Shown here one piece after another: positions 1 through 47,611 of a stretch of 47,611 bases of DNA; within the stretch, counting starts at the first letter, position 1; each line of letters opens with the position of its first letter. The stretch is from Chitinophagaceae bacterium (GTDB lineage Bacteria > Bacteroidota > Bacteroidia > Chitinophagales > Chitinophagaceae): the NCBI GenBank assembly GCA_947456825.1, contig CANGTM010000006.1, positions 1 to 47,611 of the forward strand, written 5' to 3'. The notes beneath the pieces are model-generated. The model did no database searches and had not been told where the DNA came from. It saw only the letters and a program-made list of their open reading frames with translations. A program made the translations under genes and the position numbers.

Positions 1-636
1 CAGCGTTTCTTGCTGCTGCGTTTCATTAATCGCTATTATACCCAGCGCTACATGTGGGAGGATGCCATCTTTGTACACTTATATGAAAAATATTTTTCGA
101 ATAAGACCTACTCGTGGCTGGGGGAGCAGGGCAAAAAGACCATCACCGACAGGGCGTATAGTTTAATGGCCAATATTCTGGGTACGCCTGCATCGGATAT
201 TGAATTACCTGATTCAACGGGCCGAACGGCAACGCTTTACGGATTAAAGAAAGATTTTACGCTGGTGGTATTCTGGGACCCCACTTGCGGACATTGCAAA
301 GAGACGCTTCCCAAGATCGATTCTGTCTATGTGCAGCGTTGGAAAAAAGAAAATATAGGCATTTATGCCGTGGCCAAAGAGACCGAAGGCACGCGGGCGG
401 ATTGGCTTCGTTTTATTGCCGATAAGAAGATCGGTAATTGGAGCCATGTGTATTACAGCAAAGAGGCCGAAAAGAATCGGGTAGAAAAAGGCATTCCTGG
501 TTATTCGCAGTTGTACGACGTGCAGTCTTTTCCTACACTTTACTTGTTGGATAAGGACAAGCGCATCATTGCCAAAAAGCTATCTTACGAGCAGATCGAT
601 GAAATAATCCAGCTCAAGAAAAAGGACAGTAAATAA
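1..636 (+). CDS. Thioredoxin-like (TlpA/redoxin-type) protein, 5' end cut off
   Basis: The frame is open to the first base of the window, so the N-terminus and any signal peptide lie outside. About 211 residues are visible. The second half is a thioredoxin fold: a C-G-H-C redox motif in the context FWDPTCGHC near visible residue 96, followed about 75 residues later by the cis-proline motif SFPTLYLLD. The first 60 residues are helical and resemble the region preceding the redoxin domain in Bacteroidota proteins of the DUF5106/TlpA type. Such proteins are usually periplasmic or lipid-anchored thiol-disulfide reductases; that location is inferred because the leader is not visible. The substrate is unknown. 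It ends 50 bases before the convergent metF stop codon. Confidence 0.8.
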   Translation, partial: QRFLLLRFINRYYTQRYMWEDAIFVHLYEKYFSNKTYSWLGEQGKKTITDRAYSLMANILGTPASDIELPDSTGRTATLYGLKKDFTLVVFWDPTCGHCKETLPKIDSVYVQRWKKENIGIYAVAKETEGTRADWLRFIADKKIGNWSHVYYSKEAEKNRVEKGIPGYSQLYDVQSFPTLYLLDKDKRIIAKKLSYEQIDEIIQLKKKDSK

Positions 637-686
637 AGGTTAAGCGTTCTCTCGGTCAGGCCCTGCTTTGATCGGCATTTCGTTGA

Positions 687-1637
687 TCAAATATCTTTTA
701 CCACATCGGCTACCAGCAGCGGGCGGCCCAATGTATAATAGTGCAGTACGGGTACACCGGCTTTCTTTAATTCGCGCGATTGCATCAACAACCATTCTTT
801 TCCTACCAATTCCACATCGGCATCTGTCTTGCATTTTTGAACGGCATTGGCCAGCTCGGGTGGAAGATCGATATGAAAAGTCTTGGGAAGTACGGTCAAT
901 TGTTTTTTGGAGTAGATGGGTTTTAAGCCGGGTATGATGGGCACGGTAATGCCGATTTCGCGGCAGGCCTTTACAAAACCGTGGTATTTGGCATTGTCGA
1001 AGAACATCTGGGTTACAATATAGTCGGCGCCTGCTTCTACTTTTTGTTTTAAGTGACGCAGGTCGGTATCCATATTAGGGGCCTCGAAATGTTTTTCGGG
1101 ATAGCCGGCCACTCCAATACAAAATCGTGTCTTTTGCGTATCCTTAAGTTCCTCTTCGATATAGATGCCGTTATTGAGGGCAGAGACCTGTTGCAACAGA
1201 TCGACCGCATAGCGGTGACCTCCCGGTTCAGGTTCAAAGGCCGATTCATTTTTGGCGGCATCTCCGCGCAGTACCAACACATTATCGATTCCCAGGTAAT
1301 GTAAGTTGATGAGGGCATCCTCGGTCTCGTTGATGCTAAATCCGCCACAGATCAAGTGGGGTACCGTATCAACATTGTATTTATTCATGATGGCCGCACA
1401 AATACTTTCTGTACCCGGACGTTTGCGCACCACTACTTTTTCGAAACTGCCATCGGCCCTTTTTTTGAACACATGCTCCGAGCGGTGATAGGTAACATTG
1501 ATAAAGGCCGGTTTAAAGGCCATCAGCGGGTCAAGATGTTTGTACAACGCCCCAATACCTTTACCCTTGAGCGGGGGTAACACCTCAAAGGAAATGAGCG
1601 TGTCTTTGGCCTGGTTGATGTGTTCGATGACTTTCAT
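687..1637 (-). CDS. metF: 5,10-methylenetetrahydrofolate reductase
   Basis: Flavoprotein that reduces 5,10-methylene-THF to 5-methyl-THF, the methyl donor for methionine synthesis, in the cytoplasm. The 316-residue protein has the family's N-terminal strand ISFEVLPP with the conserved Glu18, the NVTYHRSE segment, VPHLICGG, the folate/FAD region DNVLVLRGD and the [10 protein letters not shown] strand. Length fits the family (about 300-320). An in-frame ATG exists 12 bases upstream at 1649, but it lies only one base after a TAnnTTTG promoter core at 1651-1658, so it would fall before or at the likely transcription start. The ATG at 1637, giving MKVIEHI, also matches the usual family N-terminus. 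It is a single-gene unit, divergent from lptB. Confidence 0.95.
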
Positions 1638-1650
1638 AGGTACGGGCATG

Positions 1651-1658
1651 CAAACTTA
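1651..1658 (-). promoter_or_regulatory. Bacteroidota -7 promoter core (TAAGTTTG) of metF
   Basis: Read on the minus strand, this is an exact match to the Bacteroidota sigma-70 -7 consensus TAnnTTTG, 13 bases before the ATG at 1637. It supports the shorter metF start. No convincing -33 element was identified. Confidence 0.5.
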
Positions 1659-1739
1659 GCGTACTCGATCTTCATCACAAAGAATCAACCCGCATTTGTT
1701 AAAAGAGCAGGGCCGTTGGCTGGTGCCGTGCCGATGGCT

Positions 1740-1747
1740 TACATTTG
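1740..1747 (+). promoter_or_regulatory. Bacteroidota -7 promoter core (TACATTTG) of lptB
   Basis: Exact TAnnTTTG only 4 bases before the lptB ATG at 1752. A TTG at 1716-1718, 21 bases upstream, fits the -33 element. The expected transcription start falls on or next to the start codon, so the mRNA would be leaderless or nearly so. Confidence 0.5.
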
Positions 1748-1751
1748 TTGT

Positions 1752-2531
1752 ATGCAATTGACCATTAGCACCCGCTCTCTGGTTAAACGATATGGAAGCA
1801 GGACCGTTGTAGACCGGGTATCTTTTGAAGTTCGGCAAGGGGAGATCGTGGGTTTGCTGGGTCCTAACGGAGCTGGCAAGACTACCTCTTTTTACCAGGT
1901 GGTGGGATTGATCAAACCCGATGAAGGGCAGGTCTTTTTAAATGATCAGGATATCACCGCATTACCGATGTACAAAAGGGCCCAGATGGGGATCGGCTAT
2001 TTGCCGCAAGAGGCTTCGGTATTTAGAAAGCTGAGCGTGGAAGATAACATCGCCGCCGTGCTCGAAATGACCCGTCTCAGTAAACAACAACAAAAAGATA
2101 AATTGGAGCGCCTGCTCAGTGAGTTTCGACTGCAACATGTGCGTAAGAGCAATGGGGATGTGTTGAGTGGAGGGGAAAGAAGAAGGACCGAAATTGCCAG
2201 GGCCTTGTCGGTCGACCCTACCTTTATTTTACTGGATGAGCCTTTTGCGGGTATCGATCCAATTGCAGTGGAGGACATTCAAGCCATTGTAGCCAAGCTT
2301 AAGTATAAGAACATCGGCATCTTGATCACCGATCATAATGTAACGGAAACGCTTTCGATCTGTGATCGCGCCTACCTGCTTATTGAAGGCAAGATCTTTA
2401 AGCACGGTACGGCCGAGGAACTGGCGCAAGACGAGCAGGTACGCAAGTTGTATCTGGGTCGCAACTTTGAACTGCGTCGCAAGGATTGGATTCACGAAGA
2501 GGCCCAGCAACAATCAGGCATTTCCATTTGA
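1752..2531 (+). CDS. lptB: LPS export ABC transporter ATP-binding protein LptB
   Basis: Cytoplasmic ATPase of the Lpt machine, which drives lipopolysaccharide from the inner membrane to the outer membrane through LptFG and LptC. The 259-residue protein has every ABC motif: Walker A GPNGAGKT (37-44), Q-loop Q86, signature LSGGE (138-142), Walker B FILLDE (158-163) and switch H195. The segment [14 protein letters not shown] followed by VGLI and the run [15 protein letters not shown] are typical of LptB rather than of other ABC ATPases. The reading frame is open further upstream to 1620, but those residues run across the metF promoter region and match no family; ATG 1752 gives the normal N-terminus. 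It is followed after 6 bases by the adenosine deaminase gene. Confidence 0.93.
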
Positions 2532-2537
2532 TGGCCC

Positions 2538-3524
2538 ATGAACTACGCGCAGCTTCCAAAAATAGAATTACACCTGCATCTCGATTGCAGCCTGAGCTAT
2601 TCGGTGGTTCATGCCATCGATAACACCATTTCCGAAGAGCAGTATCAAAAAGAATTTGTGGCTCCGCCCGTGTGTGCCGACTTGCGCGATTATCTGACGC
2701 GTGCTGTTAAGGGTTTTTCTTTAATGCAAACGCCCGCACAATTGCGATTGGTGACCCTCGACCTATTGGCCCAGCTTGAAGCAGATCAAGTGATCTATGC
2801 CGAGATCCGTTTCGCCCCTTTGTTGCACACACAACAAGGCCTGTCTTCTGCGCAGGTGGTCGAAGCCGTGCAAGCTGCATTACAAGAAGGTGTCGGCAGA
2901 TACAAAGTGACCGCAAGGTTAATTCTGTGCACACTTCGCCATTTTACAGAGGAGCAAAGTCTGGAAACAGCCTTATTGACTCGGCAATTTTTTGGAAAGG
3001 GCTGGGTAGCCGGCTTTGATATGGCCGGAGATGAGGCAGGTTTTGGAGTGCTCGCACACAAAAAGGCATTTGCCTTGATAAAGGAAAGCGGGATACCGTT
3101 TACGGTTCATTCAGGAGAAGCAGCCGGACCGGGCAGTATGTGGGAAGTGATCCGCGAGTTAGCCCCGCAGCGTATCGGCCATGGGGTGCGAAGCATCGAG
3201 GATCCCACGTTGGTGCAATATCTACTGCGGGAGCGGATCCATTTGGAGGTTTGCCCTACCAGCAATTTGCAAACCAATATCTTTTCTTCCATGCAAGGGC
3301 ATTCACTGGGTGCTTTGTATAGCACAGGGGTCTCGCTTAGTATCTCTACCGACGCTCGTATGATTACACCGGTTACACTTAGCAGTGAGTATCATCGGGT
3401 GGCTGAGGTATTTGGCTGGGGTCGAAAGGAGTTCTTGAACTGCAACCTCCAGGCCTTGCAGGTTGCTTTTGTAGAAGAGGAAGTGCGCACCATGTTACGA
3501 CAACGATTATTATTGGCCTATTGA
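2538..3524 (+). CDS. add: Adenosine deaminase family protein
   Basis: Zinc-dependent amidohydrolase expected to convert adenosine or a related purine to the inosine form (purine salvage, cytoplasm). Over 328 residues the metal and catalytic positions are present: H12 and H14 in HLHLDCSL, H191 and E194 in TVHSGE, H215 in RIGHG and D272 in the STD motif. Two departures from the textbook enzyme are the Cys in HLHLDCS, where many have Gly, and Ala273 in STDAR, where animal and enterobacterial enzymes have a second Asp that contacts the purine. The substrate could therefore differ (adenine or a modified nucleoside). The gene starts 6 bases after lptB and ends in a terminator-like hairpin. Confidence 0.85.
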   Translation: MNYAQLPKIELHLHLDCSLSYSVVHAIDNTISEEQYQKEFVAPPVCADLRDYLTRAVKGFSLMQTPAQLRLVTLDLLAQLEADQVIYAEIRFAPLLHTQQGLSSAQVVEAVQAALQEGVGRYKVTARLILCTLRHFTEEQSLETALLTRQFFGKGWVAGFDMAGDEAGFGVLAHKKAFALIKESGIPFTVHSGEAAGPGSMWEVIRELAPQRIGHGVRSIEDPTLVQYLLRERIHLEVCPTSNLQTNIFSSMQGHSLGALYSTGVSLSISTDARMITPVTLSSEYHRVAEVFGWGRKEFLNCNLQALQVAFVEEEVRTMLRQRLLLAY

Positions 3525-3539
3525 TGGCCATTTTTTTTT
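3514..3539 (+). terminator. Hairpin plus T9 run at the end of the adenosine deaminase gene
   Basis: TGGCC (3514-3518) and GGCCA (3526-3530) form a 5-bp stem with a 7-base loop, directly followed by nine T (3531-3539). The stop codon TGA (3522-3524) sits in the loop. The geometry is that of an intrinsic terminator, though the stem is short. It would separate lptB-add from the GH3 gene. Confidence 0.45.
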
Positions 3540-3554
3540 AATTTGGTAGTAGCC

Positions 3555-5081
3555 ATGAAACTTTTGTCTCCTGCCATATCATCGTTGGCTCGCTTGCGTT
3601 CCTGGCGAATAGACGCTTGGCGCAACAATCCAATCGATGCCCAACGGGAAGTATTACAAGATCTGGTCACCTCGGCTCAATATACCGAGCTGGGCAGACG
3701 CTACGATTTTGCCCGCCTATTCTCGGTCAAGTCCTTTAAAGAGGCCGTTCCTATTCATGAATATGACGATCTGAAGCCCTACATAGAGCGTATCATGCAA
3801 GGTGAGCAGGGGTTATTGTGGAATACGCCCATTCATTGGTTTGCTAAGAGTAGTGGAACCACCAGCGACAAAAGCAAGTTTATTCCGGTTAGCGAAGAGA
3901 GTTTGCAAGATGGGCATTACCGTGCTTCCAAAGACGTACTATCGTTATACTATTTGAGAAAACCTGACTCTGAGTTGTTGACAGGAAAAGGACTTATCAT
4001 TGGGGGGAGTCATACCATCAATCCTCTAAACGAAGAGGCGCAGTACGGCGACCTGAGCGCTGTGTTGCTGCAGAATTCCCCTTTCTGGGGTCATTGGCTT
4101 CGAACCCCTCATTTGGATATTGCTTTGATGGATGAATGGGAGTCGAAGATCGAAAAATTGGCAGCCAGTACGATCAAGGAAAATGTAACTTCTATTTCTG
4201 GCGTGCCTACCTGGACGCTGGTCTTGTTTAATCGCATATTGGAGCTAACCGGTTGCCGAACTATTTCGGAAGTGTGGCCTTCGCTCGAATTATATATGCA
4301 TGGAGGCGTTTCTTTTACTCCGTATCGCGAGCAATTTTCTAAATGGATCGGCCGAGATATCCAGTATCTGGATATGTACAATGCCAGTGAGGGTTTCTTT
4401 GCCGCGCAGGACGATCCATTGGAGCCAGGTATGTTGCTTTTCACCGATCATGGGGTATTTATGGAATTTATGCCGGTAGAGGAATATGGGTCGGCCGCTC
4501 CTCGCACCATCGGGCTTAGCGATGTCGAGATCGGCCGTCAGTATGCTCCTGTCATTAGTACCAATGCGGGTCTTTGGCGGTATTTACTGGGCGATACCAT
4601 CGAGTTTACGACGCTCAGACCTTTTCGGGTAAAAGTATCGGGGCGGTTAAAACATTTTATCAATGCCTTTGGCGAGGAGGTGATCGTAGACAATACCGAT
4701 CGGGCATTGGCAGAGGCCTGTCGACAAACTGGCGCCATTGTGATGGATTATACGGCAGCCCCGATTTACTTCAATGAGCGGGTGCAAGGGGCGCACCAGT
4801 GGTTGATAGAGTTTGAGCAAGCGCCCGAAAGGCTCGACCTGTTTACAGAGGTCTTGGATAAGGCATTGCAACAACTGAATAGCGACTACGAAGCCAAGCG
4901 GTACAGGGACATCGCATTGGGTTTGCCCCAAGTGCAGTCGTTGCCACGGGGAACCTTTTCGAATTGGTTGCGACAAAAAGGAAAACTCGGGGGCCAGCAC
5001 AAAGTACCTCGGTTGAGCAATGATCGCAACATGATCGAAGATATTTTACAGCTGAATACTGCTACATTTGCCTCATCCTAA
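3555..5081 (+). CDS. GH3 family acyl-acid amido synthetase-like protein
   Basis: Member of the GH3 branch of the ANL adenylate-forming enzymes, known in plants for joining auxin or jasmonate to amino acids; the bacterial role is largely unknown. The 508-residue protein shows the three nucleotide-binding motifs: SSGTTSDKSKFIP (99-111), YNASEGFF (275-282) and, after WRYLLGD (341-347), GRLKHFINAFGEE (363-375). The expected chemistry is ATP-dependent adenylation of a carboxylic acid and transfer to an amine. A TTG at 3543 is an alternative start, but ATG 3555 gives a normal N-terminus. A near-consensus box (TAATTTGG) lies just upstream. It is followed 9 bases later by fabG, hinting at a lipid or acyl substrate; that link is inference. 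Confidence 0.88.
   Translation: MKLLSPAISSLARLRSWRIDAWRNNPIDAQREVLQDLVTSAQYTELGRRYDFARLFSVKSFKEAVPIHEYDDLKPYIERIMQGEQGLLWNTPIHWFAKSSGTTSDKSKFIPVSEESLQDGHYRASKDVLSLYYLRKPDSELLTGKGLIIGGSHTINPLNEEAQYGDLSAVLLQNSPFWGHWLRTPHLDIALMDEWESKIEKLAASTIKENVTSISGVPTWTLVLFNRILELTGCRTISEVWPSLELYMHGGVSFTPYREQFSKWIGRDIQYLDMYNASEGFFAAQDDPLEPGMLLFTDHGVFMEFMPVEEYGSAAPRTIGLSDVEIGRQYAPVISTNAGLWRYLLGDTIEFTTLRPFRVKVSGRLKHFINAFGEEVIVDNTDRALAEACRQTGAIVMDYTAAPIYFNERVQGAHQWLIEFEQAPERLDLFTEVLDKALQQLNSDYEAKRYRDIALGLPQVQSLPRGTFSNWLRQKGKLGGQHKVPRLSNDRNMIEDILQLNTATFASS
5063..5070 (+). promoter_or_regulatory. Possible -7 promoter core (TACATTTG) of fabG inside the GH3 gene
   Basis: Exact TAnnTTTG within the last codons of the GH3 gene and 20 bases before the fabG ATG, the same spacing seen at other genes here. 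It may give fabG its own promoter. Because it is coding sequence, chance is more likely than at intergenic boxes. Confidence 0.35.
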
Positions 5082-5090
5082 ATTCTTTTT

Positions 5091-5846
5091 ATGAAACTAC
5101 TCGACAATAAAGTGGCGATCGTAACCGGAGGTGCCCGGGGAATAGGAGAGGGGATCGTCCGTCTCTTTGCCGCACAAGGGGCACATGTAGCTTTCACGTA
5201 CGTAAGTGAGGGCAGTGCCGAGAGGGCGGCATCGTTAGCAGCCTCTTTACAAGAAACAGGGGTCAAGGTAAAGGCTTACCAGAGTAATGCATCCGATGCG
5301 CAGGCCTGCGAAGCACTGGTCGCCGAAGTAATGAAAGAATTCGGCACCATCGATATTTGTGTCAACAATGCAGGTATCTCCAAGGATAATCTGTTAATGC
5401 GTATGACCAATGAGCAATGGGAGGAAGTGATGCAGGTCAATCTCAATAGTGTCTTTTACATGACCAAGCAAGTGATCCGTCCGATGATGAAAGCACGTTC
5501 GGGCTCCATCATCAATATGAGTTCGGTGATCGGCGAAATGGGGAATGCGGGGCAAAGCAGTTATGCCGCCAGCAAAGCCGGTATTATCGGGTTCACCAAG
5601 TCGATAGCTAAAGAGTTGGGTAGCCGTAACATTCGTTGTAATGCTATTGCACCGGGTTTTGTAGAGACCGATATGACACAATATTTGCAAGCGGGTGAAG
5701 CGGCCGAAAAATATAAGGCCGGTATACCCCTTGGCCGATTTGCATCGGCTGCCGATATTGCCAACGTTACGTTGTTTTTAGCGTCCGATCTGTCGGCCTA
5801 TGTTACAGGTCAAACGATCAGTGCCTGCGGCGGGTTGAATATCTAA
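5091..5846 (+). CDS. fabG: 3-oxoacyl-ACP reductase (short-chain dehydrogenase)
   Basis: NADPH-dependent reductase of 3-oxoacyl-ACP in the fatty acid elongation cycle, cytoplasmic and normally tetrameric. The 251-residue protein is a complete classical SDR: cofactor loop TGGARGIG (12-19), NNAG (92-95), and catalytic tetrad N118, S145, Y158 and K162 (YAASK). The C-terminal ASDLSAYVTGQ followed by GG near the end is characteristic of FabG. The only mild oddity is ISACGG where most FabG proteins have a D-G-G. It follows the GH3 gene after 9 bases and meets the convergent glycosylase gene with a 3-base gap. A paralogous SDR of another acyl substrate cannot be excluded because Bacteroidota carry several. 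Confidence 0.88.
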   Translation: MKLLDNKVAIVTGGARGIGEGIVRLFAAQGAHVAFTYVSEGSAERAASLAASLQETGVKVKAYQSNASDAQACEALVAEVMKEFGTIDICVNNAGISKDNLLMRMTNEQWEEVMQVNLNSVFYMTKQVIRPMMKARSGSIINMSSVIGEMGNAGQSSYAASKAGIIGFTKSIAKELGSRNIRCNAIAPGFVETDMTQYLQAGEAAEKYKAGIPLGRFASAADIANVTLFLASDLSAYVTGQTISACGGLNI

Positions 5847-5849
5847 TGG

Positions 5850-6497
5850 TTAGTGACTGACGCGTGCGCCTTTTTCTTGCATGTAGGCGTGCCATAAAAT
5901 AAAAGCTGCCATACTGCGGTAGGGTTTCCATTTGGAAGCTACAGCCAGCATTCTCTCTTTAGATACGGTTGCACGCATCCTTTTTGTTCTTTTTAAGCTA
6001 TTGACCAGCGCTATATCTCCGAGTGGAAATTGGTTGGTTCTTCGCAGGGCATGCATCAGGTATACATCGATGGTCCAGGGTCCGATCCCCTTGAGCGGAA
6101 TTAATTGGTCAAAGACCTCTTGATCGCTGTAATGTTCCATCTTGCGCAAGCTGATTTTTTTTTCAATAATAGCTTGTGCCAGTCCTCTTGCGTATACGAT
6201 CTTTTGTCGGGTAAAATAACAGTCGCGCAGCTCCTGATCGGTAAGTGCCATTATTTTTTTAGGGGTTACGATGCCCACTTTTTTTCGCAAGCGTTCGAAC
6301 GCCGCATAGGCCGCCGCCAGAGAGACCTGCTGCTCTAAGATGGAGAGCACCAGCGTTTGAAATGTGTTAGGCCTTATCCATGGGCGAGGATATCCGTGTT
6401 TGTGCAAGATCTGCTGCAGATCGGCATCGCGGGCCGCCACTAAATCGCAAAGCGCGTTAAAGTTTTGTTCCGTGTAGCAAAGCAGGGGAGCTTTCAT
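5850..6497 (-). CDS. AlkA-like DNA-3-methyladenine glycosylase (HhH-GPD)
   Basis: Base-excision repair glycosylase expected to remove alkylated purines. In 215 residues it shows the helix-hairpin-helix (LIPLKGIGPWT, about 132-142) followed by the catalytic aspartate D161 in FPLGDIAL, the order found in the HhH-GPD superfamily. There is no C-terminal iron-sulfur cysteine cluster, so it is not an EndoIII or MutY type. The N-terminal AlkA domain of E. coli is absent, as in the shorter MAG/AlkA2 type. Its ATG overlaps the end of the enoyl-CoA hydratase gene by 4 bases (6494-6497), so the two are translationally coupled although their functions are unrelated. Confidence 0.85.
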   Translation of the reverse strand: MKAPLLCYTEQNFNALCDLVAARDADLQQILHKHGYPRPWIRPNTFQTLVLSILEQQVSLAAAYAAFERLRKKVGIVTPKKIMALTDQELRDCYFTRQKIVYARGLAQAIIEKKISLRKMEHYSDQEVFDQLIPLKGIGPWTIDVYLMHALRRTNQFPLGDIALVNSLKRTKRMRATVSKERMLAVASKWKPYRSMAAFILWHAYMQEKGARVSH

Positions 6498-7261
6498 TTT
6501 TTTATAAATCGCTCTATGGCTTTTTTACTCTCTTCGGTCAGCAGCAGTCGACCACTGATAGAAGCCCGGTGTTGTAGTAGTTGGGTCCAGTGTTCGGTTC
6601 CTTCCCAGCAGATCTTCTTGATCTCTTTTAGAGCAGCGGGACTGCTTTTTAGCAATTGTGCCACCAATCGATTGACCCCTTCATCTAAGCCGGCTATATC
6701 TTCGAAAAGTTCTGCAAACAATCCTCGCTGGTGTGCCCATGCAGCGCTACGCCATTCGGTGGCATCCAGGGCCAATTGCGAAAAAGCAGAGACGCCTATT
6801 TTTCTTTCTACGGCAGGACCCACTACGAACGGGCCAATTCCTACCGCCAATTCACTGAGCTTAACCTGTGCGCTGTCGGTGGCGAGTGCATAATCTACCG
6901 CTGCGGCCAGTCCCACTCCTCCACCTACGCATTTGCCTTGTATTCGTCCAATGACGGGAATGGGACAGGTTCTGATGGCATTGATCACTTCAGCAAATCC
7001 GCTAAAAAAGCGGAGACCCTCTGCTGCGGTGGTAATGGAGGCGAGTTCATCGAACGAGGCGCCGGCACAAAAGACCTTTTCTCCGCCACTGCGTAGCAAT
7101 ACGAGGTTGATCTCGGGATCTTCACCGGCTGCCGTAATGGAGGCGGCTAGCTGTGTAAGTAAGGTACGGGGCAACGAATTGCTTTGCGGATGATAGAACT
7201 CTACGACTTGGAGCGATCCTTGTCGGGTAGAGGTAACGTAGGCGGTATCCATAGTACTCAT
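6494..7261 (-). CDS. Enoyl-CoA hydratase/isomerase family protein
   Basis: Crotonase-fold enzyme of 255 residues. Visible are the CoA/oxyanion-hole segment GEKVFCAGASFDEL (about 59-72) and the second oxyanion segment GKCVGGGVGLA. Of the two catalytic glutamates of true hydratases, the one in the SELAVGIGP segment is present, but the GGGxEL glutamate is replaced by Gly (GGGVGLA), as in several isomerases and methylglutaconyl-type hydratases. The reaction is therefore uncertain. It begins 6 bases after the paaZ stop codon, so a role in the same phenylacetyl-CoA or aromatic ring-cleavage pathway (PaaF/PaaG-like) is the most economical guess. A second ATG at 7252 is possible. Confidence 0.82.
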   Translation of the reverse strand: MSTMDTAYVTSTRQGSLQVVEFYHPQSNSLPRTLLTQLAASITAAGEDPEINLVLLRSGGEKVFCAGASFDELASITTAAEGLRFFSGFAEVINAIRTCPIPVIGRIQGKCVGGGVGLAAAVDYALATDSAQVKLSELAVGIGPFVVGPAVERKIGVSAFSQLALDATEWRSAAWAHQRGLFAELFEDIAGLDEGVNRLVAQLLKSSPAALKEIKKICWEGTEHWTQLLQHRASISGRLLLTEESKKAIERFIKK

Positions 7262-7267
7262 ATGCTG

Positions 7268-9343
7268 TTATAAGGGTTGTTTGGCGACCATCGTCAAGAT
7301 GGTGGCAATGCCGGTTATTTCTTGGTTTTCGTCGAGTATTTCGACCAGCCATTTTACAATGCCTTTTTCGATGTCATCTCCTCTTTTTATGTCGGCAGGG
7401 TTATCGACAATACGTTTGTCTTGCAACAATTTTTCTTTGCAGGTAAACCGAATCTGTATCTCACTTCCGGGGTAAACGGGCTTGGTAAATCGAAGTTCAT
7501 CGATGCCGTAGTTAAGCAATACCGGATTTTTATCGTAGCTGTCCACGAAGAGGCCGGCGGCTAAACTCATGATCAAGTAGCCGTGGGCTACTTGTCGTTC
7601 GAACATGGTGCCCTCGAAATCGGTCTCTTTGATGTGGGCATAAAAATGATCGCCACTCAGGTCGGCAAACCGGTCAATGTCCTCAGCGGTGATCATTCTC
7701 TTTTTTGTGATCAACTGGTCTCCGATCTGCAACTCCTCAAAATACTTTTTAAAAGGGTGTTTGCCGGGATCCTTACCCTCGGCATAGGGTTGGTAGACCG
7801 ATGTAATGGCCGTGATCATAGTGGGAGATCCTTGTAAGGCCGTGCGTTGCAGATAATGTTTAACACCGCGAATACCGCCCATCTCTTCTCCACCTCCGGC
7901 GCGACCGGGTCCGCCATGTACCAGTAAGGGCAAGGGAGAGCCATGGCCGGTACTTTCTTTGGCGCATGCACGGTTCAAGACCAGGATTCTCCCGTGGTGA
8001 GAGGCAGCGCCAATCACATATTGACGGGCCTCTTGCGTATCGTTGGTTACAATGGTAGTAACCAGACTTCCCTTTCCTTTTTTACTCAGGGCGATGGCTT
8101 CGTCGATACCTTGATAGGGCATTAAAGTGCTTACCGGCCCAAAGGCCTCGATCTCGTGCGGCGTATTGGTGGCAAAGGGAGAGTCATTGCGCAGTAGCAA
8201 TGGAGAAAGGAATGCTCCTTTTTCTGCATCGGCATCTAGCACGCTTACACTGTCTAGCGATCCATAGATGAGTTGCGAGGAGGCTAGTAGTTTCTGTACT
8301 TGTGCCAGTACTTCATTTCGCTGCTGTTGTCCTGCCAACGAGCCCATTCTTACTTTTTCGTTGTAGGGAGATCCGATCACTGTTTGTGCCAGCGCCTTTT
8401 GTAATGAATGGGTCATGGCATCGAGATGACGAGCCGGAACAAAGATGCGACGCACCCCTGTGCAACGCTGCCCGGCTTTGAGGGTCATTTCTTTTCGTAC
8501 TTCTTTTATAAAGAGCTCCCACTCCGGGTCGTCCGGTTGTACGGATTCGCCCAGTACAATGCAATTGAGACTGTCGGCTTCCATGTTAAAGGGAACATTA
8601 TTATCGAGTATCGCCGGTATTTTTTTGAGCAGGACACCGGTGGCGGCGCTACCCGTAAAGGTGACCACATCTTGACTATCTACCCAATGTAGCAGATCGC
8701 CGCTGCTGCCACAGATCAGTTGGAGCGATCCTTCCGGAAAGATCTTGCTATTTATAATTTCGCGAAATACGGCTTCGGTGAGATACGAGGTCGCGGTGGC
8801 GGGCTTTACGATAGCCGGAACACCGGCCAGTAGATTAACCGCGATCTTCTCGAGCATTCCCCAGACAGGAAAATTAAAAGCATTGATATGGATGGCCACC
8901 CCTTCTTTAGGCACTAGAATGTGCGTGCCCATAAAACTGTTGCCTTTGCTAAGGTTATGACTTTCTCCGTCTATGCAAAACGTCTCGTTCGGAAACTTTC
9001 TTCGTAACGAGGCATTCGAAAAAAGATTACCGATTCCTCCTTCGATATCTACCCAGCTGTCGGCCTTGGTAGCTCCGCTTCGGTAACTAAGGGCATAGAA
9101 GGCAGGCAAGTGTTTTTGCAAGTGAAAGGCGAGGGCTTTGAGTCGATTCCCTCTTTCGTGAAAAGTGAGTTGGCGAAGTGCCGGATTTCCTTTCTGCCGC
9201 GCATAGTCGATCATGGATTTGAAATCGACTCCCTGTGTGCTTGTAGTACCAAAGGGCTCACCGGTAACCGCATCGAAAAGAGGCTGTTCGTTACCTTGTC
9301 CGCGAAACCATTGTCCGGTTACATAGTTTTGAAGTTGAAGCAT
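7268..9343 (-). CDS. paaZ: Phenylacetate degradation bifunctional protein PaaZ (aldehyde dehydrogenase plus MaoC hydratase)
   Basis: In aerobic phenylacetate catabolism PaaZ hydrolyses the oxepin-CoA ring and oxidises the resulting aldehyde with NADP+. The 691-residue protein has the full fusion: an N-terminal aldehyde dehydrogenase domain (about 1-520) with the catalytic pair E255 and C294 (QRCTG), and a C-terminal MaoC-like R-specific hydratase domain (about 535-690) with D565 and H570 in SGDHFYAH. Length and residue numbers agree closely with E. coli PaaZ. The remaining paa genes (paaABCDE, paaK) are not in this window; only a hydratase/isomerase gene follows. It heads a minus-strand unit of three genes. 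Confidence 0.93.
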
Positions 9344-9368
9344 AGGGTAGAGGGGTACTAATTTACCC

Positions 9369-9376
9369 CAAAATTA
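9369..9376 (-). promoter_or_regulatory. -7 promoter core (TAATTTTG) of paaZ
   Basis: Exact minus-strand TAnnTTTG, 25 bases before the paaZ ATG, in the 78-base divergent gap shared with the lipoprotein gene. The plus-strand boxes start only 20 bases away, so the two promoters must overlap. Confidence 0.5.
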
Positions 9377-9396
9377 GCCGAACCACGCTTGTCTTT

Positions 9397-9414
9397 TACA
9401 TTTGGGTATCTTTG
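9397..9414 (+). promoter_or_regulatory. Two tandem -7 promoter cores (TACATTTG, TATCTTTG) before the small lipoprotein gene
   Basis: Two exact TAnnTTTG octamers, at 9397-9404 and 9407-9414, sit 10 bases apart (one helical turn). The second ends 7 bases before ATG 9422. A TTG at 9389-9391 could serve as a slightly close -33 element for the second. Confidence 0.45.
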
Positions 9415-9421
9415 TTTTCTA

Positions 9422-9904
9422 ATGAATACTATTATGCGTACTACGTTTAATTTAGTCTTTTCGATAGGTATCGTTTTGCTTTTTACCGCCTGTCAAGGCC
9501 CATCCGGTCATTCGGAGCACGGCTCCGGTCATGTATCCGCCCAACCTTTGTCGGCCGATGATAGTCTATACCATCGTGTGATGGACATCCACGACGAAGT
9601 GATGCCTAAAATGGGTAAGGTGCGGGGAGCGCAGCAACGGGCACAGCAACGCCTCGACTCGCTGGCCAAGCAAGCGGGCAGCGCCAATAAAGCGTATCGT
9701 CAACAATTGGAGCAACTGATCGGGGATCTAAATTATGCCGACTTTGCCATGGATAAATGGATGGTCGAGTTCAATATGGATTCTGCAAAAGACAACAAGG
9801 CTCTTCGGTTGCGTTATTTTCAGGAAGAGCTAGAGAAAGTACAGAAGGTCAAGACAGCCATTTTGGGTAGTTTGGCTGCGGCCGATAGCCTTATTCGCCA
9901 GTAA
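9422..9904 (+). CDS. Small helical lipoprotein of unknown function
   Basis: A 160-residue protein with a hydrophobic leader ending in LLFTAC, a near-standard lipobox with the acceptor Cys at about residue 24, so it is probably a lipoprotein. A His/Ser/Gly-rich linker follows, then an almost wholly helical charged region with many Gln, Lys and Glu residues (for example GAQQRAQQRLDSLAKQ), likely a coiled coil. Similar Chitinophagaceae proteins are sometimes labelled viral A-type inclusion protein because of coiled-coil similarity, which says nothing about function. ATG 9434 is an alternative start. Its stop codon overlaps the next start by one base (TAATG), so it is coupled to the EEP-family gene. 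Confidence 0.75.
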   Translation: MNTIMRTTFNLVFSIGIVLLFTACQGPSGHSEHGSGHVSAQPLSADDSLYHRVMDIHDEVMPKMGKVRGAQQRAQQRLDSLAKQAGSANKAYRQQLEQLIGDLNYADFAMDKWMVEFNMDSAKDNKALRLRYFQEELEKVQKVKTAILGSLAAADSLIRQ

Positions 9905-11028
9905 TGAAGAAGAGTCGACTTCGGTTATTTACCAAAAAATTTGTGTTCTTGGCCAACGTGCTGGCAGTGGCCCTTTTCTTATTATCATGCTTGATTCCCC
10001 TTTTGCACCCGCAACAGTGGTGGTGGGTTTCGCTCATGGGGCTTGCCTTTCCGTTCTTGCTTTTTATCGTGATTAGTTTTCTGGTGGGCTGGTTAGTATT
10101 GCTCAAGTTCAGACTCGCGCTGCTTTCAGTTAGCGCGCTGATATTGGGATACAAAAGCATCGGCGTGTTCATTGCCTTTAATGCCCCTGTTACCTTCGAG
10201 ATAAAAAAAGATACGAAGTCAATTCGGGTGGTCAGCTGGAACGTGGCTCGTTTTATTGAGTTGACACGTAACAACAATCGCGGAAGTTTGACCCGAAAAA
10301 AAATGTTAGCGCTACTGGCCGAGCAAAAGGCCGATGTGCTGTGCTTACAAGAGTTCTATACGTCTGATAATCCGGTCTACTACGACAACATTACCTCTAT
10401 TCGCAAGCAACTTGGCTATCCCTATTTTTATTTTAGCAAAGATCTGGATGGCGACCTTAATTACTACAGCTCGGTGATCTTCTCACGCTATCCCATTGTC
10501 GATAGTGGGATGGTCCGTTTTCCGCGTCCGTCTCAGCCCGAGGTCTTGCTACAGGCCGATATACGGACGAACGATGGAGTGATTCGCGTTTTTACTACCC
10601 ATCTTCAATCACAGCGATTCGATAAGCAAGATTATCGGCGCATAGAAAAGATCCGTGGCCGAGAAGACAGTCTGGTTCAACATTTTATTCCCATCGTCGG
10701 AAAATTAAAGAAAGGGGTGGTCATCAGAAGCCTTCAGGCCGATATGATCGCCTCGCTGCTGACCGATTCGCCGCACCCTGTTATTTTGGCCGCCGATCTC
10801 AACGATGTCCCTAACTCATACACTTATTTCACCGTGCGGGGCACCCTGCAGGATGCCTTCTTGCAACGGGGCTATGGATTGGGCCGTACTTTTCGCGGAC
10901 TATCACCGACCCTGCGCATCGATTATATTTTTGCCGATCGACGTTTTGCCGTGCAGCAGTTCAAGCGGGTCAAAAAGGATTATTCCGATCATTATATGCT
11001 TGTGACCGACCTGCAATTACAGCGCTAG
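9904..11028 (+). CDS. Membrane-anchored endonuclease/exonuclease/phosphatase family protein
   Basis: A 374-residue protein with three N-terminal membrane helices within about residues 12-100, followed by an EEP (DNase I/AP-endonuclease-fold) domain facing the periplasm or outside. Family motifs are visible: VVSWNVARF, the metal-binding glutamate in DVLCLQEFY, VFTTHLQS, the LAADLNDVPNS motif with catalytic Asp and Asn, the IDYIF strand and the final SDHYML with the catalytic His. The substrate is not predictable; family members act on DNA, inositol phosphates or sphingolipids. The start overlaps the preceding stop codon by one base, so the two are probably one operon. Confidence 0.88.
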   Translation: MKKSRLRLFTKKFVFLANVLAVALFLLSCLIPLLHPQQWWWVSLMGLAFPFLLFIVISFLVGWLVLLKFRLALLSVSALILGYKSIGVFIAFNAPVTFEIKKDTKSIRVVSWNVARFIELTRNNNRGSLTRKKMLALLAEQKADVLCLQEFYTSDNPVYYDNITSIRKQLGYPYFYFSKDLDGDLNYYSSVIFSRYPIVDSGMVRFPRPSQPEVLLQADIRTNDGVIRVFTTHLQSQRFDKQDYRRIEKIRGREDSLVQHFIPIVGKLKKGVVIRSLQADMIASLLTDSPHPVILAADLNDVPNSYTYFTVRGTLQDAFLQRGYGLGRTFRGLSPTLRIDYIFADRRFAVQQFKRVKKDYSDHYMLVTDLQLQR

Positions 11029-11074
11029 GCAAGCACTGCTATTCGATTCCATTTATTTTAATCATCTTTGCCAT

Positions 11075-12577
11075 ATGGCCGAGCTTCGTATCTATAATTC
11101 GCTGACCCGACAAAAAGAAGTTTTTACCCCCTTGGTGCCCGGGCACGTGGGCATGTATGTCTGTGGTCCCACCGTAAGTGGGGAGAGTCATCTGGGTCAT
11201 GCCCGTCCTTACATTACATTCGATGTAGTCTATCGTTATTTACAAACCCTTGGGTATAAAGTTCGCTATGTACGCAACATAACCGATGCCGGGCATTTTG
11301 AAGAAGAAGGGCGTGAGGCCACCGATAAGATCGCCGAAAAAGCGAAACTAGAGCAGCTCGAACCCATGGAGCTGGTTCATAAGTATACGCGCCTATTTCA
11401 CTGGGCCATGGAGCAGTTCAACACCTTGCCTCCTTCGGTGGAGCCTACTGCTACAGGACATATTGTAGAGCAGATCGGGATGATCGAGCAGTTGATCGCA
11501 GCCGGCTTTGCCTATGAAGTTCAGGGGTCAGTTTATTTTGATGTTAAGAAATACGCGGCCAGTTACGACTATGGCAAACTCAGCGGGCGAATTATAGATG
11601 AGTTGCTCACAACTACTCGCGAGTTGGACGGCCAAGAAGATAAAAAAGACCGTACCGATTTTGCGCTTTGGAAGGCGGCCGCACCCGAACATATCATGCG
11701 CTGGCAAAGTCCCTGGGGGGTTGGTTATCCGGGCTGGCATATTGAGTGTTCTGCCATGGCCACCAAGTACCTCGGTAAGCAATTCGATATTCACGGCGGC
11801 GGTATGGACCTGCTTTTCCCACATCACGAAAGTGAGATCGCGCAAAGCACCATCTGTAACCACCAGGCACCGGTTCGCTATTGGATGCACAACAATATGA
11901 TCACCATCAATGGGCGTAAGATGGGAAAGAGCTACAATAATGTGATTCGCCTTACCGAACTTTTTAGCGGCTCGCATCCCTTGCTCGAGAAGGCCTATCA
12001 TCCTATGACGGTACGCTTCTTTATTCTGCAAACGCACTATAGCAGCACACTTGACTTTAGCAACGAGGCTTTACAAGCCGCCGAGAAAGGCCTGAAGCGC
12101 TTATGGGAAGCCTACCAAAAATTAAAGAAGATCGATTACGTACAAAAGGGCGCACCGGGTAATGGAACCGATGAGGCACTCACCCAAACCGTCAATCGGT
12201 TGCTTGGTGAAGTCCCTTCATTTATGAACGATGATTTTAGTACCGCCAAGGTACTGGCGAACTTTTTTGAATTGGTACCGGTCATTAACGCTATCTATGA
12301 TGGGCATACACCGGCTGGTGCGCTAAGTGCTTCGACCCTTTTGCATATGCAAAAAGAAATGACCCACTGGCTCGAAACAGTTTTAGGTTTACAGGGAATG
12401 GAGGAAGGAGGGCATGATAAATTAGAGCAGGTGATGAACCTGTTGATAGATATTCGCAAAGAGGCTCGTGGTCGAAAAGATTTTATGACATCCGATAAGA
12501 TACGTGACCGGCTGGCCAGTGTGGGCATTCAATTGAAAGATGAGAAAGGCGGCGAGATGACCTGGCGGATCGATTAA
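11075..12577 (+). CDS. cysS: Cysteine-tRNA ligase
   Basis: Class I aminoacyl-tRNA synthetase that charges tRNA-Cys. The 500-residue protein has the zinc and active-site signature CGPTV (C30), the HIGH-type motif HLGH (39-42), the further zinc-site region with C225 in WHIECSAM and the FPHHESE segment, the KMSKS variant KMGKS (282-286), and the C-terminal DALR-like tail RKDFMTSDKIRDRL. A near-consensus promoter box, CATCTTTG (11063-11070, one mismatch), ends 4 bases before the ATG. Its end overlaps the convergent YitT gene by 4 bases. Confidence 0.97.
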   Translation: MAELRIYNSLTRQKEVFTPLVPGHVGMYVCGPTVSGESHLGHARPYITFDVVYRYLQTLGYKVRYVRNITDAGHFEEEGREATDKIAEKAKLEQLEPMELVHKYTRLFHWAMEQFNTLPPSVEPTATGHIVEQIGMIEQLIAAGFAYEVQGSVYFDVKKYAASYDYGKLSGRIIDELLTTTRELDGQEDKKDRTDFALWKAAAPEHIMRWQSPWGVGYPGWHIECSAMATKYLGKQFDIHGGGMDLLFPHHESEIAQSTICNHQAPVRYWMHNNMITINGRKMGKSYNNVIRLTELFSGSHPLLEKAYHPMTVRFFILQTHYSSTLDFSNEALQAAEKGLKRLWEAYQKLKKIDYVQKGAPGNGTDEALTQTVNRLLGEVPSFMNDDFSTAKVLANFFELVPVINAIYDGHTPAGALSASTLLHMQKEMTHWLETVLGLQGMEEGGHDKLEQVMNLLIDIRKEARGRKDFMTSDKIRDRLASVGIQLKDEKGGEMTWRID

Positions 12578-13548
12578 TGCTTGAGGGGTCTCTTTTTAAT
12601 TCTACCTCCTTTTGTCTCCTTGACGGGATTCATGACCACAAAGGCAGTAGGTGTTATCTTATCGATCTCTGTATTCAGCTTGTTGATCTCTAATCTTGTG
12701 ATGACCGTGTAGAGAATGTCGAGGTCTCTTTTCTCTCCTCGTTTGCCATAGCCTCCTTTTCCTTGGTATACCGTAACCCCTCTTCCCAAAACGTTTATGA
12801 TCATCTCTCGTATCTCTTCGCTATGCGATGATACGATCGTTACCCCTATGTATTCTTCGATGCCCTCTACAATAAAATCAAGCATTTTTGAGGCTACCAT
12901 ATAGGTGATGATGGAATACAAGGCCACTTCGATACTTAACAAGTATGCCGCCAGCGAAAAGATGATAATGTTAATGACCAGAATAATATCGCCGATGGTA
13001 GTACCGAGCTTTCTACTGAGGTAGATGGCGAGCACCTCGGTACCATCTATGACCGCTCCGCCTCGTACGGCGAGTCCAATGCCCGCTCCCAAAAAAAATC
13101 CTCCAAAGACCGCTACCAATACCTTGTCTTGTGTGACCAGTGGAAAGTCTACATAGGCCAGGCAAAGGGAAAGTCCGGCAATGGCCAGTGCCGTTTTAAT
13201 GGCAAAAGTGCTACCTAAAATGCGATGCCCCATAATTACAAAAGGAATGTTGACCAGTGGAATAAACATCCAAAGCGGGGTAGCGCTTAGCGTGGTTAAC
13301 AACAGGGAGATTCCCGTGGCTCCGCCATCGATGAAGTGATTGGGAAGCAACAGTGCCTTAAGTCCAAAGGAGGCAGAGATGATGCCGAGTAAAATAAAAA
13401 TGACATCGCGTAAAAGATTTCGTACAACGATCTTTCTGGCTCGGTATCGTCTGGCCTTTCGATAGTGGGTCAGCATATGCTCAAAGACCTGGTCTTGTGC
13501 ACGGGTCCAAAAAAGTGAATTGATGATGTCTTGTAAACGCTGCCACAT
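12574..13548 (-). CDS. YitT family membrane protein with DUF2179 domain
   Basis: Inner-membrane protein of 324 residues in the YitT family. An amphipathic N-terminal stretch (about 60 residues) is followed by five to six membrane helices, among them the segments around FILLGIISASFGLKAL and the repeat-like HFIDGGATGISLLL and GAVIDGTEVLAI. A cytoplasmic C-terminal DUF2179 domain (about 225-310) carries the IREMIINVLGRGVTVYQGKGGY segment's typical order. No molecular function is established for the family. An in-frame GTG lies 12 bases upstream at 13560; ATG 13548 is preferred. It is the last gene of a unit with the S46 peptidase and dipeptide epimerase. Confidence 0.85.
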   Translation of the reverse strand: MWQRLQDIINSLFWTRAQDQVFEHMLTHYRKARRYRARKIVVRNLLRDVIFILLGIISASFGLKALLLPNHFIDGGATGISLLLTTLSATPLWMFIPLVNIPFVIMGHRILGSTFAIKTALAIAGLSLCLAYVDFPLVTQDKVLVAVFGGFFLGAGIGLAVRGGAVIDGTEVLAIYLSRKLGTTIGDIILVINIIIFSLAAYLLSIEVALYSIITYMVASKMLDFIVEGIEEYIGVTIVSSHSEEIREMIINVLGRGVTVYQGKGGYGKRGEKRDLDILYTVITRLEINKLNTEIDKITPTAFVVMNPVKETKGGRIKKRPLKH

Positions 13549-13571
13549 GGTAGATATCACTTAGTAGGTGA

Positions 13572-14699
13572 TTAGCTAAGGTGTATCGCCTCCATTTTTT
13601 CTAGCCATTCTTCGGCTATGGTAGCGCCTAGCCCGTTGCCTTCCGGTAATTGAATGACCCCGTTCTTTTCGTAGCGAATACCTCCGCTAACGGGATCTTG
13701 CCTAAACATAAGTGCGGTATCAAAATCATAATGCACGATCTGAGGGCTACAGCAAGCAAAATGAGCAAAGGCCGTCATGGCCAGTCGCGATTCGATCATA
13801 GCTCCAACCTGCAATTTGATGCAGGCTGCTTCGGCGAGTCGAACTATTCGTACTCCATTGCGAATACCTCCGGCTTTACCCAATTTAATATTAAAGTAGT
13901 CGCAGGCATCAAGGGCAATCAGGCGTGCGGCATCGTGATGATCACCACAGCATTCATCGGCCATAATGGCTATGGGACTTTCTTTTTTTACTTGTGGCAA
14001 CGAAGTATATAAATAGCGAGAGATAGGTTCCTCGCAATGTTCGATATTCAGCGGCGCCAGTGCTTGAAGGGTCTCAATGGCCTCAGGTACGGTCCAGCCT
14101 TGGTTGGCGTCGATGCGCAGCGGCACTGATGGACCTACCGCTTTACGGATGGCTTGCATACGAATCACATCGGTCTTGCCGTTCTTGCCCAATTTTACCT
14201 TGATGGCCGGATAACCTTGGTCCAAAATCTTCTTTGCATCTTGGGCCATCTTGTCGGGATCACCGATGCTTACGGTGTAGTCGGTGGTTATTCGTTTGGT
14301 ATTATCTCCCTGTAGCCATTTCCAAAGTGGAACCCCTGCTGCTTGCGAAGCCAGGTCGTGCAAGGCAATGTCAAAAGCACTTTTGATGCTGTTGTTGGCA
14401 TAAACTATAGTATCGAGCAGTTGCAGGCAACCATCGATGTCGAGCGCATTACGGCCTAGCAGTGCCTGGCCAAAGTATCGACCAATGGCCATGCAGGTCT
14501 CTTGGCTCTCCCCGTTAATAGGCATGTACGGACTGCATTCTCCAAATCCGATCAATCCTTCTCGGGTCTGAATTCGGACTACTACGTTGAGTGCATCGTC
14601 ATCTCTTCCGAGCGAAGTAATAAAGGGCTCTATCAGTGGAATACGCAGCGCGTAAAGACTGATCTTTTCGATATGTAGAGAAGATGACGTCAATGGCAC
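13572..14699 (-). CDS. Dipeptide epimerase (enolase superfamily, AE epimerase type)
   Basis: Cytoplasmic enolase-superfamily enzyme of the muconate-lactonizing subgroup, predicted to interconvert L and D residues in dipeptides. In 375 residues it has the lysine pair K167 and K169 (KVKLG), metal ligands D197 (RIDANQ), E223 (HCEEPI) and D248 (MADECC), and the opposing base K272 (NIKLGKAGG). Decisive for specificity is the D-x-D motif D325/D327 in HYDFDTALMF, which in this subgroup marks dipeptide epimerases by binding the dipeptide amino group. The start codon is GTG at 14699, 4 bases after the peptidase stop; no ATG is close. The neighbour produces dipeptides, which supports the assignment. 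Confidence 0.88.
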   Translation of the reverse strand: MPLTSSSLHIEKISLYALRIPLIEPFITSLGRDDDALNVVVRIQTREGLIGFGECSPYMPINGESQETCMAIGRYFGQALLGRNALDIDGCLQLLDTIVYANNSIKSAFDIALHDLASQAAGVPLWKWLQGDNTKRITTDYTVSIGDPDKMAQDAKKILDQGYPAIKVKLGKNGKTDVIRMQAIRKAVGPSVPLRIDANQGWTVPEAIETLQALAPLNIEHCEEPISRYLYTSLPQVKKESPIAIMADECCGDHHDAARLIALDACDYFNIKLGKAGGIRNGVRIVRLAEAACIKLQVGAMIESRLAMTAFAHFACCSPQIVHYDFDTALMFRQDPVSGGIRYEKNGVIQLPEGNGLGATIAEEWLEKMEAIHLS

Positions 14700-14703
14700 T
14701 AAA

Positions 14704-16866
14704 TTATTTGGCCAGGGTCAACTCGTTGATAAGATGTTTAGCTCCGCCTAGTTTATCGATGCACCAGAGTACGTAGCGAATATCAACACAAATAGTACGA
14801 TTCAGGTCCTTGTCAAAAGCCAGTTTATGGCTCAGGGCTTCATAATTGCCATCAAAGGCCAGTCCGATCAGCTCTCCTTTGTTATTGAGAACGGGTGAAC
14901 CTGAATTACCGCCGGTGATATCGTTAGTGGTAATAAATCCGATCACAAGGTCTTTGCGGGTGGGATCCATGTATTGGCCAAAATCCTTCTTCTTGATCAA
15001 TTCTACTTGTTGGGCAGGTAGATCGAACTCATAGTCACCAGCCTTGTATTTTTCGAGCAATCCCCGTGAGGTGGTTACATAGTCGTATTTGACGGCATCG
15101 CGCGGTTGATACGATTTTACATTTCCGTAGCTGACTCGCATGGTAAAGGTGGCATCGGGATACATCATCTTGGCCTTTACAGTATCCATTTCCATTACGC
15201 CTTTAAGATAGATTCTTCCGAACTCCGCATTCTTGGCATTGAATTGCTGCGAAAGGGGGCCGTACTTGCTATTGTAATTGCTTACAAAAGTGCTGGCATG
15301 GGCGAAGGCCGGATCGTTTTGTAAAATAACGGCATCGGGTTTGGCGATAAAGGAACTCCAGCGAGCATTATCGAAGATCATGGTCTTGGCAAATACATCC
15401 GCTGCATAACGGCGATAGGTATCGTCGTTATCGAGTGCCCCGTATTGGTTTTTAATAGTTCCATAAAAAGTAACGGGATGTTGCTGTTTGTCGACATCCT
15501 CGTAGAACATACGGGTTACTGTGGCCAGAATTTTTTCGTCGGAGGCTTTGTTGGAGGATTCTAAAAAGGCCTTTCGGGCTTGATCGGCCGCAGCGGTCGC
15601 TTTTTGAATATCGGCTGCCGAGCTGTTGCGGGCCAGCACCGATTCAAGTTGCATCAGTGAAGAAGCAAACGAAATGAGAGAGGAGCCCATAATACCCTCG
15701 CTCATATACACGCGGTGTTTGGCATAGGGTCTCCAGCTATCATACGCCTTGCCCCAATCGGTAAACAAGGTCTGGTATTCGGGTCTTGTAGCAGCCCAGG
15801 TGTTAAATGCGGTTTCCGCTTTTTGCTTTTGACCATACACGTCGTATTTCAGCAATTGCTTGGTCTCTCCGTCAAAGAATTTCCAGTAATTGGCAATGCT
15901 GGCATACGAAGAGGCCAGCTGCAATTTTACAGCCGGGTCTTTCTTCATCTCTTCGAACATGTATTTAAGACGGGCGTCCCTAAGCTTTACCAACGTAGGA
16001 TTATTGATGTCAGTAGCCAGCTTAATGCCATAGGAGCTTTCGTAACGGTTGGTGCTGCCGGGATACCCCCAGATCATCGCAAAATCGCCGTCTTTGAGTG
16101 GCTTGAGCGAAACCGGCAAGTGCCATTTGGGTTTATAGGCAATGTTATCCTTATTGTATTTAGCGGGCTTTCCGTTTGCATCGGTATAGACGCGGAATAC
16201 AGAGAAATCGCCGGTGTGACGAGGCCATTCCCAATTGTCGGTATCTCCTCCGAATTTACCTACGCTCTCTGGTGGTGTTCCAACGAGGCGTACATCACTA
16301 TGGCGCTGGTATACAAAAGCCAGAAACTGATTACCCTTAAATAGAGAACTTACGCGGGTCTCGATACTTTCATCGGCCTTACTCATTCTTTTATTGATGG
16401 CGGCTAGCACAGCTGCTTGTTTTTGAACGCGCTCGGCACCGCTGAGTCCTTTGAGTGAATCGAGTACTTCTTTTGTTACATCGTCGATACGCACCAAGAA
16501 CTGCACCGACAGACTCGTGGGGATCTCTTCGCTCATAGAGGCGGCATAGAAGCCGTCACGTAAATAATTTTTTTCAACACTGCTGGCCGTGGCGATGGCA
16601 TCGTATCCGCAGTGATGATTGGTAAATATCAGCCCTTTGCTGCTGACGATCTCTCCGGTGCAACCACCTCCGAAAATAATGATCGCGTCTTTAAGAGAAG
16701 GTTTATTGATCTGATAGAGTTGCTCTTTGGTGAGCTTGAGTCCTTTTTTCACCATGTCGTTGTAGACCTGCTGGCCCAGTAATAAGGGTAGCCACATGCC
16801 TTCGTCGGCTAGTATTTTTCCAATGAGACTTACAGAAAATAGTAGGGTAAGCAGATATTTTTTCAT
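14704..16866 (-). CDS. dpp7: S46 family dipeptidyl-peptidase, DPP7-type
   Basis: Exported serine exopeptidase that cuts dipeptides from the N-terminus of oligopeptides. The 720-residue protein has a clear signal peptide (KK, hydrophobic core, cleavage near LADEG) and the S46 catalytic triad: H85 in TNHHCGY, an Asp in PRHTGDF (about D220) and S655 in GGNSGSP. Numbering agrees with the characterised Porphyromonas enzymes. Residue 673, which is Arg in the Asp/Glu-specific DPP11 and Gly in the hydrophobic-specific DPP7, is Gly here (AFDGNYE), so a DPP7-type preference for hydrophobic P1 residues is predicted. It leads a unit with a dipeptide epimerase (4-base gap) and YitT. Confidence 0.93.
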   Translation of the reverse strand: MKKYLLTLLFSVSLIGKILADEGMWLPLLLGQQVYNDMVKKGLKLTKEQLYQINKPSLKDAIIIFGGGCTGEIVSSKGLIFTNHHCGYDAIATASSVEKNYLRDGFYAASMSEEIPTSLSVQFLVRIDDVTKEVLDSLKGLSGAERVQKQAAVLAAINKRMSKADESIETRVSSLFKGNQFLAFVYQRHSDVRLVGTPPESVGKFGGDTDNWEWPRHTGDFSVFRVYTDANGKPAKYNKDNIAYKPKWHLPVSLKPLKDGDFAMIWGYPGSTNRYESSYGIKLATDINNPTLVKLRDARLKYMFEEMKKDPAVKLQLASSYASIANYWKFFDGETKQLLKYDVYGQKQKAETAFNTWAATRPEYQTLFTDWGKAYDSWRPYAKHRVYMSEGIMGSSLISFASSLMQLESVLARNSSAADIQKATAAADQARKAFLESSNKASDEKILATVTRMFYEDVDKQQHPVTFYGTIKNQYGALDNDDTYRRYAADVFAKTMIFDNARWSSFIAKPDAVILQNDPAFAHASTFVSNYNSKYGPLSQQFNAKNAEFGRIYLKGVMEMDTVKAKMMYPDATFTMRVSYGNVKSYQPRDAVKYDYVTTSRGLLEKYKAGDYEFDLPAQQVELIKKKDFGQYMDPTRKDLVIGFITTNDITGGNSGSPVLNNKGELIGLAFDGNYEALSHKLAFDKDLNRTICVDIRYVLWCIDKLGGAKHLINELTLAK

Positions 16867-16885
16867 GGCGCAATTGTTTAGAGGG

Positions 16886-16893
16886 CAAACCTA
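16886..16893 (-). promoter_or_regulatory. -7 promoter core (TAGGTTTG) of the DPP7 operon
   Basis: Exact minus-strand TAnnTTTG, 19 bases before the DPP7 ATG. It would drive the peptidase, epimerase and YitT genes. Confidence 0.5.
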
Positions 16894-16958
16894 CGAAAAT
16901 CCCTTTTTATCGAATCCGATTTAACATTATTTGCTATCTTGACAATCCAATACTGCTT

Positions 16959-18302
16959 ATGCGATCGCCCCTGTTTTTATTTGTAGTGGTACTGCTGCTG
17001 TTTTTTCAGAGCTGCCGTAAGAAAGATGCTCCCTTGCCAACTCCCACACCCACGCCACCCGGTTGCGGTTCGCTGGTGAGCCCTGCCTCAGGCTCTTTTG
17101 TAACGACCACCAGTATTACCCTTAGTTGGAGCAGTGTAACACTGGCCAGTACCTACGATGTGATGCTGGGCACCACTGCCACCAATGCAGTGGCGGTGGC
17201 CACGGGTGTAGCAGGCACCAGTCATACGATTACGATCGCTCCCACGCCTAACGTCACTTATTTTTGGTATGTGATTCCACGAAACAGTACGGGTGCCGCC
17301 ACTGGCTGCTCTGCTGCGGCGCGCTCTTTTACCTTTATCTCCATTCAGTTACCTCCTTCGCTGGGGTACTACGTAGTCGGTTATTTTCCTTCGTATAGAG
17401 CCTTAGCCGATGTGCCCGATGTTAAATTTAAAATGACCAATGTGGTCGTGTATGCTTTTTACCAGGTAAATAGTACGGGCTCGCTGACGCCACCAAGCAG
17501 CAATACCGCTTCGCTGTCTGCCGTTGCAGCCAAGGCAAGGGCCAATAATGCCAGAATTTTTTTAGGGATCAATGATGGCAGTAGTAATGGCACTACGAAT
17601 TTCAAGAACATGGCCTCGACGCCAACCGGACGCACGAATTTTATTCGCGATGTAATGACCGTAGTGCGAACGCAACAACTCGATGGGGTCGATATGGATT
17701 GGGAATTTCCCAGTACCAGCGACGGAACCGATGTGACCTTTACAGCACTGATGAAGGAGCTGGCCGATTCGCTGCATCGCGATGCTCGCTACTATCTTTC
17801 TTGCGCTATTACTGCCGGAAAATATGCCGGAGGATATAGAGATGCCATACGTAACGAACTCTTTAGTGTGGTCGATTTTTTCAACATTATGGCCTACGAT
17901 GACTTCAGCACCACCGTACCATATCGACATCACAGTGATTTTGCTTTGGCACAAACCTGTTTGCAATACTGGATCACGACCCGAGGTATGCCTGCGGCCA
18001 AAGCGGTACTGGGTGTTCCGGCCTACGGAAGACCCTCGGGCATAACGCAGTCCAATACAGTATTGTCGTATCGAAATATTTTATCGCAGGGGGGCAATGC
18101 TCAGCTCGACTCTGCCGTTGTCAGTGCGGGTTCTTTTTCTAATTACACGATCTACTATAATGGACAATATACTGTAAAGCGCAAGGCCAAACTGGCCAAG
18201 GATATTGCCGGTGGCGTTATGTTTTGGGAAAAATGGCAAGATGCGCCAGATGCTAACTCACTCCTCAAGGCTGCCTGCGACACGGTCGGCCGAACTTACT
18301 GA
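16959..18302 (+). CDS. Glycoside hydrolase family 18 (chitinase-like) lipoprotein
   Basis: Predicted cell-envelope lipoprotein of 447 residues. The leader ends in LFFQSC (lipidated Cys19), followed by a Pro/Thr linker, a fibronectin type III-like domain (about 36-130) and a GH18 barrel (about 135-440). The GH18 catalytic motif is intact: DGVDMDWE (242-249), with E249 as proton donor and the assisting Asp two residues before it. Other barrel strands include VVVYAFYQ, INDGSS (in place of the usual SxGG), FFNIMAYD and VMFWEKW. Expected substrates are chitin, chito-oligosaccharides or other GlcNAc polymers. The last 45 bases overlap the convergent zinc-ribbon gene. Confidence 0.9.
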   Translation: MRSPLFLFVVVLLLFFQSCRKKDAPLPTPTPTPPGCGSLVSPASGSFVTTTSITLSWSSVTLASTYDVMLGTTATNAVAVATGVAGTSHTITIAPTPNVTYFWYVIPRNSTGAATGCSAAARSFTFISIQLPPSLGYYVVGYFPSYRALADVPDVKFKMTNVVVYAFYQVNSTGSLTPPSSNTASLSAVAAKARANNARIFLGINDGSSNGTTNFKNMASTPTGRTNFIRDVMTVVRTQQLDGVDMDWEFPSTSDGTDVTFTALMKELADSLHRDARYYLSCAITAGKYAGGYRDAIRNELFSVVDFFNIMAYDDFSTTVPYRHHSDFALAQTCLQYWITTRGMPAAKAVLGVPAYGRPSGITQSNTVLSYRNILSQGGNAQLDSAVVSAGSFSNYTIYYNGQYTVKRKAKLAKDIAGGVMFWEKWQDAPDANSLLKAACDTVGRTY

Positions 18303-18446
18303 GGTGTTTTTAAGTAATAAGTTGGTATCACAATTATCGCCATCGCAACAAGGCATTATGTTAGTGTGGCAAATAGGACATTGGTAATGGCCATGCACAT
18401 GAACGGGGACTATCTCTTGCTGACAAAAAAAACAACGTTGCATCAT
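18258..18446 (-). CDS. Small cysteine-rich zinc-ribbon protein coupled to obgE
   Basis: A 62-residue protein. The first 42 residues carry two CxxC knuckles, CFFC (5-8) and CPIC (23-26), a histidine-rich strand between them (VHVHGHY) and a third cluster, CCDGDNC (33-39); this is a likely zinc-binding fold. The ATG overlaps the obgE stop codon by 4 bases (ATGA), the arrangement of translational coupling, which argues strongly that it is a real gene rather than a chance frame. The C-terminal 20 residues lie opposite the end of the GH18 gene and look less conserved. Function is unknown; I recognise the pattern as that of conserved hypothetical proteins but not a named family. Confidence 0.72.
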
Positions 18447-19447
18447 GGGACCACGGGTTCATTGACGATCTTCCAGAGCATATCCTTTAGCTCGATCAGG
18501 CCCTGTTGGGTAACCGAGGAGATAAAGACATGCGGCACTCTCTCTGGCAATTCTTGGGCAATGGCTGTTTTTAACTCTTGGTCGAGCATATCACTTTTAC
18601 TGATCGCAATTACGAATTGTTTATGCAATAGCTCCGGATTGTATTGTTCCAGTTCGTGGATCAAGATCTCGAATTCCTTTTTATGATCGGCGCTGTCGGC
18701 AGGAATCAAAAAAAGTAAGGCGGCATTTCGTTCAATATGTCGTAAGAAGCGATGCCCCAGTCCCTTTCCTTCGGATGCCCCTTCGATGATGCCGGGCAGA
18801 TCGGCTATGCAAAAGCTGCGTCCATCGCGATATTCGACCATGCCCAAGTTGGGGGTTAGCGTAGTAAATGCATAGTCGGCGATCTTGGGTTTTGCCGCGG
18901 TAATTACCGATAGCAGGGTAGACTTACCGGCATTGGGAAAACCGACCAATCCCACGTCGGCCAGCACTTTTAATTCCAACACCTTCCATCCTTCGATACC
19001 GGGCAAACCGGGTTGTGCATGTTCTGGCGCCTGGTTGGTGGGCGTGGCAAAATGTGAGTTACCTAATCCTCCTTTACCTCCGGGCATCCAGACGATCTCT
19101 TGTCCGTCTTCTAGCACCTCCGCTTCTTTTTTTCCGCTCTCCTCGTCTCGGGCGATCGTTCCCAAGGGTACCTCGATGATGATATCTTTTCCGTCTCTTC
19201 CGTGACAGTTGTTCGAACCGCCCTTTTCGCCATCTTCGGCCAAGACATTTTTATAGTAGCGCAAGTGCAGTAGGGTCCAAAGGTTTCGGTTGCCACGCAA
19301 AATAATATGCGCCCCTCGCCCGCCGTCCCCACCGTCGGGTCCGCCCATGGCTGTAAACTTATTGCGCATAAAATGCTTATTGCCTGCACCACCGTGCCCG
19401 CTGCGACAGAAAATTCTGATCTGGTCTACAAAGTTGCTTTTTTCCAA
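18443..19447 (-). CDS. obgE: GTPase ObgE/CgtA
   Basis: Essential ribosome-associated GTPase acting in 50S assembly and stress response. The 334-residue protein has the glycine-rich Obg fold (about 1-160, with [12 protein letters not shown]) and the G domain with G1 GFPNAGKST (169-177), the switch segment [10 protein letters not shown]3 DLPG, G4 SKSD (a variant of NKxD) and G5 SSV. No C-terminal OCT domain, as is usual in Bacteroidota. The start codon is TTG at 19447: it gives the expected N-terminus MEKSNFVDQ, there is no in-frame ATG upstream, and the promoter box lies 19 bases before it. The small zinc-ribbon gene overlaps its stop codon. Confidence 0.95.
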
Positions 19448-19466
19448 GGGAGTTGTTTGAGCGGCA

Positions 19467-19474
19467 CAAAGATA
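19467..19474 (-). promoter_or_regulatory. -7 promoter core (TATCTTTG) of obgE
   Basis: Exact minus-strand TAnnTTTG 19 bases before the TTG start of obgE, just outside the 3' end of the upstream MMPL gene. Its position supports the TTG start. Confidence 0.5.
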
Positions 19475-19477
19475 ACC

Positions 19478-21877
19478 TTATCCGTTCTTACGCTCTTTTC
19501 CCAACGATAGCAGCATAGCTGGCAGTAAGATCAGGTTGGTGAGTGTGGCTACTACCAGGGTTAGCGAAGTAAGCCAGCCCAGAGCCTGCGTTCCTCCGAA
19601 TTTGCTAAAGCAAAAAATAACAAACCCGGCGATCAGTACCAGCGAAGTATAAATGATACTGATACCGGTGCTATAAATGGTTTGAATTACGGTCTTATAC
19701 GCGTCATGCTGGTAATGAGGCAACTCTTGTTTATAATTGACCAGGAAACGAATGGTTACATCTATGGCGATACCCAGTGCTACACTAAAGACCAGTACCG
19801 TTGAGGGTTTGAGAGGTACACCGGCCCACCCCATGGTACCGGCCGTAATGACCAAGGGAATAATGTTGGGAATTAAAGAACAGACAAGGATGCGCAACGA
19901 GCGAAACAGATAGAGCATACAAAGACTGATCAGCAAAAAAGCCCAGAAGATCGAGTCTTTTAGTCCGCTGATAATAAAGCGACTTCCCTCTAAGAAAGTA
20001 ACACTGCTGCCGGTCAGTTCGATCAGGTGGGTACGTTGGCCCCATTTTTTATTTTCGGCACGTGCAGCTTCTTGCGTGGCCGAATCGGCACTGAGGGCTT
20101 CGATACTATCCTTGTTAAAGATCTGTTCGGCTTGCCATTGAATGCTGTCGAGCAGCCCGGGCAGTCGATAACTTCCAATATCGGCCATACTCACACTAAT
20201 GCGGGCTTGACTCTTGGTGCTGTCCATAAAAGAGCCTACCAGTTTGGCGAATGAATTATTGTTTTGTGTGCTGTCCTTTACACTCAGGTATTGCGATAGG
20301 GCGGGCAGATCGTAAGCGGAGGGCAACAGATAATTGCTGCTGTCTCCTTCGAAGAAGGCCTGTCTGGCAAATTTGAGTCCCTCAGCGATGCTCAGGGGGC
20401 GGGCCATGTTTGGAATATTTTCAATAAAGCGCGAGAGCGAATCGATGCCCTCGAGGTTGCGCATATTTCGGATAACGCCTTGCTTTTTACGAGTGTCGAC
20501 CACGATCTCGAGCGGCATTACGCCTTTAAAATGCGTTTCAAAAAAGCGTAGATCGGTATACACTTGGTTAGACACCGGCAGATCGTCCACAATAAAGGCT
20601 TCGCTTTTTAATTTGAACAGGCCTGCGATCGAGACGGCCAGTATCAGCCCTGTAACTCCGTAAATAAAAGGACGATGGTGCAGCGACCATTTTTCGAGAC
20701 TGGCCAGTCCTTTATTCAGCCAGGGATTATCGAGGTAGCGGGTATGTCTTGTTTTGGGAGGCGGCAAAAAACTGAGTACGGCCGGAATAAAGATCAGCGA
20801 GATAAAGAAAAGGGCCATGATATTGATGCCCGCCACAATCCCAAATTCTTTTAGGATCTGGCTACTGGTTAGCGCAAAGACCGCGAACCCAATGGCGGCT
20901 GCCACATTACAAAACAGGGTTACGATCCCCATCTTGTCGATCATGAGCACCAATGATTGCTCTTTGTGTCCGGTCTTGTTCCAGGCTACATGAAACTTGT
21001 TTAAAAAATAAATACAGTTAGGGATGCCGATCACCACGACCAACGGTGGAATGAGTGCGGTCAACAACGAGATCTTGAAGCCGAACAGTTGCAGCGTACC
21101 CACACTCCAGACAACGCCGATGCCCACCACCACGATCGAAAGTAACATGGCGCTCAACGAGCGGAAAAAAGCCAATAGGATCAGTGCCGATAAGATCACC
21201 GAGGCCAGCAAGAAAAAGCGCATTTCGTTTTGTATCATCACGGCCACCTTGGTCCGGATGTACGGGAGCCCGCTTTTGTGCACGGTCAGCGACGTGGTAT
21301 TGGCAAATGCATCGGCAGCTTTCTCGATAGCACCCACTACGCCTACCCGTTCTTTTGAGTTCATCAACTCCTTATTGATGCGAACGCCCATCAGGTAGAC
21401 CTGTGTCTCTGGATTATATAGCAGTCCTTTGTAAAATGGAAGTTGTTGAAAGCTAAGGGCCGCGCTATCGAGTGCTTGTTGTGAGCGAATGGTATCGGAA
21501 AAAATCGGCCGAGCTTTTAATCTTTCGCTGATGGTATCTTTGTACAGCGCAACAGCAGAGGGCACGCTGATGATATCTTCCACGCCTTCAATGGTCTTTA
21601 GTTGTCGCTGTAGTTTGCGGTAGGCATCGAAGGTAGAGAGCGTAAAAAGCTGATCTGTTTGAACGCCTAGTACGAGCAGGTTGCCGTCTTCGCCAAATTT
21701 TTCTCTAAAACGTTGATAGGCCTGGTATTTGGGATTATCGAGCGGGATGGCACGGGTAAATTCGTAGCTGAGCTCGACTTTACTGGCCAAATAACCCATT
21801 CCAGCGGTAATAACCAATAGAAGGACCAGTAGTGCTACACGAAATCGTAAAATAAAATGGCCCAGCTTTTGCCACAT
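19478..21877 (-). CDS. RND superfamily (MMPL-type) exporter
   Basis: Inner-membrane transporter of 799 residues with the duplicated RND layout: one membrane helix, a large periplasmic domain, five helices (about 220-400), then a second copy with a periplasmic domain (about 440-640) and five more helices to the C-terminus. Each half has the typical helix pair with VVVIGIPNCIYFLNKF and FSVALGIAIDVTIRFLVNY. It resembles the YdfJ/MMPL and hopanoid-exporter branch rather than drug-efflux AcrB proteins, and no adaptor or TolC gene is adjacent. The cargo is unknown; lipids are typical for the branch. The first in-frame ATG gives nine extra residues (MHSPSIYCY); the internal ATG at 21877 (MWQKLGHF) is the more natural start. 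Confidence 0.85.
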   Translation of the reverse strand: MWQKLGHFILRFRVALLVLLLVITAGMGYLASKVELSYEFTRAIPLDNPKYQAYQRFREKFGEDGNLLVLGVQTDQLFTLSTFDAYRKLQRQLKTIEGVEDIISVPSAVALYKDTISERLKARPIFSDTIRSQQALDSAALSFQQLPFYKGLLYNPETQVYLMGVRINKELMNSKERVGVVGAIEKAADAFANTTSLTVHKSGLPYIRTKVAVMIQNEMRFFLLASVILSALILLAFFRSLSAMLLSIVVVGIGVVWSVGTLQLFGFKISLLTALIPPLVVVIGIPNCIYFLNKFHVAWNKTGHKEQSLVLMIDKMGIVTLFCNVAAAIGFAVFALTSSQILKEFGIVAGINIMALFFISLIFIPAVLSFLPPPKTRHTRYLDNPWLNKGLASLEKWSLHHRPFIYGVTGLILAVSIAGLFKLKSEAFIVDDLPVSNQVYTDLRFFETHFKGVMPLEIVVDTRKKQGVIRNMRNLEGIDSLSRFIENIPNMARPLSIAEGLKFARQAFFEGDSSNYLLPSAYDLPALSQYLSVKDSTQNNNSFAKLVGSFMDSTKSQARISVSMADIGSYRLPGLLDSIQWQAEQIFNKDSIEALSADSATQEAARAENKKWGQRTHLIELTGSSVTFLEGSRFIISGLKDSIFWAFLLISLCMLYLFRSLRILVCSLIPNIIPLVITAGTMGWAGVPLKPSTVLVFSVALGIAIDVTIRFLVNYKQELPHYQHDAYKTVIQTIYSTGISIIYTSLVLIAGFVIFCFSKFGGTQALGWLTSLTLVVATLTNLILLPAMLLSLGKERKNG

Positions 21878-21985
21878 ATAGCAATAGATTGATGGAGAGT
21901 GCAAAGAAAAGCAAAAATGTCGGCGCGGGGACTGTTTTTGAGCGGGCAGCCCATTTTTATAGTATTGTTGCAGGGCTGTAGCTAC

Positions 21986-22747
21986 ATGGGTATATCAATT
22001 TTTAAGACCAAAGGGATCGTGCTTCGTACCGTTACGTACGGTGAAACTTCGTTGATCGTATCGATCTTTACGGAGCGTTTTGGTATACAATCCTATTTGG
22101 TCAACGGGGTTAGGACCGCTGCAAAAAAAGGAAAAGGGGGCGCTAATCTCTTTCAACCGGCCGCCTTACTCGACATGGAGGTGTACCATCAAGACCGCAA
22201 GTCGCTCCAGCGCATCAAGGAATTTCATTGGAATCGGCAATACGAAGGATTGTTTTCGGACATCACTAAAAATGCCGTTTCGTTGTACATGGTAGAGTTG
22301 CTTACCAAATGCCTGCGGCAGCCTGAAGAAAATGTACCGTTATTTGAATTTACAGAGGATGCCTTACTGGCACTAGACAGGGCAACGCCGTTGGTACAAG
22401 CCAACCTTCCCCTCTTCTTTTCGCTACAGCTAACTCATTTCTTTGGTGTATTCCCTCGTCTTGGCAACGAAGAGGCCGTCAGCGAATCGCAACCCCTTTT
22501 TTTCGATCTGGTCGATTCAATAATCAGTTATACAGAACCTCTGCATCCGCACTATATAACCGGCGCATCTGTTTCGATACTTGCCGACCTGTTGCAGGTC
22601 AGACAGCCCGAAGAACTCGAACAGTTTGCCTTGAATCGTGAAATGCGCCGACAGTTGCTGCTGGTGATGGAGCGCTATTATCAACAGCATATTCAAGACT
22701 TTGGCATGCTTAAGACCTTACCGGTACTAAAGGAGATCTTATCTTGA
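21986..22747 (+). CDS. recO: DNA repair protein RecO
   Basis: Recombination mediator that works with RecR and RecF to load RecA on SSB-coated DNA. The 253-residue protein has the N-terminal OB-fold with KTKGIVLRTVTYGETSLIVSIF's characteristic order, LVNGVR, and a helical C-terminal domain. The four-cysteine zinc finger of many RecO proteins is not evident, as in other Bacteroidota. The frame is open from 21899, but the extra 29 residues overlap the start of the divergent MMPL gene and are not family-like; ATG 21986 (MGISIFKT) is chosen. A one-mismatch promoter box (TATTGTTG) precedes it. Confidence 0.88.
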   Translation: MGISIFKTKGIVLRTVTYGETSLIVSIFTERFGIQSYLVNGVRTAAKKGKGGANLFQPAALLDMEVYHQDRKSLQRIKEFHWNRQYEGLFSDITKNAVSLYMVELLTKCLRQPEENVPLFEFTEDALLALDRATPLVQANLPLFFSLQLTHFFGVFPRLGNEEAVSESQPLFFDLVDSIISYTEPLHPHYITGASVSILADLLQVRQPEELEQFALNREMRRQLLLVMERYYQQHIQDFGMLKTLPVLKEILS

Positions 22748-22763
22748 GTGGTAGTCATGCCAT

Positions 22764-23942
22764 CTATTCGTTGATGGCTACCCGCGAAGAGGTGCCGGCT
22801 TGTACGTCTAGAAGGGTAAGCCCTGGATTTTTTCCTTTCTCGAAACTCCCGAACCGGTCATCCCACTGTAGTGCACGAGCTCCTTGCAGCGTAGCCCATT
22901 GCAGGATGGTTTCGAGTGGTATAGCAGGAAAGTGGTGATGCAGACTTTTGATCTCGCTGGCGATACTCAGTTGCCAGTTACTGCTATAGCTGTCGGTGCC
23001 GATCACGACAGAGGCTCCTGTCTGGTAAAGAAGATGAGCAGGCGGCACCTTATTTTCTATATACAAATTAGCATTGATGCATAGGCAGTATTGTAAGTGA
23101 AGCCCTTTTTGTGTAGCATAATGGGCAGCCCATTCCATCTCTTCTTGTGTGGTGCAGGTATTGTGTACCAATAAAATGGTTTGTCCACGGTCAAAGTAAG
23201 GAAGTACCGACCGCAAACTACGCTGCCCTGTGACAGGGAATGGCGATTGGTCAATGCCAAATATGTTGAATAAGCGCAGATACTCACCACCACCGTTTAT
23301 ATAGAGTTCATTTTCGGCAGGGTGCTCTTGGTTATGGATCGATATGACCTGCTCTTGCGTAGCCTCGTTCAGCATACGAAATGTGGCAGGCGAAATGCTA
23401 TACGGCGCATGGGGTACCAGGCTGCTTCGGTGAGGCAGCGAACTGCCGGTGAGTGCTTGCGAAAGCACTTCTAGTTGCGATCGGTAGTGCGCCATGTTCT
23501 CCATGGCCTTATTGTCTGTGAAACTGAGTACTTCAACAAAATTGTGCCAGCAAATACGACTCTTAGCTTTGACCGCTGCTGTGTCGGCCGTATTCCCAAT
23601 ATCGCCAACCCCCACGATACCATTGGCATACATCTCTTGTTCGGCCAATACGATCTTCTCTTGGATCAATTCGATCGGAAAATTTCGTTTGGTGACCACG
23701 GAGCACAAGAATTCGATTAGACCGGTATGTGGAGCGATCACATCTTTAAGATGACTAAGTTCTAGGTGGCAATGACAGTTGATAAGACCCGGTAGTAAGA
23801 TGCCGTGGAGTTCCCGAACGGACTCGCCCGCCTCATGGGCCTCTACGATCGCTTCGATGGTTCCGTCGCTTCGCGTTATCAAGACCTTATTGTCCAATAG
23901 TCGATAGCCATCGAAAAGTTGCGTTGCCTTGAATTTCAACAT
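22764..23942 (-). CDS. Metal-dependent amidohydrolase (chlorohydrolase/deaminase type)
   Basis: A 392-residue hydrolase of the cytosine-deaminase/ATZ branch of the amidohydrolase superfamily. Metal ligands are seen in INCHCHLELS (HxH), SIHNQEHPAEN (His and Glu) and VIGTDSYSSN (Asp), with a further His in LVHNTCTT; together these point to a mononuclear deaminase. The motif HCHLELS followed about 15 residues on by FLCSVVTKR recalls aminofutalosine deaminases of the futalosine menaquinone route, but guanine deaminase or methylthioadenosine deaminase relatives are also possible. ATG 23948 is in frame too, but it lies just 4 bases after the promoter box, so ATG 23942 is preferred. Divergent from prfA with overlapping promoters. 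Confidence 0.8.
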   Translation of the reverse strand: MLKFKATQLFDGYRLLDNKVLITRSDGTIEAIVEAHEAGESVRELHGILLPGLINCHCHLELSHLKDVIAPHTGLIEFLCSVVTKRNFPIELIQEKIVLAEQEMYANGIVGVGDIGNTADTAAVKAKSRICWHNFVEVLSFTDNKAMENMAHYRSQLEVLSQALTGSSLPHRSSLVPHAPYSISPATFRMLNEATQEQVISIHNQEHPAENELYINGGGEYLRLFNIFGIDQSPFPVTGQRSLRSVLPYFDRGQTILLVHNTCTTQEEMEWAAHYATQKGLHLQYCLCINANLYIENKVPPAHLLYQTGASVVIGTDSYSSNWQLSIASEIKSLHHHFPAIPLETILQWATLQGARALQWDDRFGSFEKGKNPGLTLLDVQAGTSSRVAINE

Positions 23943-23952
23943 CCCCATGCCC

Positions 23953-23960
23953 CAAATTTA
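23953..23960 (-). promoter_or_regulatory. -7 promoter core (TAAATTTG) of the amidohydrolase gene
   Basis: Exact minus-strand TAnnTTTG, 10 bases before ATG 23942. It is back to back with the prfA box, 7 bases away. Confidence 0.5.
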
Positions 23961-23967
23961 TTCTTAT

Positions 23968-23975
23968 TACTTTTG
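23968..23975 (+). promoter_or_regulatory. -7 promoter core (TACTTTTG) of prfA
   Basis: Exact plus-strand TAnnTTTG, 15 bases before the prfA ATG. The -33 region expected for this box would fall on the opposite gene's -7 box or start codon. Confidence 0.5.
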
Positions 23976-23990
23976 CTGCCCTAATCAGTT

Positions 23991-25052
23991 ATGCTAGACA
24001 AATTAGAAGCGATAAAAGCCCGTTTTGATCAATTGGGAGTGGCCCTCACCAATCCCGAGATCGTTGGTAACAATAAAAAGTTTGCCGAGACCAGCAAAGA
24101 ATACAGAAGTCTGGAGCGGATCGTAACGGCTTACCTGAACTACAAGAAATTATTGGAGGATATAGAATTCTACAAGGAGGCCATGGCCGGTACCGACGAA
24201 GAGTTACGAGAGCTGGCCAAACAAGAGCTGCCTGTATTGGAGCAACAGCAAGGCCAGACCGAGGCCGCTATTCGTCAATTATTGATACCCAAGGATCCGC
24301 AAGACGAAAAGAATGCCATTTTAGAGATCAGAGCCGGTACGGGAGGCGATGAGGCCAGCTTGTTTGCCGGCGATCTGCTTAGGATGTATATGCGCTACTG
24401 CGATCGAAAGGGCTGGAAGACCGCCTTGTTGAGTGAAAATGAGGGAACGGTAGGCGGATATAAAGAGGTGCAGCTCGAGGTGGTGGGAGATGATGTATAT
24501 GGAACACTCAAGTTCGAGAGTGGCGTACACCGGGTACAACGGGTGCCCGATACAGAGGCCAGCGGTCGGGTACATACCTCCGCTGCCACCGTGGCCGTGA
24601 TGCCCGAGGCCGAAGAATTGGATTTTGAATTGAATCCGGCCGATGTTAAAATGGAGACGGCCCGCAGTGGGGGAGCCGGTGGGCAGAACGTAAACAAGGT
24701 AGAGACCAAGGTGATGCTGACCCATATCCCTACGGGGACTGTGGTCGTATGCCAGACAGAGCGTTCGCAATTAGCCAACCGCGAAAAGGCCATGCAAATG
24801 CTTCGTACCCGCTTGTACGAAGAACAGGTAAGAAAGCAAGAGGATGAGATAGCGCGCCACCGTAAAAGCTTGGTTAGTACGGGTGATAGAAGCGCCAAGA
24901 TCAGAACCTATAATTTTCCGCAAGGAAGGGTTACCGATCACCGGATCGGGTTTACACTCTACAACCTGGATGCGGTATTGAACGGGGAAGTGCAGGAGCT
25001 TATTGATGCCCTTCAATTTGCCGAGAATGCAGAAAAGCTAACCCGCTCCTAA
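23991..25052 (+). CDS. prfA: Peptide chain release factor 1
   Basis: Class I release factor that reads UAA and UAG and triggers hydrolysis of peptidyl-tRNA. In 353 residues it has the catalytic GGQ (230-232, in GAGGQNVNK) and the codon-recognition PxT motif as PDT (186-188) in [16 protein letters not shown], which marks RF1 rather than RF2 (SPF). There is no internal frameshift, as expected for RF1. It is a single gene with its own promoter. An unusual set of inverted repeats and a likely terminator follow it. Confidence 0.96.
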
Positions 25053-25083
25053 GTCTGTTAAAGAAGTTTTGAATATTTTAACA

Positions 25084-25185
25084 AGGGGTCGCTCAACTTT
25101 GAAACTAACTTTACGTTGTATTACTGTTGATCAATTAGACAATAAACATTTTTCTCATAAGCAGTTAGTTTTGGTTGCGACCCCT
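25084..25185. repeat. Imperfect long inverted repeat downstream of prfA
   Basis: Left arm 25084-25110 and right arm 25163-25185 pair in two blocks: nine bases AGGGGTCGC (25084-25092) with GCGACCCCT (25177-25185), and nine bases AAACTAACT (25102-25110) with AGTTAGTTT (25163-25171), separated by an unequal internal loop. The AT-rich centre is 52 bases. The right arm encodes part of the VanZ C-terminus. No flanking target duplication was seen, so a transposon remnant is not supported. The right arm can alternatively pair with 25193-25200 (see terminator). Confidence 0.55.
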
Positions 25186-25607
25186 GTTTCCACAGGGGTC
25201 AATTTTTTGGCCAACCACCAACCTGTTATGCATCCGATGGCATTACAGGCCATATCTGCATAGTCGAACTGACGTCCCAATTGCATGGCTTCTTGTAAAA
25301 ACTCTATACCAATCCCTACGAAAAGCCATCCAATCAGATTCAAGAAGATCGATACCTGCAGATGCCTTTTGTTGAATGGCAGTACCACCAGCACCCGTTG
25401 CCATAGAAAAACCAATCCCCAAAAAATTGTCAAATGGATCAATTTGTCGATCGGAAGTCGATCTTCCCATTCGGCTATTCCCACTACAGTGAGTAACCAT
25501 CCCAAGATCCCTTTTTTCGAAAAAGAGGAGGCCGGTGCCAGTAATAAATAACCAGAAAAGCACAACCAGCCAATTGCCGTGGCCGATCGAAAAAATAGCT
25601 TGTTCAA
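25155..25607 (-). CDS. VanZ family membrane protein
   Basis: A 150-residue inner-membrane protein with about four helices. The VanZ-type features are the central DRLPIDKLIHLTIFWGL (about 50-66) and the C-terminal EFLQEAMQLGRQFDYADMACN region, in which a Gln/Glu-rich helix leads into R-x-x-D-x-x-D. VanZ proteins confer low-level teicoplanin resistance in enterococci, but the function of chromosomal homologues is unknown. The only plausible start is TTG at 25607, 11 bases after the gcvH stop codon, so it is probably read from the gcvH mRNA. The last residues are encoded by one arm of an inverted repeat, so the C-terminus may vary among relatives. Confidence 0.82.
   Translation of the reverse strand: MNKLFFRSATAIGWLCFSGYLLLAPASSFSKKGILGWLLTVVGIAEWEDRLPIDKLIHLTIFWGLVFLWQRVLVVLPFNKRHLQVSIFLNLIGWLFVGIGIEFLQEAMQLGRQFDYADMACNAIGCITGWWLAKKLTPVETGVATKTNCL
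25179..25208 (+). terminator. Perfect 8-bp hairpin plus T6, likely prfA terminator
   Basis: GACCCCTG (25179-25186) and CAGGGGTC (25193-25200) form a perfect 8-bp stem with a 6-base loop; AA and six T (25203-25208) follow. This is a good intrinsic terminator for plus-strand transcription from prfA and lies inside the 3' end of the convergent VanZ gene. Its left arm is shared with the longer inverted repeat, so the two structures exclude each other. Confidence 0.55.
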
Positions 25608-25618
25608 AAAAGTAAGGG

Positions 25619-25996
25619 TTAAGCAATCAGGGCCTCGTAACCGGCCGCATCCAACAGGGCTTCTACATGCGCCGGATCGTTGACTGTCATTTTGATCATC
25701 CAGCCTTCTCCATACGGATCGCTGTTAACCAGTTCGGGGGCACCGCTAAGGGCGGGATTCAATTCGGTGATCGTTCCGCTAACGGGTAAAAAAAGATCCG
25801 ATACCGTTTTGACAGCTTCTACGGTTCCGAATACGGCACCGGATTCGAGCGCACTACCAATAGTGTCGACCTCTACAAAAACAATATCTCCCAGCTCGCG
25901 CTGCGCATAGTCGGTAATACCGATGGTGGCCACATTACCTTCGAGGCTGATCCATTCGTGGTCTTTAGTGTACCGTAGTTGGGCGGGGATATTCAT
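25619..25996 (-). CDS. gcvH: Glycine cleavage system H protein
   Basis: Lipoyl carrier of the glycine cleavage system, shuttling the aminomethyl intermediate between the P, T and L proteins in the cytoplasm. The 125-residue protein has the family start (HEWISLEGNVATIGITDYAQ order), the lipoylated lysine K63 in GTVEAVKTVSDL and the C-terminal YGEGWMIK. Length is normal. The other gcv genes are not in the window. It leads a two-gene unit with VanZ. Confidence 0.95.
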   Translation of the reverse strand: MNIPAQLRYTKDHEWISLEGNVATIGITDYAQRELGDIVFVEVDTIGSALESGAVFGTVEAVKTVSDLFLPVSGTITELNPALSGAPELVNSDPYGEGWMIKMTVNDPAHVEALLDAAGYEALIA

Positions 25997-26015
25997 GTGT
26001 CAAATTTTAGGAGCA

Positions 26016-26023
26016 CAAACCTA
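26016..26023 (-). promoter_or_regulatory. -7 promoter core (TAGGTTTG) of gcvH
   Basis: Exact minus-strand TAnnTTTG, 19 bases before the gcvH ATG; the same octamer and nearly the same spacing as at the DPP7 gene. Confidence 0.5.
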
Positions 26024-26044
26024 CTAATAATGAGTCAAATTCGT

Positions 26045-26749
26045 TCAGGAGCGTTTGCGTTTGATCAGCTTGGCTTGCAAGATCACTACATCGGTCAAGG
26101 GGCGGTCTCGATCGGCTCCCTTGCTGGTGGGCACCTCTGCAATGGCTTCTATTACCTCCATTCCACCGATCACCTCGCCAAATACCGTATAGTTCTGGTC
26201 TAAGTGAGGAACACCTCCCAACGTGGTGTATACCTGTCGTTGATCGGCCGGAATTTTTCGTTTGAGTCGATAGGTCTCTACCGAGTCGAGCCCGGCTTCG
26301 GTAAACACCTTGCCCTGGGTCAGGTAGAACTGGCTGGCGCTACTGGCTTTTTCGGGATTATTGTCGCGGGCTGCGGCAATGACCCCTTTTTTATGAAACA
26401 GGGAGGGTCTGAATTCGGCCGGTACGGTGTAACCCGGTCCGCCATTGCCCAGCGGTTTTCCGGCCGGCGCATTGCGACTGTCCGGATCGCCTGCCTGAAT
26501 CATAAAATTCTTGATAACCCGGTGAAAAAGGATGTCTTTGTAGTAGCCCATCTTGACCAGCTTTAAAAAGTTGTCACGATGAAGCGGGGTCGAATCGGAG
26601 AGTCGCACTTGAATGCGCCCCATAGTGGTTTCGAACAGAACATCGCGTTTGCGGTCCTTGCGGGTAACGACCGAGTCTTTGGCTGCCGGTTGGGCTAAGG
26701 CCTGCCCCGCGAATAGCAGTATCAAAAAAGAAATAAATAAATTTTTCAT
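26045..26749 (-). CDS. Periplasmic cyclophilin-type peptidyl-prolyl isomerase
   Basis: A 234-residue protein with a signal peptide (MKNLFISFLILLFAGQALAQ, cleavage after ALA) and one cyclophilin domain. Family segments are FETTMGRIQVRL, KDILFHRVIKNFMIQAGDP (the active-site R and the F/Q cluster), the SSASQFYL segment that replaces the SQFFI motif, and YTVFGEVIGGMEVIEAI. There is an insertion in the middle (about 140-185) rich in charged residues, as in Bacteroidota paralogues. It should assist folding of exported proteins at prolyl bonds. Single-gene unit; the nearest promoter-like octamer (TTAATTTG) has one mismatch. Confidence 0.92.
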   Translation of the reverse strand: MKNLFISFLILLFAGQALAQPAAKDSVVTRKDRKRDVLFETTMGRIQVRLSDSTPLHRDNFLKLVKMGYYKDILFHRVIKNFMIQAGDPDSRNAPAGKPLGNGGPGYTVPAEFRPSLFHKKGVIAAARDNNPEKASSASQFYLTQGKVFTEAGLDSVETYRLKRKIPADQRQVYTTLGGVPHLDQNYTVFGEVIGGMEVIEAIAEVPTSKGADRDRPLTDVVILQAKLIKRKRS

Positions 26750-26800
26750 AGTGGTAAAAGGGGGTTCAAATTAATGAGGTCTACTCGTGAGAGGGTTAAA

Positions 26801-27145
26801 TTAAACGGAGGATTCTTCGAAATATAATAGCACGTGATCCTTTATGAAGTTCTCTTGTTCGATCATGTTTAATGTGGGCAAGGCTTTGAGCTGTCGAAAA
26901 TGCGGCCAGCCGTCTTCATCTACCCGCTCCAATTCGTAATAACCGCTCCTGGACAGCAAGCTGCACACGGCCACGTGCATCAGGTCTTGTTTTTGTTCTT
27001 TGGTAAACTTTTCTTTGATATCCCCAAATTCTTGCACCCCGATCAGAAATAAAACAGTCTCCAGGTCGGGCTTCTTGCCAAACCGCTCTACCAACTTGGC
27101 CTCCAAATTCCACCAGCGCTGCTGCAGGTCGTCTTGTGCTAACAT
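26801..27145 (-). CDS. Conserved hypothetical protein, 114 residues
   Basis: Soluble, acidic, mostly helical protein with no signal peptide or membrane helix. Notable segments are LVERFGKKPDLETVLFLIGV, KFTKEQKQDLMHVAVCSLL and YYELERVDEDGWPHF. The regular composition, an own promoter box 5 bases before the ATG and its placement opposite serS show a genuine gene. I recognise it as the kind of protein conserved across Bacteroidota without a named family, and assign no function. The frame continues upstream to 27271, but that part crosses the promoters and does not look like protein; ATG 27145 (MLAQDDLQ) is chosen. Confidence 0.78.
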   Translation of the reverse strand: MLAQDDLQQRWWNLEAKLVERFGKKPDLETVLFLIGVQEFGDIKEKFTKEQKQDLMHVAVCSLLSRSGYYELERVDEDGWPHFRQLKALPTLNMIEQENFIKDHVLLYFEESSV

Positions 27146-27150
27146 AGAGA

Positions 27151-27158
27151 CAAAGATA
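27151..27158 (-). promoter_or_regulatory. -7 promoter core (TATCTTTG) of the 114-residue protein gene
   Basis: Exact minus-strand TAnnTTTG ending 5 bases before the ATG at 27145, predicting a leaderless or nearly leaderless mRNA and ruling out the longer upstream frame. Confidence 0.5.
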
Positions 27159-27259
27159 AAGCCTCGCGCGTGGTTGGACAGACAAAAGGAGTCTTGAAAA
27201 GTTGGCCTGGCATCTGAGGCTTGCCATGTCTTGTTCTTGCCTAGCCGAAGCGGGTAGGT

Positions 27260-27267
27260 TATATTTG
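27260..27267 (+). promoter_or_regulatory. -7 promoter core (TATATTTG) of serS with -33 TTG
   Basis: Exact TAnnTTTG, 15 bases before the serS ATG at 27283, with TTG at 27237-27239 spaced 20 bases upstream; one of the best complete promoters in the window. Confidence 0.58.
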
Positions 27268-27282
27268 CCACAAATTGGAACG

Positions 27283-28560
27283 ATGCTCACGTTACAGCAA
27301 TTAAGGCAAGATCCCGCACAAGTAAAGGCCAGACTGGCCAAAAAACATTTTGCCCGCATCGAGCTGGTCGACACTATAATTACACTAGATGACCAGCGCA
27401 AGAAATTGCAGTTGGATGGCGACAACCTCCAAGCTAAGATCAATACGCTTTCTAAAGAGATCGGAATGTTGATGGCAAAGGGGCAACGTGAAGAGGCTGA
27501 GGCTCGCAAACAAGAAGTGGCTTCGCTTAAAGCCTCGTTACAGCCGCTGGCCGAACAACTGAGCGCTGCCGAGACACAGTTGCACAACGAATTGGTGTTA
27601 CTGCCTAATCTCCCGAGCGAAAAAGTTCCTGAAGGACGCACACCAACCGACAATGAGGTGGTACGAGAAGCAGGAGAAATACCGGTCTTGGCCCAGGGTG
27701 CACAGGCCCACTGGGACCTGATTCGCACCTACGACCTGGTCGATTTTGAGGCCGGTGCCAAAATAACCGGAAGTGGGTTTCCTCTTTACAAAGGGAGGGG
27801 TGCCAAATTACAGCGCGCTTTGATTCAGTATTTTTTAGATGAGAATACGGCGGCTGGCTATACCGAGTACCTGCCCCCTCTGATGGTGAATGAAGCCTCT
27901 GCCTATGGAACAGGGCAGCTGCCTGATAAAGAAGGGCAGATGTATCATATGCCGCTCGATAATCTTTACCTGATCCCTACCTCGGAAGTGCCGGTCACTA
28001 ATATTTATCGTGATCAATTGTTGACGCTAGCCGACCTGCCGGTAAAGATGACGGCTTTTTCTCCCTGTTTTAGAAGAGAGGCCGGCAGTTTTGGGTCCGA
28101 TGTGCGAGGGCTCAACCGCGTGCATCAATTCGACAAGGTAGAGATCGTATCGATCGTGCCTCCTGAAAGAAGTTATGAGGTGTTGGACGAGATGGTAGCC
28201 CACGTAGAGAAGTTGTTACAATCACTGGGCTTGCCCTATCGCATCTTGCGTCTTTGCGGAGGTGATATGAGTTTTGCCTCTGCCCTAACGTACGATTTTG
28301 AGGTATACAGTGCTGCGCAACAAAAATGGCTGGAGGTGAGCTCGGTCAGCAATTTTGAATCGTTTCAGGCCAACCGGCTCAAGCTTCGCTACAAAGACGA
28401 AAAGGGGAAATCACAGTTGCTTCATACTCTCAACGGAAGTTCGCTGGCCTTACCCCGCATTGTAGCGGCCTTACTCGAGAACAATCAAACGGCGGAAGGA
28501 ATTGAATTGCCTGCGGTTCTTCATGCGTACATGGGAATCAATCGCATTACGCGCCCATAG
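27283..28560 (+). CDS. serS: Serine-tRNA ligase
   Basis: Class II synthetase that charges tRNA-Ser (and tRNA-Sec where present). The 425-residue protein has an N-terminal antiparallel coiled-coil arm (about 28-100) that grips the long variable arm of the tRNA, then the catalytic domain with TSEVPVTN, motif 2 FSPCFRREAGS, HQFDKVE, and motif 3 NGSSLALPRI. Length is typical. The frame is open upstream to 27202, but that section covers the promoter; ATG 27283 (MLTLQQLR) is the normal start. Its 3' end overlaps the convergent alkB gene by 14 bases. Confidence 0.97.
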   Translation: MLTLQQLRQDPAQVKARLAKKHFARIELVDTIITLDDQRKKLQLDGDNLQAKINTLSKEIGMLMAKGQREEAEARKQEVASLKASLQPLAEQLSAAETQLHNELVLLPNLPSEKVPEGRTPTDNEVVREAGEIPVLAQGAQAHWDLIRTYDLVDFEAGAKITGSGFPLYKGRGAKLQRALIQYFLDENTAAGYTEYLPPLMVNEASAYGTGQLPDKEGQMYHMPLDNLYLIPTSEVPVTNIYRDQLLTLADLPVKMTAFSPCFRREAGSFGSDVRGLNRVHQFDKVEIVSIVPPERSYEVLDEMVAHVEKLLQSLGLPYRILRLCGGDMSFASALTYDFEVYSAAQQKWLEVSSVSNFESFQANRLKLRYKDEKGKSQLLHTLNGSSLALPRIVAALLENNQTAEGIELPAVLHAYMGINRITRP

Positions 28561-29605
28561 TGGCCTGCGATCGTTGCCAGTCTTTTATCTTCTTGTTCAT
28601 AACGCCAAACCATATTGGTGGCAGCAACGCCAATAGCATCATGCCCGGATAGCCCGTAGGCATTTGAGGTGCCTCATCGTGATGGCGTAGTACTTGGTAC
28701 TTTCGGCTGGCCAGATAGTGATGATCGGAGTGACGGCTTAACTCGAATAACATCAGCCGGCCTACCACATGATCGCTATTCCAGCTATGGTGGGGCATGG
28801 CTCTTTCGTATTGTCCGGACGCTCCCAGCTTTCGCTGCAAGCCATAATGTTCTATGTAGTTGACGGTCTCCAGCATCAGGATGCCCATCAAGGCAGCACC
28901 CCCAAAGGCCAACAAGGCAGCCATGCCAAAATACCAGCCGATCAAGCCGGCAAAAGCCAGTTGTAAAAATTGAAACTGAATCATTTCATTATGTAGAGAA
29001 AAGGCTGTTCCTTGCTTTTTGCGACAGTCTTCGTTGGCAATATGCCAGGCACTTACATAACTCATGACGATGGTTCGAAAATAGAACGTATACACCGGCT
29101 CGCCGTAACGGGCACTGCTGGGATCGTCGGGGGTAGCCACGCGTTTGTGATGTCCTTTATTATGCTCCGTAAAAAAGTGCATGTAGAGTGAGGTTAGCAA
29201 TAAGGCCTTGGCCAGGGTTTGCTCTAAGCGGTTAACCCGGTGTCCGAGCTCGTGCGCTACGTTGATACCAAAGATGCCGCACAACAGTCCCATTGCAAAG
29301 ATGCGTCCCAGGCGGTCCGACAGCGTGAGTGAATCGGTAGCTACGCCCTCTAAAAAAACATAGAGCAAGAAATACTGAATGAAAACTGTTGCGTACAATA
29401 GCCAATCGTAACGACGATCCTGGCGAGCCAGCTCTTCTTCGGCAGCACTCATGTTTTTGGCATCGGGCTTTATAAAAAGCTCGGAGAGGGGTACCAATAT
29501 CCAAGCCCAGCACATGGGCATCCACACGATCCATCCTTGTCCGGTAAAGGCCATATAGGCTCCGGCAAAAAAGATGAATGGCGATAAGTACTTAAAGACC
29601 TTCAT
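28547..29605 (-). CDS. alkB: AlkB-type alkane 1-monooxygenase (membrane di-iron)
   Basis: Integral-membrane non-haem di-iron hydroxylase of 352 residues with about six helices. The histidine boxes are all present: HELGHR, HNKGHHKRVATP, the NYIEHYGLQR motif that is diagnostic of AlkB proteins, and RHSDHHY, with an additional HHSWNSDH. It would hydroxylate the terminal carbon of alkanes or of alkyl chains using O2 and electrons from rubredoxin. No rubredoxin or rubredoxin reductase lies in the window. It starts 33 bases after the OPT transporter stop, so it may be read from that operon; no clear own promoter was found (TATTGTTG has one mismatch). Confidence 0.9.
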   Translation of the reverse strand: MKVFKYLSPFIFFAGAYMAFTGQGWIVWMPMCWAWILVPLSELFIKPDAKNMSAAEEELARQDRRYDWLLYATVFIQYFLLYVFLEGVATDSLTLSDRLGRIFAMGLLCGIFGINVAHELGHRVNRLEQTLAKALLLTSLYMHFFTEHNKGHHKRVATPDDPSSARYGEPVYTFYFRTIVMSYVSAWHIANEDCRKKQGTAFSLHNEMIQFQFLQLAFAGLIGWYFGMAALLAFGGAALMGILMLETVNYIEHYGLQRKLGASGQYERAMPHHSWNSDHVVGRLMLFELSRHSDHHYLASRKYQVLRHHDEAPQMPTGYPGMMLLALLPPIWFGVMNKKIKDWQRSQATMGA

Positions 29606-29638
29606 ATGATATTGAACACTTAAAAAGCAACAATAAAT

Positions 29639-31702
29639 CTACGAAGAAGATTTGGCGGTGGCAATACGGTAAAGTACAAATCCCATCAGGGCAAAGCATC
29701 CTACACCGAGCCACTTATATCCCTCATCTCCCAACAGTTCTACAATACCATGCTCCGCATTGACCATCCCTAATTTTGTATTGACGCTATCGATCGAAGA
29801 AAGGATAGCTACCAATACACCGGCCAGCGCACCTCCTGCCACAAGTCCGGTGGCAAACAGGTTTCCTTTGCCCAGATCTTCTTCTTCGGCGGTAAGCACG
29901 ATATTCTTTTTCTTTTGTCTCCATTCTACCAGACCTCTGATGGCTCCTCCAATAAAGATGGGCAGCGTGGTGGAGAGCGGCAGGTAAATACCAATGGCAA
30001 AGCTGAGGGCCTTGATACCACAGAGCTCCATTACGATCGCAATAAAGACACCGACCAGTACGAACTGCCAATCGAGATTGAACGAAAGAATTCCTTTCAC
30101 CAGCGTGGCCATCAGTGTTCCCTGCGGGGCCGGGTATTTATCGGTACCAATGGCATGTTGAATACCTTGCGCGGCCATCTCTGCCGTGGGTTGATCGAGT
30201 ATTTTGATAGTGGCGCCGATCGCTATCGAAGACACAATAGCTCCTACAAAAAGAGCGAGTTGCTGGTAGCGTGGCGTGGCGCCAACAATATATCCGGTCT
30301 TAAGATCTTGCGACGTGGCCCCTGCATTGGCTGCTGCAATGCAGATCATACCTCCCACTACGAGCGCCATGGGTTCATATATATAGCCTGTCCACTTTAC
30401 CGCAATAAAGATCAGACAAGTGCCCATGAGCGTGGCAATGGTCATTCCCGAAATAGGATTGTTCGAAGAACCGATCAGCCCCACAATGCGAGAGGAGACG
30501 GTCACAAAGAAAGCGCCAAAGATGATCACCAATATGCCAAGCAACAGCTTACTTCCGATATTGCTTCCGGGAATAAGGGTGCTGGGCAGTAGCGCGATCA
30601 CCGCGATCAAAAGTAAACTGCCTATGCCCACTACTTTTAACGAGAGGTCTTGTTCGGTACGAAGTACGGTCGTTGCTTCGCTGCGGGCGCCCGATTTTTG
30701 GAGCGATCCGATACTTCCTTTAAAAGATGAAACGATGGTAGGAATGGTCTTGATCAGGGTAATAAATCCACCGGCCGCTACAGCGCCGGCTCCGATCTGC
30801 CTAATGTAGGCTCTGTAAATAGCGATCGACCAATCGGAGAATCCTTGTGTGGCCGGATCCCATCCGCCAGGGCCACCAGCGGTCTCTACGTTGCTGAGAT
30901 AGCCCAGTTTTACCAATTGTGCGGCAATTACTATGCCATGGTCACTTAGCAAACTAGCCAATAAGGGGGTAAATACAAACCAGCTGAGCACGCCACCGGC
31001 AACCAGCACTCCTGCGATCTTGGGGCCAATAATATAGCCTACTCCTAAATACTCCGGCGTAATCTCACCGCTCACTTTAGCAGAGGGAAAGAACTTCTGC
31101 GTTTGTTTGGTCATGAAAGAAGGGGTCTCTGCAATTACATGCGCGATCTTTTGCAACAGGGCATAGCCAAACGAAAACCCCAGTCCTAAAAAAGCGGTCT
31201 TGGCAAAATCGCCTCCTTTCTCTCCGGCCTTTAGCACCGAGGCGCAGGCCGTTCCTTCGGGATACGGAAGCGTCTTATGTTCTTGCACGATGAGCGAACG
31301 TCGTAAGGGTATCATCATCAAGGTACCCAATACGCCACCGAAGATGGCGAGGATCAAAATGGTAAAGTAGTTGAAGAAATTAGCGCTGCCCGCTTCGCTC
31401 AAGAATAAGAAACCCGGCAAGGTAAATACCACACCGGCAGCGATACTCTCTCCGGCCGATCCGGTGGTTTGAATGATGTTGTTCTCCAAGATAGTGGTAC
31501 GCAACAATTTTCTGCCCAGTGTTATGGCTAGTACCGCAATGGGGATCGAAGCCGATACGGTAAGACCGGCCTTAAGGGCCAGGTAGACGGTAGAAGCGCC
31601 GAAGATGATACCAAAAGCGGCTCCTGTCAAAATGGATTTGAGGGTAAACTCGGCCATCTTGGTCTCGGGAGAAACAAAGGGCTTAAATTGTTGATCGCTC
31701 AT
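29639..31702 (-). CDS. OPT family oligopeptide transporter
   Basis: Inner-membrane carrier of 687 residues with about 14-16 helices, of the prokaryotic OPT branch. Family features are [24 protein letters not shown]'s order near the N-terminus, the [17 protein letters not shown] segment, PYPEGTACA, and the later [17 protein letters not shown] and [12 protein letters not shown]. These carriers move oligopeptides or metal chelates with protons. It follows the POT transporter by 15 bases and precedes alkB, suggesting one peptide-uptake transcription unit. The stated substrate range is by family, not from specific residues. Confidence 0.9.
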
Positions 31703-31717
31703 AAAAAGTGGTTGGGG

Positions 31718-33220
31718 TTAATCGTTCATCATTTTTTGAAGCAGTCTTGTCAGCACCAGCAGCAGGGCTGCGGCAATACCCGACATCACTACGAAAAGTA
31801 TAAAGAAATCGTACATGTTATTCATCTGGTAACCCAAAAACTGGGTAGTTTTTCCGTCGGGATACAGAGCGCTGAGTACACCGGCCAGCTTGTTGGCGGC
31901 CGCATTGGCCAAAAACCAGACTGCCATTAGCAACGAAGCGAATTTAATAGGGGCCAATTTATTGACGAGGGATAGTCCGATGGGCGACAAGCAGAGTTCG
32001 CCCCAAGTATGCAGCGCGTACATCCCCAGCAGCCAGATCATACTTACTTTGGTACTGGCCTGCACATCTTTTACTCCAAAGGCGATCCACAAATAGCCCA
32101 GGGAGAGTAAAAGAAGACCTAACGCCATCTTGGTAGGAGAGGAGGGCTCTCTTTTTCCCATCTTGATCCAAAGCCAGGCAAAGACGGGCGCAAAGAGTAC
32201 TACATATATAGAGTTGAGCGAAGCAAAGAAGCTGGCAGGCACGGTAAAAAAGCCAAGGTCACGTTGGGTTTGTTCCTCTGCAAAAAAAGTAAGTGAGGCA
32301 CCGGCTTGCTCAAAGGCGCTCCAGAAAAAGACCACAAAGAAAGACACACAAAAAATAACGGCCACCCGCTGTTTCTCTATTTTGGCAAGGGCTTTATCGG
32401 AGAAAATGATGAACCCGATCAGCACCGGAGCGGCGATCAATACATAGGCCAGATAATCTACTACACTGGTATCTATATACAGGGCGGCGATCATAATAAC
32501 AGAGATCAAGGCCAATAGCGCTACCACGTTAAAGGGGCGTGTCCAGGCGGCCGGCGCATGCGCCGGCGTAAGGCCCAGCACGTTCTTATCGGGGTCTAAT
32601 ACATATTTTTTATGATAAATAAGTTGAACGACCACGCTGATCAACATGGCGATACCCCCGGCCAAGAAGGCCCACTTAAAGTCTTCGGGGTTGCCGGTGT
32701 CGCCCACCAGCCCGCAGATGATGGGGCCGATGGCGCCTCCCACGTTGATACCCATATAGAATATGGTGTACGCAGAATCGATCCTGCGATCTCCCTTGGG
32801 GTAGAGTTGTCCGACCATAGCCGATATATTGGGCTTAAAGAAGCCATTTCCTGTTATCATCAACCCCAGTCCTGTAAAAAATAAGATAGTAGAAAGATCG
32901 GCATACGATTGATAGAGCGAGGCACAGAAAAAAAGTACGAATTCGCCCAGCGCCATCAGGAGTCCTCCAACAATGATAGAGCGCTGATTTCCCCAGTAGC
33001 GATCGGCAATGTATCCGCCCAGTAAGGGGGTCAGGTAGACCAGCCCGGTATAGCTTCCATAGATGTTAGAGGCAAAGACCTTATCGAACATCAGGGCTTT
33101 GGTCAAAAACAAGACCAATATGGCGCGCATGCCATAGTAGTTGAACCGTTCCCACATTTCGGTGGCAAACAAGACGGCCAGTCCTTTGGGATGACTGGTT
33201 TGGGTCGAAGTCGTAGACAT
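31718..33220 (-). CDS. POT/PTR2 family proton-dependent di/tripeptide transporter
   Basis: Inner-membrane symporter of 500 residues with the 14-helix bacterial POT layout. The E-x-x-E-R-F proton-coupling motif is intact in TEMWERFNYYGMRAIL (about 21-36), and GGYIADRYWG follows as the PTR2 signature; FYMGINVGGAIGP and the FFKPNISAMVGQLY segment complete it. It imports di- and tripeptides. It heads the unit POT-OPT-AlkB and fits with the secreted dipeptidyl-peptidase encoded about 16 kb away. No exact promoter octamer was found in the 101-base gap shared with purD. Confidence 0.93.
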   Translation of the reverse strand: MSTTSTQTSHPKGLAVLFATEMWERFNYYGMRAILVLFLTKALMFDKVFASNIYGSYTGLVYLTPLLGGYIADRYWGNQRSIIVGGLLMALGEFVLFFCASLYQSYADLSTILFFTGLGLMITGNGFFKPNISAMVGQLYPKGDRRIDSAYTIFYMGINVGGAIGPIICGLVGDTGNPEDFKWAFLAGGIAMLISVVVQLIYHKKYVLDPDKNVLGLTPAHAPAAWTRPFNVVALLALISVIMIAALYIDTSVVDYLAYVLIAAPVLIGFIIFSDKALAKIEKQRVAVIFCVSFFVVFFWSAFEQAGASLTFFAEEQTQRDLGFFTVPASFFASLNSIYVVLFAPVFAWLWIKMGKREPSSPTKMALGLLLLSLGYLWIAFGVKDVQASTKVSMIWLLGMYALHTWGELCLSPIGLSLVNKLAPIKFASLLMAVWFLANAAANKLAGVLSALYPDGKTTQFLGYQMNNMYDFFILFVVMSGIAAALLLVLTRLLQKMMND

Positions 33221-33321
33221 AAGGGTCAGTTGATTTAAGTGTTTGAAAATAAAGATTATTATCTTATCCCCAATTAGCCATAGGCTATTTACTTTCGCAA
33301 CTAACTTTTCTACTGCTCCGT

Positions 33322-34596
33322 ATGCGCATACTTCTATTGGGATCCGGTGGCCGTGAACATGCCCTGGCCTGGAAAATTTCTCAAAGTCCGCTTTGCACCC
33401 AACTTTTTATAGCGCCCGGTAATGCAGGAACGCTCGCATTAGGCACCAATTGTGCCATAGCCGTTACAGATTTTGCGGCCATCGCGGCTCTTTGTATCGC
33501 TGAACATATTGAAATGGTGGTGGTGGGTCCCGAGGAGCCCCTGGTAAAAGGCATCCGCGAATTTTTGACCAGCCACAAGGGGCTCGAATCGATCAAGATA
33601 ATAGGACCCGGAAAAGAGGGAGCCCAGCTCGAAGGAAGCAAGGCTTTTGCCAAATCTTTTATGGAGAGGCACGACATCCCCACTGCCCGTTACAAGGAGT
33701 TTTCGGCCGGTAATTACGAAGAGGGCGTAGCCTATTTAAAAGAGCATCCCCTGCCGATTGTCCTAAAGGCAGATGGATTGGCGGCCGGAAAAGGAGTGTT
33801 GATCTGTGAGACCACCCAAGAGGCCTTGGAGGGTTTTGAAGCCATGATACAGGACGCTCGTTTTGGCGAGGCGGGTAAAAAAGTCGTGGTCGAGCAGTTT
33901 TTAAACGGAATCGAGATCTCGGTCTTTGTGCTTACCGATGGAGTAAACTATACATTACTGCCTGAGGCCAAGGATTATAAAAGGATCGGCGAAGGCGACA
34001 AAGGCCCTAATACAGGGGGCATGGGGGCCGTAAGCCCTGTTCCTTTTGTGGATACAGTGCTGTGGGATAAGATCGAGCAGCGGGTGGTGGTTCCGACCAT
34101 CAACGGTTTACGGAAAGACGGCATCCCTTATTGCGGTTTTATTTTTGTTGGATTCATGATCGTAGCGGGAGACCCCTACGTGATCGAATACAATTGCCGT
34201 ATGGGCGATCCCGAGACCGAAGTAGTGATTCCGCGACTGGCTACCGATCTGGTCGCTTTGCTCGATGCGGCGGCAACAGGTCGTCTGCAAAACAGGAGCG
34301 TACCGGTCGATCCTCGCACGGCCTGCACGGTTGTGGCAGTCAGTGGAGGTTATCCCGACGGGTATGCTAAGGGATATCCTATTTCCGGATTGGACCAGCC
34401 GCACGAATCGCTGGTCTTTCATATGGGTACAGCGGTCCAAGAGGGGAAGGTGGTAACCAGTGGTGGCCGGGTGCTGGCCGTAACCTCGTTTGCCAATTCG
34501 GTGGCCGAAGCGGCGGCCCAGTCGCAGCAGGTGCAACAGCGAATCCTCTACAAAGACAAGTACTGTCGCACTGATATCGGGTACGAATTTTGCTAG
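33322..34596 (+). CDS. purD: Phosphoribosylamine-glycine ligase (GARS)
   Basis: ATP-grasp enzyme for the second step of de novo purine synthesis: it joins phosphoribosylamine and glycine. The 424-residue protein starts with the canonical MRILLLGSGGREHALAW order, then GPEEPLV, the ATP-grasp lysine regions VLKADGLAAGKGV, the GDKGPNTGGMGAVSP loop, YNCRMGDPETE with metal ligands, and the C-terminal VVAVSGGYP domain. Full length. A one-mismatch promoter box, TACTTTCG (33290-33297), lies 24 bases upstream. Followed by mreB after 66 bases. Confidence 0.96.
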   Translation: MRILLLGSGGREHALAWKISQSPLCTQLFIAPGNAGTLALGTNCAIAVTDFAAIAALCIAEHIEMVVVGPEEPLVKGIREFLTSHKGLESIKIIGPGKEGAQLEGSKAFAKSFMERHDIPTARYKEFSAGNYEEGVAYLKEHPLPIVLKADGLAAGKGVLICETTQEALEGFEAMIQDARFGEAGKKVVVEQFLNGIEISVFVLTDGVNYTLLPEAKDYKRIGEGDKGPNTGGMGAVSPVPFVDTVLWDKIEQRVVVPTINGLRKDGIPYCGFIFVGFMIVAGDPYVIEYNCRMGDPETEVVIPRLATDLVALLDAAATGRLQNRSVPVDPRTACTVVAVSGGYPDGYAKGYPISGLDQPHESLVFHMGTAVQEGKVVTSGGRVLAVTSFANSVAEAAAQSQQVQQRILYKDKYCRTDIGYEFC

Positions 34597-34662
34597 GTAA
34601 AACGGCTTTGAGAAGTTAATATTTTACTCCACCTTTGCTCGTATACAAAAGTGATTTAGGAA

Positions 34663-35688
34663 ATGGGAATTTTCAACTGGTTTACACAAGAGATCGCTAT
34701 CGATTTGGGCACGGCCAACACGCTCATCATTCATAATGATGAAGTGGTGGTCAATGAGCCCAGCATCGTTGCCCTCAATCGAAATAATCCAAAAGAAGTA
34801 TTGGCGGTTGGTAAAAAGGCATTGATGATGCACGAAAAAACGCACGAGAGCATTCGCACTGTGCGCCCGTTGCGCGATGGCGTGATCGCCGATTTTAATG
34901 CGGCCGAGTTGATGATTCGCGAACTGATCAAGCTGGTGTATCCCAAGAAGCCATTGTTACCACCCAGTTGGCGGATGATGATCTGCATCCCTTCTTCGAT
35001 CACCGAAGTAGAAAAAAGAGCGGTTCGTGATAGCGCTGAGCAAGCCGGTGCAAAAGAAGTATACCTGATACATGAACCTATGGCAGCTGCCTTAGGTATC
35101 GGCATAGACGTAGAGGAGCCTGTCGGTAATATGATCATCGACATTGGTGGAGGTACCACTGGTATTACGGTGATCGCACTGGCCGGTATCGTTTGCGATC
35201 AATCGATTCGTATTGCCGGTGATGAGTTTACCGCTGATATCATGGAGGCCCTTCGTCGCTACCACTCTTTATTGATCGGAGAGCGTACGGCTGAGCAGAT
35301 CAAGATTCAGGTGGGTGCGGCTATGAAGGACATCGATAATCCTCCCGATGATTTTGCTGTGAACGGACGCGACCTTGTAACCGGTATTCCCAAACAGATC
35401 ATGGTCAGCTATCAAGAGATCGCCGAGGCGCTCGATAAGAGTGTGTTTAAGATCGAGGAAGCTATTTTAAAGGCGCTGGAGCAAACGCCTCCCGAGTTGG
35501 CTGCCGATATCTATCGCCGAGGGTTGTATATTACCGGTGGTGGGGCTTTGCTGCGCGGACTCGATAAAAGATTAAGTGCAAAGATCAAATTGCCCGTACA
35601 CATTGCTGATGATCCACTCAAGAGCGTGGTGCGCGGCACGGGTATCGCACTTAAGAACTACGACCGTTACCCCTTTGTGATGAGATAA
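34663..35688 (+). CDS. mreB: Rod shape-determining protein MreB
   Basis: Actin-like protein that forms membrane-bound filaments steering the elongasome. The 341-residue protein begins with the amphipathic MGIFNWFTQ membrane anchor, then the phosphate-1 loop IDLGTANTLI, the phosphate-2 loop DIGGGTTGITV and the adenosine motif YITGGGALLRGLD. It is the first gene of the run mreB-mreC-mreD-PBP2-rodA, so a rod-shaped or elongating cell is implied. A one-mismatch promoter octamer, CACCTTTG (34635-34642 region), precedes it. Confidence 0.96.
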   Translation: MGIFNWFTQEIAIDLGTANTLIIHNDEVVVNEPSIVALNRNNPKEVLAVGKKALMMHEKTHESIRTVRPLRDGVIADFNAAELMIRELIKLVYPKKPLLPPSWRMMICIPSSITEVEKRAVRDSAEQAGAKEVYLIHEPMAAALGIGIDVEEPVGNMIIDIGGGTTGITVIALAGIVCDQSIRIAGDEFTADIMEALRRYHSLLIGERTAEQIKIQVGAAMKDIDNPPDDFAVNGRDLVTGIPKQIMVSYQEIAEALDKSVFKIEEAILKALEQTPPELAADIYRRGLYITGGGALLRGLDKRLSAKIKLPVHIADDPLKSVVRGTGIALKNYDRYPFVMR

Positions 35689-35693
35689 ATTTG
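35686..35693 (+). promoter_or_regulatory. Possible -7 promoter core (TAAATTTG) of mreC over the mreB stop codon
   Basis: Exact TAnnTTTG beginning with the mreB TAA stop codon and ending 22 bases before the mreC TTG start. It could provide a second promoter for mreCD-PBP2-rodA. Confidence 0.4.
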
Positions 35694-35715
35694 CGGCTTT
35701 TAAACTGGTACATCG

Positions 35716-36594
35716 TTGCGTAACGTCATTTTATTTATTCGTCGCTATTTTACCTTCTTTACCTTTTTATTCTTACAGGTTCTGTCTCTTTGGTTCTTGT
35801 ACAGCTTCAATAAATTTCACCAGGCGCAGTTCCTGCAAACCGCCAATGAGCTTACCGGAAAGGTGAACGGGCGTTATAAGAAAGTAGAGAACTTCTTTGC
35901 CCTGGGCGATGAGAATCGCAGGGTTCACACACTCAACGACTCGTTATACAACCTGCTTTCGCGTCAGTACATCGAGACAGATACGACCCGTCGACTGGTT
36001 CGCGACACCGTGCCTTCGGATACGCTCAATAAATACCGTCGTTATTATTTTCGGCCGGCTGCGGTCATCTATAATGCGACCAGTGGCGAGAAAAATTATA
36101 TTCAACTCGATCGAGGCGCCGCGCATGGTATTACCGAAAATATGGCGGTGTTGAATTCCGATGGTGCGGCGGTGGGCGTAGTGGTCAACGTAAGTCCTCA
36201 CTTTGCCCAGGTCATGAGTTTGCTGCATGTGCGGCAAAAAGTGAATGTGGCGTTGAAGAAAACTGGCGATTTTGGAACATTGGAATGGGATGGGGTCGAC
36301 CCTGGGTTATTACTGTTGAAGGGCTTGCCTAAGAGTGTGTCGGTTAAAGTAGGAGACTCCGTAGTAACCAGTCGGTACTCCTTTAACTTTCCCCCTGGCT
36401 ATCCGGTGGGTACCGTGGCAGAGATCGTTAGCGATCCGGGTACCAATTTCTTTTTATTGAAAGTAAAGCCTGCCGCTCGTTTTTATAATCTGCAATATGT
36501 GTTTGTGGTCGAGAACCTGCAGTACAGTGAGCAAGCACAGCTAGACGAACAAACTCGTAAGCGTATTGAAGATCCCAAACGTAATCCCCGATGA
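35716..36594 (+). CDS. mreC: Rod shape-determining protein MreC
   Basis: Bitopic elongasome scaffold that activates PBP2. The 292-residue protein has one N-terminal membrane helix (about 10-30), a coiled-coil stretch (about 35-70) and the two-barrel periplasmic MreC domain with RGAAHGITENMAVLNSDG and VGDSVVTSRYS, the usual MreC motifs. The start codon is TTG at 35716: an in-frame stop lies 15 bases upstream and no ATG or GTG is available before the membrane helix. It overlaps mreD by 4 bases. Confidence 0.93.
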   Translation: MRNVILFIRRYFTFFTFLFLQVLSLWFLYSFNKFHQAQFLQTANELTGKVNGRYKKVENFFALGDENRRVHTLNDSLYNLLSRQYIETDTTRRLVRDTVPSDTLNKYRRYYFRPAAVIYNATSGEKNYIQLDRGAAHGITENMAVLNSDGAAVGVVVNVSPHFAQVMSLLHVRQKVNVALKKTGDFGTLEWDGVDPGLLLLKGLPKSVSVKVGDSVVTSRYSFNFPPGYPVGTVAEIVSDPGTNFFLLKVKPAARFYNLQYVFVVENLQYSEQAQLDEQTRKRIEDPKRNPR

Positions 36595-37127
36595 GCGAAC
36601 TTATACGAAATAGCATTCGGTTTGTCCTCTTTCTGTTGTTCGAGGTCTATGTATTGAATCGGGTTCCCCATTTACACCGGTTTATTTCTCCCTCGCTTTA
36701 TTTCTTGTTCATTCTTTGGTTACCCTTTGTGGTTTCGCCGCGTTGGTTGTTGCTGATCGCTTTCGTTACCGGACTAACGCTCGATTATTTTACACAGTCA
36801 CCCGGATTGCACGCGTCTGCCTGTGTATTGATAGCATTTGTCCGTCCTTTTTTGATTACCGTTTTGATGCCACGCGATAATTCAGATTTCAATTACCGAG
36901 AACCTTCACCGCAATCGTTGCTCTGGGCCCCCTATTTTATTTACGTGTTGATCTTGACGCTGCTGCATCACGGCTGGCTCGTACTGCTGGAATGGATGAG
37001 CTTTGGCAGCTTTGGTGATTTTTTGATAAAGCTGATCGCTTCGACAGCTATTTCCTTACTGCTCATTATAACGGTGGAGTTGTTATTTCCGCGTAACATG
37101 CGTTACCGAACCAATGTGGGTGGATAA
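36591..37127 (+). CDS. mreD: Rod shape-determining protein MreD
   Basis: Integral membrane component of the elongasome, 178 residues with about five helices; the family is poorly conserved, so the call rests on topology, size and its place between mreC (4-base ATGA overlap) and PBP2. The segment FVTGLTLDYF followed by PGLHASACVLIAFVRPF is characteristic of MreD. Confidence 0.92.
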   Translation: MSELIRNSIRFVLFLLFEVYVLNRVPHLHRFISPSLYFLFILWLPFVVSPRWLLLIAFVTGLTLDYFTQSPGLHASACVLIAFVRPFLITVLMPRDNSDFNYREPSPQSLLWAPYFIYVLILTLLHHGWLVLLEWMSFGSFGDFLIKLIASTAISLLLIITVELLFPRNMRYRTNVGG

Positions 37128-37138
37128 ATATTTCGTTA

Positions 37139-39286
37139 ATGGCAGCGTATAACCAGTCTCGGAGCAATATTATTCGATTAGCGGTCATCATCTCTTTTTC
37201 GGTGATCGTGTTGCAGTTGGTCTATTTGCAACTGGTCGATCGCCGCTATAAGCAGCTAGCCATGGACAATGCGGTCTATGCAAAGGTGATCTATCCCGAG
37301 CGTGGTATCATCTACGATAGAAAGGGAAGGGCGATTCTCAATAACACCATCATTTACGACCTAATGGTTACGCCTGCCGAAGTAAAAGGGATCGATACGC
37401 TCGATTTTTGCCGGTTGATGAATATCGATACGGCTGACTTTAAAAAACGGATCGTTGAAGCCATTGTCAAGAACACAAGAGTAAGACCCTCGGTATTCAA
37501 GCCGATGCTCTCGCAAGAGCTACAGGCTCGTTTCGAGGAGAATAGCTGGAAGTTTCCGGGATTTAATCTTGTAGAGCGTCCCTTACGGATCTATCCGTTT
37601 AATGCAGCCGCTCATATTCTGGGGTATGTGCGTGAGGCCGACAAGCGCGATATTGAGCGCTCACAGAATTTTTATCGCCAAGGTGATTACATTGGCAAGA
37701 CCGGGCTAGAGGCTTTTTATGAATCTGTCCTTATGGGTCAACGAGGGGTGCAGTACATGATCAAGGACAATAAGAATCGCATCGTGGGCCCTTATGAGAA
37801 GGGTGAATATGATACGGCGGCCATTGCCGGTCGAAGTTTATATACGCATATTGATATTGAGTTGCAGCAGCTGGCTGAAAAGTTAATGAGCAATAAGGTG
37901 GGAGGATTGGTCGCCATCGATCCGCGTACAGGTGGTATCTTATCGATGGTGTCAGGACCCAACTATAATCCCAACGATCTGTCGGGTTCGGAGGGAAGCA
38001 AGAATTTTAGCCGCATGCAGCTCGATGTCTCAGGTCCAATGCTCAACCGCGCCATAGCCGGTAAGTACGAACCCGGTTCTACCTATAAGCCGCTGGGTGC
38101 TCTGATCGCTCTTAATGAAAAAGTAATTTCACCTGCGTATGGCTATCCTTGCGGCGGACGCTATACATTATGCGGTCATGGAAAGCCCGAGTGTACGCAT
38201 GCCGGTGGTGGCCACGCTGCAAACGTGCGACTAGCCATTGCTAATTCATGTAACGCTTATTTTGCGCATATCTATCGTCTTACCGTAGATAATCCAAAGT
38301 ACAGCAATGTATATGATGGATACCTGCATTGGAAACAATACATGAATGCCTTTGGATTAGGGGTGCGCCTGGGGGTAGATCTTCCGAGCGAAAGTGCCGG
38401 TGGTATTGCTGATACATCCATCTACAATCGCGAGAATGCCGGACGTTGGACCTCTTGTACCAACCTGACGCTGGGTATCGGACAAGACAAAATGCAGACC
38501 ACGCCACTTCAGATGGCCAACGCCATGTGTATCATTGCCAACAAGGGATATTATTACACACCTCATTTTGTGGAGCGACTCGAAAATGAGCAAGAGCAAG
38601 ACACCGCTTATTTAAATCGCTACAAGATCCGTCATGATGTACTTACCTACATACCTGCCGCTGCCTTTAATGATGTAATTGAGGGAATGAGCGATGTGGT
38701 CAAGGTCGGTACGGCGCGAGGCGCACAGATAGAGGGCATAGAAGTTTGTGCCAAGACCGGTACGGCCGAGAACTATACCGTACTCGATGGTCGCCGCATT
38801 AAGTTACCAGACAACTCGATGTTCGTTTGTTTTGCTCCTAAAGAAAATCCTAAGATCGCTATAGCCGTATTTGTGCAAAATGCCGGATTTGGGGCTACCT
38901 GGGCAGCTCCCATTGCGCGGATGATGATGGAGAAGTATCTGAACGATTCGTTATCTACTCGCAGCAAGGCCGATTCGGCTCGTATTGAAGCAGCCAATCT
39001 TATGCCTGCATACTTCAAGCGCTTGCAATATCGCGAAGATTCCATTCGAGCCTTTAAATGGTTTCAGACGACGCGCGATAGTGCTTATATCGAGCGGTAT
39101 ACCGAAATTAAACCTGTGGCAAGCGATAATTCTCTAGTAGTGGCCCAGGTTCGCAACAGCAGTACAGGCGCAAAGCGGTCTCGCCCGCGTATTCCGGCAA
39201 AGCCTGCCGCTGCCGATAGTAGACCTGTTTTTGCCGCGATAATACCGGAGCGAAGCCTTCTATTTAAAAAGGGATCTATTCAATGA
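37139..39286 (+). CDS. mrdA: Penicillin-binding protein 2 (peptidoglycan transpeptidase of elongation)
   Basis: Class B monofunctional transpeptidase that cross-links new peptidoglycan with RodA. The 715-residue protein has an N-terminal membrane helix (about 10-32), the pedestal domain with YPERGIIYDRKG, and the transpeptidase domain with S314-T-Y-K317, S370-C-N372 and K-T-G in CAKTGTAEN (about 535). Between the first two motifs lie C338, C345, H347, C352, H354 and H359, a possible metal site. After the domain comes a C-terminal extension of about 90 residues ending in a basic, proline-rich tail, longer than in E. coli PBP2. Overlaps rodA by 4 bases. Confidence 0.96.
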   Translation: MAAYNQSRSNIIRLAVIISFSVIVLQLVYLQLVDRRYKQLAMDNAVYAKVIYPERGIIYDRKGRAILNNTIIYDLMVTPAEVKGIDTLDFCRLMNIDTADFKKRIVEAIVKNTRVRPSVFKPMLSQELQARFEENSWKFPGFNLVERPLRIYPFNAAAHILGYVREADKRDIERSQNFYRQGDYIGKTGLEAFYESVLMGQRGVQYMIKDNKNRIVGPYEKGEYDTAAIAGRSLYTHIDIELQQLAEKLMSNKVGGLVAIDPRTGGILSMVSGPNYNPNDLSGSEGSKNFSRMQLDVSGPMLNRAIAGKYEPGSTYKPLGALIALNEKVISPAYGYPCGGRYTLCGHGKPECTHAGGGHAANVRLAIANSCNAYFAHIYRLTVDNPKYSNVYDGYLHWKQYMNAFGLGVRLGVDLPSESAGGIADTSIYNRENAGRWTSCTNLTLGIGQDKMQTTPLQMANAMCIIANKGYYYTPHFVERLENEQEQDTAYLNRYKIRHDVLTYIPAAAFNDVIEGMSDVVKVGTARGAQIEGIEVCAKTGTAENYTVLDGRRIKLPDNSMFVCFAPKENPKIAIAVFVQNAGFGATWAAPIARMMMEKYLNDSLSTRSKADSARIEAANLMPAYFKRLQYREDSIRAFKWFQTTRDSAYIERYTEIKPVASDNSLVVAQVRNSSTGAKRSRPRIPAKPAAADSRPVFAAIIPERSLLFKKGSIQ

Positions 39287-40623
39287 GAAATCACTCGTCT
39301 ACCATATCGAAAGGCATTGACTGGAGTTTGATCTGGATCTATCTGGCCCTGGTCGTGATCGGGATGTCGGCCATTTTTGCCGCAACGTACCAAGAAGGTG
39401 ATCCCTTTTTGCAAACATTCTTGGCCTTTAAGACCGATTACAGCAAGCAGTTCTATTTTTTTCTGATCGCAGTGGTGGTCGGTTTTTTCATTTTGCTAAC
39501 CGATAGTAAATTTTATCCTGCCTCGGCTAATTTTTGGTATGTGGTCGGGCTGCTCTTTTTGTTATTGGTATTTCCATTTCACTCACGAATAAAGGGTACG
39601 GAATCTATTATTCGGATCGGCGCCTTTAATTTTCAGCCCGCCGAGTTTTGTAAGTTGTTTGTGGCCTTGGCACTTGCCAAATATCTTTCTCGACCCGAGA
39701 CTAATTTCAATTTACCGCGCGCGCAGCTGCTCGCCGCTTTTATAGTGCTATTGCCTGCCTTAATGGCCATCTTGCAAAGTGAGACCGGTCTGGCGCTCGT
39801 TTACTTTGCTTTTTTTATGGTGATGTATCGCGAGGGGCTCCCGGCGGTGATACCAGCCATAGCATTTTCGCTGGCTTTGCTGATCATTGCCAGTATTTTG
39901 ATTCCGCCTAACGTACTGGCCATACTATTGACCGTGGTCGCCGTGTTGCTGATCTGGTCTTCTCGCCGCCAGAGCAGAAGACGCCGACAGCTTTTTACCT
40001 CCATCATACTCGTGTGGGCCATTGCGGTCGGCATTCAGCGTTTTGCCGTCCCTCTTATTTTCGAGAAGGTACTGCAGCGTCATCAGGTAGAACGTATCTA
40101 TAATTTGTTTGGTAAAGACAATCCCTACGATCCCATGCAAAACGTGTTATCGGAGTCGGAGGCCAAAAAGAAAAAAGAAAGTGGCAGCAGCTATAACGTT
40201 CGTCAGTCCAAGATTGCCATTGGCAGTGGTGGGTTTTTTGGAAAAGGGTTATTGAGCGCTACGCAAACCCGTTATGATTTCGTGCCCGAGCAACGTACGG
40301 ATTTTATTTTTTGTACCGTTGGCGAAGGATTTGGATTTGCCGGCAGTATGTTACTCTTGGGGCTATATCTGACGCTGCTGCTTAAAATGATAACGATCGC
40401 CGAGCGACAGCGAAGTGTTTTTAGCCGAGTGTATGCGTACGGGGTATTCTCGGTATTTTTCTTTCATGTAATTGTCAATGTGGCCATGACCATCGGATTG
40501 GCGCCTGTTATTGGTATTCCCCTTCCCTTTATTAGTTACGGCGGTACCTCATTGCTTACGTTCACTATGTTATTGTTTGTGCTGATTCGCCTCGATGCCG
40601 ATCGGCAGATGGTGCTTCGCTAA
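39283..40623 (+). CDS. rodA: Rod shape-determining protein RodA (SEDS glycosyltransferase)
   Basis: Integral-membrane SEDS peptidoglycan polymerase that works with PBP2. The 446-residue protein has about ten helices, with AEFCKLFVALALAKYLS, LQSETGLALVYFAFF, the segment SGGFFGKGLL and the C-terminal PLPFISYGGTSLL that is diagnostic of the family. It is some 70 residues longer than E. coli RodA, partly due to a very basic loop (SSRRQSRRRRQL) and a large periplasmic loop. It overlaps the PBP2 gene by 4 bases and ends the elongasome run. Confidence 0.95.
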   Translation: MRNHSSTISKGIDWSLIWIYLALVVIGMSAIFAATYQEGDPFLQTFLAFKTDYSKQFYFFLIAVVVGFFILLTDSKFYPASANFWYVVGLLFLLLVFPFHSRIKGTESIIRIGAFNFQPAEFCKLFVALALAKYLSRPETNFNLPRAQLLAAFIVLLPALMAILQSETGLALVYFAFFMVMYREGLPAVIPAIAFSLALLIIASILIPPNVLAILLTVVAVLLIWSSRRQSRRRRQLFTSIILVWAIAVGIQRFAVPLIFEKVLQRHQVERIYNLFGKDNPYDPMQNVLSESEAKKKKESGSSYNVRQSKIAIGSGGFFGKGLLSATQTRYDFVPEQRTDFIFCTVGEGFGFAGSMLLLGLYLTLLLKMITIAERQRSVFSRVYAYGVFSVFFFHVIVNVAMTIGLAPVIGIPLPFISYGGTSLLTFTMLLFVLIRLDADRQMVLR

Positions 40624-40626
40624 CCG

Positions 40627-40634
40627 TACCTTTG
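40627..40634 (+). promoter_or_regulatory. -7 promoter core (TACCTTTG) of the MBL-fold gene
   Basis: Exact TAnnTTTG 6 bases before ATG 40641, immediately after the rodA stop codon. It covers the alternative TTG start at 40632, which can therefore be discarded if the promoter is real. Confidence 0.5.
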
Positions 40635-40640
40635 CGATCT

Positions 40641-41459
40641 ATGATCATTCACCCCTTGTCAGAAGGACAGTTTACCGTCGATCAAACCAAGGTGTTTGTT
40701 CCCTTCGATGCCAGCCAACACCAGCTAACAGCACGACCCGCCGGTAGTTTGCTGGTAGAGATTCAGCCCTTTGTCGTGATCACATCTCAAGATGTGATTT
40801 TATTAGACGCAGGGTTAGGCTACTATGTTGGAGCCGATTTACAGCTGCATCGCCAGTTGAGTTCTGTAGGCCTACGGCCAGAGCAGGTCACAAAAGTGAT
40901 CCTCTCGCATTTGCATAAAGACCACATAGGAGGAATCGCCTTTCAGCAACCATCCCTTCAGTCTGCTGTCGAGCATTCGCCTACACCCCATACGGCTGCG
41001 CCCGATACCTTTGATTTCAATGCAAGTGGGGAGGCTACTTTGTGGCATCCGACTTTTCCTAATGCGCACTATTACGTGCAGCGAGAAGAGCTGGCCTATG
41101 CGTTGGACAAACCAACGGCCTCTTATTTGCCCTCCTTGTTACAGTGGCTTTCTTCATACGAGCGGCTGGTCTTGTTAGATGGCGCTACCCAAATAAACGA
41201 TGCGATACGATGTGAGCCCTCTGGCGGGCATTGTCCGTTTCACCAGGTGATCTGGATCTGTGAGAATGGGCAAACTGTATTTTACGGTGGCGATGAGGCC
41301 CCGCAATTACAACAAATGAGGCATCGGTTCGTAGCCAAGTACGACAAAGATGGAAAAAAGGCCATGGAGTTGAGAGCGCAGTGGTGGCAACTAGCCGAGC
41401 AGGAGCATTGGACCTTTCTTTTCTATCATGACGTGACCAATGCGGTGTTTCGGCGCTAA
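40641..41459 (+). CDS. MBL-fold metallo-hydrolase
   Basis: A 272-residue protein of the metallo-beta-lactamase fold. The metal motif HxHxDH is intact in SHLHKDHIGG, preceded by VILLDAGLGYYVG; GGHCPFHQVI supplies a further His, GGDEAPQ the Asp, and the final FYHDVTN the last His. There is no signal peptide, so it is cytoplasmic. The closest functional classes are lactonases and N-acyl homoserine lactonase-like or general hydrolases; the substrate cannot be told from sequence. It follows rodA but seems to have its own promoter. Confidence 0.85.
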   Translation: MIIHPLSEGQFTVDQTKVFVPFDASQHQLTARPAGSLLVEIQPFVVITSQDVILLDAGLGYYVGADLQLHRQLSSVGLRPEQVTKVILSHLHKDHIGGIAFQQPSLQSAVEHSPTPHTAAPDTFDFNASGEATLWHPTFPNAHYYVQREELAYALDKPTASYLPSLLQWLSSYERLVLLDGATQINDAIRCEPSGGHCPFHQVIWICENGQTVFYGGDEAPQLQQMRHRFVAKYDKDGKKAMELRAQWWQLAEQEHWTFLFYHDVTNAVFRR

Positions 41460-41482
41460 TTGATTGTTTCGCGATAAAAAGA

Positions 41483-41962
41483 TCAAAAAGGTCTTTGTTG
41501 CCTAGGGCCGGGGGGCATGGGTCGCCCCGGTGGAAGCGGTCTTCGAGCGCCGGGACCACCTCTTCTTTCTTGTTGCAGATCGCGCAGAGTACGAATAAAA
41601 TATTGCTGTAAATCGTAGATCTCGATTACACGGCGGTTTCCAACCACAGGTCCGAATTCTTTTCTGTAGCGAAGTTGCAGATCGATCAGTTGTTGTTGTA
41701 ATAGCAATCGGTCTTGACGATGGCTTCGAAGTATATCTCGATACTCTCGCTCGTAGCGAATGAACAGTGGCATAAACTCGGTTCGCTCTCTTTCGCTAAG
41801 GCGCATCCTTCTTTCAATAAATAAGGCCATGCGATCGGCAATGCGCTTACCGGGCAGACCCTCTTCGGGTCCATCGGGTGGACCCATCGGGGGTTGCGAC
41901 ATAGCAGGGGTGAGACTCATCATGCCTGTCAGCAGCAGCGAAAAAAACAAAAGCCTCCTCAT
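41483..41962 (-). CDS. Spy/CpxP-like periplasmic protein with proline-rich tail
   Basis: A 159-residue exported protein: signal peptide with cleavage near AMSQP, a Pro/Gly-rich segment, then a long amphipathic helical region (about 40-130) containing LSERERTEFMPLF, which resembles the LTxxQ-type repeats of Spy and CpxP, and a tail rich in Pro, Arg and Gly. Such proteins act as periplasmic chaperones or stress sensors; here that is inference. ATG 41962 overlaps the stop codon of the preceding anti-sigma-like gene by one base (TGATG). It ends the ECF sigma operon and may be one of the outputs or a modulator of that system. Confidence 0.72.
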   Translation of the reverse strand: MRRLLFFSLLLTGMMSLTPAMSQPPMGPPDGPEEGLPGKRIADRMALFIERRMRLSERERTEFMPLFIRYEREYRDILRSHRQDRLLLQQQLIDLQLRYRKEFGPVVGNRRVIEIYDLQQYFIRTLRDLQQERRGGPGARRPLPPGRPMPPGPRQQRPF

Positions 41963-42603
41963 CAATTTATTATTTTTTGTGAACCGTCCGATTCGTTGGT
42001 AGTAGCTGCTAGCAGATCGGTTTCGTTTAGTAAGTTCAAGATCTCTTTTTCGTCGATGTCTTTAGTAAGTAGAGCAATTTCTTGTTTATGTTCGGTAATC
42101 AGATCCGTCGATTCGATCAGACTGCCGTTTATATAGCTGTCTATCTTTTCGGTCGATTCTTTTTTTATTTGATGGCGAACCCAATTCACGGGGTCTGTTT
42201 CAATATCGGGTACAGCGCGTTGCTGGTACCAACGACCCACTCCAAAAATAGAAACTAGCACGGCTGCAGCCACCGCATATCTAAAAAGAGAACGTTTACG
42301 AAGTGCAATGACCGGAGCAGCGGTAACAGCAGTGGCTTTGTTGGCAAGGACGGTTACTGGAGTTTGCTCAAAATAACCTGCGGGTGTCTGGTAAGGCCAG
42401 CCGGGTTGTTGGGAGTTCTTTTCTTTTAGCGAAGTAAGCAGGGCGGGTACTTCATCACTCTCTAAACGGATGCGCTCCAGTAGGGTGGCAGGTAGCTGCT
42501 CAAAATAACCGGCCGGTACAGCATAGGGCATAGCGGGTGCCGGTGAGGGCAGACCGGGTGCGTGGCTGGCTAGTTCGTTGTGAGTATGCTGTTGAGCGGA
42601 CAT
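41962..42603 (-). CDS. Anti-sigma-factor-like single-pass membrane protein with duplicated Y-F-E-Q motif
   Basis: A 213-residue protein with a soluble N-terminal part (1-105), one membrane helix (about 106-124) preceded by basic RKR, and a periplasmic C-terminal part of about 90 residues. The N-terminal region carries two copies of a motif, PYAVPAGYFEQLP (26-38) and PYQTPAGYFEQTP (70-82), separated by 44 residues. Its position directly after an ECF sigma gene and before a Spy-like gene indicates the anti-sigma factor. It has no recognisable zinc-binding ASD (HxxxCxxC), so binding to sigma would rely on another module, perhaps the duplicated motif. No family name is certain. Confidence 0.72.
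   Translation of the reverse strand: MSAQQHTHNELASHAPGLPSPAPAMPYAVPAGYFEQLPATLLERIRLESDEVPALLTSLKEKNSQQPGWPYQTPAGYFEQTPVTVLANKATAVTAAPVIALRKRSLFRYAVAAAVLVSIFGVGRWYQQRAVPDIETDPVNWVRHQIKKESTEKIDSYINGSLIESTDLITEHKQEIALLTKDIDEKEILNLLNETDLLAATTNESDGSQKIIN
42358..42528 (-). repeat. Two coding copies of the PAGYFEQ motif in the anti-sigma-like gene
   Basis: Copy 1 is encoded at 42490-42528 and copy 2 at 42358-42396. They share 9 of 13 residues. DNA identity is partial, so this looks like an old duplication kept by selection on the peptide. Confidence 0.65.
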
Positions 42604-42634
42604 CTTTTATAAGACCTGTTTTTAAGGGGGCGGT

Positions 42635-43183
42635 TTAATTATCCAGTAAAAAGCGTTCTATTTTTTTAGCGGCGTGATGGTAACTGGCCTTAAGAGCTCC
42701 TTCGCTGGTTTCCAATACCTTGCTCATTTCTTCGTAGGGCATTTCATCGAAGTAACGAAGCGAAAATACGACTCGTTGTTTTTCGGGTAATTGCTGAATG
42801 GCCAGCTGCAGTTTCCACTCTAGTTTTTGCGCATCGAAATGGGGGTCGGCCTTGAGCTGTCGTTCCATTCCGTTTTCTTCGTCGCTAAGGTGTAGCGTGG
42901 CTTTTTTCTTTTGCTGCTCTATAAAGCTCAGGCATTCATTGGTGGCAATTCGGTAGAGCCAGGTGTAGAGTTGACTTTCTTCTCTGAACTTATCGAGGGC
43001 ATTCCAGACCCTGATCCAAACATTCTGTAAAAGGTCGTTGCTGTCTTCGTGGGTAACGACCAGTCGGCGAATATGCCAATAAAGCCGCTCCTGGTATTTT
43101 TTTAGTAGGTCGGTAAAGGCGGCTTCTCGGGTGGCGGGCACTCGAAAGCGAAGCAAGATTTCGTTATCGGATTGATCGGCCAT
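42635..43183 (-). CDS. ECF-type RNA polymerase sigma factor
   Basis: Sigma-70 family extracytoplasmic-function factor of 182 residues. Region 2 (about 25-95) includes the -10 recognition helix DLLQNVWIRVWNALDKF and TWLYRIATNECLSF; region 4 (about 120-180) has LPEKQRVVFSLRYFDEMPYEEMS and a helix-turn-helix ending GALKASYHHA. It should direct core polymerase to promoters of an envelope-stress or related regulon. An in-frame TTG precedes the ATG by three bases; ATG 43183 is chosen. A one-mismatch box TATCTTTA (43207-43214) lies 23 bases upstream. Heads a three-gene operon. Confidence 0.93.
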   Translation of the reverse strand: MADQSDNEILLRFRVPATREAAFTDLLKKYQERLYWHIRRLVVTHEDSNDLLQNVWIRVWNALDKFREESQLYTWLYRIATNECLSFIEQQKKKATLHLSDEENGMERQLKADPHFDAQKLEWKLQLAIQQLPEKQRVVFSLRYFDEMPYEEMSKVLETSEGALKASYHHAAKKIERFLLDN

Positions 43184-43223
43184 CAAGGTCTGCCGTAGTT
43201 AGACCTTAAAGATAGCGTAAGGT

Positions 43224-44180
43224 TTAACCTTTGCGTTGCAGGGCTTTTTCAGCGGCGGCCACAATATCGGGTACGTCCAGTCCGTATTTCTTGAGCAACT
43301 GTGCGGGGGTGCCGCTTTCACCAAAGGTGTCGCGGGTGCCCACGTACTCAATGGGTACCGGACAATGTTTGGCCGCTACTTGGGCAATAGAGTCGCCCAA
43401 TCCTCCATAAATACTATGTTCTTCGGCGGTAACCGCGCAACCAGTTTTTGTAAGGGACGCTATTACAGCCGCCTCATCGAGGGGCTTGATGGTATGTATG
43501 TTGATGACCTCTACACTGATTCCTTTCTCTTCTAAGAGGGCACCTGCTTGTATAGCGTTCCATACCAGATGGCCGCAAGCAAAAATGCTTATGTCTTTAC
43601 CGGTAGAGAAATGCTGGGCTTTTCCTAACTCAAAAGGGCGGTCACTGGTAAAAATGGGCCAGGCCGGACGACCAAAGCGTAGGTAAACGGGCCCTTTAGT
43701 TTCGGCGATGGCTTCGGTGGCCGCTTTGGTTTGTGCATAATCGCAAGGCACCACTACGGTCATACCCGGGAGCATCTTCATCATGCCAATATCTTCTAAG
43801 ATCTGGTGCGTAGCGCCGTCTTCGCCAAGCGTAAGACCTGCATGCGAAGCACAGATCTTTACATTTTTTTCGCTGTAGGCAACACTTTGTCTGATCTGAT
43901 CGTAAACGCGTCCGGTGGAGAAATTGGCAAAAGTGGTTGTAAAGGGAATCTTGCCTCCAATTGTAAGACCGGCTGCCACTCCGATCATATTAGCTTCGGC
44001 AATTCCACATTGAATGAACCGATCCGGAAATTCTTTCATGAACTGATTGAGTTTAAGGGAGCCCGCCAGGTCGGCGGTTAGGGCCACTATATTCGCATTT
44101 TTGCGTGCGGCCTCTACAATACCATCCCCAAAACCACTTCGGGTGTCTTTCGTACCGGTCGATTGAATATCTTTTAACAT
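43224..44180 (-). CDS. Transketolase, C-terminal subunit (split form)
   Basis: A 318-residue protein corresponding to the pyrimidine-binding and C-terminal domains of transketolase; the thiamine-diphosphate-binding N-terminal half is absent. Visible are CGIAEANMIGVAAGL with the catalytic Glu, the FTTTFANFSTGRVYDQIRQS order, HAGLTLGEDGATHQ, PVYLRFGR and the C-terminal EEHSIYGGLG. In split transketolases the N-terminal subunit is usually next door, but here the upstream neighbour is galE and the downstream one the sigma operon, so the partner must be elsewhere. Relation to DXP synthase or pyruvate dehydrogenase beta is less likely given the GEDG motif. Confidence 0.9.
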   Translation of the reverse strand: MLKDIQSTGTKDTRSGFGDGIVEAARKNANIVALTADLAGSLKLNQFMKEFPDRFIQCGIAEANMIGVAAGLTIGGKIPFTTTFANFSTGRVYDQIRQSVAYSEKNVKICASHAGLTLGEDGATHQILEDIGMMKMLPGMTVVVPCDYAQTKAATEAIAETKGPVYLRFGRPAWPIFTSDRPFELGKAQHFSTGKDISIFACGHLVWNAIQAGALLEEKGISVEVINIHTIKPLDEAAVIASLTKTGCAVTAEEHSIYGGLGDSIAQVAAKHCPVPIEYVGTRDTFGESGTPAQLLKKYGLDVPDIVAAAEKALQRKG

Positions 44181-44185
44181 AGAAG

Positions 44186-44193
44186 CAAAAGTA
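44186..44193 (-). promoter_or_regulatory. -7 promoter core (TACTTTTG) of the transketolase subunit gene
   Basis: Exact minus-strand TAnnTTTG ending 5 bases before the ATG at 44180; predicts a leaderless or nearly leaderless mRNA, independent of galE. Confidence 0.5.
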
Positions 44194-44232
44194 AGTGCGA
44201 GCCACTAAGTCAAAAAAAATATACCGGTCGAT

Positions 44233-45270
44233 TTATGCACCAAAGACCGTCTTTTTATCACGAAGCTTTTGTTCCCAGGTCCAGGCCGTACTCATGATGT
44301 CGTTCAAGGTGTAGCGAGTTTGCCATCCCAGTACCGATCGCGCTCGGTCGTTATTGGCATAAATGGCTATCACATCGCCTGGCCGGCGGGGTCCGATCTC
44401 GTAGCGAAGAGGCAGGCCGCTGGCCTGTTCAAAGGCGGAAATGGCTTCGAGTACTGTGTTGCCGGTGCCTGTACCCAAATTAAAGACCTCGCAGGCTTCT
44501 TTATTTTTCTCTTCTTCTAAATAACGAAGGGCCAGCGTATGCGCATGGGCCAGATCGCAGACATGAATGTAATCGCGAATGCAAGAGCCGTCGCGGGTGG
44601 GGTAGTCGGTGCCGTGCACCAGTAGCTTATCAATTTTTCCGATGGCCGTTTGTGTAATGGCCGGAACCAGATTTTGGGGCTTGCCCAGTGGAAGTTCTCC
44701 CAATAGGGCCGAGGGGTGGGCTCCGGCCGGGTTAAAATAGCGTAATAAGATATGGGTAGCCGCCGAGTTACGTGCGTAGTCTTGTATGATCTGTTCGCTG
44801 ATCTGTTTAGTAGACCCGTAGGGTGATTCGGCTCTTTTGATCGGGGTAGCTTCCGTAACGGGTATTTGATCGGGATTGCCATACACGGTGCAAGAAGAAG
44901 AAAATACAAAGTGAGAGACGCCGAACTCATCTATGCATTTGAGCAGATTGACCAGCGATTGCAGATTGTTATCGAAATAGAGCAGCGGATTTTCGACCGA
45001 CTCGCCCACTGCTTTATAGGCTGCAAAGTGGATGGCTCCGGAAATATCGGGATGCTCTTCGAAAACGGCATAGGTATCATCGTAATTACAGAGGTCGATC
45101 TTATAATGCTTGACCGATTTGCCGGTGATCTCAGTGACCGCTTGCAGGGCAGCGGCATGCGAGCGTGAATTATTATCGATACAGATAACCTCGTAGCCGT
45201 TCTCGATAAGATCGATGATCGTGTGCGAACCAATGTAGCCGCAGCCTCCGGTAACAACAATTTTAGACAT
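44233..45270 (-). CDS. galE: UDP-glucose 4-epimerase
   Basis: NAD-dependent extended SDR interconverting UDP-glucose and UDP-galactose for sugar catabolism and surface polysaccharides. The 345-residue protein has the Rossmann start TGGCGYIGSHT, the HFAAYKAVGES segment, the FSSSCTVYG serine strand, the catalytic YGSTK (Y-x-x-x-K), RYFNPAGAHPS and the substrate-binding YPTRDGSCIRDYIHV. Full length. No strong promoter octamer was found; an eight-base A/T run at about 44211-44218 follows the gene and may help terminate it. Confidence 0.95.
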   Translation of the reverse strand: MSKIVVTGGCGYIGSHTIIDLIENGYEVICIDNNSRSHAAALQAVTEITGKSVKHYKIDLCNYDDTYAVFEEHPDISGAIHFAAYKAVGESVENPLLYFDNNLQSLVNLLKCIDEFGVSHFVFSSSCTVYGNPDQIPVTEATPIKRAESPYGSTKQISEQIIQDYARNSAATHILLRYFNPAGAHPSALLGELPLGKPQNLVPAITQTAIGKIDKLLVHGTDYPTRDGSCIRDYIHVCDLAHAHTLALRYLEEEKNKEACEVFNLGTGTGNTVLEAISAFEQASGLPLRYEIGPRRPGDVIAIYANNDRARSVLGWQTRYTLNDIMSTAWTWEQKLRDKKTVFGA

Positions 45271-45325
45271 AGGGTAAGTTACACGGCAAAACTCCGTAAT
45301 TCTCTTTAAAGTAGGCTACGAAAGA

Positions 45326-46537
45326 TCAAAAGAAACGCATGAGCCAGTAGATCAGACCGGCGAGCAGCGCACTAACGGGGATGGTCAGTATCCAAGCCCA
45401 GATCAAATTGATGGTTACGCCCCAGCGTACGGCCGACAAACGTTTGGTGGCACCCACACCTATAATGGCTCCGGTAATGGTGTGGGTAGTGCTCACTGGG
45501 ATCTTAAGGGCCTCTGTCATAAATAATGTGATGGCTCCTGCGGTCTCGGCGGCCACCCCTTCGAAGGGAGTTACCTTGGTAATGCGGGTGCCCATGGTCT
45601 TAACGATCTTCCACCCCCCGCTCATGGTGCCCAGGCCAATGGCAGCGTAACAAGCGATGGGAACCCATTGAGGCATTTCTTCGAAGCTGGAGATATTGCC
45701 TCCGGCGATCAATGCAGCCGTAATGATACCCATTACTTTTTGAGCGTCGTTACCACCATGGCCAATGCTAAAGGCGGCCGAAGAAACCAATTGTAGTTTT
45801 TTAAACCAGAGGTTGGAGCGATGGGCGTTGAGTTTGCTTAGGTACAGCGCAAAGAAGGCCATGGTCAGTAAGATCAGGGCCAGTAATATCCACTTAAAGT
45901 TCTTAGAATAGAAAATCACTTGTACCCAATAGTTCTGGTAATCGGTCTTGCCGGAAAGCTTTGTAGCATCGACAACCAGGTTCGCTTGCAGAAAATAAAC
46001 AACATAAGCAATAACGAGAACAGAAAAGATCTTAGAGGTCCAGCCTTGACGAAACGAACTCAAGAACCATAGCGACATAATAAAGGCCATGAGCATACCG
46101 ATGAGTGGGGCCAGAACAATAAAGCTCACCGTTTTCATGATCACCGTCGTGTTGACCGCGTCCATGCCTGCTGCGGCAATGCCTGCTCCGGCAAATCCAC
46201 CAATGAGCGTGTGCGAAGAAGAAGAGGGTATGCCGAACCACCAGGTCAGCAGGTTCCAAGCAATGGCCGCGATAAGGCCAGCAAAGATCACCTGCATCAT
46301 AATAGCTGATTCGACTTTATTGGCATCTACCGTTTTGGCAACGGTGTTAGCTACGCCATGGTCCTTAAAAATAAAATAGGCGACCGAATTAAAGATGGCG
46401 GCCCATAGCACAGCTTGAAACGGAGTTAGTACTTTGGTAGATACCACCGTAGCGATCGAGTTGGCAGCATCATGAAAACCATTTATGTAATCGAATACCA
46501 GCGCCAGCACGATAATGGAGATCAGAAAGGGGGTCAT
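45326..46537 (-). CDS. pit: PiT family inorganic phosphate transporter
   Basis: Inner-membrane phosphate carrier of 403 residues with about ten helices and the duplicated PiT signature: GFHDAANSIATVVSTKVL near residue 20 and GGNDAQKVMGIITAAL in the second half, with SSSHTLIGGFAGAGIA and STTHTITGAIIGVGATK as the paired re-entrant loops. It imports phosphate, probably as metal phosphate with protons or sodium. The frame extends upstream to 46597 but enters the preceding DUF47 gene; ATG 46537 (MTPFLISI) is chosen, 8 bases after the DUF47 stop codon. Confidence 0.94.
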   Translation of the reverse strand: MTPFLISIIVLALVFDYINGFHDAANSIATVVSTKVLTPFQAVLWAAIFNSVAYFIFKDHGVANTVAKTVDANKVESAIMMQVIFAGLIAAIAWNLLTWWFGIPSSSSHTLIGGFAGAGIAAAGMDAVNTTVIMKTVSFIVLAPLIGMLMAFIMSLWFLSSFRQGWTSKIFSVLVIAYVVYFLQANLVVDATKLSGKTDYQNYWVQVIFYSKNFKWILLALILLTMAFFALYLSKLNAHRSNLWFKKLQLVSSAAFSIGHGGNDAQKVMGIITAALIAGGNISSFEEMPQWVPIACYAAIGLGTMSGGWKIVKTMGTRITKVTPFEGVAAETAGAITLFMTEALKIPVSTTHTITGAIIGVGATKRLSAVRWGVTINLIWAWILTIPVSALLAGLIYWLMRFF

Positions 46538-46545
46538 GGAGCTGA

Positions 46546-47196
46546 TTAAGCGTATTTGATAATGATGGATTCGATCACATTGCTGGCATCTTCGCATTTG
46601 TCGGTGGCCAGCTCCATTACCTGATAGATCTCGCGGATCTTGATGACCTCTTTGGCATTTTCTTCGATAGCGAAGAGTCTTTCTATGCTCATATCGAACA
46701 CATCGTCAGCCTGATTTTCGATACTGTTTATTTTGATCATAGCCTCAGTAATGGCCTTGATATTTTTCATATCACGCAATTGAGTAACAGCTATTTTGAT
46801 CTGTTGACAACCTTGTTCAATGAGCTCTGCAAATTTTTGCATGCCCATGTCGTTGGTGTTGACACGATAGAAGTTCATCTTTTTGGCCGATCCATAAATA
46901 TAGTCGGCGATATCATCTAGAGAGGTGGCCAGCGCATGGATATCCTCGCGATCAAAGGGGGTAATAAAGTTGCGCCCCAATTCTGTGAAAAGGTTATGGG
47001 TCAGGTCGTCATTTTGGTGCTCAAGGTCTTCGATAACGGCGATCAGTGCGACCCTTTTGTCGATGTCATGCTCTGCCACTACGGCCTTGAGCTGAGTGCC
47101 CATGATCGACAAGTTTTCGGCTACTTGTTCGAAAAGTTCGAAGAACACAGCATTCTTGGGCATAAAGATCTTGAGGAAGGAGTTGAGTCCGGACAT
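46546..47196 (-). CDS. DUF47 family PhoU-like regulator of the phosphate transporter
   Basis: Cytoplasmic all-helical protein of 216 residues, PhoU fold. Metal-binding type E/D-rich motifs characteristic of the family are present: EDLEHQNDDLTHNLF (about 52-66), PFDREDIHALATSLDDIADY (about 79-98) and IENQADDVF, plus the C-terminal ATDKCEDASNVIESI. DUF47 proteins are nearly always encoded with a PiT transporter and are thought to modulate it. It is the first gene of the two-gene unit. A one-mismatch promoter box (TAAATTGA) and a short inverted repeat lie directly upstream. Confidence 0.92.
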   Translation of the reverse strand: MSGLNSFLKIFMPKNAVFFELFEQVAENLSIMGTQLKAVVAEHDIDKRVALIAVIEDLEHQNDDLTHNLFTELGRNFITPFDREDIHALATSLDDIADYIYGSAKKMNFYRVNTNDMGMQKFAELIEQGCQQIKIAVTQLRDMKNIKAITEAMIKINSIENQADDVFDMSIERLFAIEENAKEVIKIREIYQVMELATDKCEDASNVIESIIIKYA

Positions 47197-47488
47197 GCGT
47201 TCAATTTAGCCCCGTTGAACAGTTTGGGTTGGTCAACAGGAAGTGAATTGCGAAAATACAGTATGTGGGGTGGGGGTTTGTCCCCTAGAAATAATTAATG
47301 TTAATTTAATATCCGCTCAGTCTAAGCCAAAGAGGGGCTAGACCAGTAGAAGAGGAATATATTTAAGGCCTTATAAATCAAAACCTTACAACTGTTAACA
47401 TTACGGTAATAATGCGATAATGATAGCTTAACCCTGCATTCAAGTGTAGTTAATTTGATTGCTACACTTTTGCCTCAAATTGATTCAC
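47197..47488. other. 292-base AT-rich intergenic region with several inverted repeats
   Basis: The longest gene-free stretch in the window, between two divergent units. It contains GTTCAA (47199-47204) and TTGAAC (47215-47220) separated by 10 bases beside the DUF47 start; a near-palindrome around AAGGCCTT (47361-47377); and an 8-bp inverted repeat by the right-hand gene (separate entry). No tRNA, small RNA or open reading frame of note was seen. Confidence 0.6.
47442..47469. promoter_or_regulatory. 8-bp inverted repeat, candidate operator before the SusC-type gene
   Basis: AAGTGTAG (47442-47449) and CTACACTT (47462-47469) are perfect inverted copies with a 12-base AT-rich spacer. The right arm overlaps a one-mismatch -7 box, CACTTTTG (47465-47472), which ends 16 bases before the ATG at 47489. 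The layout suits a dimeric regulator; a hairpin is possible too. Confidence 0.4.
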
Positions 47489-47611
47489 ATGCTGGCAAGG
47501 GTTAGATTCTTACTTACAACAATCGTTCTTCTACAGTCCCTGTGGGTTGCCGCTCAATCTGTACCGGTTGCGGGTAAAATTACCAATGTTCGAAACGAGC
47601 CCTTGCTGGGC
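47489..47611 (+). CDS. N-terminus of a secreted/outer-membrane protein with a carboxypeptidase-regulatory-like domain (SusC/TonB-receptor-like)
   Basis: Only 41 residues are inside the window. They form a signal peptide (MLARVRFLLTTIVLLQSL, cleavage near VAAQS) followed by VAGKITNVRNEPLLG, which matches the opening beta strands of the carboxypeptidase-regulatory-like domain found at the N-terminus of SusC-type TonB-dependent receptors and many other Bacteroidota outer-membrane proteins. The rest, including any plug or barrel, is missing, so the exact type is open. An inverted repeat overlaps its likely promoter. Confidence 0.65.
   Translation, partial: MLARVRFLLTTIVLLQSLWVAAQSVPVAGKITNVRNEPLLG

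Follow-up and report, generated by a model that had tools for sequence, protein, structure and literature searches.

The window analyzed here is a 47,611-nt stretch of DNA from a Chitinophagaceae bacterium (GenBank assembly GCA_947456825.1, contig CANGTM010000006.1, positions 1 to 47,611). At the locus of interest, prfA on the plus strand is followed by a convergent gene whose product resembles VanZ, barely missing the Pfam VanZ cut-off of 30.1 (30.0 bits, E 8.9e-7). Inverted repeats occupy the space behind prfA and extend across the 3' end of the VanZ-like gene. No plus-strand gene lies directly downstream, the next genes being convergent, just as the initial annotation had it, and no tRNA was found in the window. 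The features are as follows.

23991..25052, plus strand: prfA, the upstream neighbor (Pfam PCRF and RF-1)
25084..25092, plus strand: outer block of an upstream arm, AGGGGTCGC, which pairs with GCGACCCCT at 25177-25185
25095..25117, plus strand: promoter-like AAC-N16-CGTT, at the place where many other copies of the element carry a sigma-54-like -24/-12 box
25102..25110, plus strand: inner block of the upstream arm, AAACTAACT, which pairs with AGTTAGTTT at 25163-25171
25122..25208, plus strand: inferred small RNA of ~85 nt, its 5' end a guess placed a few bases past the promoter-like box
25154..25176, plus strand: conserved 23-nt core, CTCATAAGCAGTTAGTTTTGGTT, the putative seed region of the small RNA
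25179-25187 and 25192-25200, plus strand: terminator hairpin of 9 bp, with arms GACCCCTGT and ACAGGGGTC and loop TTCC
25203-25208, plus strand: T6 tract of the intrinsic terminator, after AA at the 3' foot of the hairpin
25155..25607, minus strand: VanZ-like convergent gene, its 3' end overlapping the element

The initial annotation described three mutually exclusive arms, of which the middle one could pair either with the upstream arm or within a downstream hairpin. All three arms are present in the sequence, as are the downstream hairpin and its T6 tract, with a stem of 9 bp rather than the 8 bp given there. When 25050-25215 is folded as RNA, both strands are more stable than shuffled sequences: the plus strand reaches -40.6 kcal/mol (z -2.79, equaled by 0 of 200 shuffles) and the minus strand -35.8 kcal/mol (z -2.50, equaled by 4 of 200). 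The T-run stands 3' of the hairpin on the plus strand. The inferred RNA at 25122..25208 folds at -22.0 kcal/mol (z -3.07), which 3 of 200 shuffles equal. Terminator-like matches are by themselves ordinary in this region (4 vs a shuffle mean of 2.8); this particular hairpin is conserved family-wide.

The structure had also been said to lie across the end of the VanZ gene and to encode its C terminus. The window ORF does pass through the hairpin, terminating at a TGA within the core (25155-25200, minus strand), but the orthologue in G155, a genome of the same genus, has its stop just ahead of the hairpin, and the window's longer VanZ tail is therefore best read as read-through into the antisense of the element. 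A coding role for the element itself appears unlikely because two plus-strand frames hold stop codons within the core. The core also bears what we take to be a likeness to the anticodon loop of tRNA-Met.

Judged by its conservation, the downstream hairpin is the terminator of a conserved element made up of the 23-nt core and the hairpin. The window's own genome holds two copies. The second, at G000:C35:12953-13023, has the same TTTCTCATAAGCAGTTrGTTTTGGTT followed by a hairpin of different sequence and then a T-run, and has as neighbors an arginine-decarboxylase-like gene on one side and a ytxJ-like gene (Pfam Disulph_isomer) on the other. A search for the segment elsewhere in the genome and in relatives, proposed as a check in the annotation, thus returned both this second copy and matches throughout the family. 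A BLAST search with 25140-25210 was positive in 173 of the 244 family genomes, representing 73 of 101 genera, and gave no match in the remaining 71; no more than the three best candidates were scored in nearly every genome, so that copy numbers from this survey are soft. With 25040-25215 as the query, 38 of 39 genus genomes are positive, each with 1-5 matches.

A covariance model (R1) likewise confines the element largely to the family, by splits counted from the listings of its matches: 73 of 85 genomes within the family, 69 of these at E below 1e-6, as opposed to 8 of 213 genomes from the order's other families (best E 1.1e-6, none below 1e-6), and, in a sample of the phylum, 12 of 14 family genomes vs 3 of 381 others. 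The exact core pattern occurs in at least 119 stretches of named genomes; among the matches listed, Chitinophagaceae, Sediminibacterium, Niabella, Terrimonas, Segetibacter or Flavihumibacter appears in many titles, Bacteroidetes alone in some, and Williamsia in two. Several further observations concern copy number and divergence. Tandem pairs of elements ~80 nt apart occur at G213:C1:677214-677433, G083:C2:657839-658059, G160:C1:573551-573769 and G845:C22:320689-320907, and G104 alone contains 13 matches to the model. Outside the family, weak matches to the model retain recognizable pieces of the core (L179 in G297, L178 in G612 and L180 in G616); that in G297, TTTTTCTCATAAGCAATTTGTTTTTGGTT, looks like a diverged relative, and diverged relatives of the RNA may exist elsewhere in the phylum.

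For comparison among copies, we assembled 147 distinct copies from 153 matches; since most were located through the exact core pattern, core invariance among them holds by construction. A less biased check comes from 58 top-ranked loci selected by BLAST, 56 of which were aligned: the core is invariant in all 56, and positions 21-35 nt ahead of it are only 34-62% conserved. In folding, the positions of the core have mean unpaired values of 0.20-0.83, so that it is unpaired only in part, and a possible small second hairpin within it is invariant in sequence and hence gives no covariation signal. Many copies next to VanZ-like genes, such as L016, carry AAGCAGTCAATTTT ahead of the core, which resembles the core's AAGCAGTTAGTTTT and forms an imperfect direct repeat with it.

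The terminator stem, by contrast with the core, varies in sequence while retaining its pairing. The 147 copies have 53 different 5' stem arms, a loop of TTCC, TTCT or TTCA in 133, and at least 4 T within the 9 bases past the stem in 146. Pairs were counted in 60 of 66 copies selected because their stems were distinct and scored 20 or more for pairing, after L044, L079, L088, L100, L146 and L160 had been dropped as irregular. In this set, whose selection favors pairing, two-sided changes occur at all 9 stem pairs and 98.7% of cells are paired in register, vs 29-57% in slid controls, and 126 two-sided cells were observed vs 29.5 in shuffled data. With its hairpin, T-run and conserved pairing, the element has the sequence attributes of an intrinsic (Rho-independent) terminator.

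The genomic settings of the element recur. Tail-to-tail with a VanZ-like gene downstream, always on the minus strand, stand 86 of the 147 copies, and in 66 of these 86 the VanZ-like stop is at most 60 nt from the core start, overlap with the element thus not being peculiar to the window's VanZ-like gene; one member of the VanZ-like cluster scores 23.9 bits against the Pfam cut-off of 30.1. The genes upstream of VanZ-side copies vary, some pointing away from the element, and prfA is among them in 23 of 86; in the window the core starts 101 nt past prfA on the same strand. A second setting is the 3' end of hsp20, found by tblastn directly upstream on the same strand in 22 of the 147 copies, with the hsp20 match ending 9-41 nt before the core. 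This total includes L115 and L130, both reassigned by tblastn: a crude clustering of ORFs had grouped L115 with ytxJ because of a fused antisense ORF and had cut short the hsp20 of L130 (170 nt away). One hsp20-side gene has a Pfam HSP20 match. Beyond hsp20, ytxJ is divergent in 20 of the 22 loci, making ytxJ-hsp20-element the common order.

At six loci (L002, L053, L081, L083, L106 and L143), ytxJ lies 121-164 nt from the element with no hsp20 between them. These include the second copy of the window's own genome and the copy in G155, and the genomes concerned measure 1.6-2.1 Mb. Position 14 of the core is G in 26 copies, namely 19 on the hsp20 side, the six beside ytxJ without hsp20, and L160, where ytxJ is about 1 kb off. 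The simplest reading of the six loci is that hsp20 was lost from that place and the RNA tail kept, and retention of the element beside ytxJ after such a loss speaks for a function of its own.

Promoter-like boxes precede many copies, as scored in 144 of the 147 (short or N-holding upstream sequences were left out). A -24/-12 score of at least 15 is reached by 58 of 83 VanZ-side copies vs 0 of 83 downstream controls, and the sigma-54-like pattern GG-N10-G stands ahead of 55 of the 83 VanZ-side cores, where 0.12 would be expected. The same pattern stands 31-66 nt ahead of the called start codon in 20 of 20 hsp20 genes examined, against 0.06 expected, in the form YGGY-N6-TTTG and commonly TGGTAC-N4-TTTGA, as in L062; directly upstream of hsp20-side cores it occurs in 0 of 22, and in other copies in 6 of 32. 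The sigma-54 box is missing from the window copy, the second copy of its genome, 28 of 83 VanZ-side copies, 26 of 32 other copies and 7 of 7 copies assigned to the ytxJ side (L115 among them, which in fact belongs on the hsp20 side). A gene for sigma-54 is present.

At the place of the missing box, the window carries AAC-N16-CGTT, presumably an ECF-like motif. The related pattern [AT]AC-N16-17-CGT[ACT] is found in 9 of 25 VanZ-side copies that fall short of a sigma-54 score of 15, where 0.4 would be expected, but likewise in 27 of the 58 that reach it, where 1.5 would be expected; the promoter-like region of the window is conserved in G649, G631, G652 and G665. By eye, a TTTAACA motif recurs ahead of the promoter-like boxes of many VanZ-side copies, at 25077-25083 in the window. 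Among the options in the annotation, the conserved core, the compensatory stem changes, the T-run and the promoter-like sequence before many copies favor a terminator that belongs to a small RNA. In our view the hairpin is probably where a small regulatory RNA ends, one with a core nearly unchanged across Chitinophagaceae.

The third, upstream arm had suggested a different reading, in which an antiterminator/terminator switch would act on read-through RNA from prfA in the window lineage. The pairing on which this idea depends is strong: the upstream arm forms a duplex of -30.0 kcal/mol with the 3' part of the core and the 5' stem, and 0 of 3000 mononucleotide shuffles are as good. Of the five genomes compared, namely the window's and its four closest, four keep the outer arm GGGGTCGC (G649, G631 and G665 among them), and all keep the region around AACTT...AACTAACTTTACGTT. 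The outer arm is, however, destroyed in G652, G653 has a partial arm (z -2.99), and four further relatives have none. Among relatives sharing the gene order, where the annotation had proposed to look for compensatory changes, G155 has the same prfA-element-VanZ arrangement and no long-range duplex (z +1.57 in one comparison, +1.05 in another). Across all 142 copies whose upstream sequence could be used, z has a median of 0.13 and falls below -3 in only 5, the window included.

Because the partner arms hardly vary among close relatives, no compensatory change could be seen, and covariation cannot be shown for the long-range pairing. The switch as a conserved feature is thus not upheld, the arm being limited to close relatives and broken in G652, and even for the window lineage we consider it improbable. 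Nor do the mutually exclusive arms fit a transcription attenuator, being neither conserved nor placed before a plus-strand gene that they could control. The promoter-like region is also where the inner block falls, and we read the upstream arm as a local inverted near-copy, or a coincidence, over the promoter rather than as a conserved switch. An inverted near-copy of the element would then overlie the promoter region in the window lineage and give rise to the third arm, and if transcription starts past the promoter-like box, this arm would not be in the RNA.

The presence of inverted arms in the window lineage, together with several copies in many genomes and up to 13 model matches in one, could also point to a small insertion or a mobile, MITE-like repeat, such as the annotation had entertained. 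The core and its place beside VanZ nevertheless recur across genera; the VanZ place accounts for 86 of 147 copies and the ytxJ/hsp20 place for most of the others with G at core position 14, and by eye the copies have no end repeats in common. These recurring genomic places rule against the insertion, which we regard as very improbable indeed.

Within the reverse complement of the core lies TTATGAGAAAA, which raised the idea of start-codon targets. The pattern DTGCTTATGAGAAA gave 67 matches in 56 of 195 genomes, whereas a single shuffled pattern, used as control, gave 19 in 19 of 195; of 30 of these 67 that were inspected, 10 are starts of ORFs longer than 200 aa, as are 5 of 19 controls. The pattern does not support start-codon targets, there being no enrichment of ORF starts and the excess of matches fitting in-frame AYEK codons. 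Likewise, across 269 gene starts the duplex energies of the core are no better than those obtained with 60 shuffled cores, and strong duplexes in these start regions number 1 vs a shuffled mean of 5.4. A search of 19 genomes, the window's own included, turned up no Hfq, and the own genome encodes three RRM_1 proteins.

These results bear on two further explanations. The core could be a binding or sponge site for protein, for instance for RRM proteins, instead of a seed for mRNA; its invariance and U-richness, the negative target tests, the three RRM_1 proteins and the failure to find Hfq in 19 genomes are all consistent with this. A binding site for protein seldom requires as many as 23 fixed bases, however, and the analogous FopS RNAs bind RbpB as well as pairing with mRNAs (PMC11697453); we judge a pure protein site unlikely. 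Nor do we give much weight to a conserved mRNA 3'-end element that would protect or terminate upstream messages (prfA, hsp20 and others) and yield no separate trans-acting RNA, although the same-strand hsp20 genes 9-41 nt ahead of 22 of 147 cores and the position of the window core behind prfA fit it. Against it, the upstream genes of VanZ-side copies vary and in part point away, with prfA in 23 of 86; a terminator has no need of an invariant 23-nt core; most VanZ-side copies have a promoter-like box of their own; and at six loci the element outlives hsp20 beside ytxJ.

With moderate confidence, we conclude that the element probably represents a multicopy family of trans-acting small RNAs with two branches, one stand-alone and one at hsp20 3' ends, under putative sigma-54 stress control. 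On this view, a stretch of the plus strand reaching from ~25120 to 25208 would encode a variable leader, an invariant core (UUUUCUCAUAAGCAGUURGUUUUGGUU in the proposed RNA) and a Rho-independent terminator. In the stand-alone branch, the gene would lie between varying upstream genes and a VanZ-like 3' end, usually behind a sigma-54-like promoter; in the other, the RNA would form the 3' end of hsp20 messages, themselves preceded by a sigma-54-like promoter. Among relatives of the window genome, hsp20 would have gone missing from that place and the element would remain beside ytxJ. We infer that the RNA is expressed under sigma-54 stress control, possibly of ECF type in the window, and that its core pairs with mRNAs in trans, without Hfq and perhaps with RRM-type proteins. 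A bolder version, which we hold tentatively and at somewhat less than even confidence, would have stand-alone genes and hsp20 3' ends with sigma-54-like promoters supply one and the same core, so that a chaperone mRNA doubles as a source of a stress small RNA, and in the window's lineage of small genomes hsp20 would have vanished from that place while its RNA tail was kept, the stand-alone gene for its part having come under an ECF-like promoter and gained an inverted arm.

Scans against Rfam 15 gave no family above gathering for the window or six other loci, the four window matches up to E 10 all being far below it; a known RNA family was set aside accordingly. No paper describing the element was found in searches of an open-access library, as judged from search listings, and, to our knowledge, little is known about small RNAs of Bacteroidota outside Bacteroides and Flavobacterium. 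Paralogous RNAs that depend on sigma-54 are represented in Proteobacteria by Qrr and GlmY/GlmZ, which are Hfq-dependent or protein-decoy systems. The element resembles them as a set of paralogous RNAs under sigma-54, here putative, in another phylum, and we claim no sequence relation.

Closer to hand, RbpB of Bacteroides is an RRM-type protein. It binds the multicopy FopS RNAs, a family of paralogous small RNAs in Bacteroides of which at least one, FopS-14, is derived from a 3' UTR (PMC11697453). By architecture, the element is like FopS and GibS, multicopy small RNAs of Bacteroidota (PMC11697453, PMC7366714): each has several paralogues per genome and a conserved stretch followed by a Rho-independent terminator, although the core of our element is only partly unpaired. 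In the same accounts, and unlike the element, FopS and GibS belong to Bacteroidaceae, use housekeeping or PM2 promoters rather than sigma-54-like ones, and have known targets (susC starts). Rfam, where the FopS structure was deposited according to PMC11697453, gave no match to the element. In Flavobacterium psychrophilum, also of the Bacteroidota, Rfp36 is a putative sigma-54-driven RNA downstream of SM4, a -24/-12 motif with a regulon that takes in protein quality control and envelope stress (PMC9723704). The element resembles it, by description only, in the sigma-54-like motif ahead of many of its copies.

Our best reading, by analogy, is that the element belongs to an undescribed multicopy small-RNA family built like FopS, and it may work like FopS as well. 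Its core is common to stand-alone genes and hsp20 3' ends, and in one lineage appears to have outlived hsp20. As such, the element would merit an entry in Rfam and would provide, within a large family of environmental bacteria, a ready test of Hfq-free, stress-controlled small RNAs.
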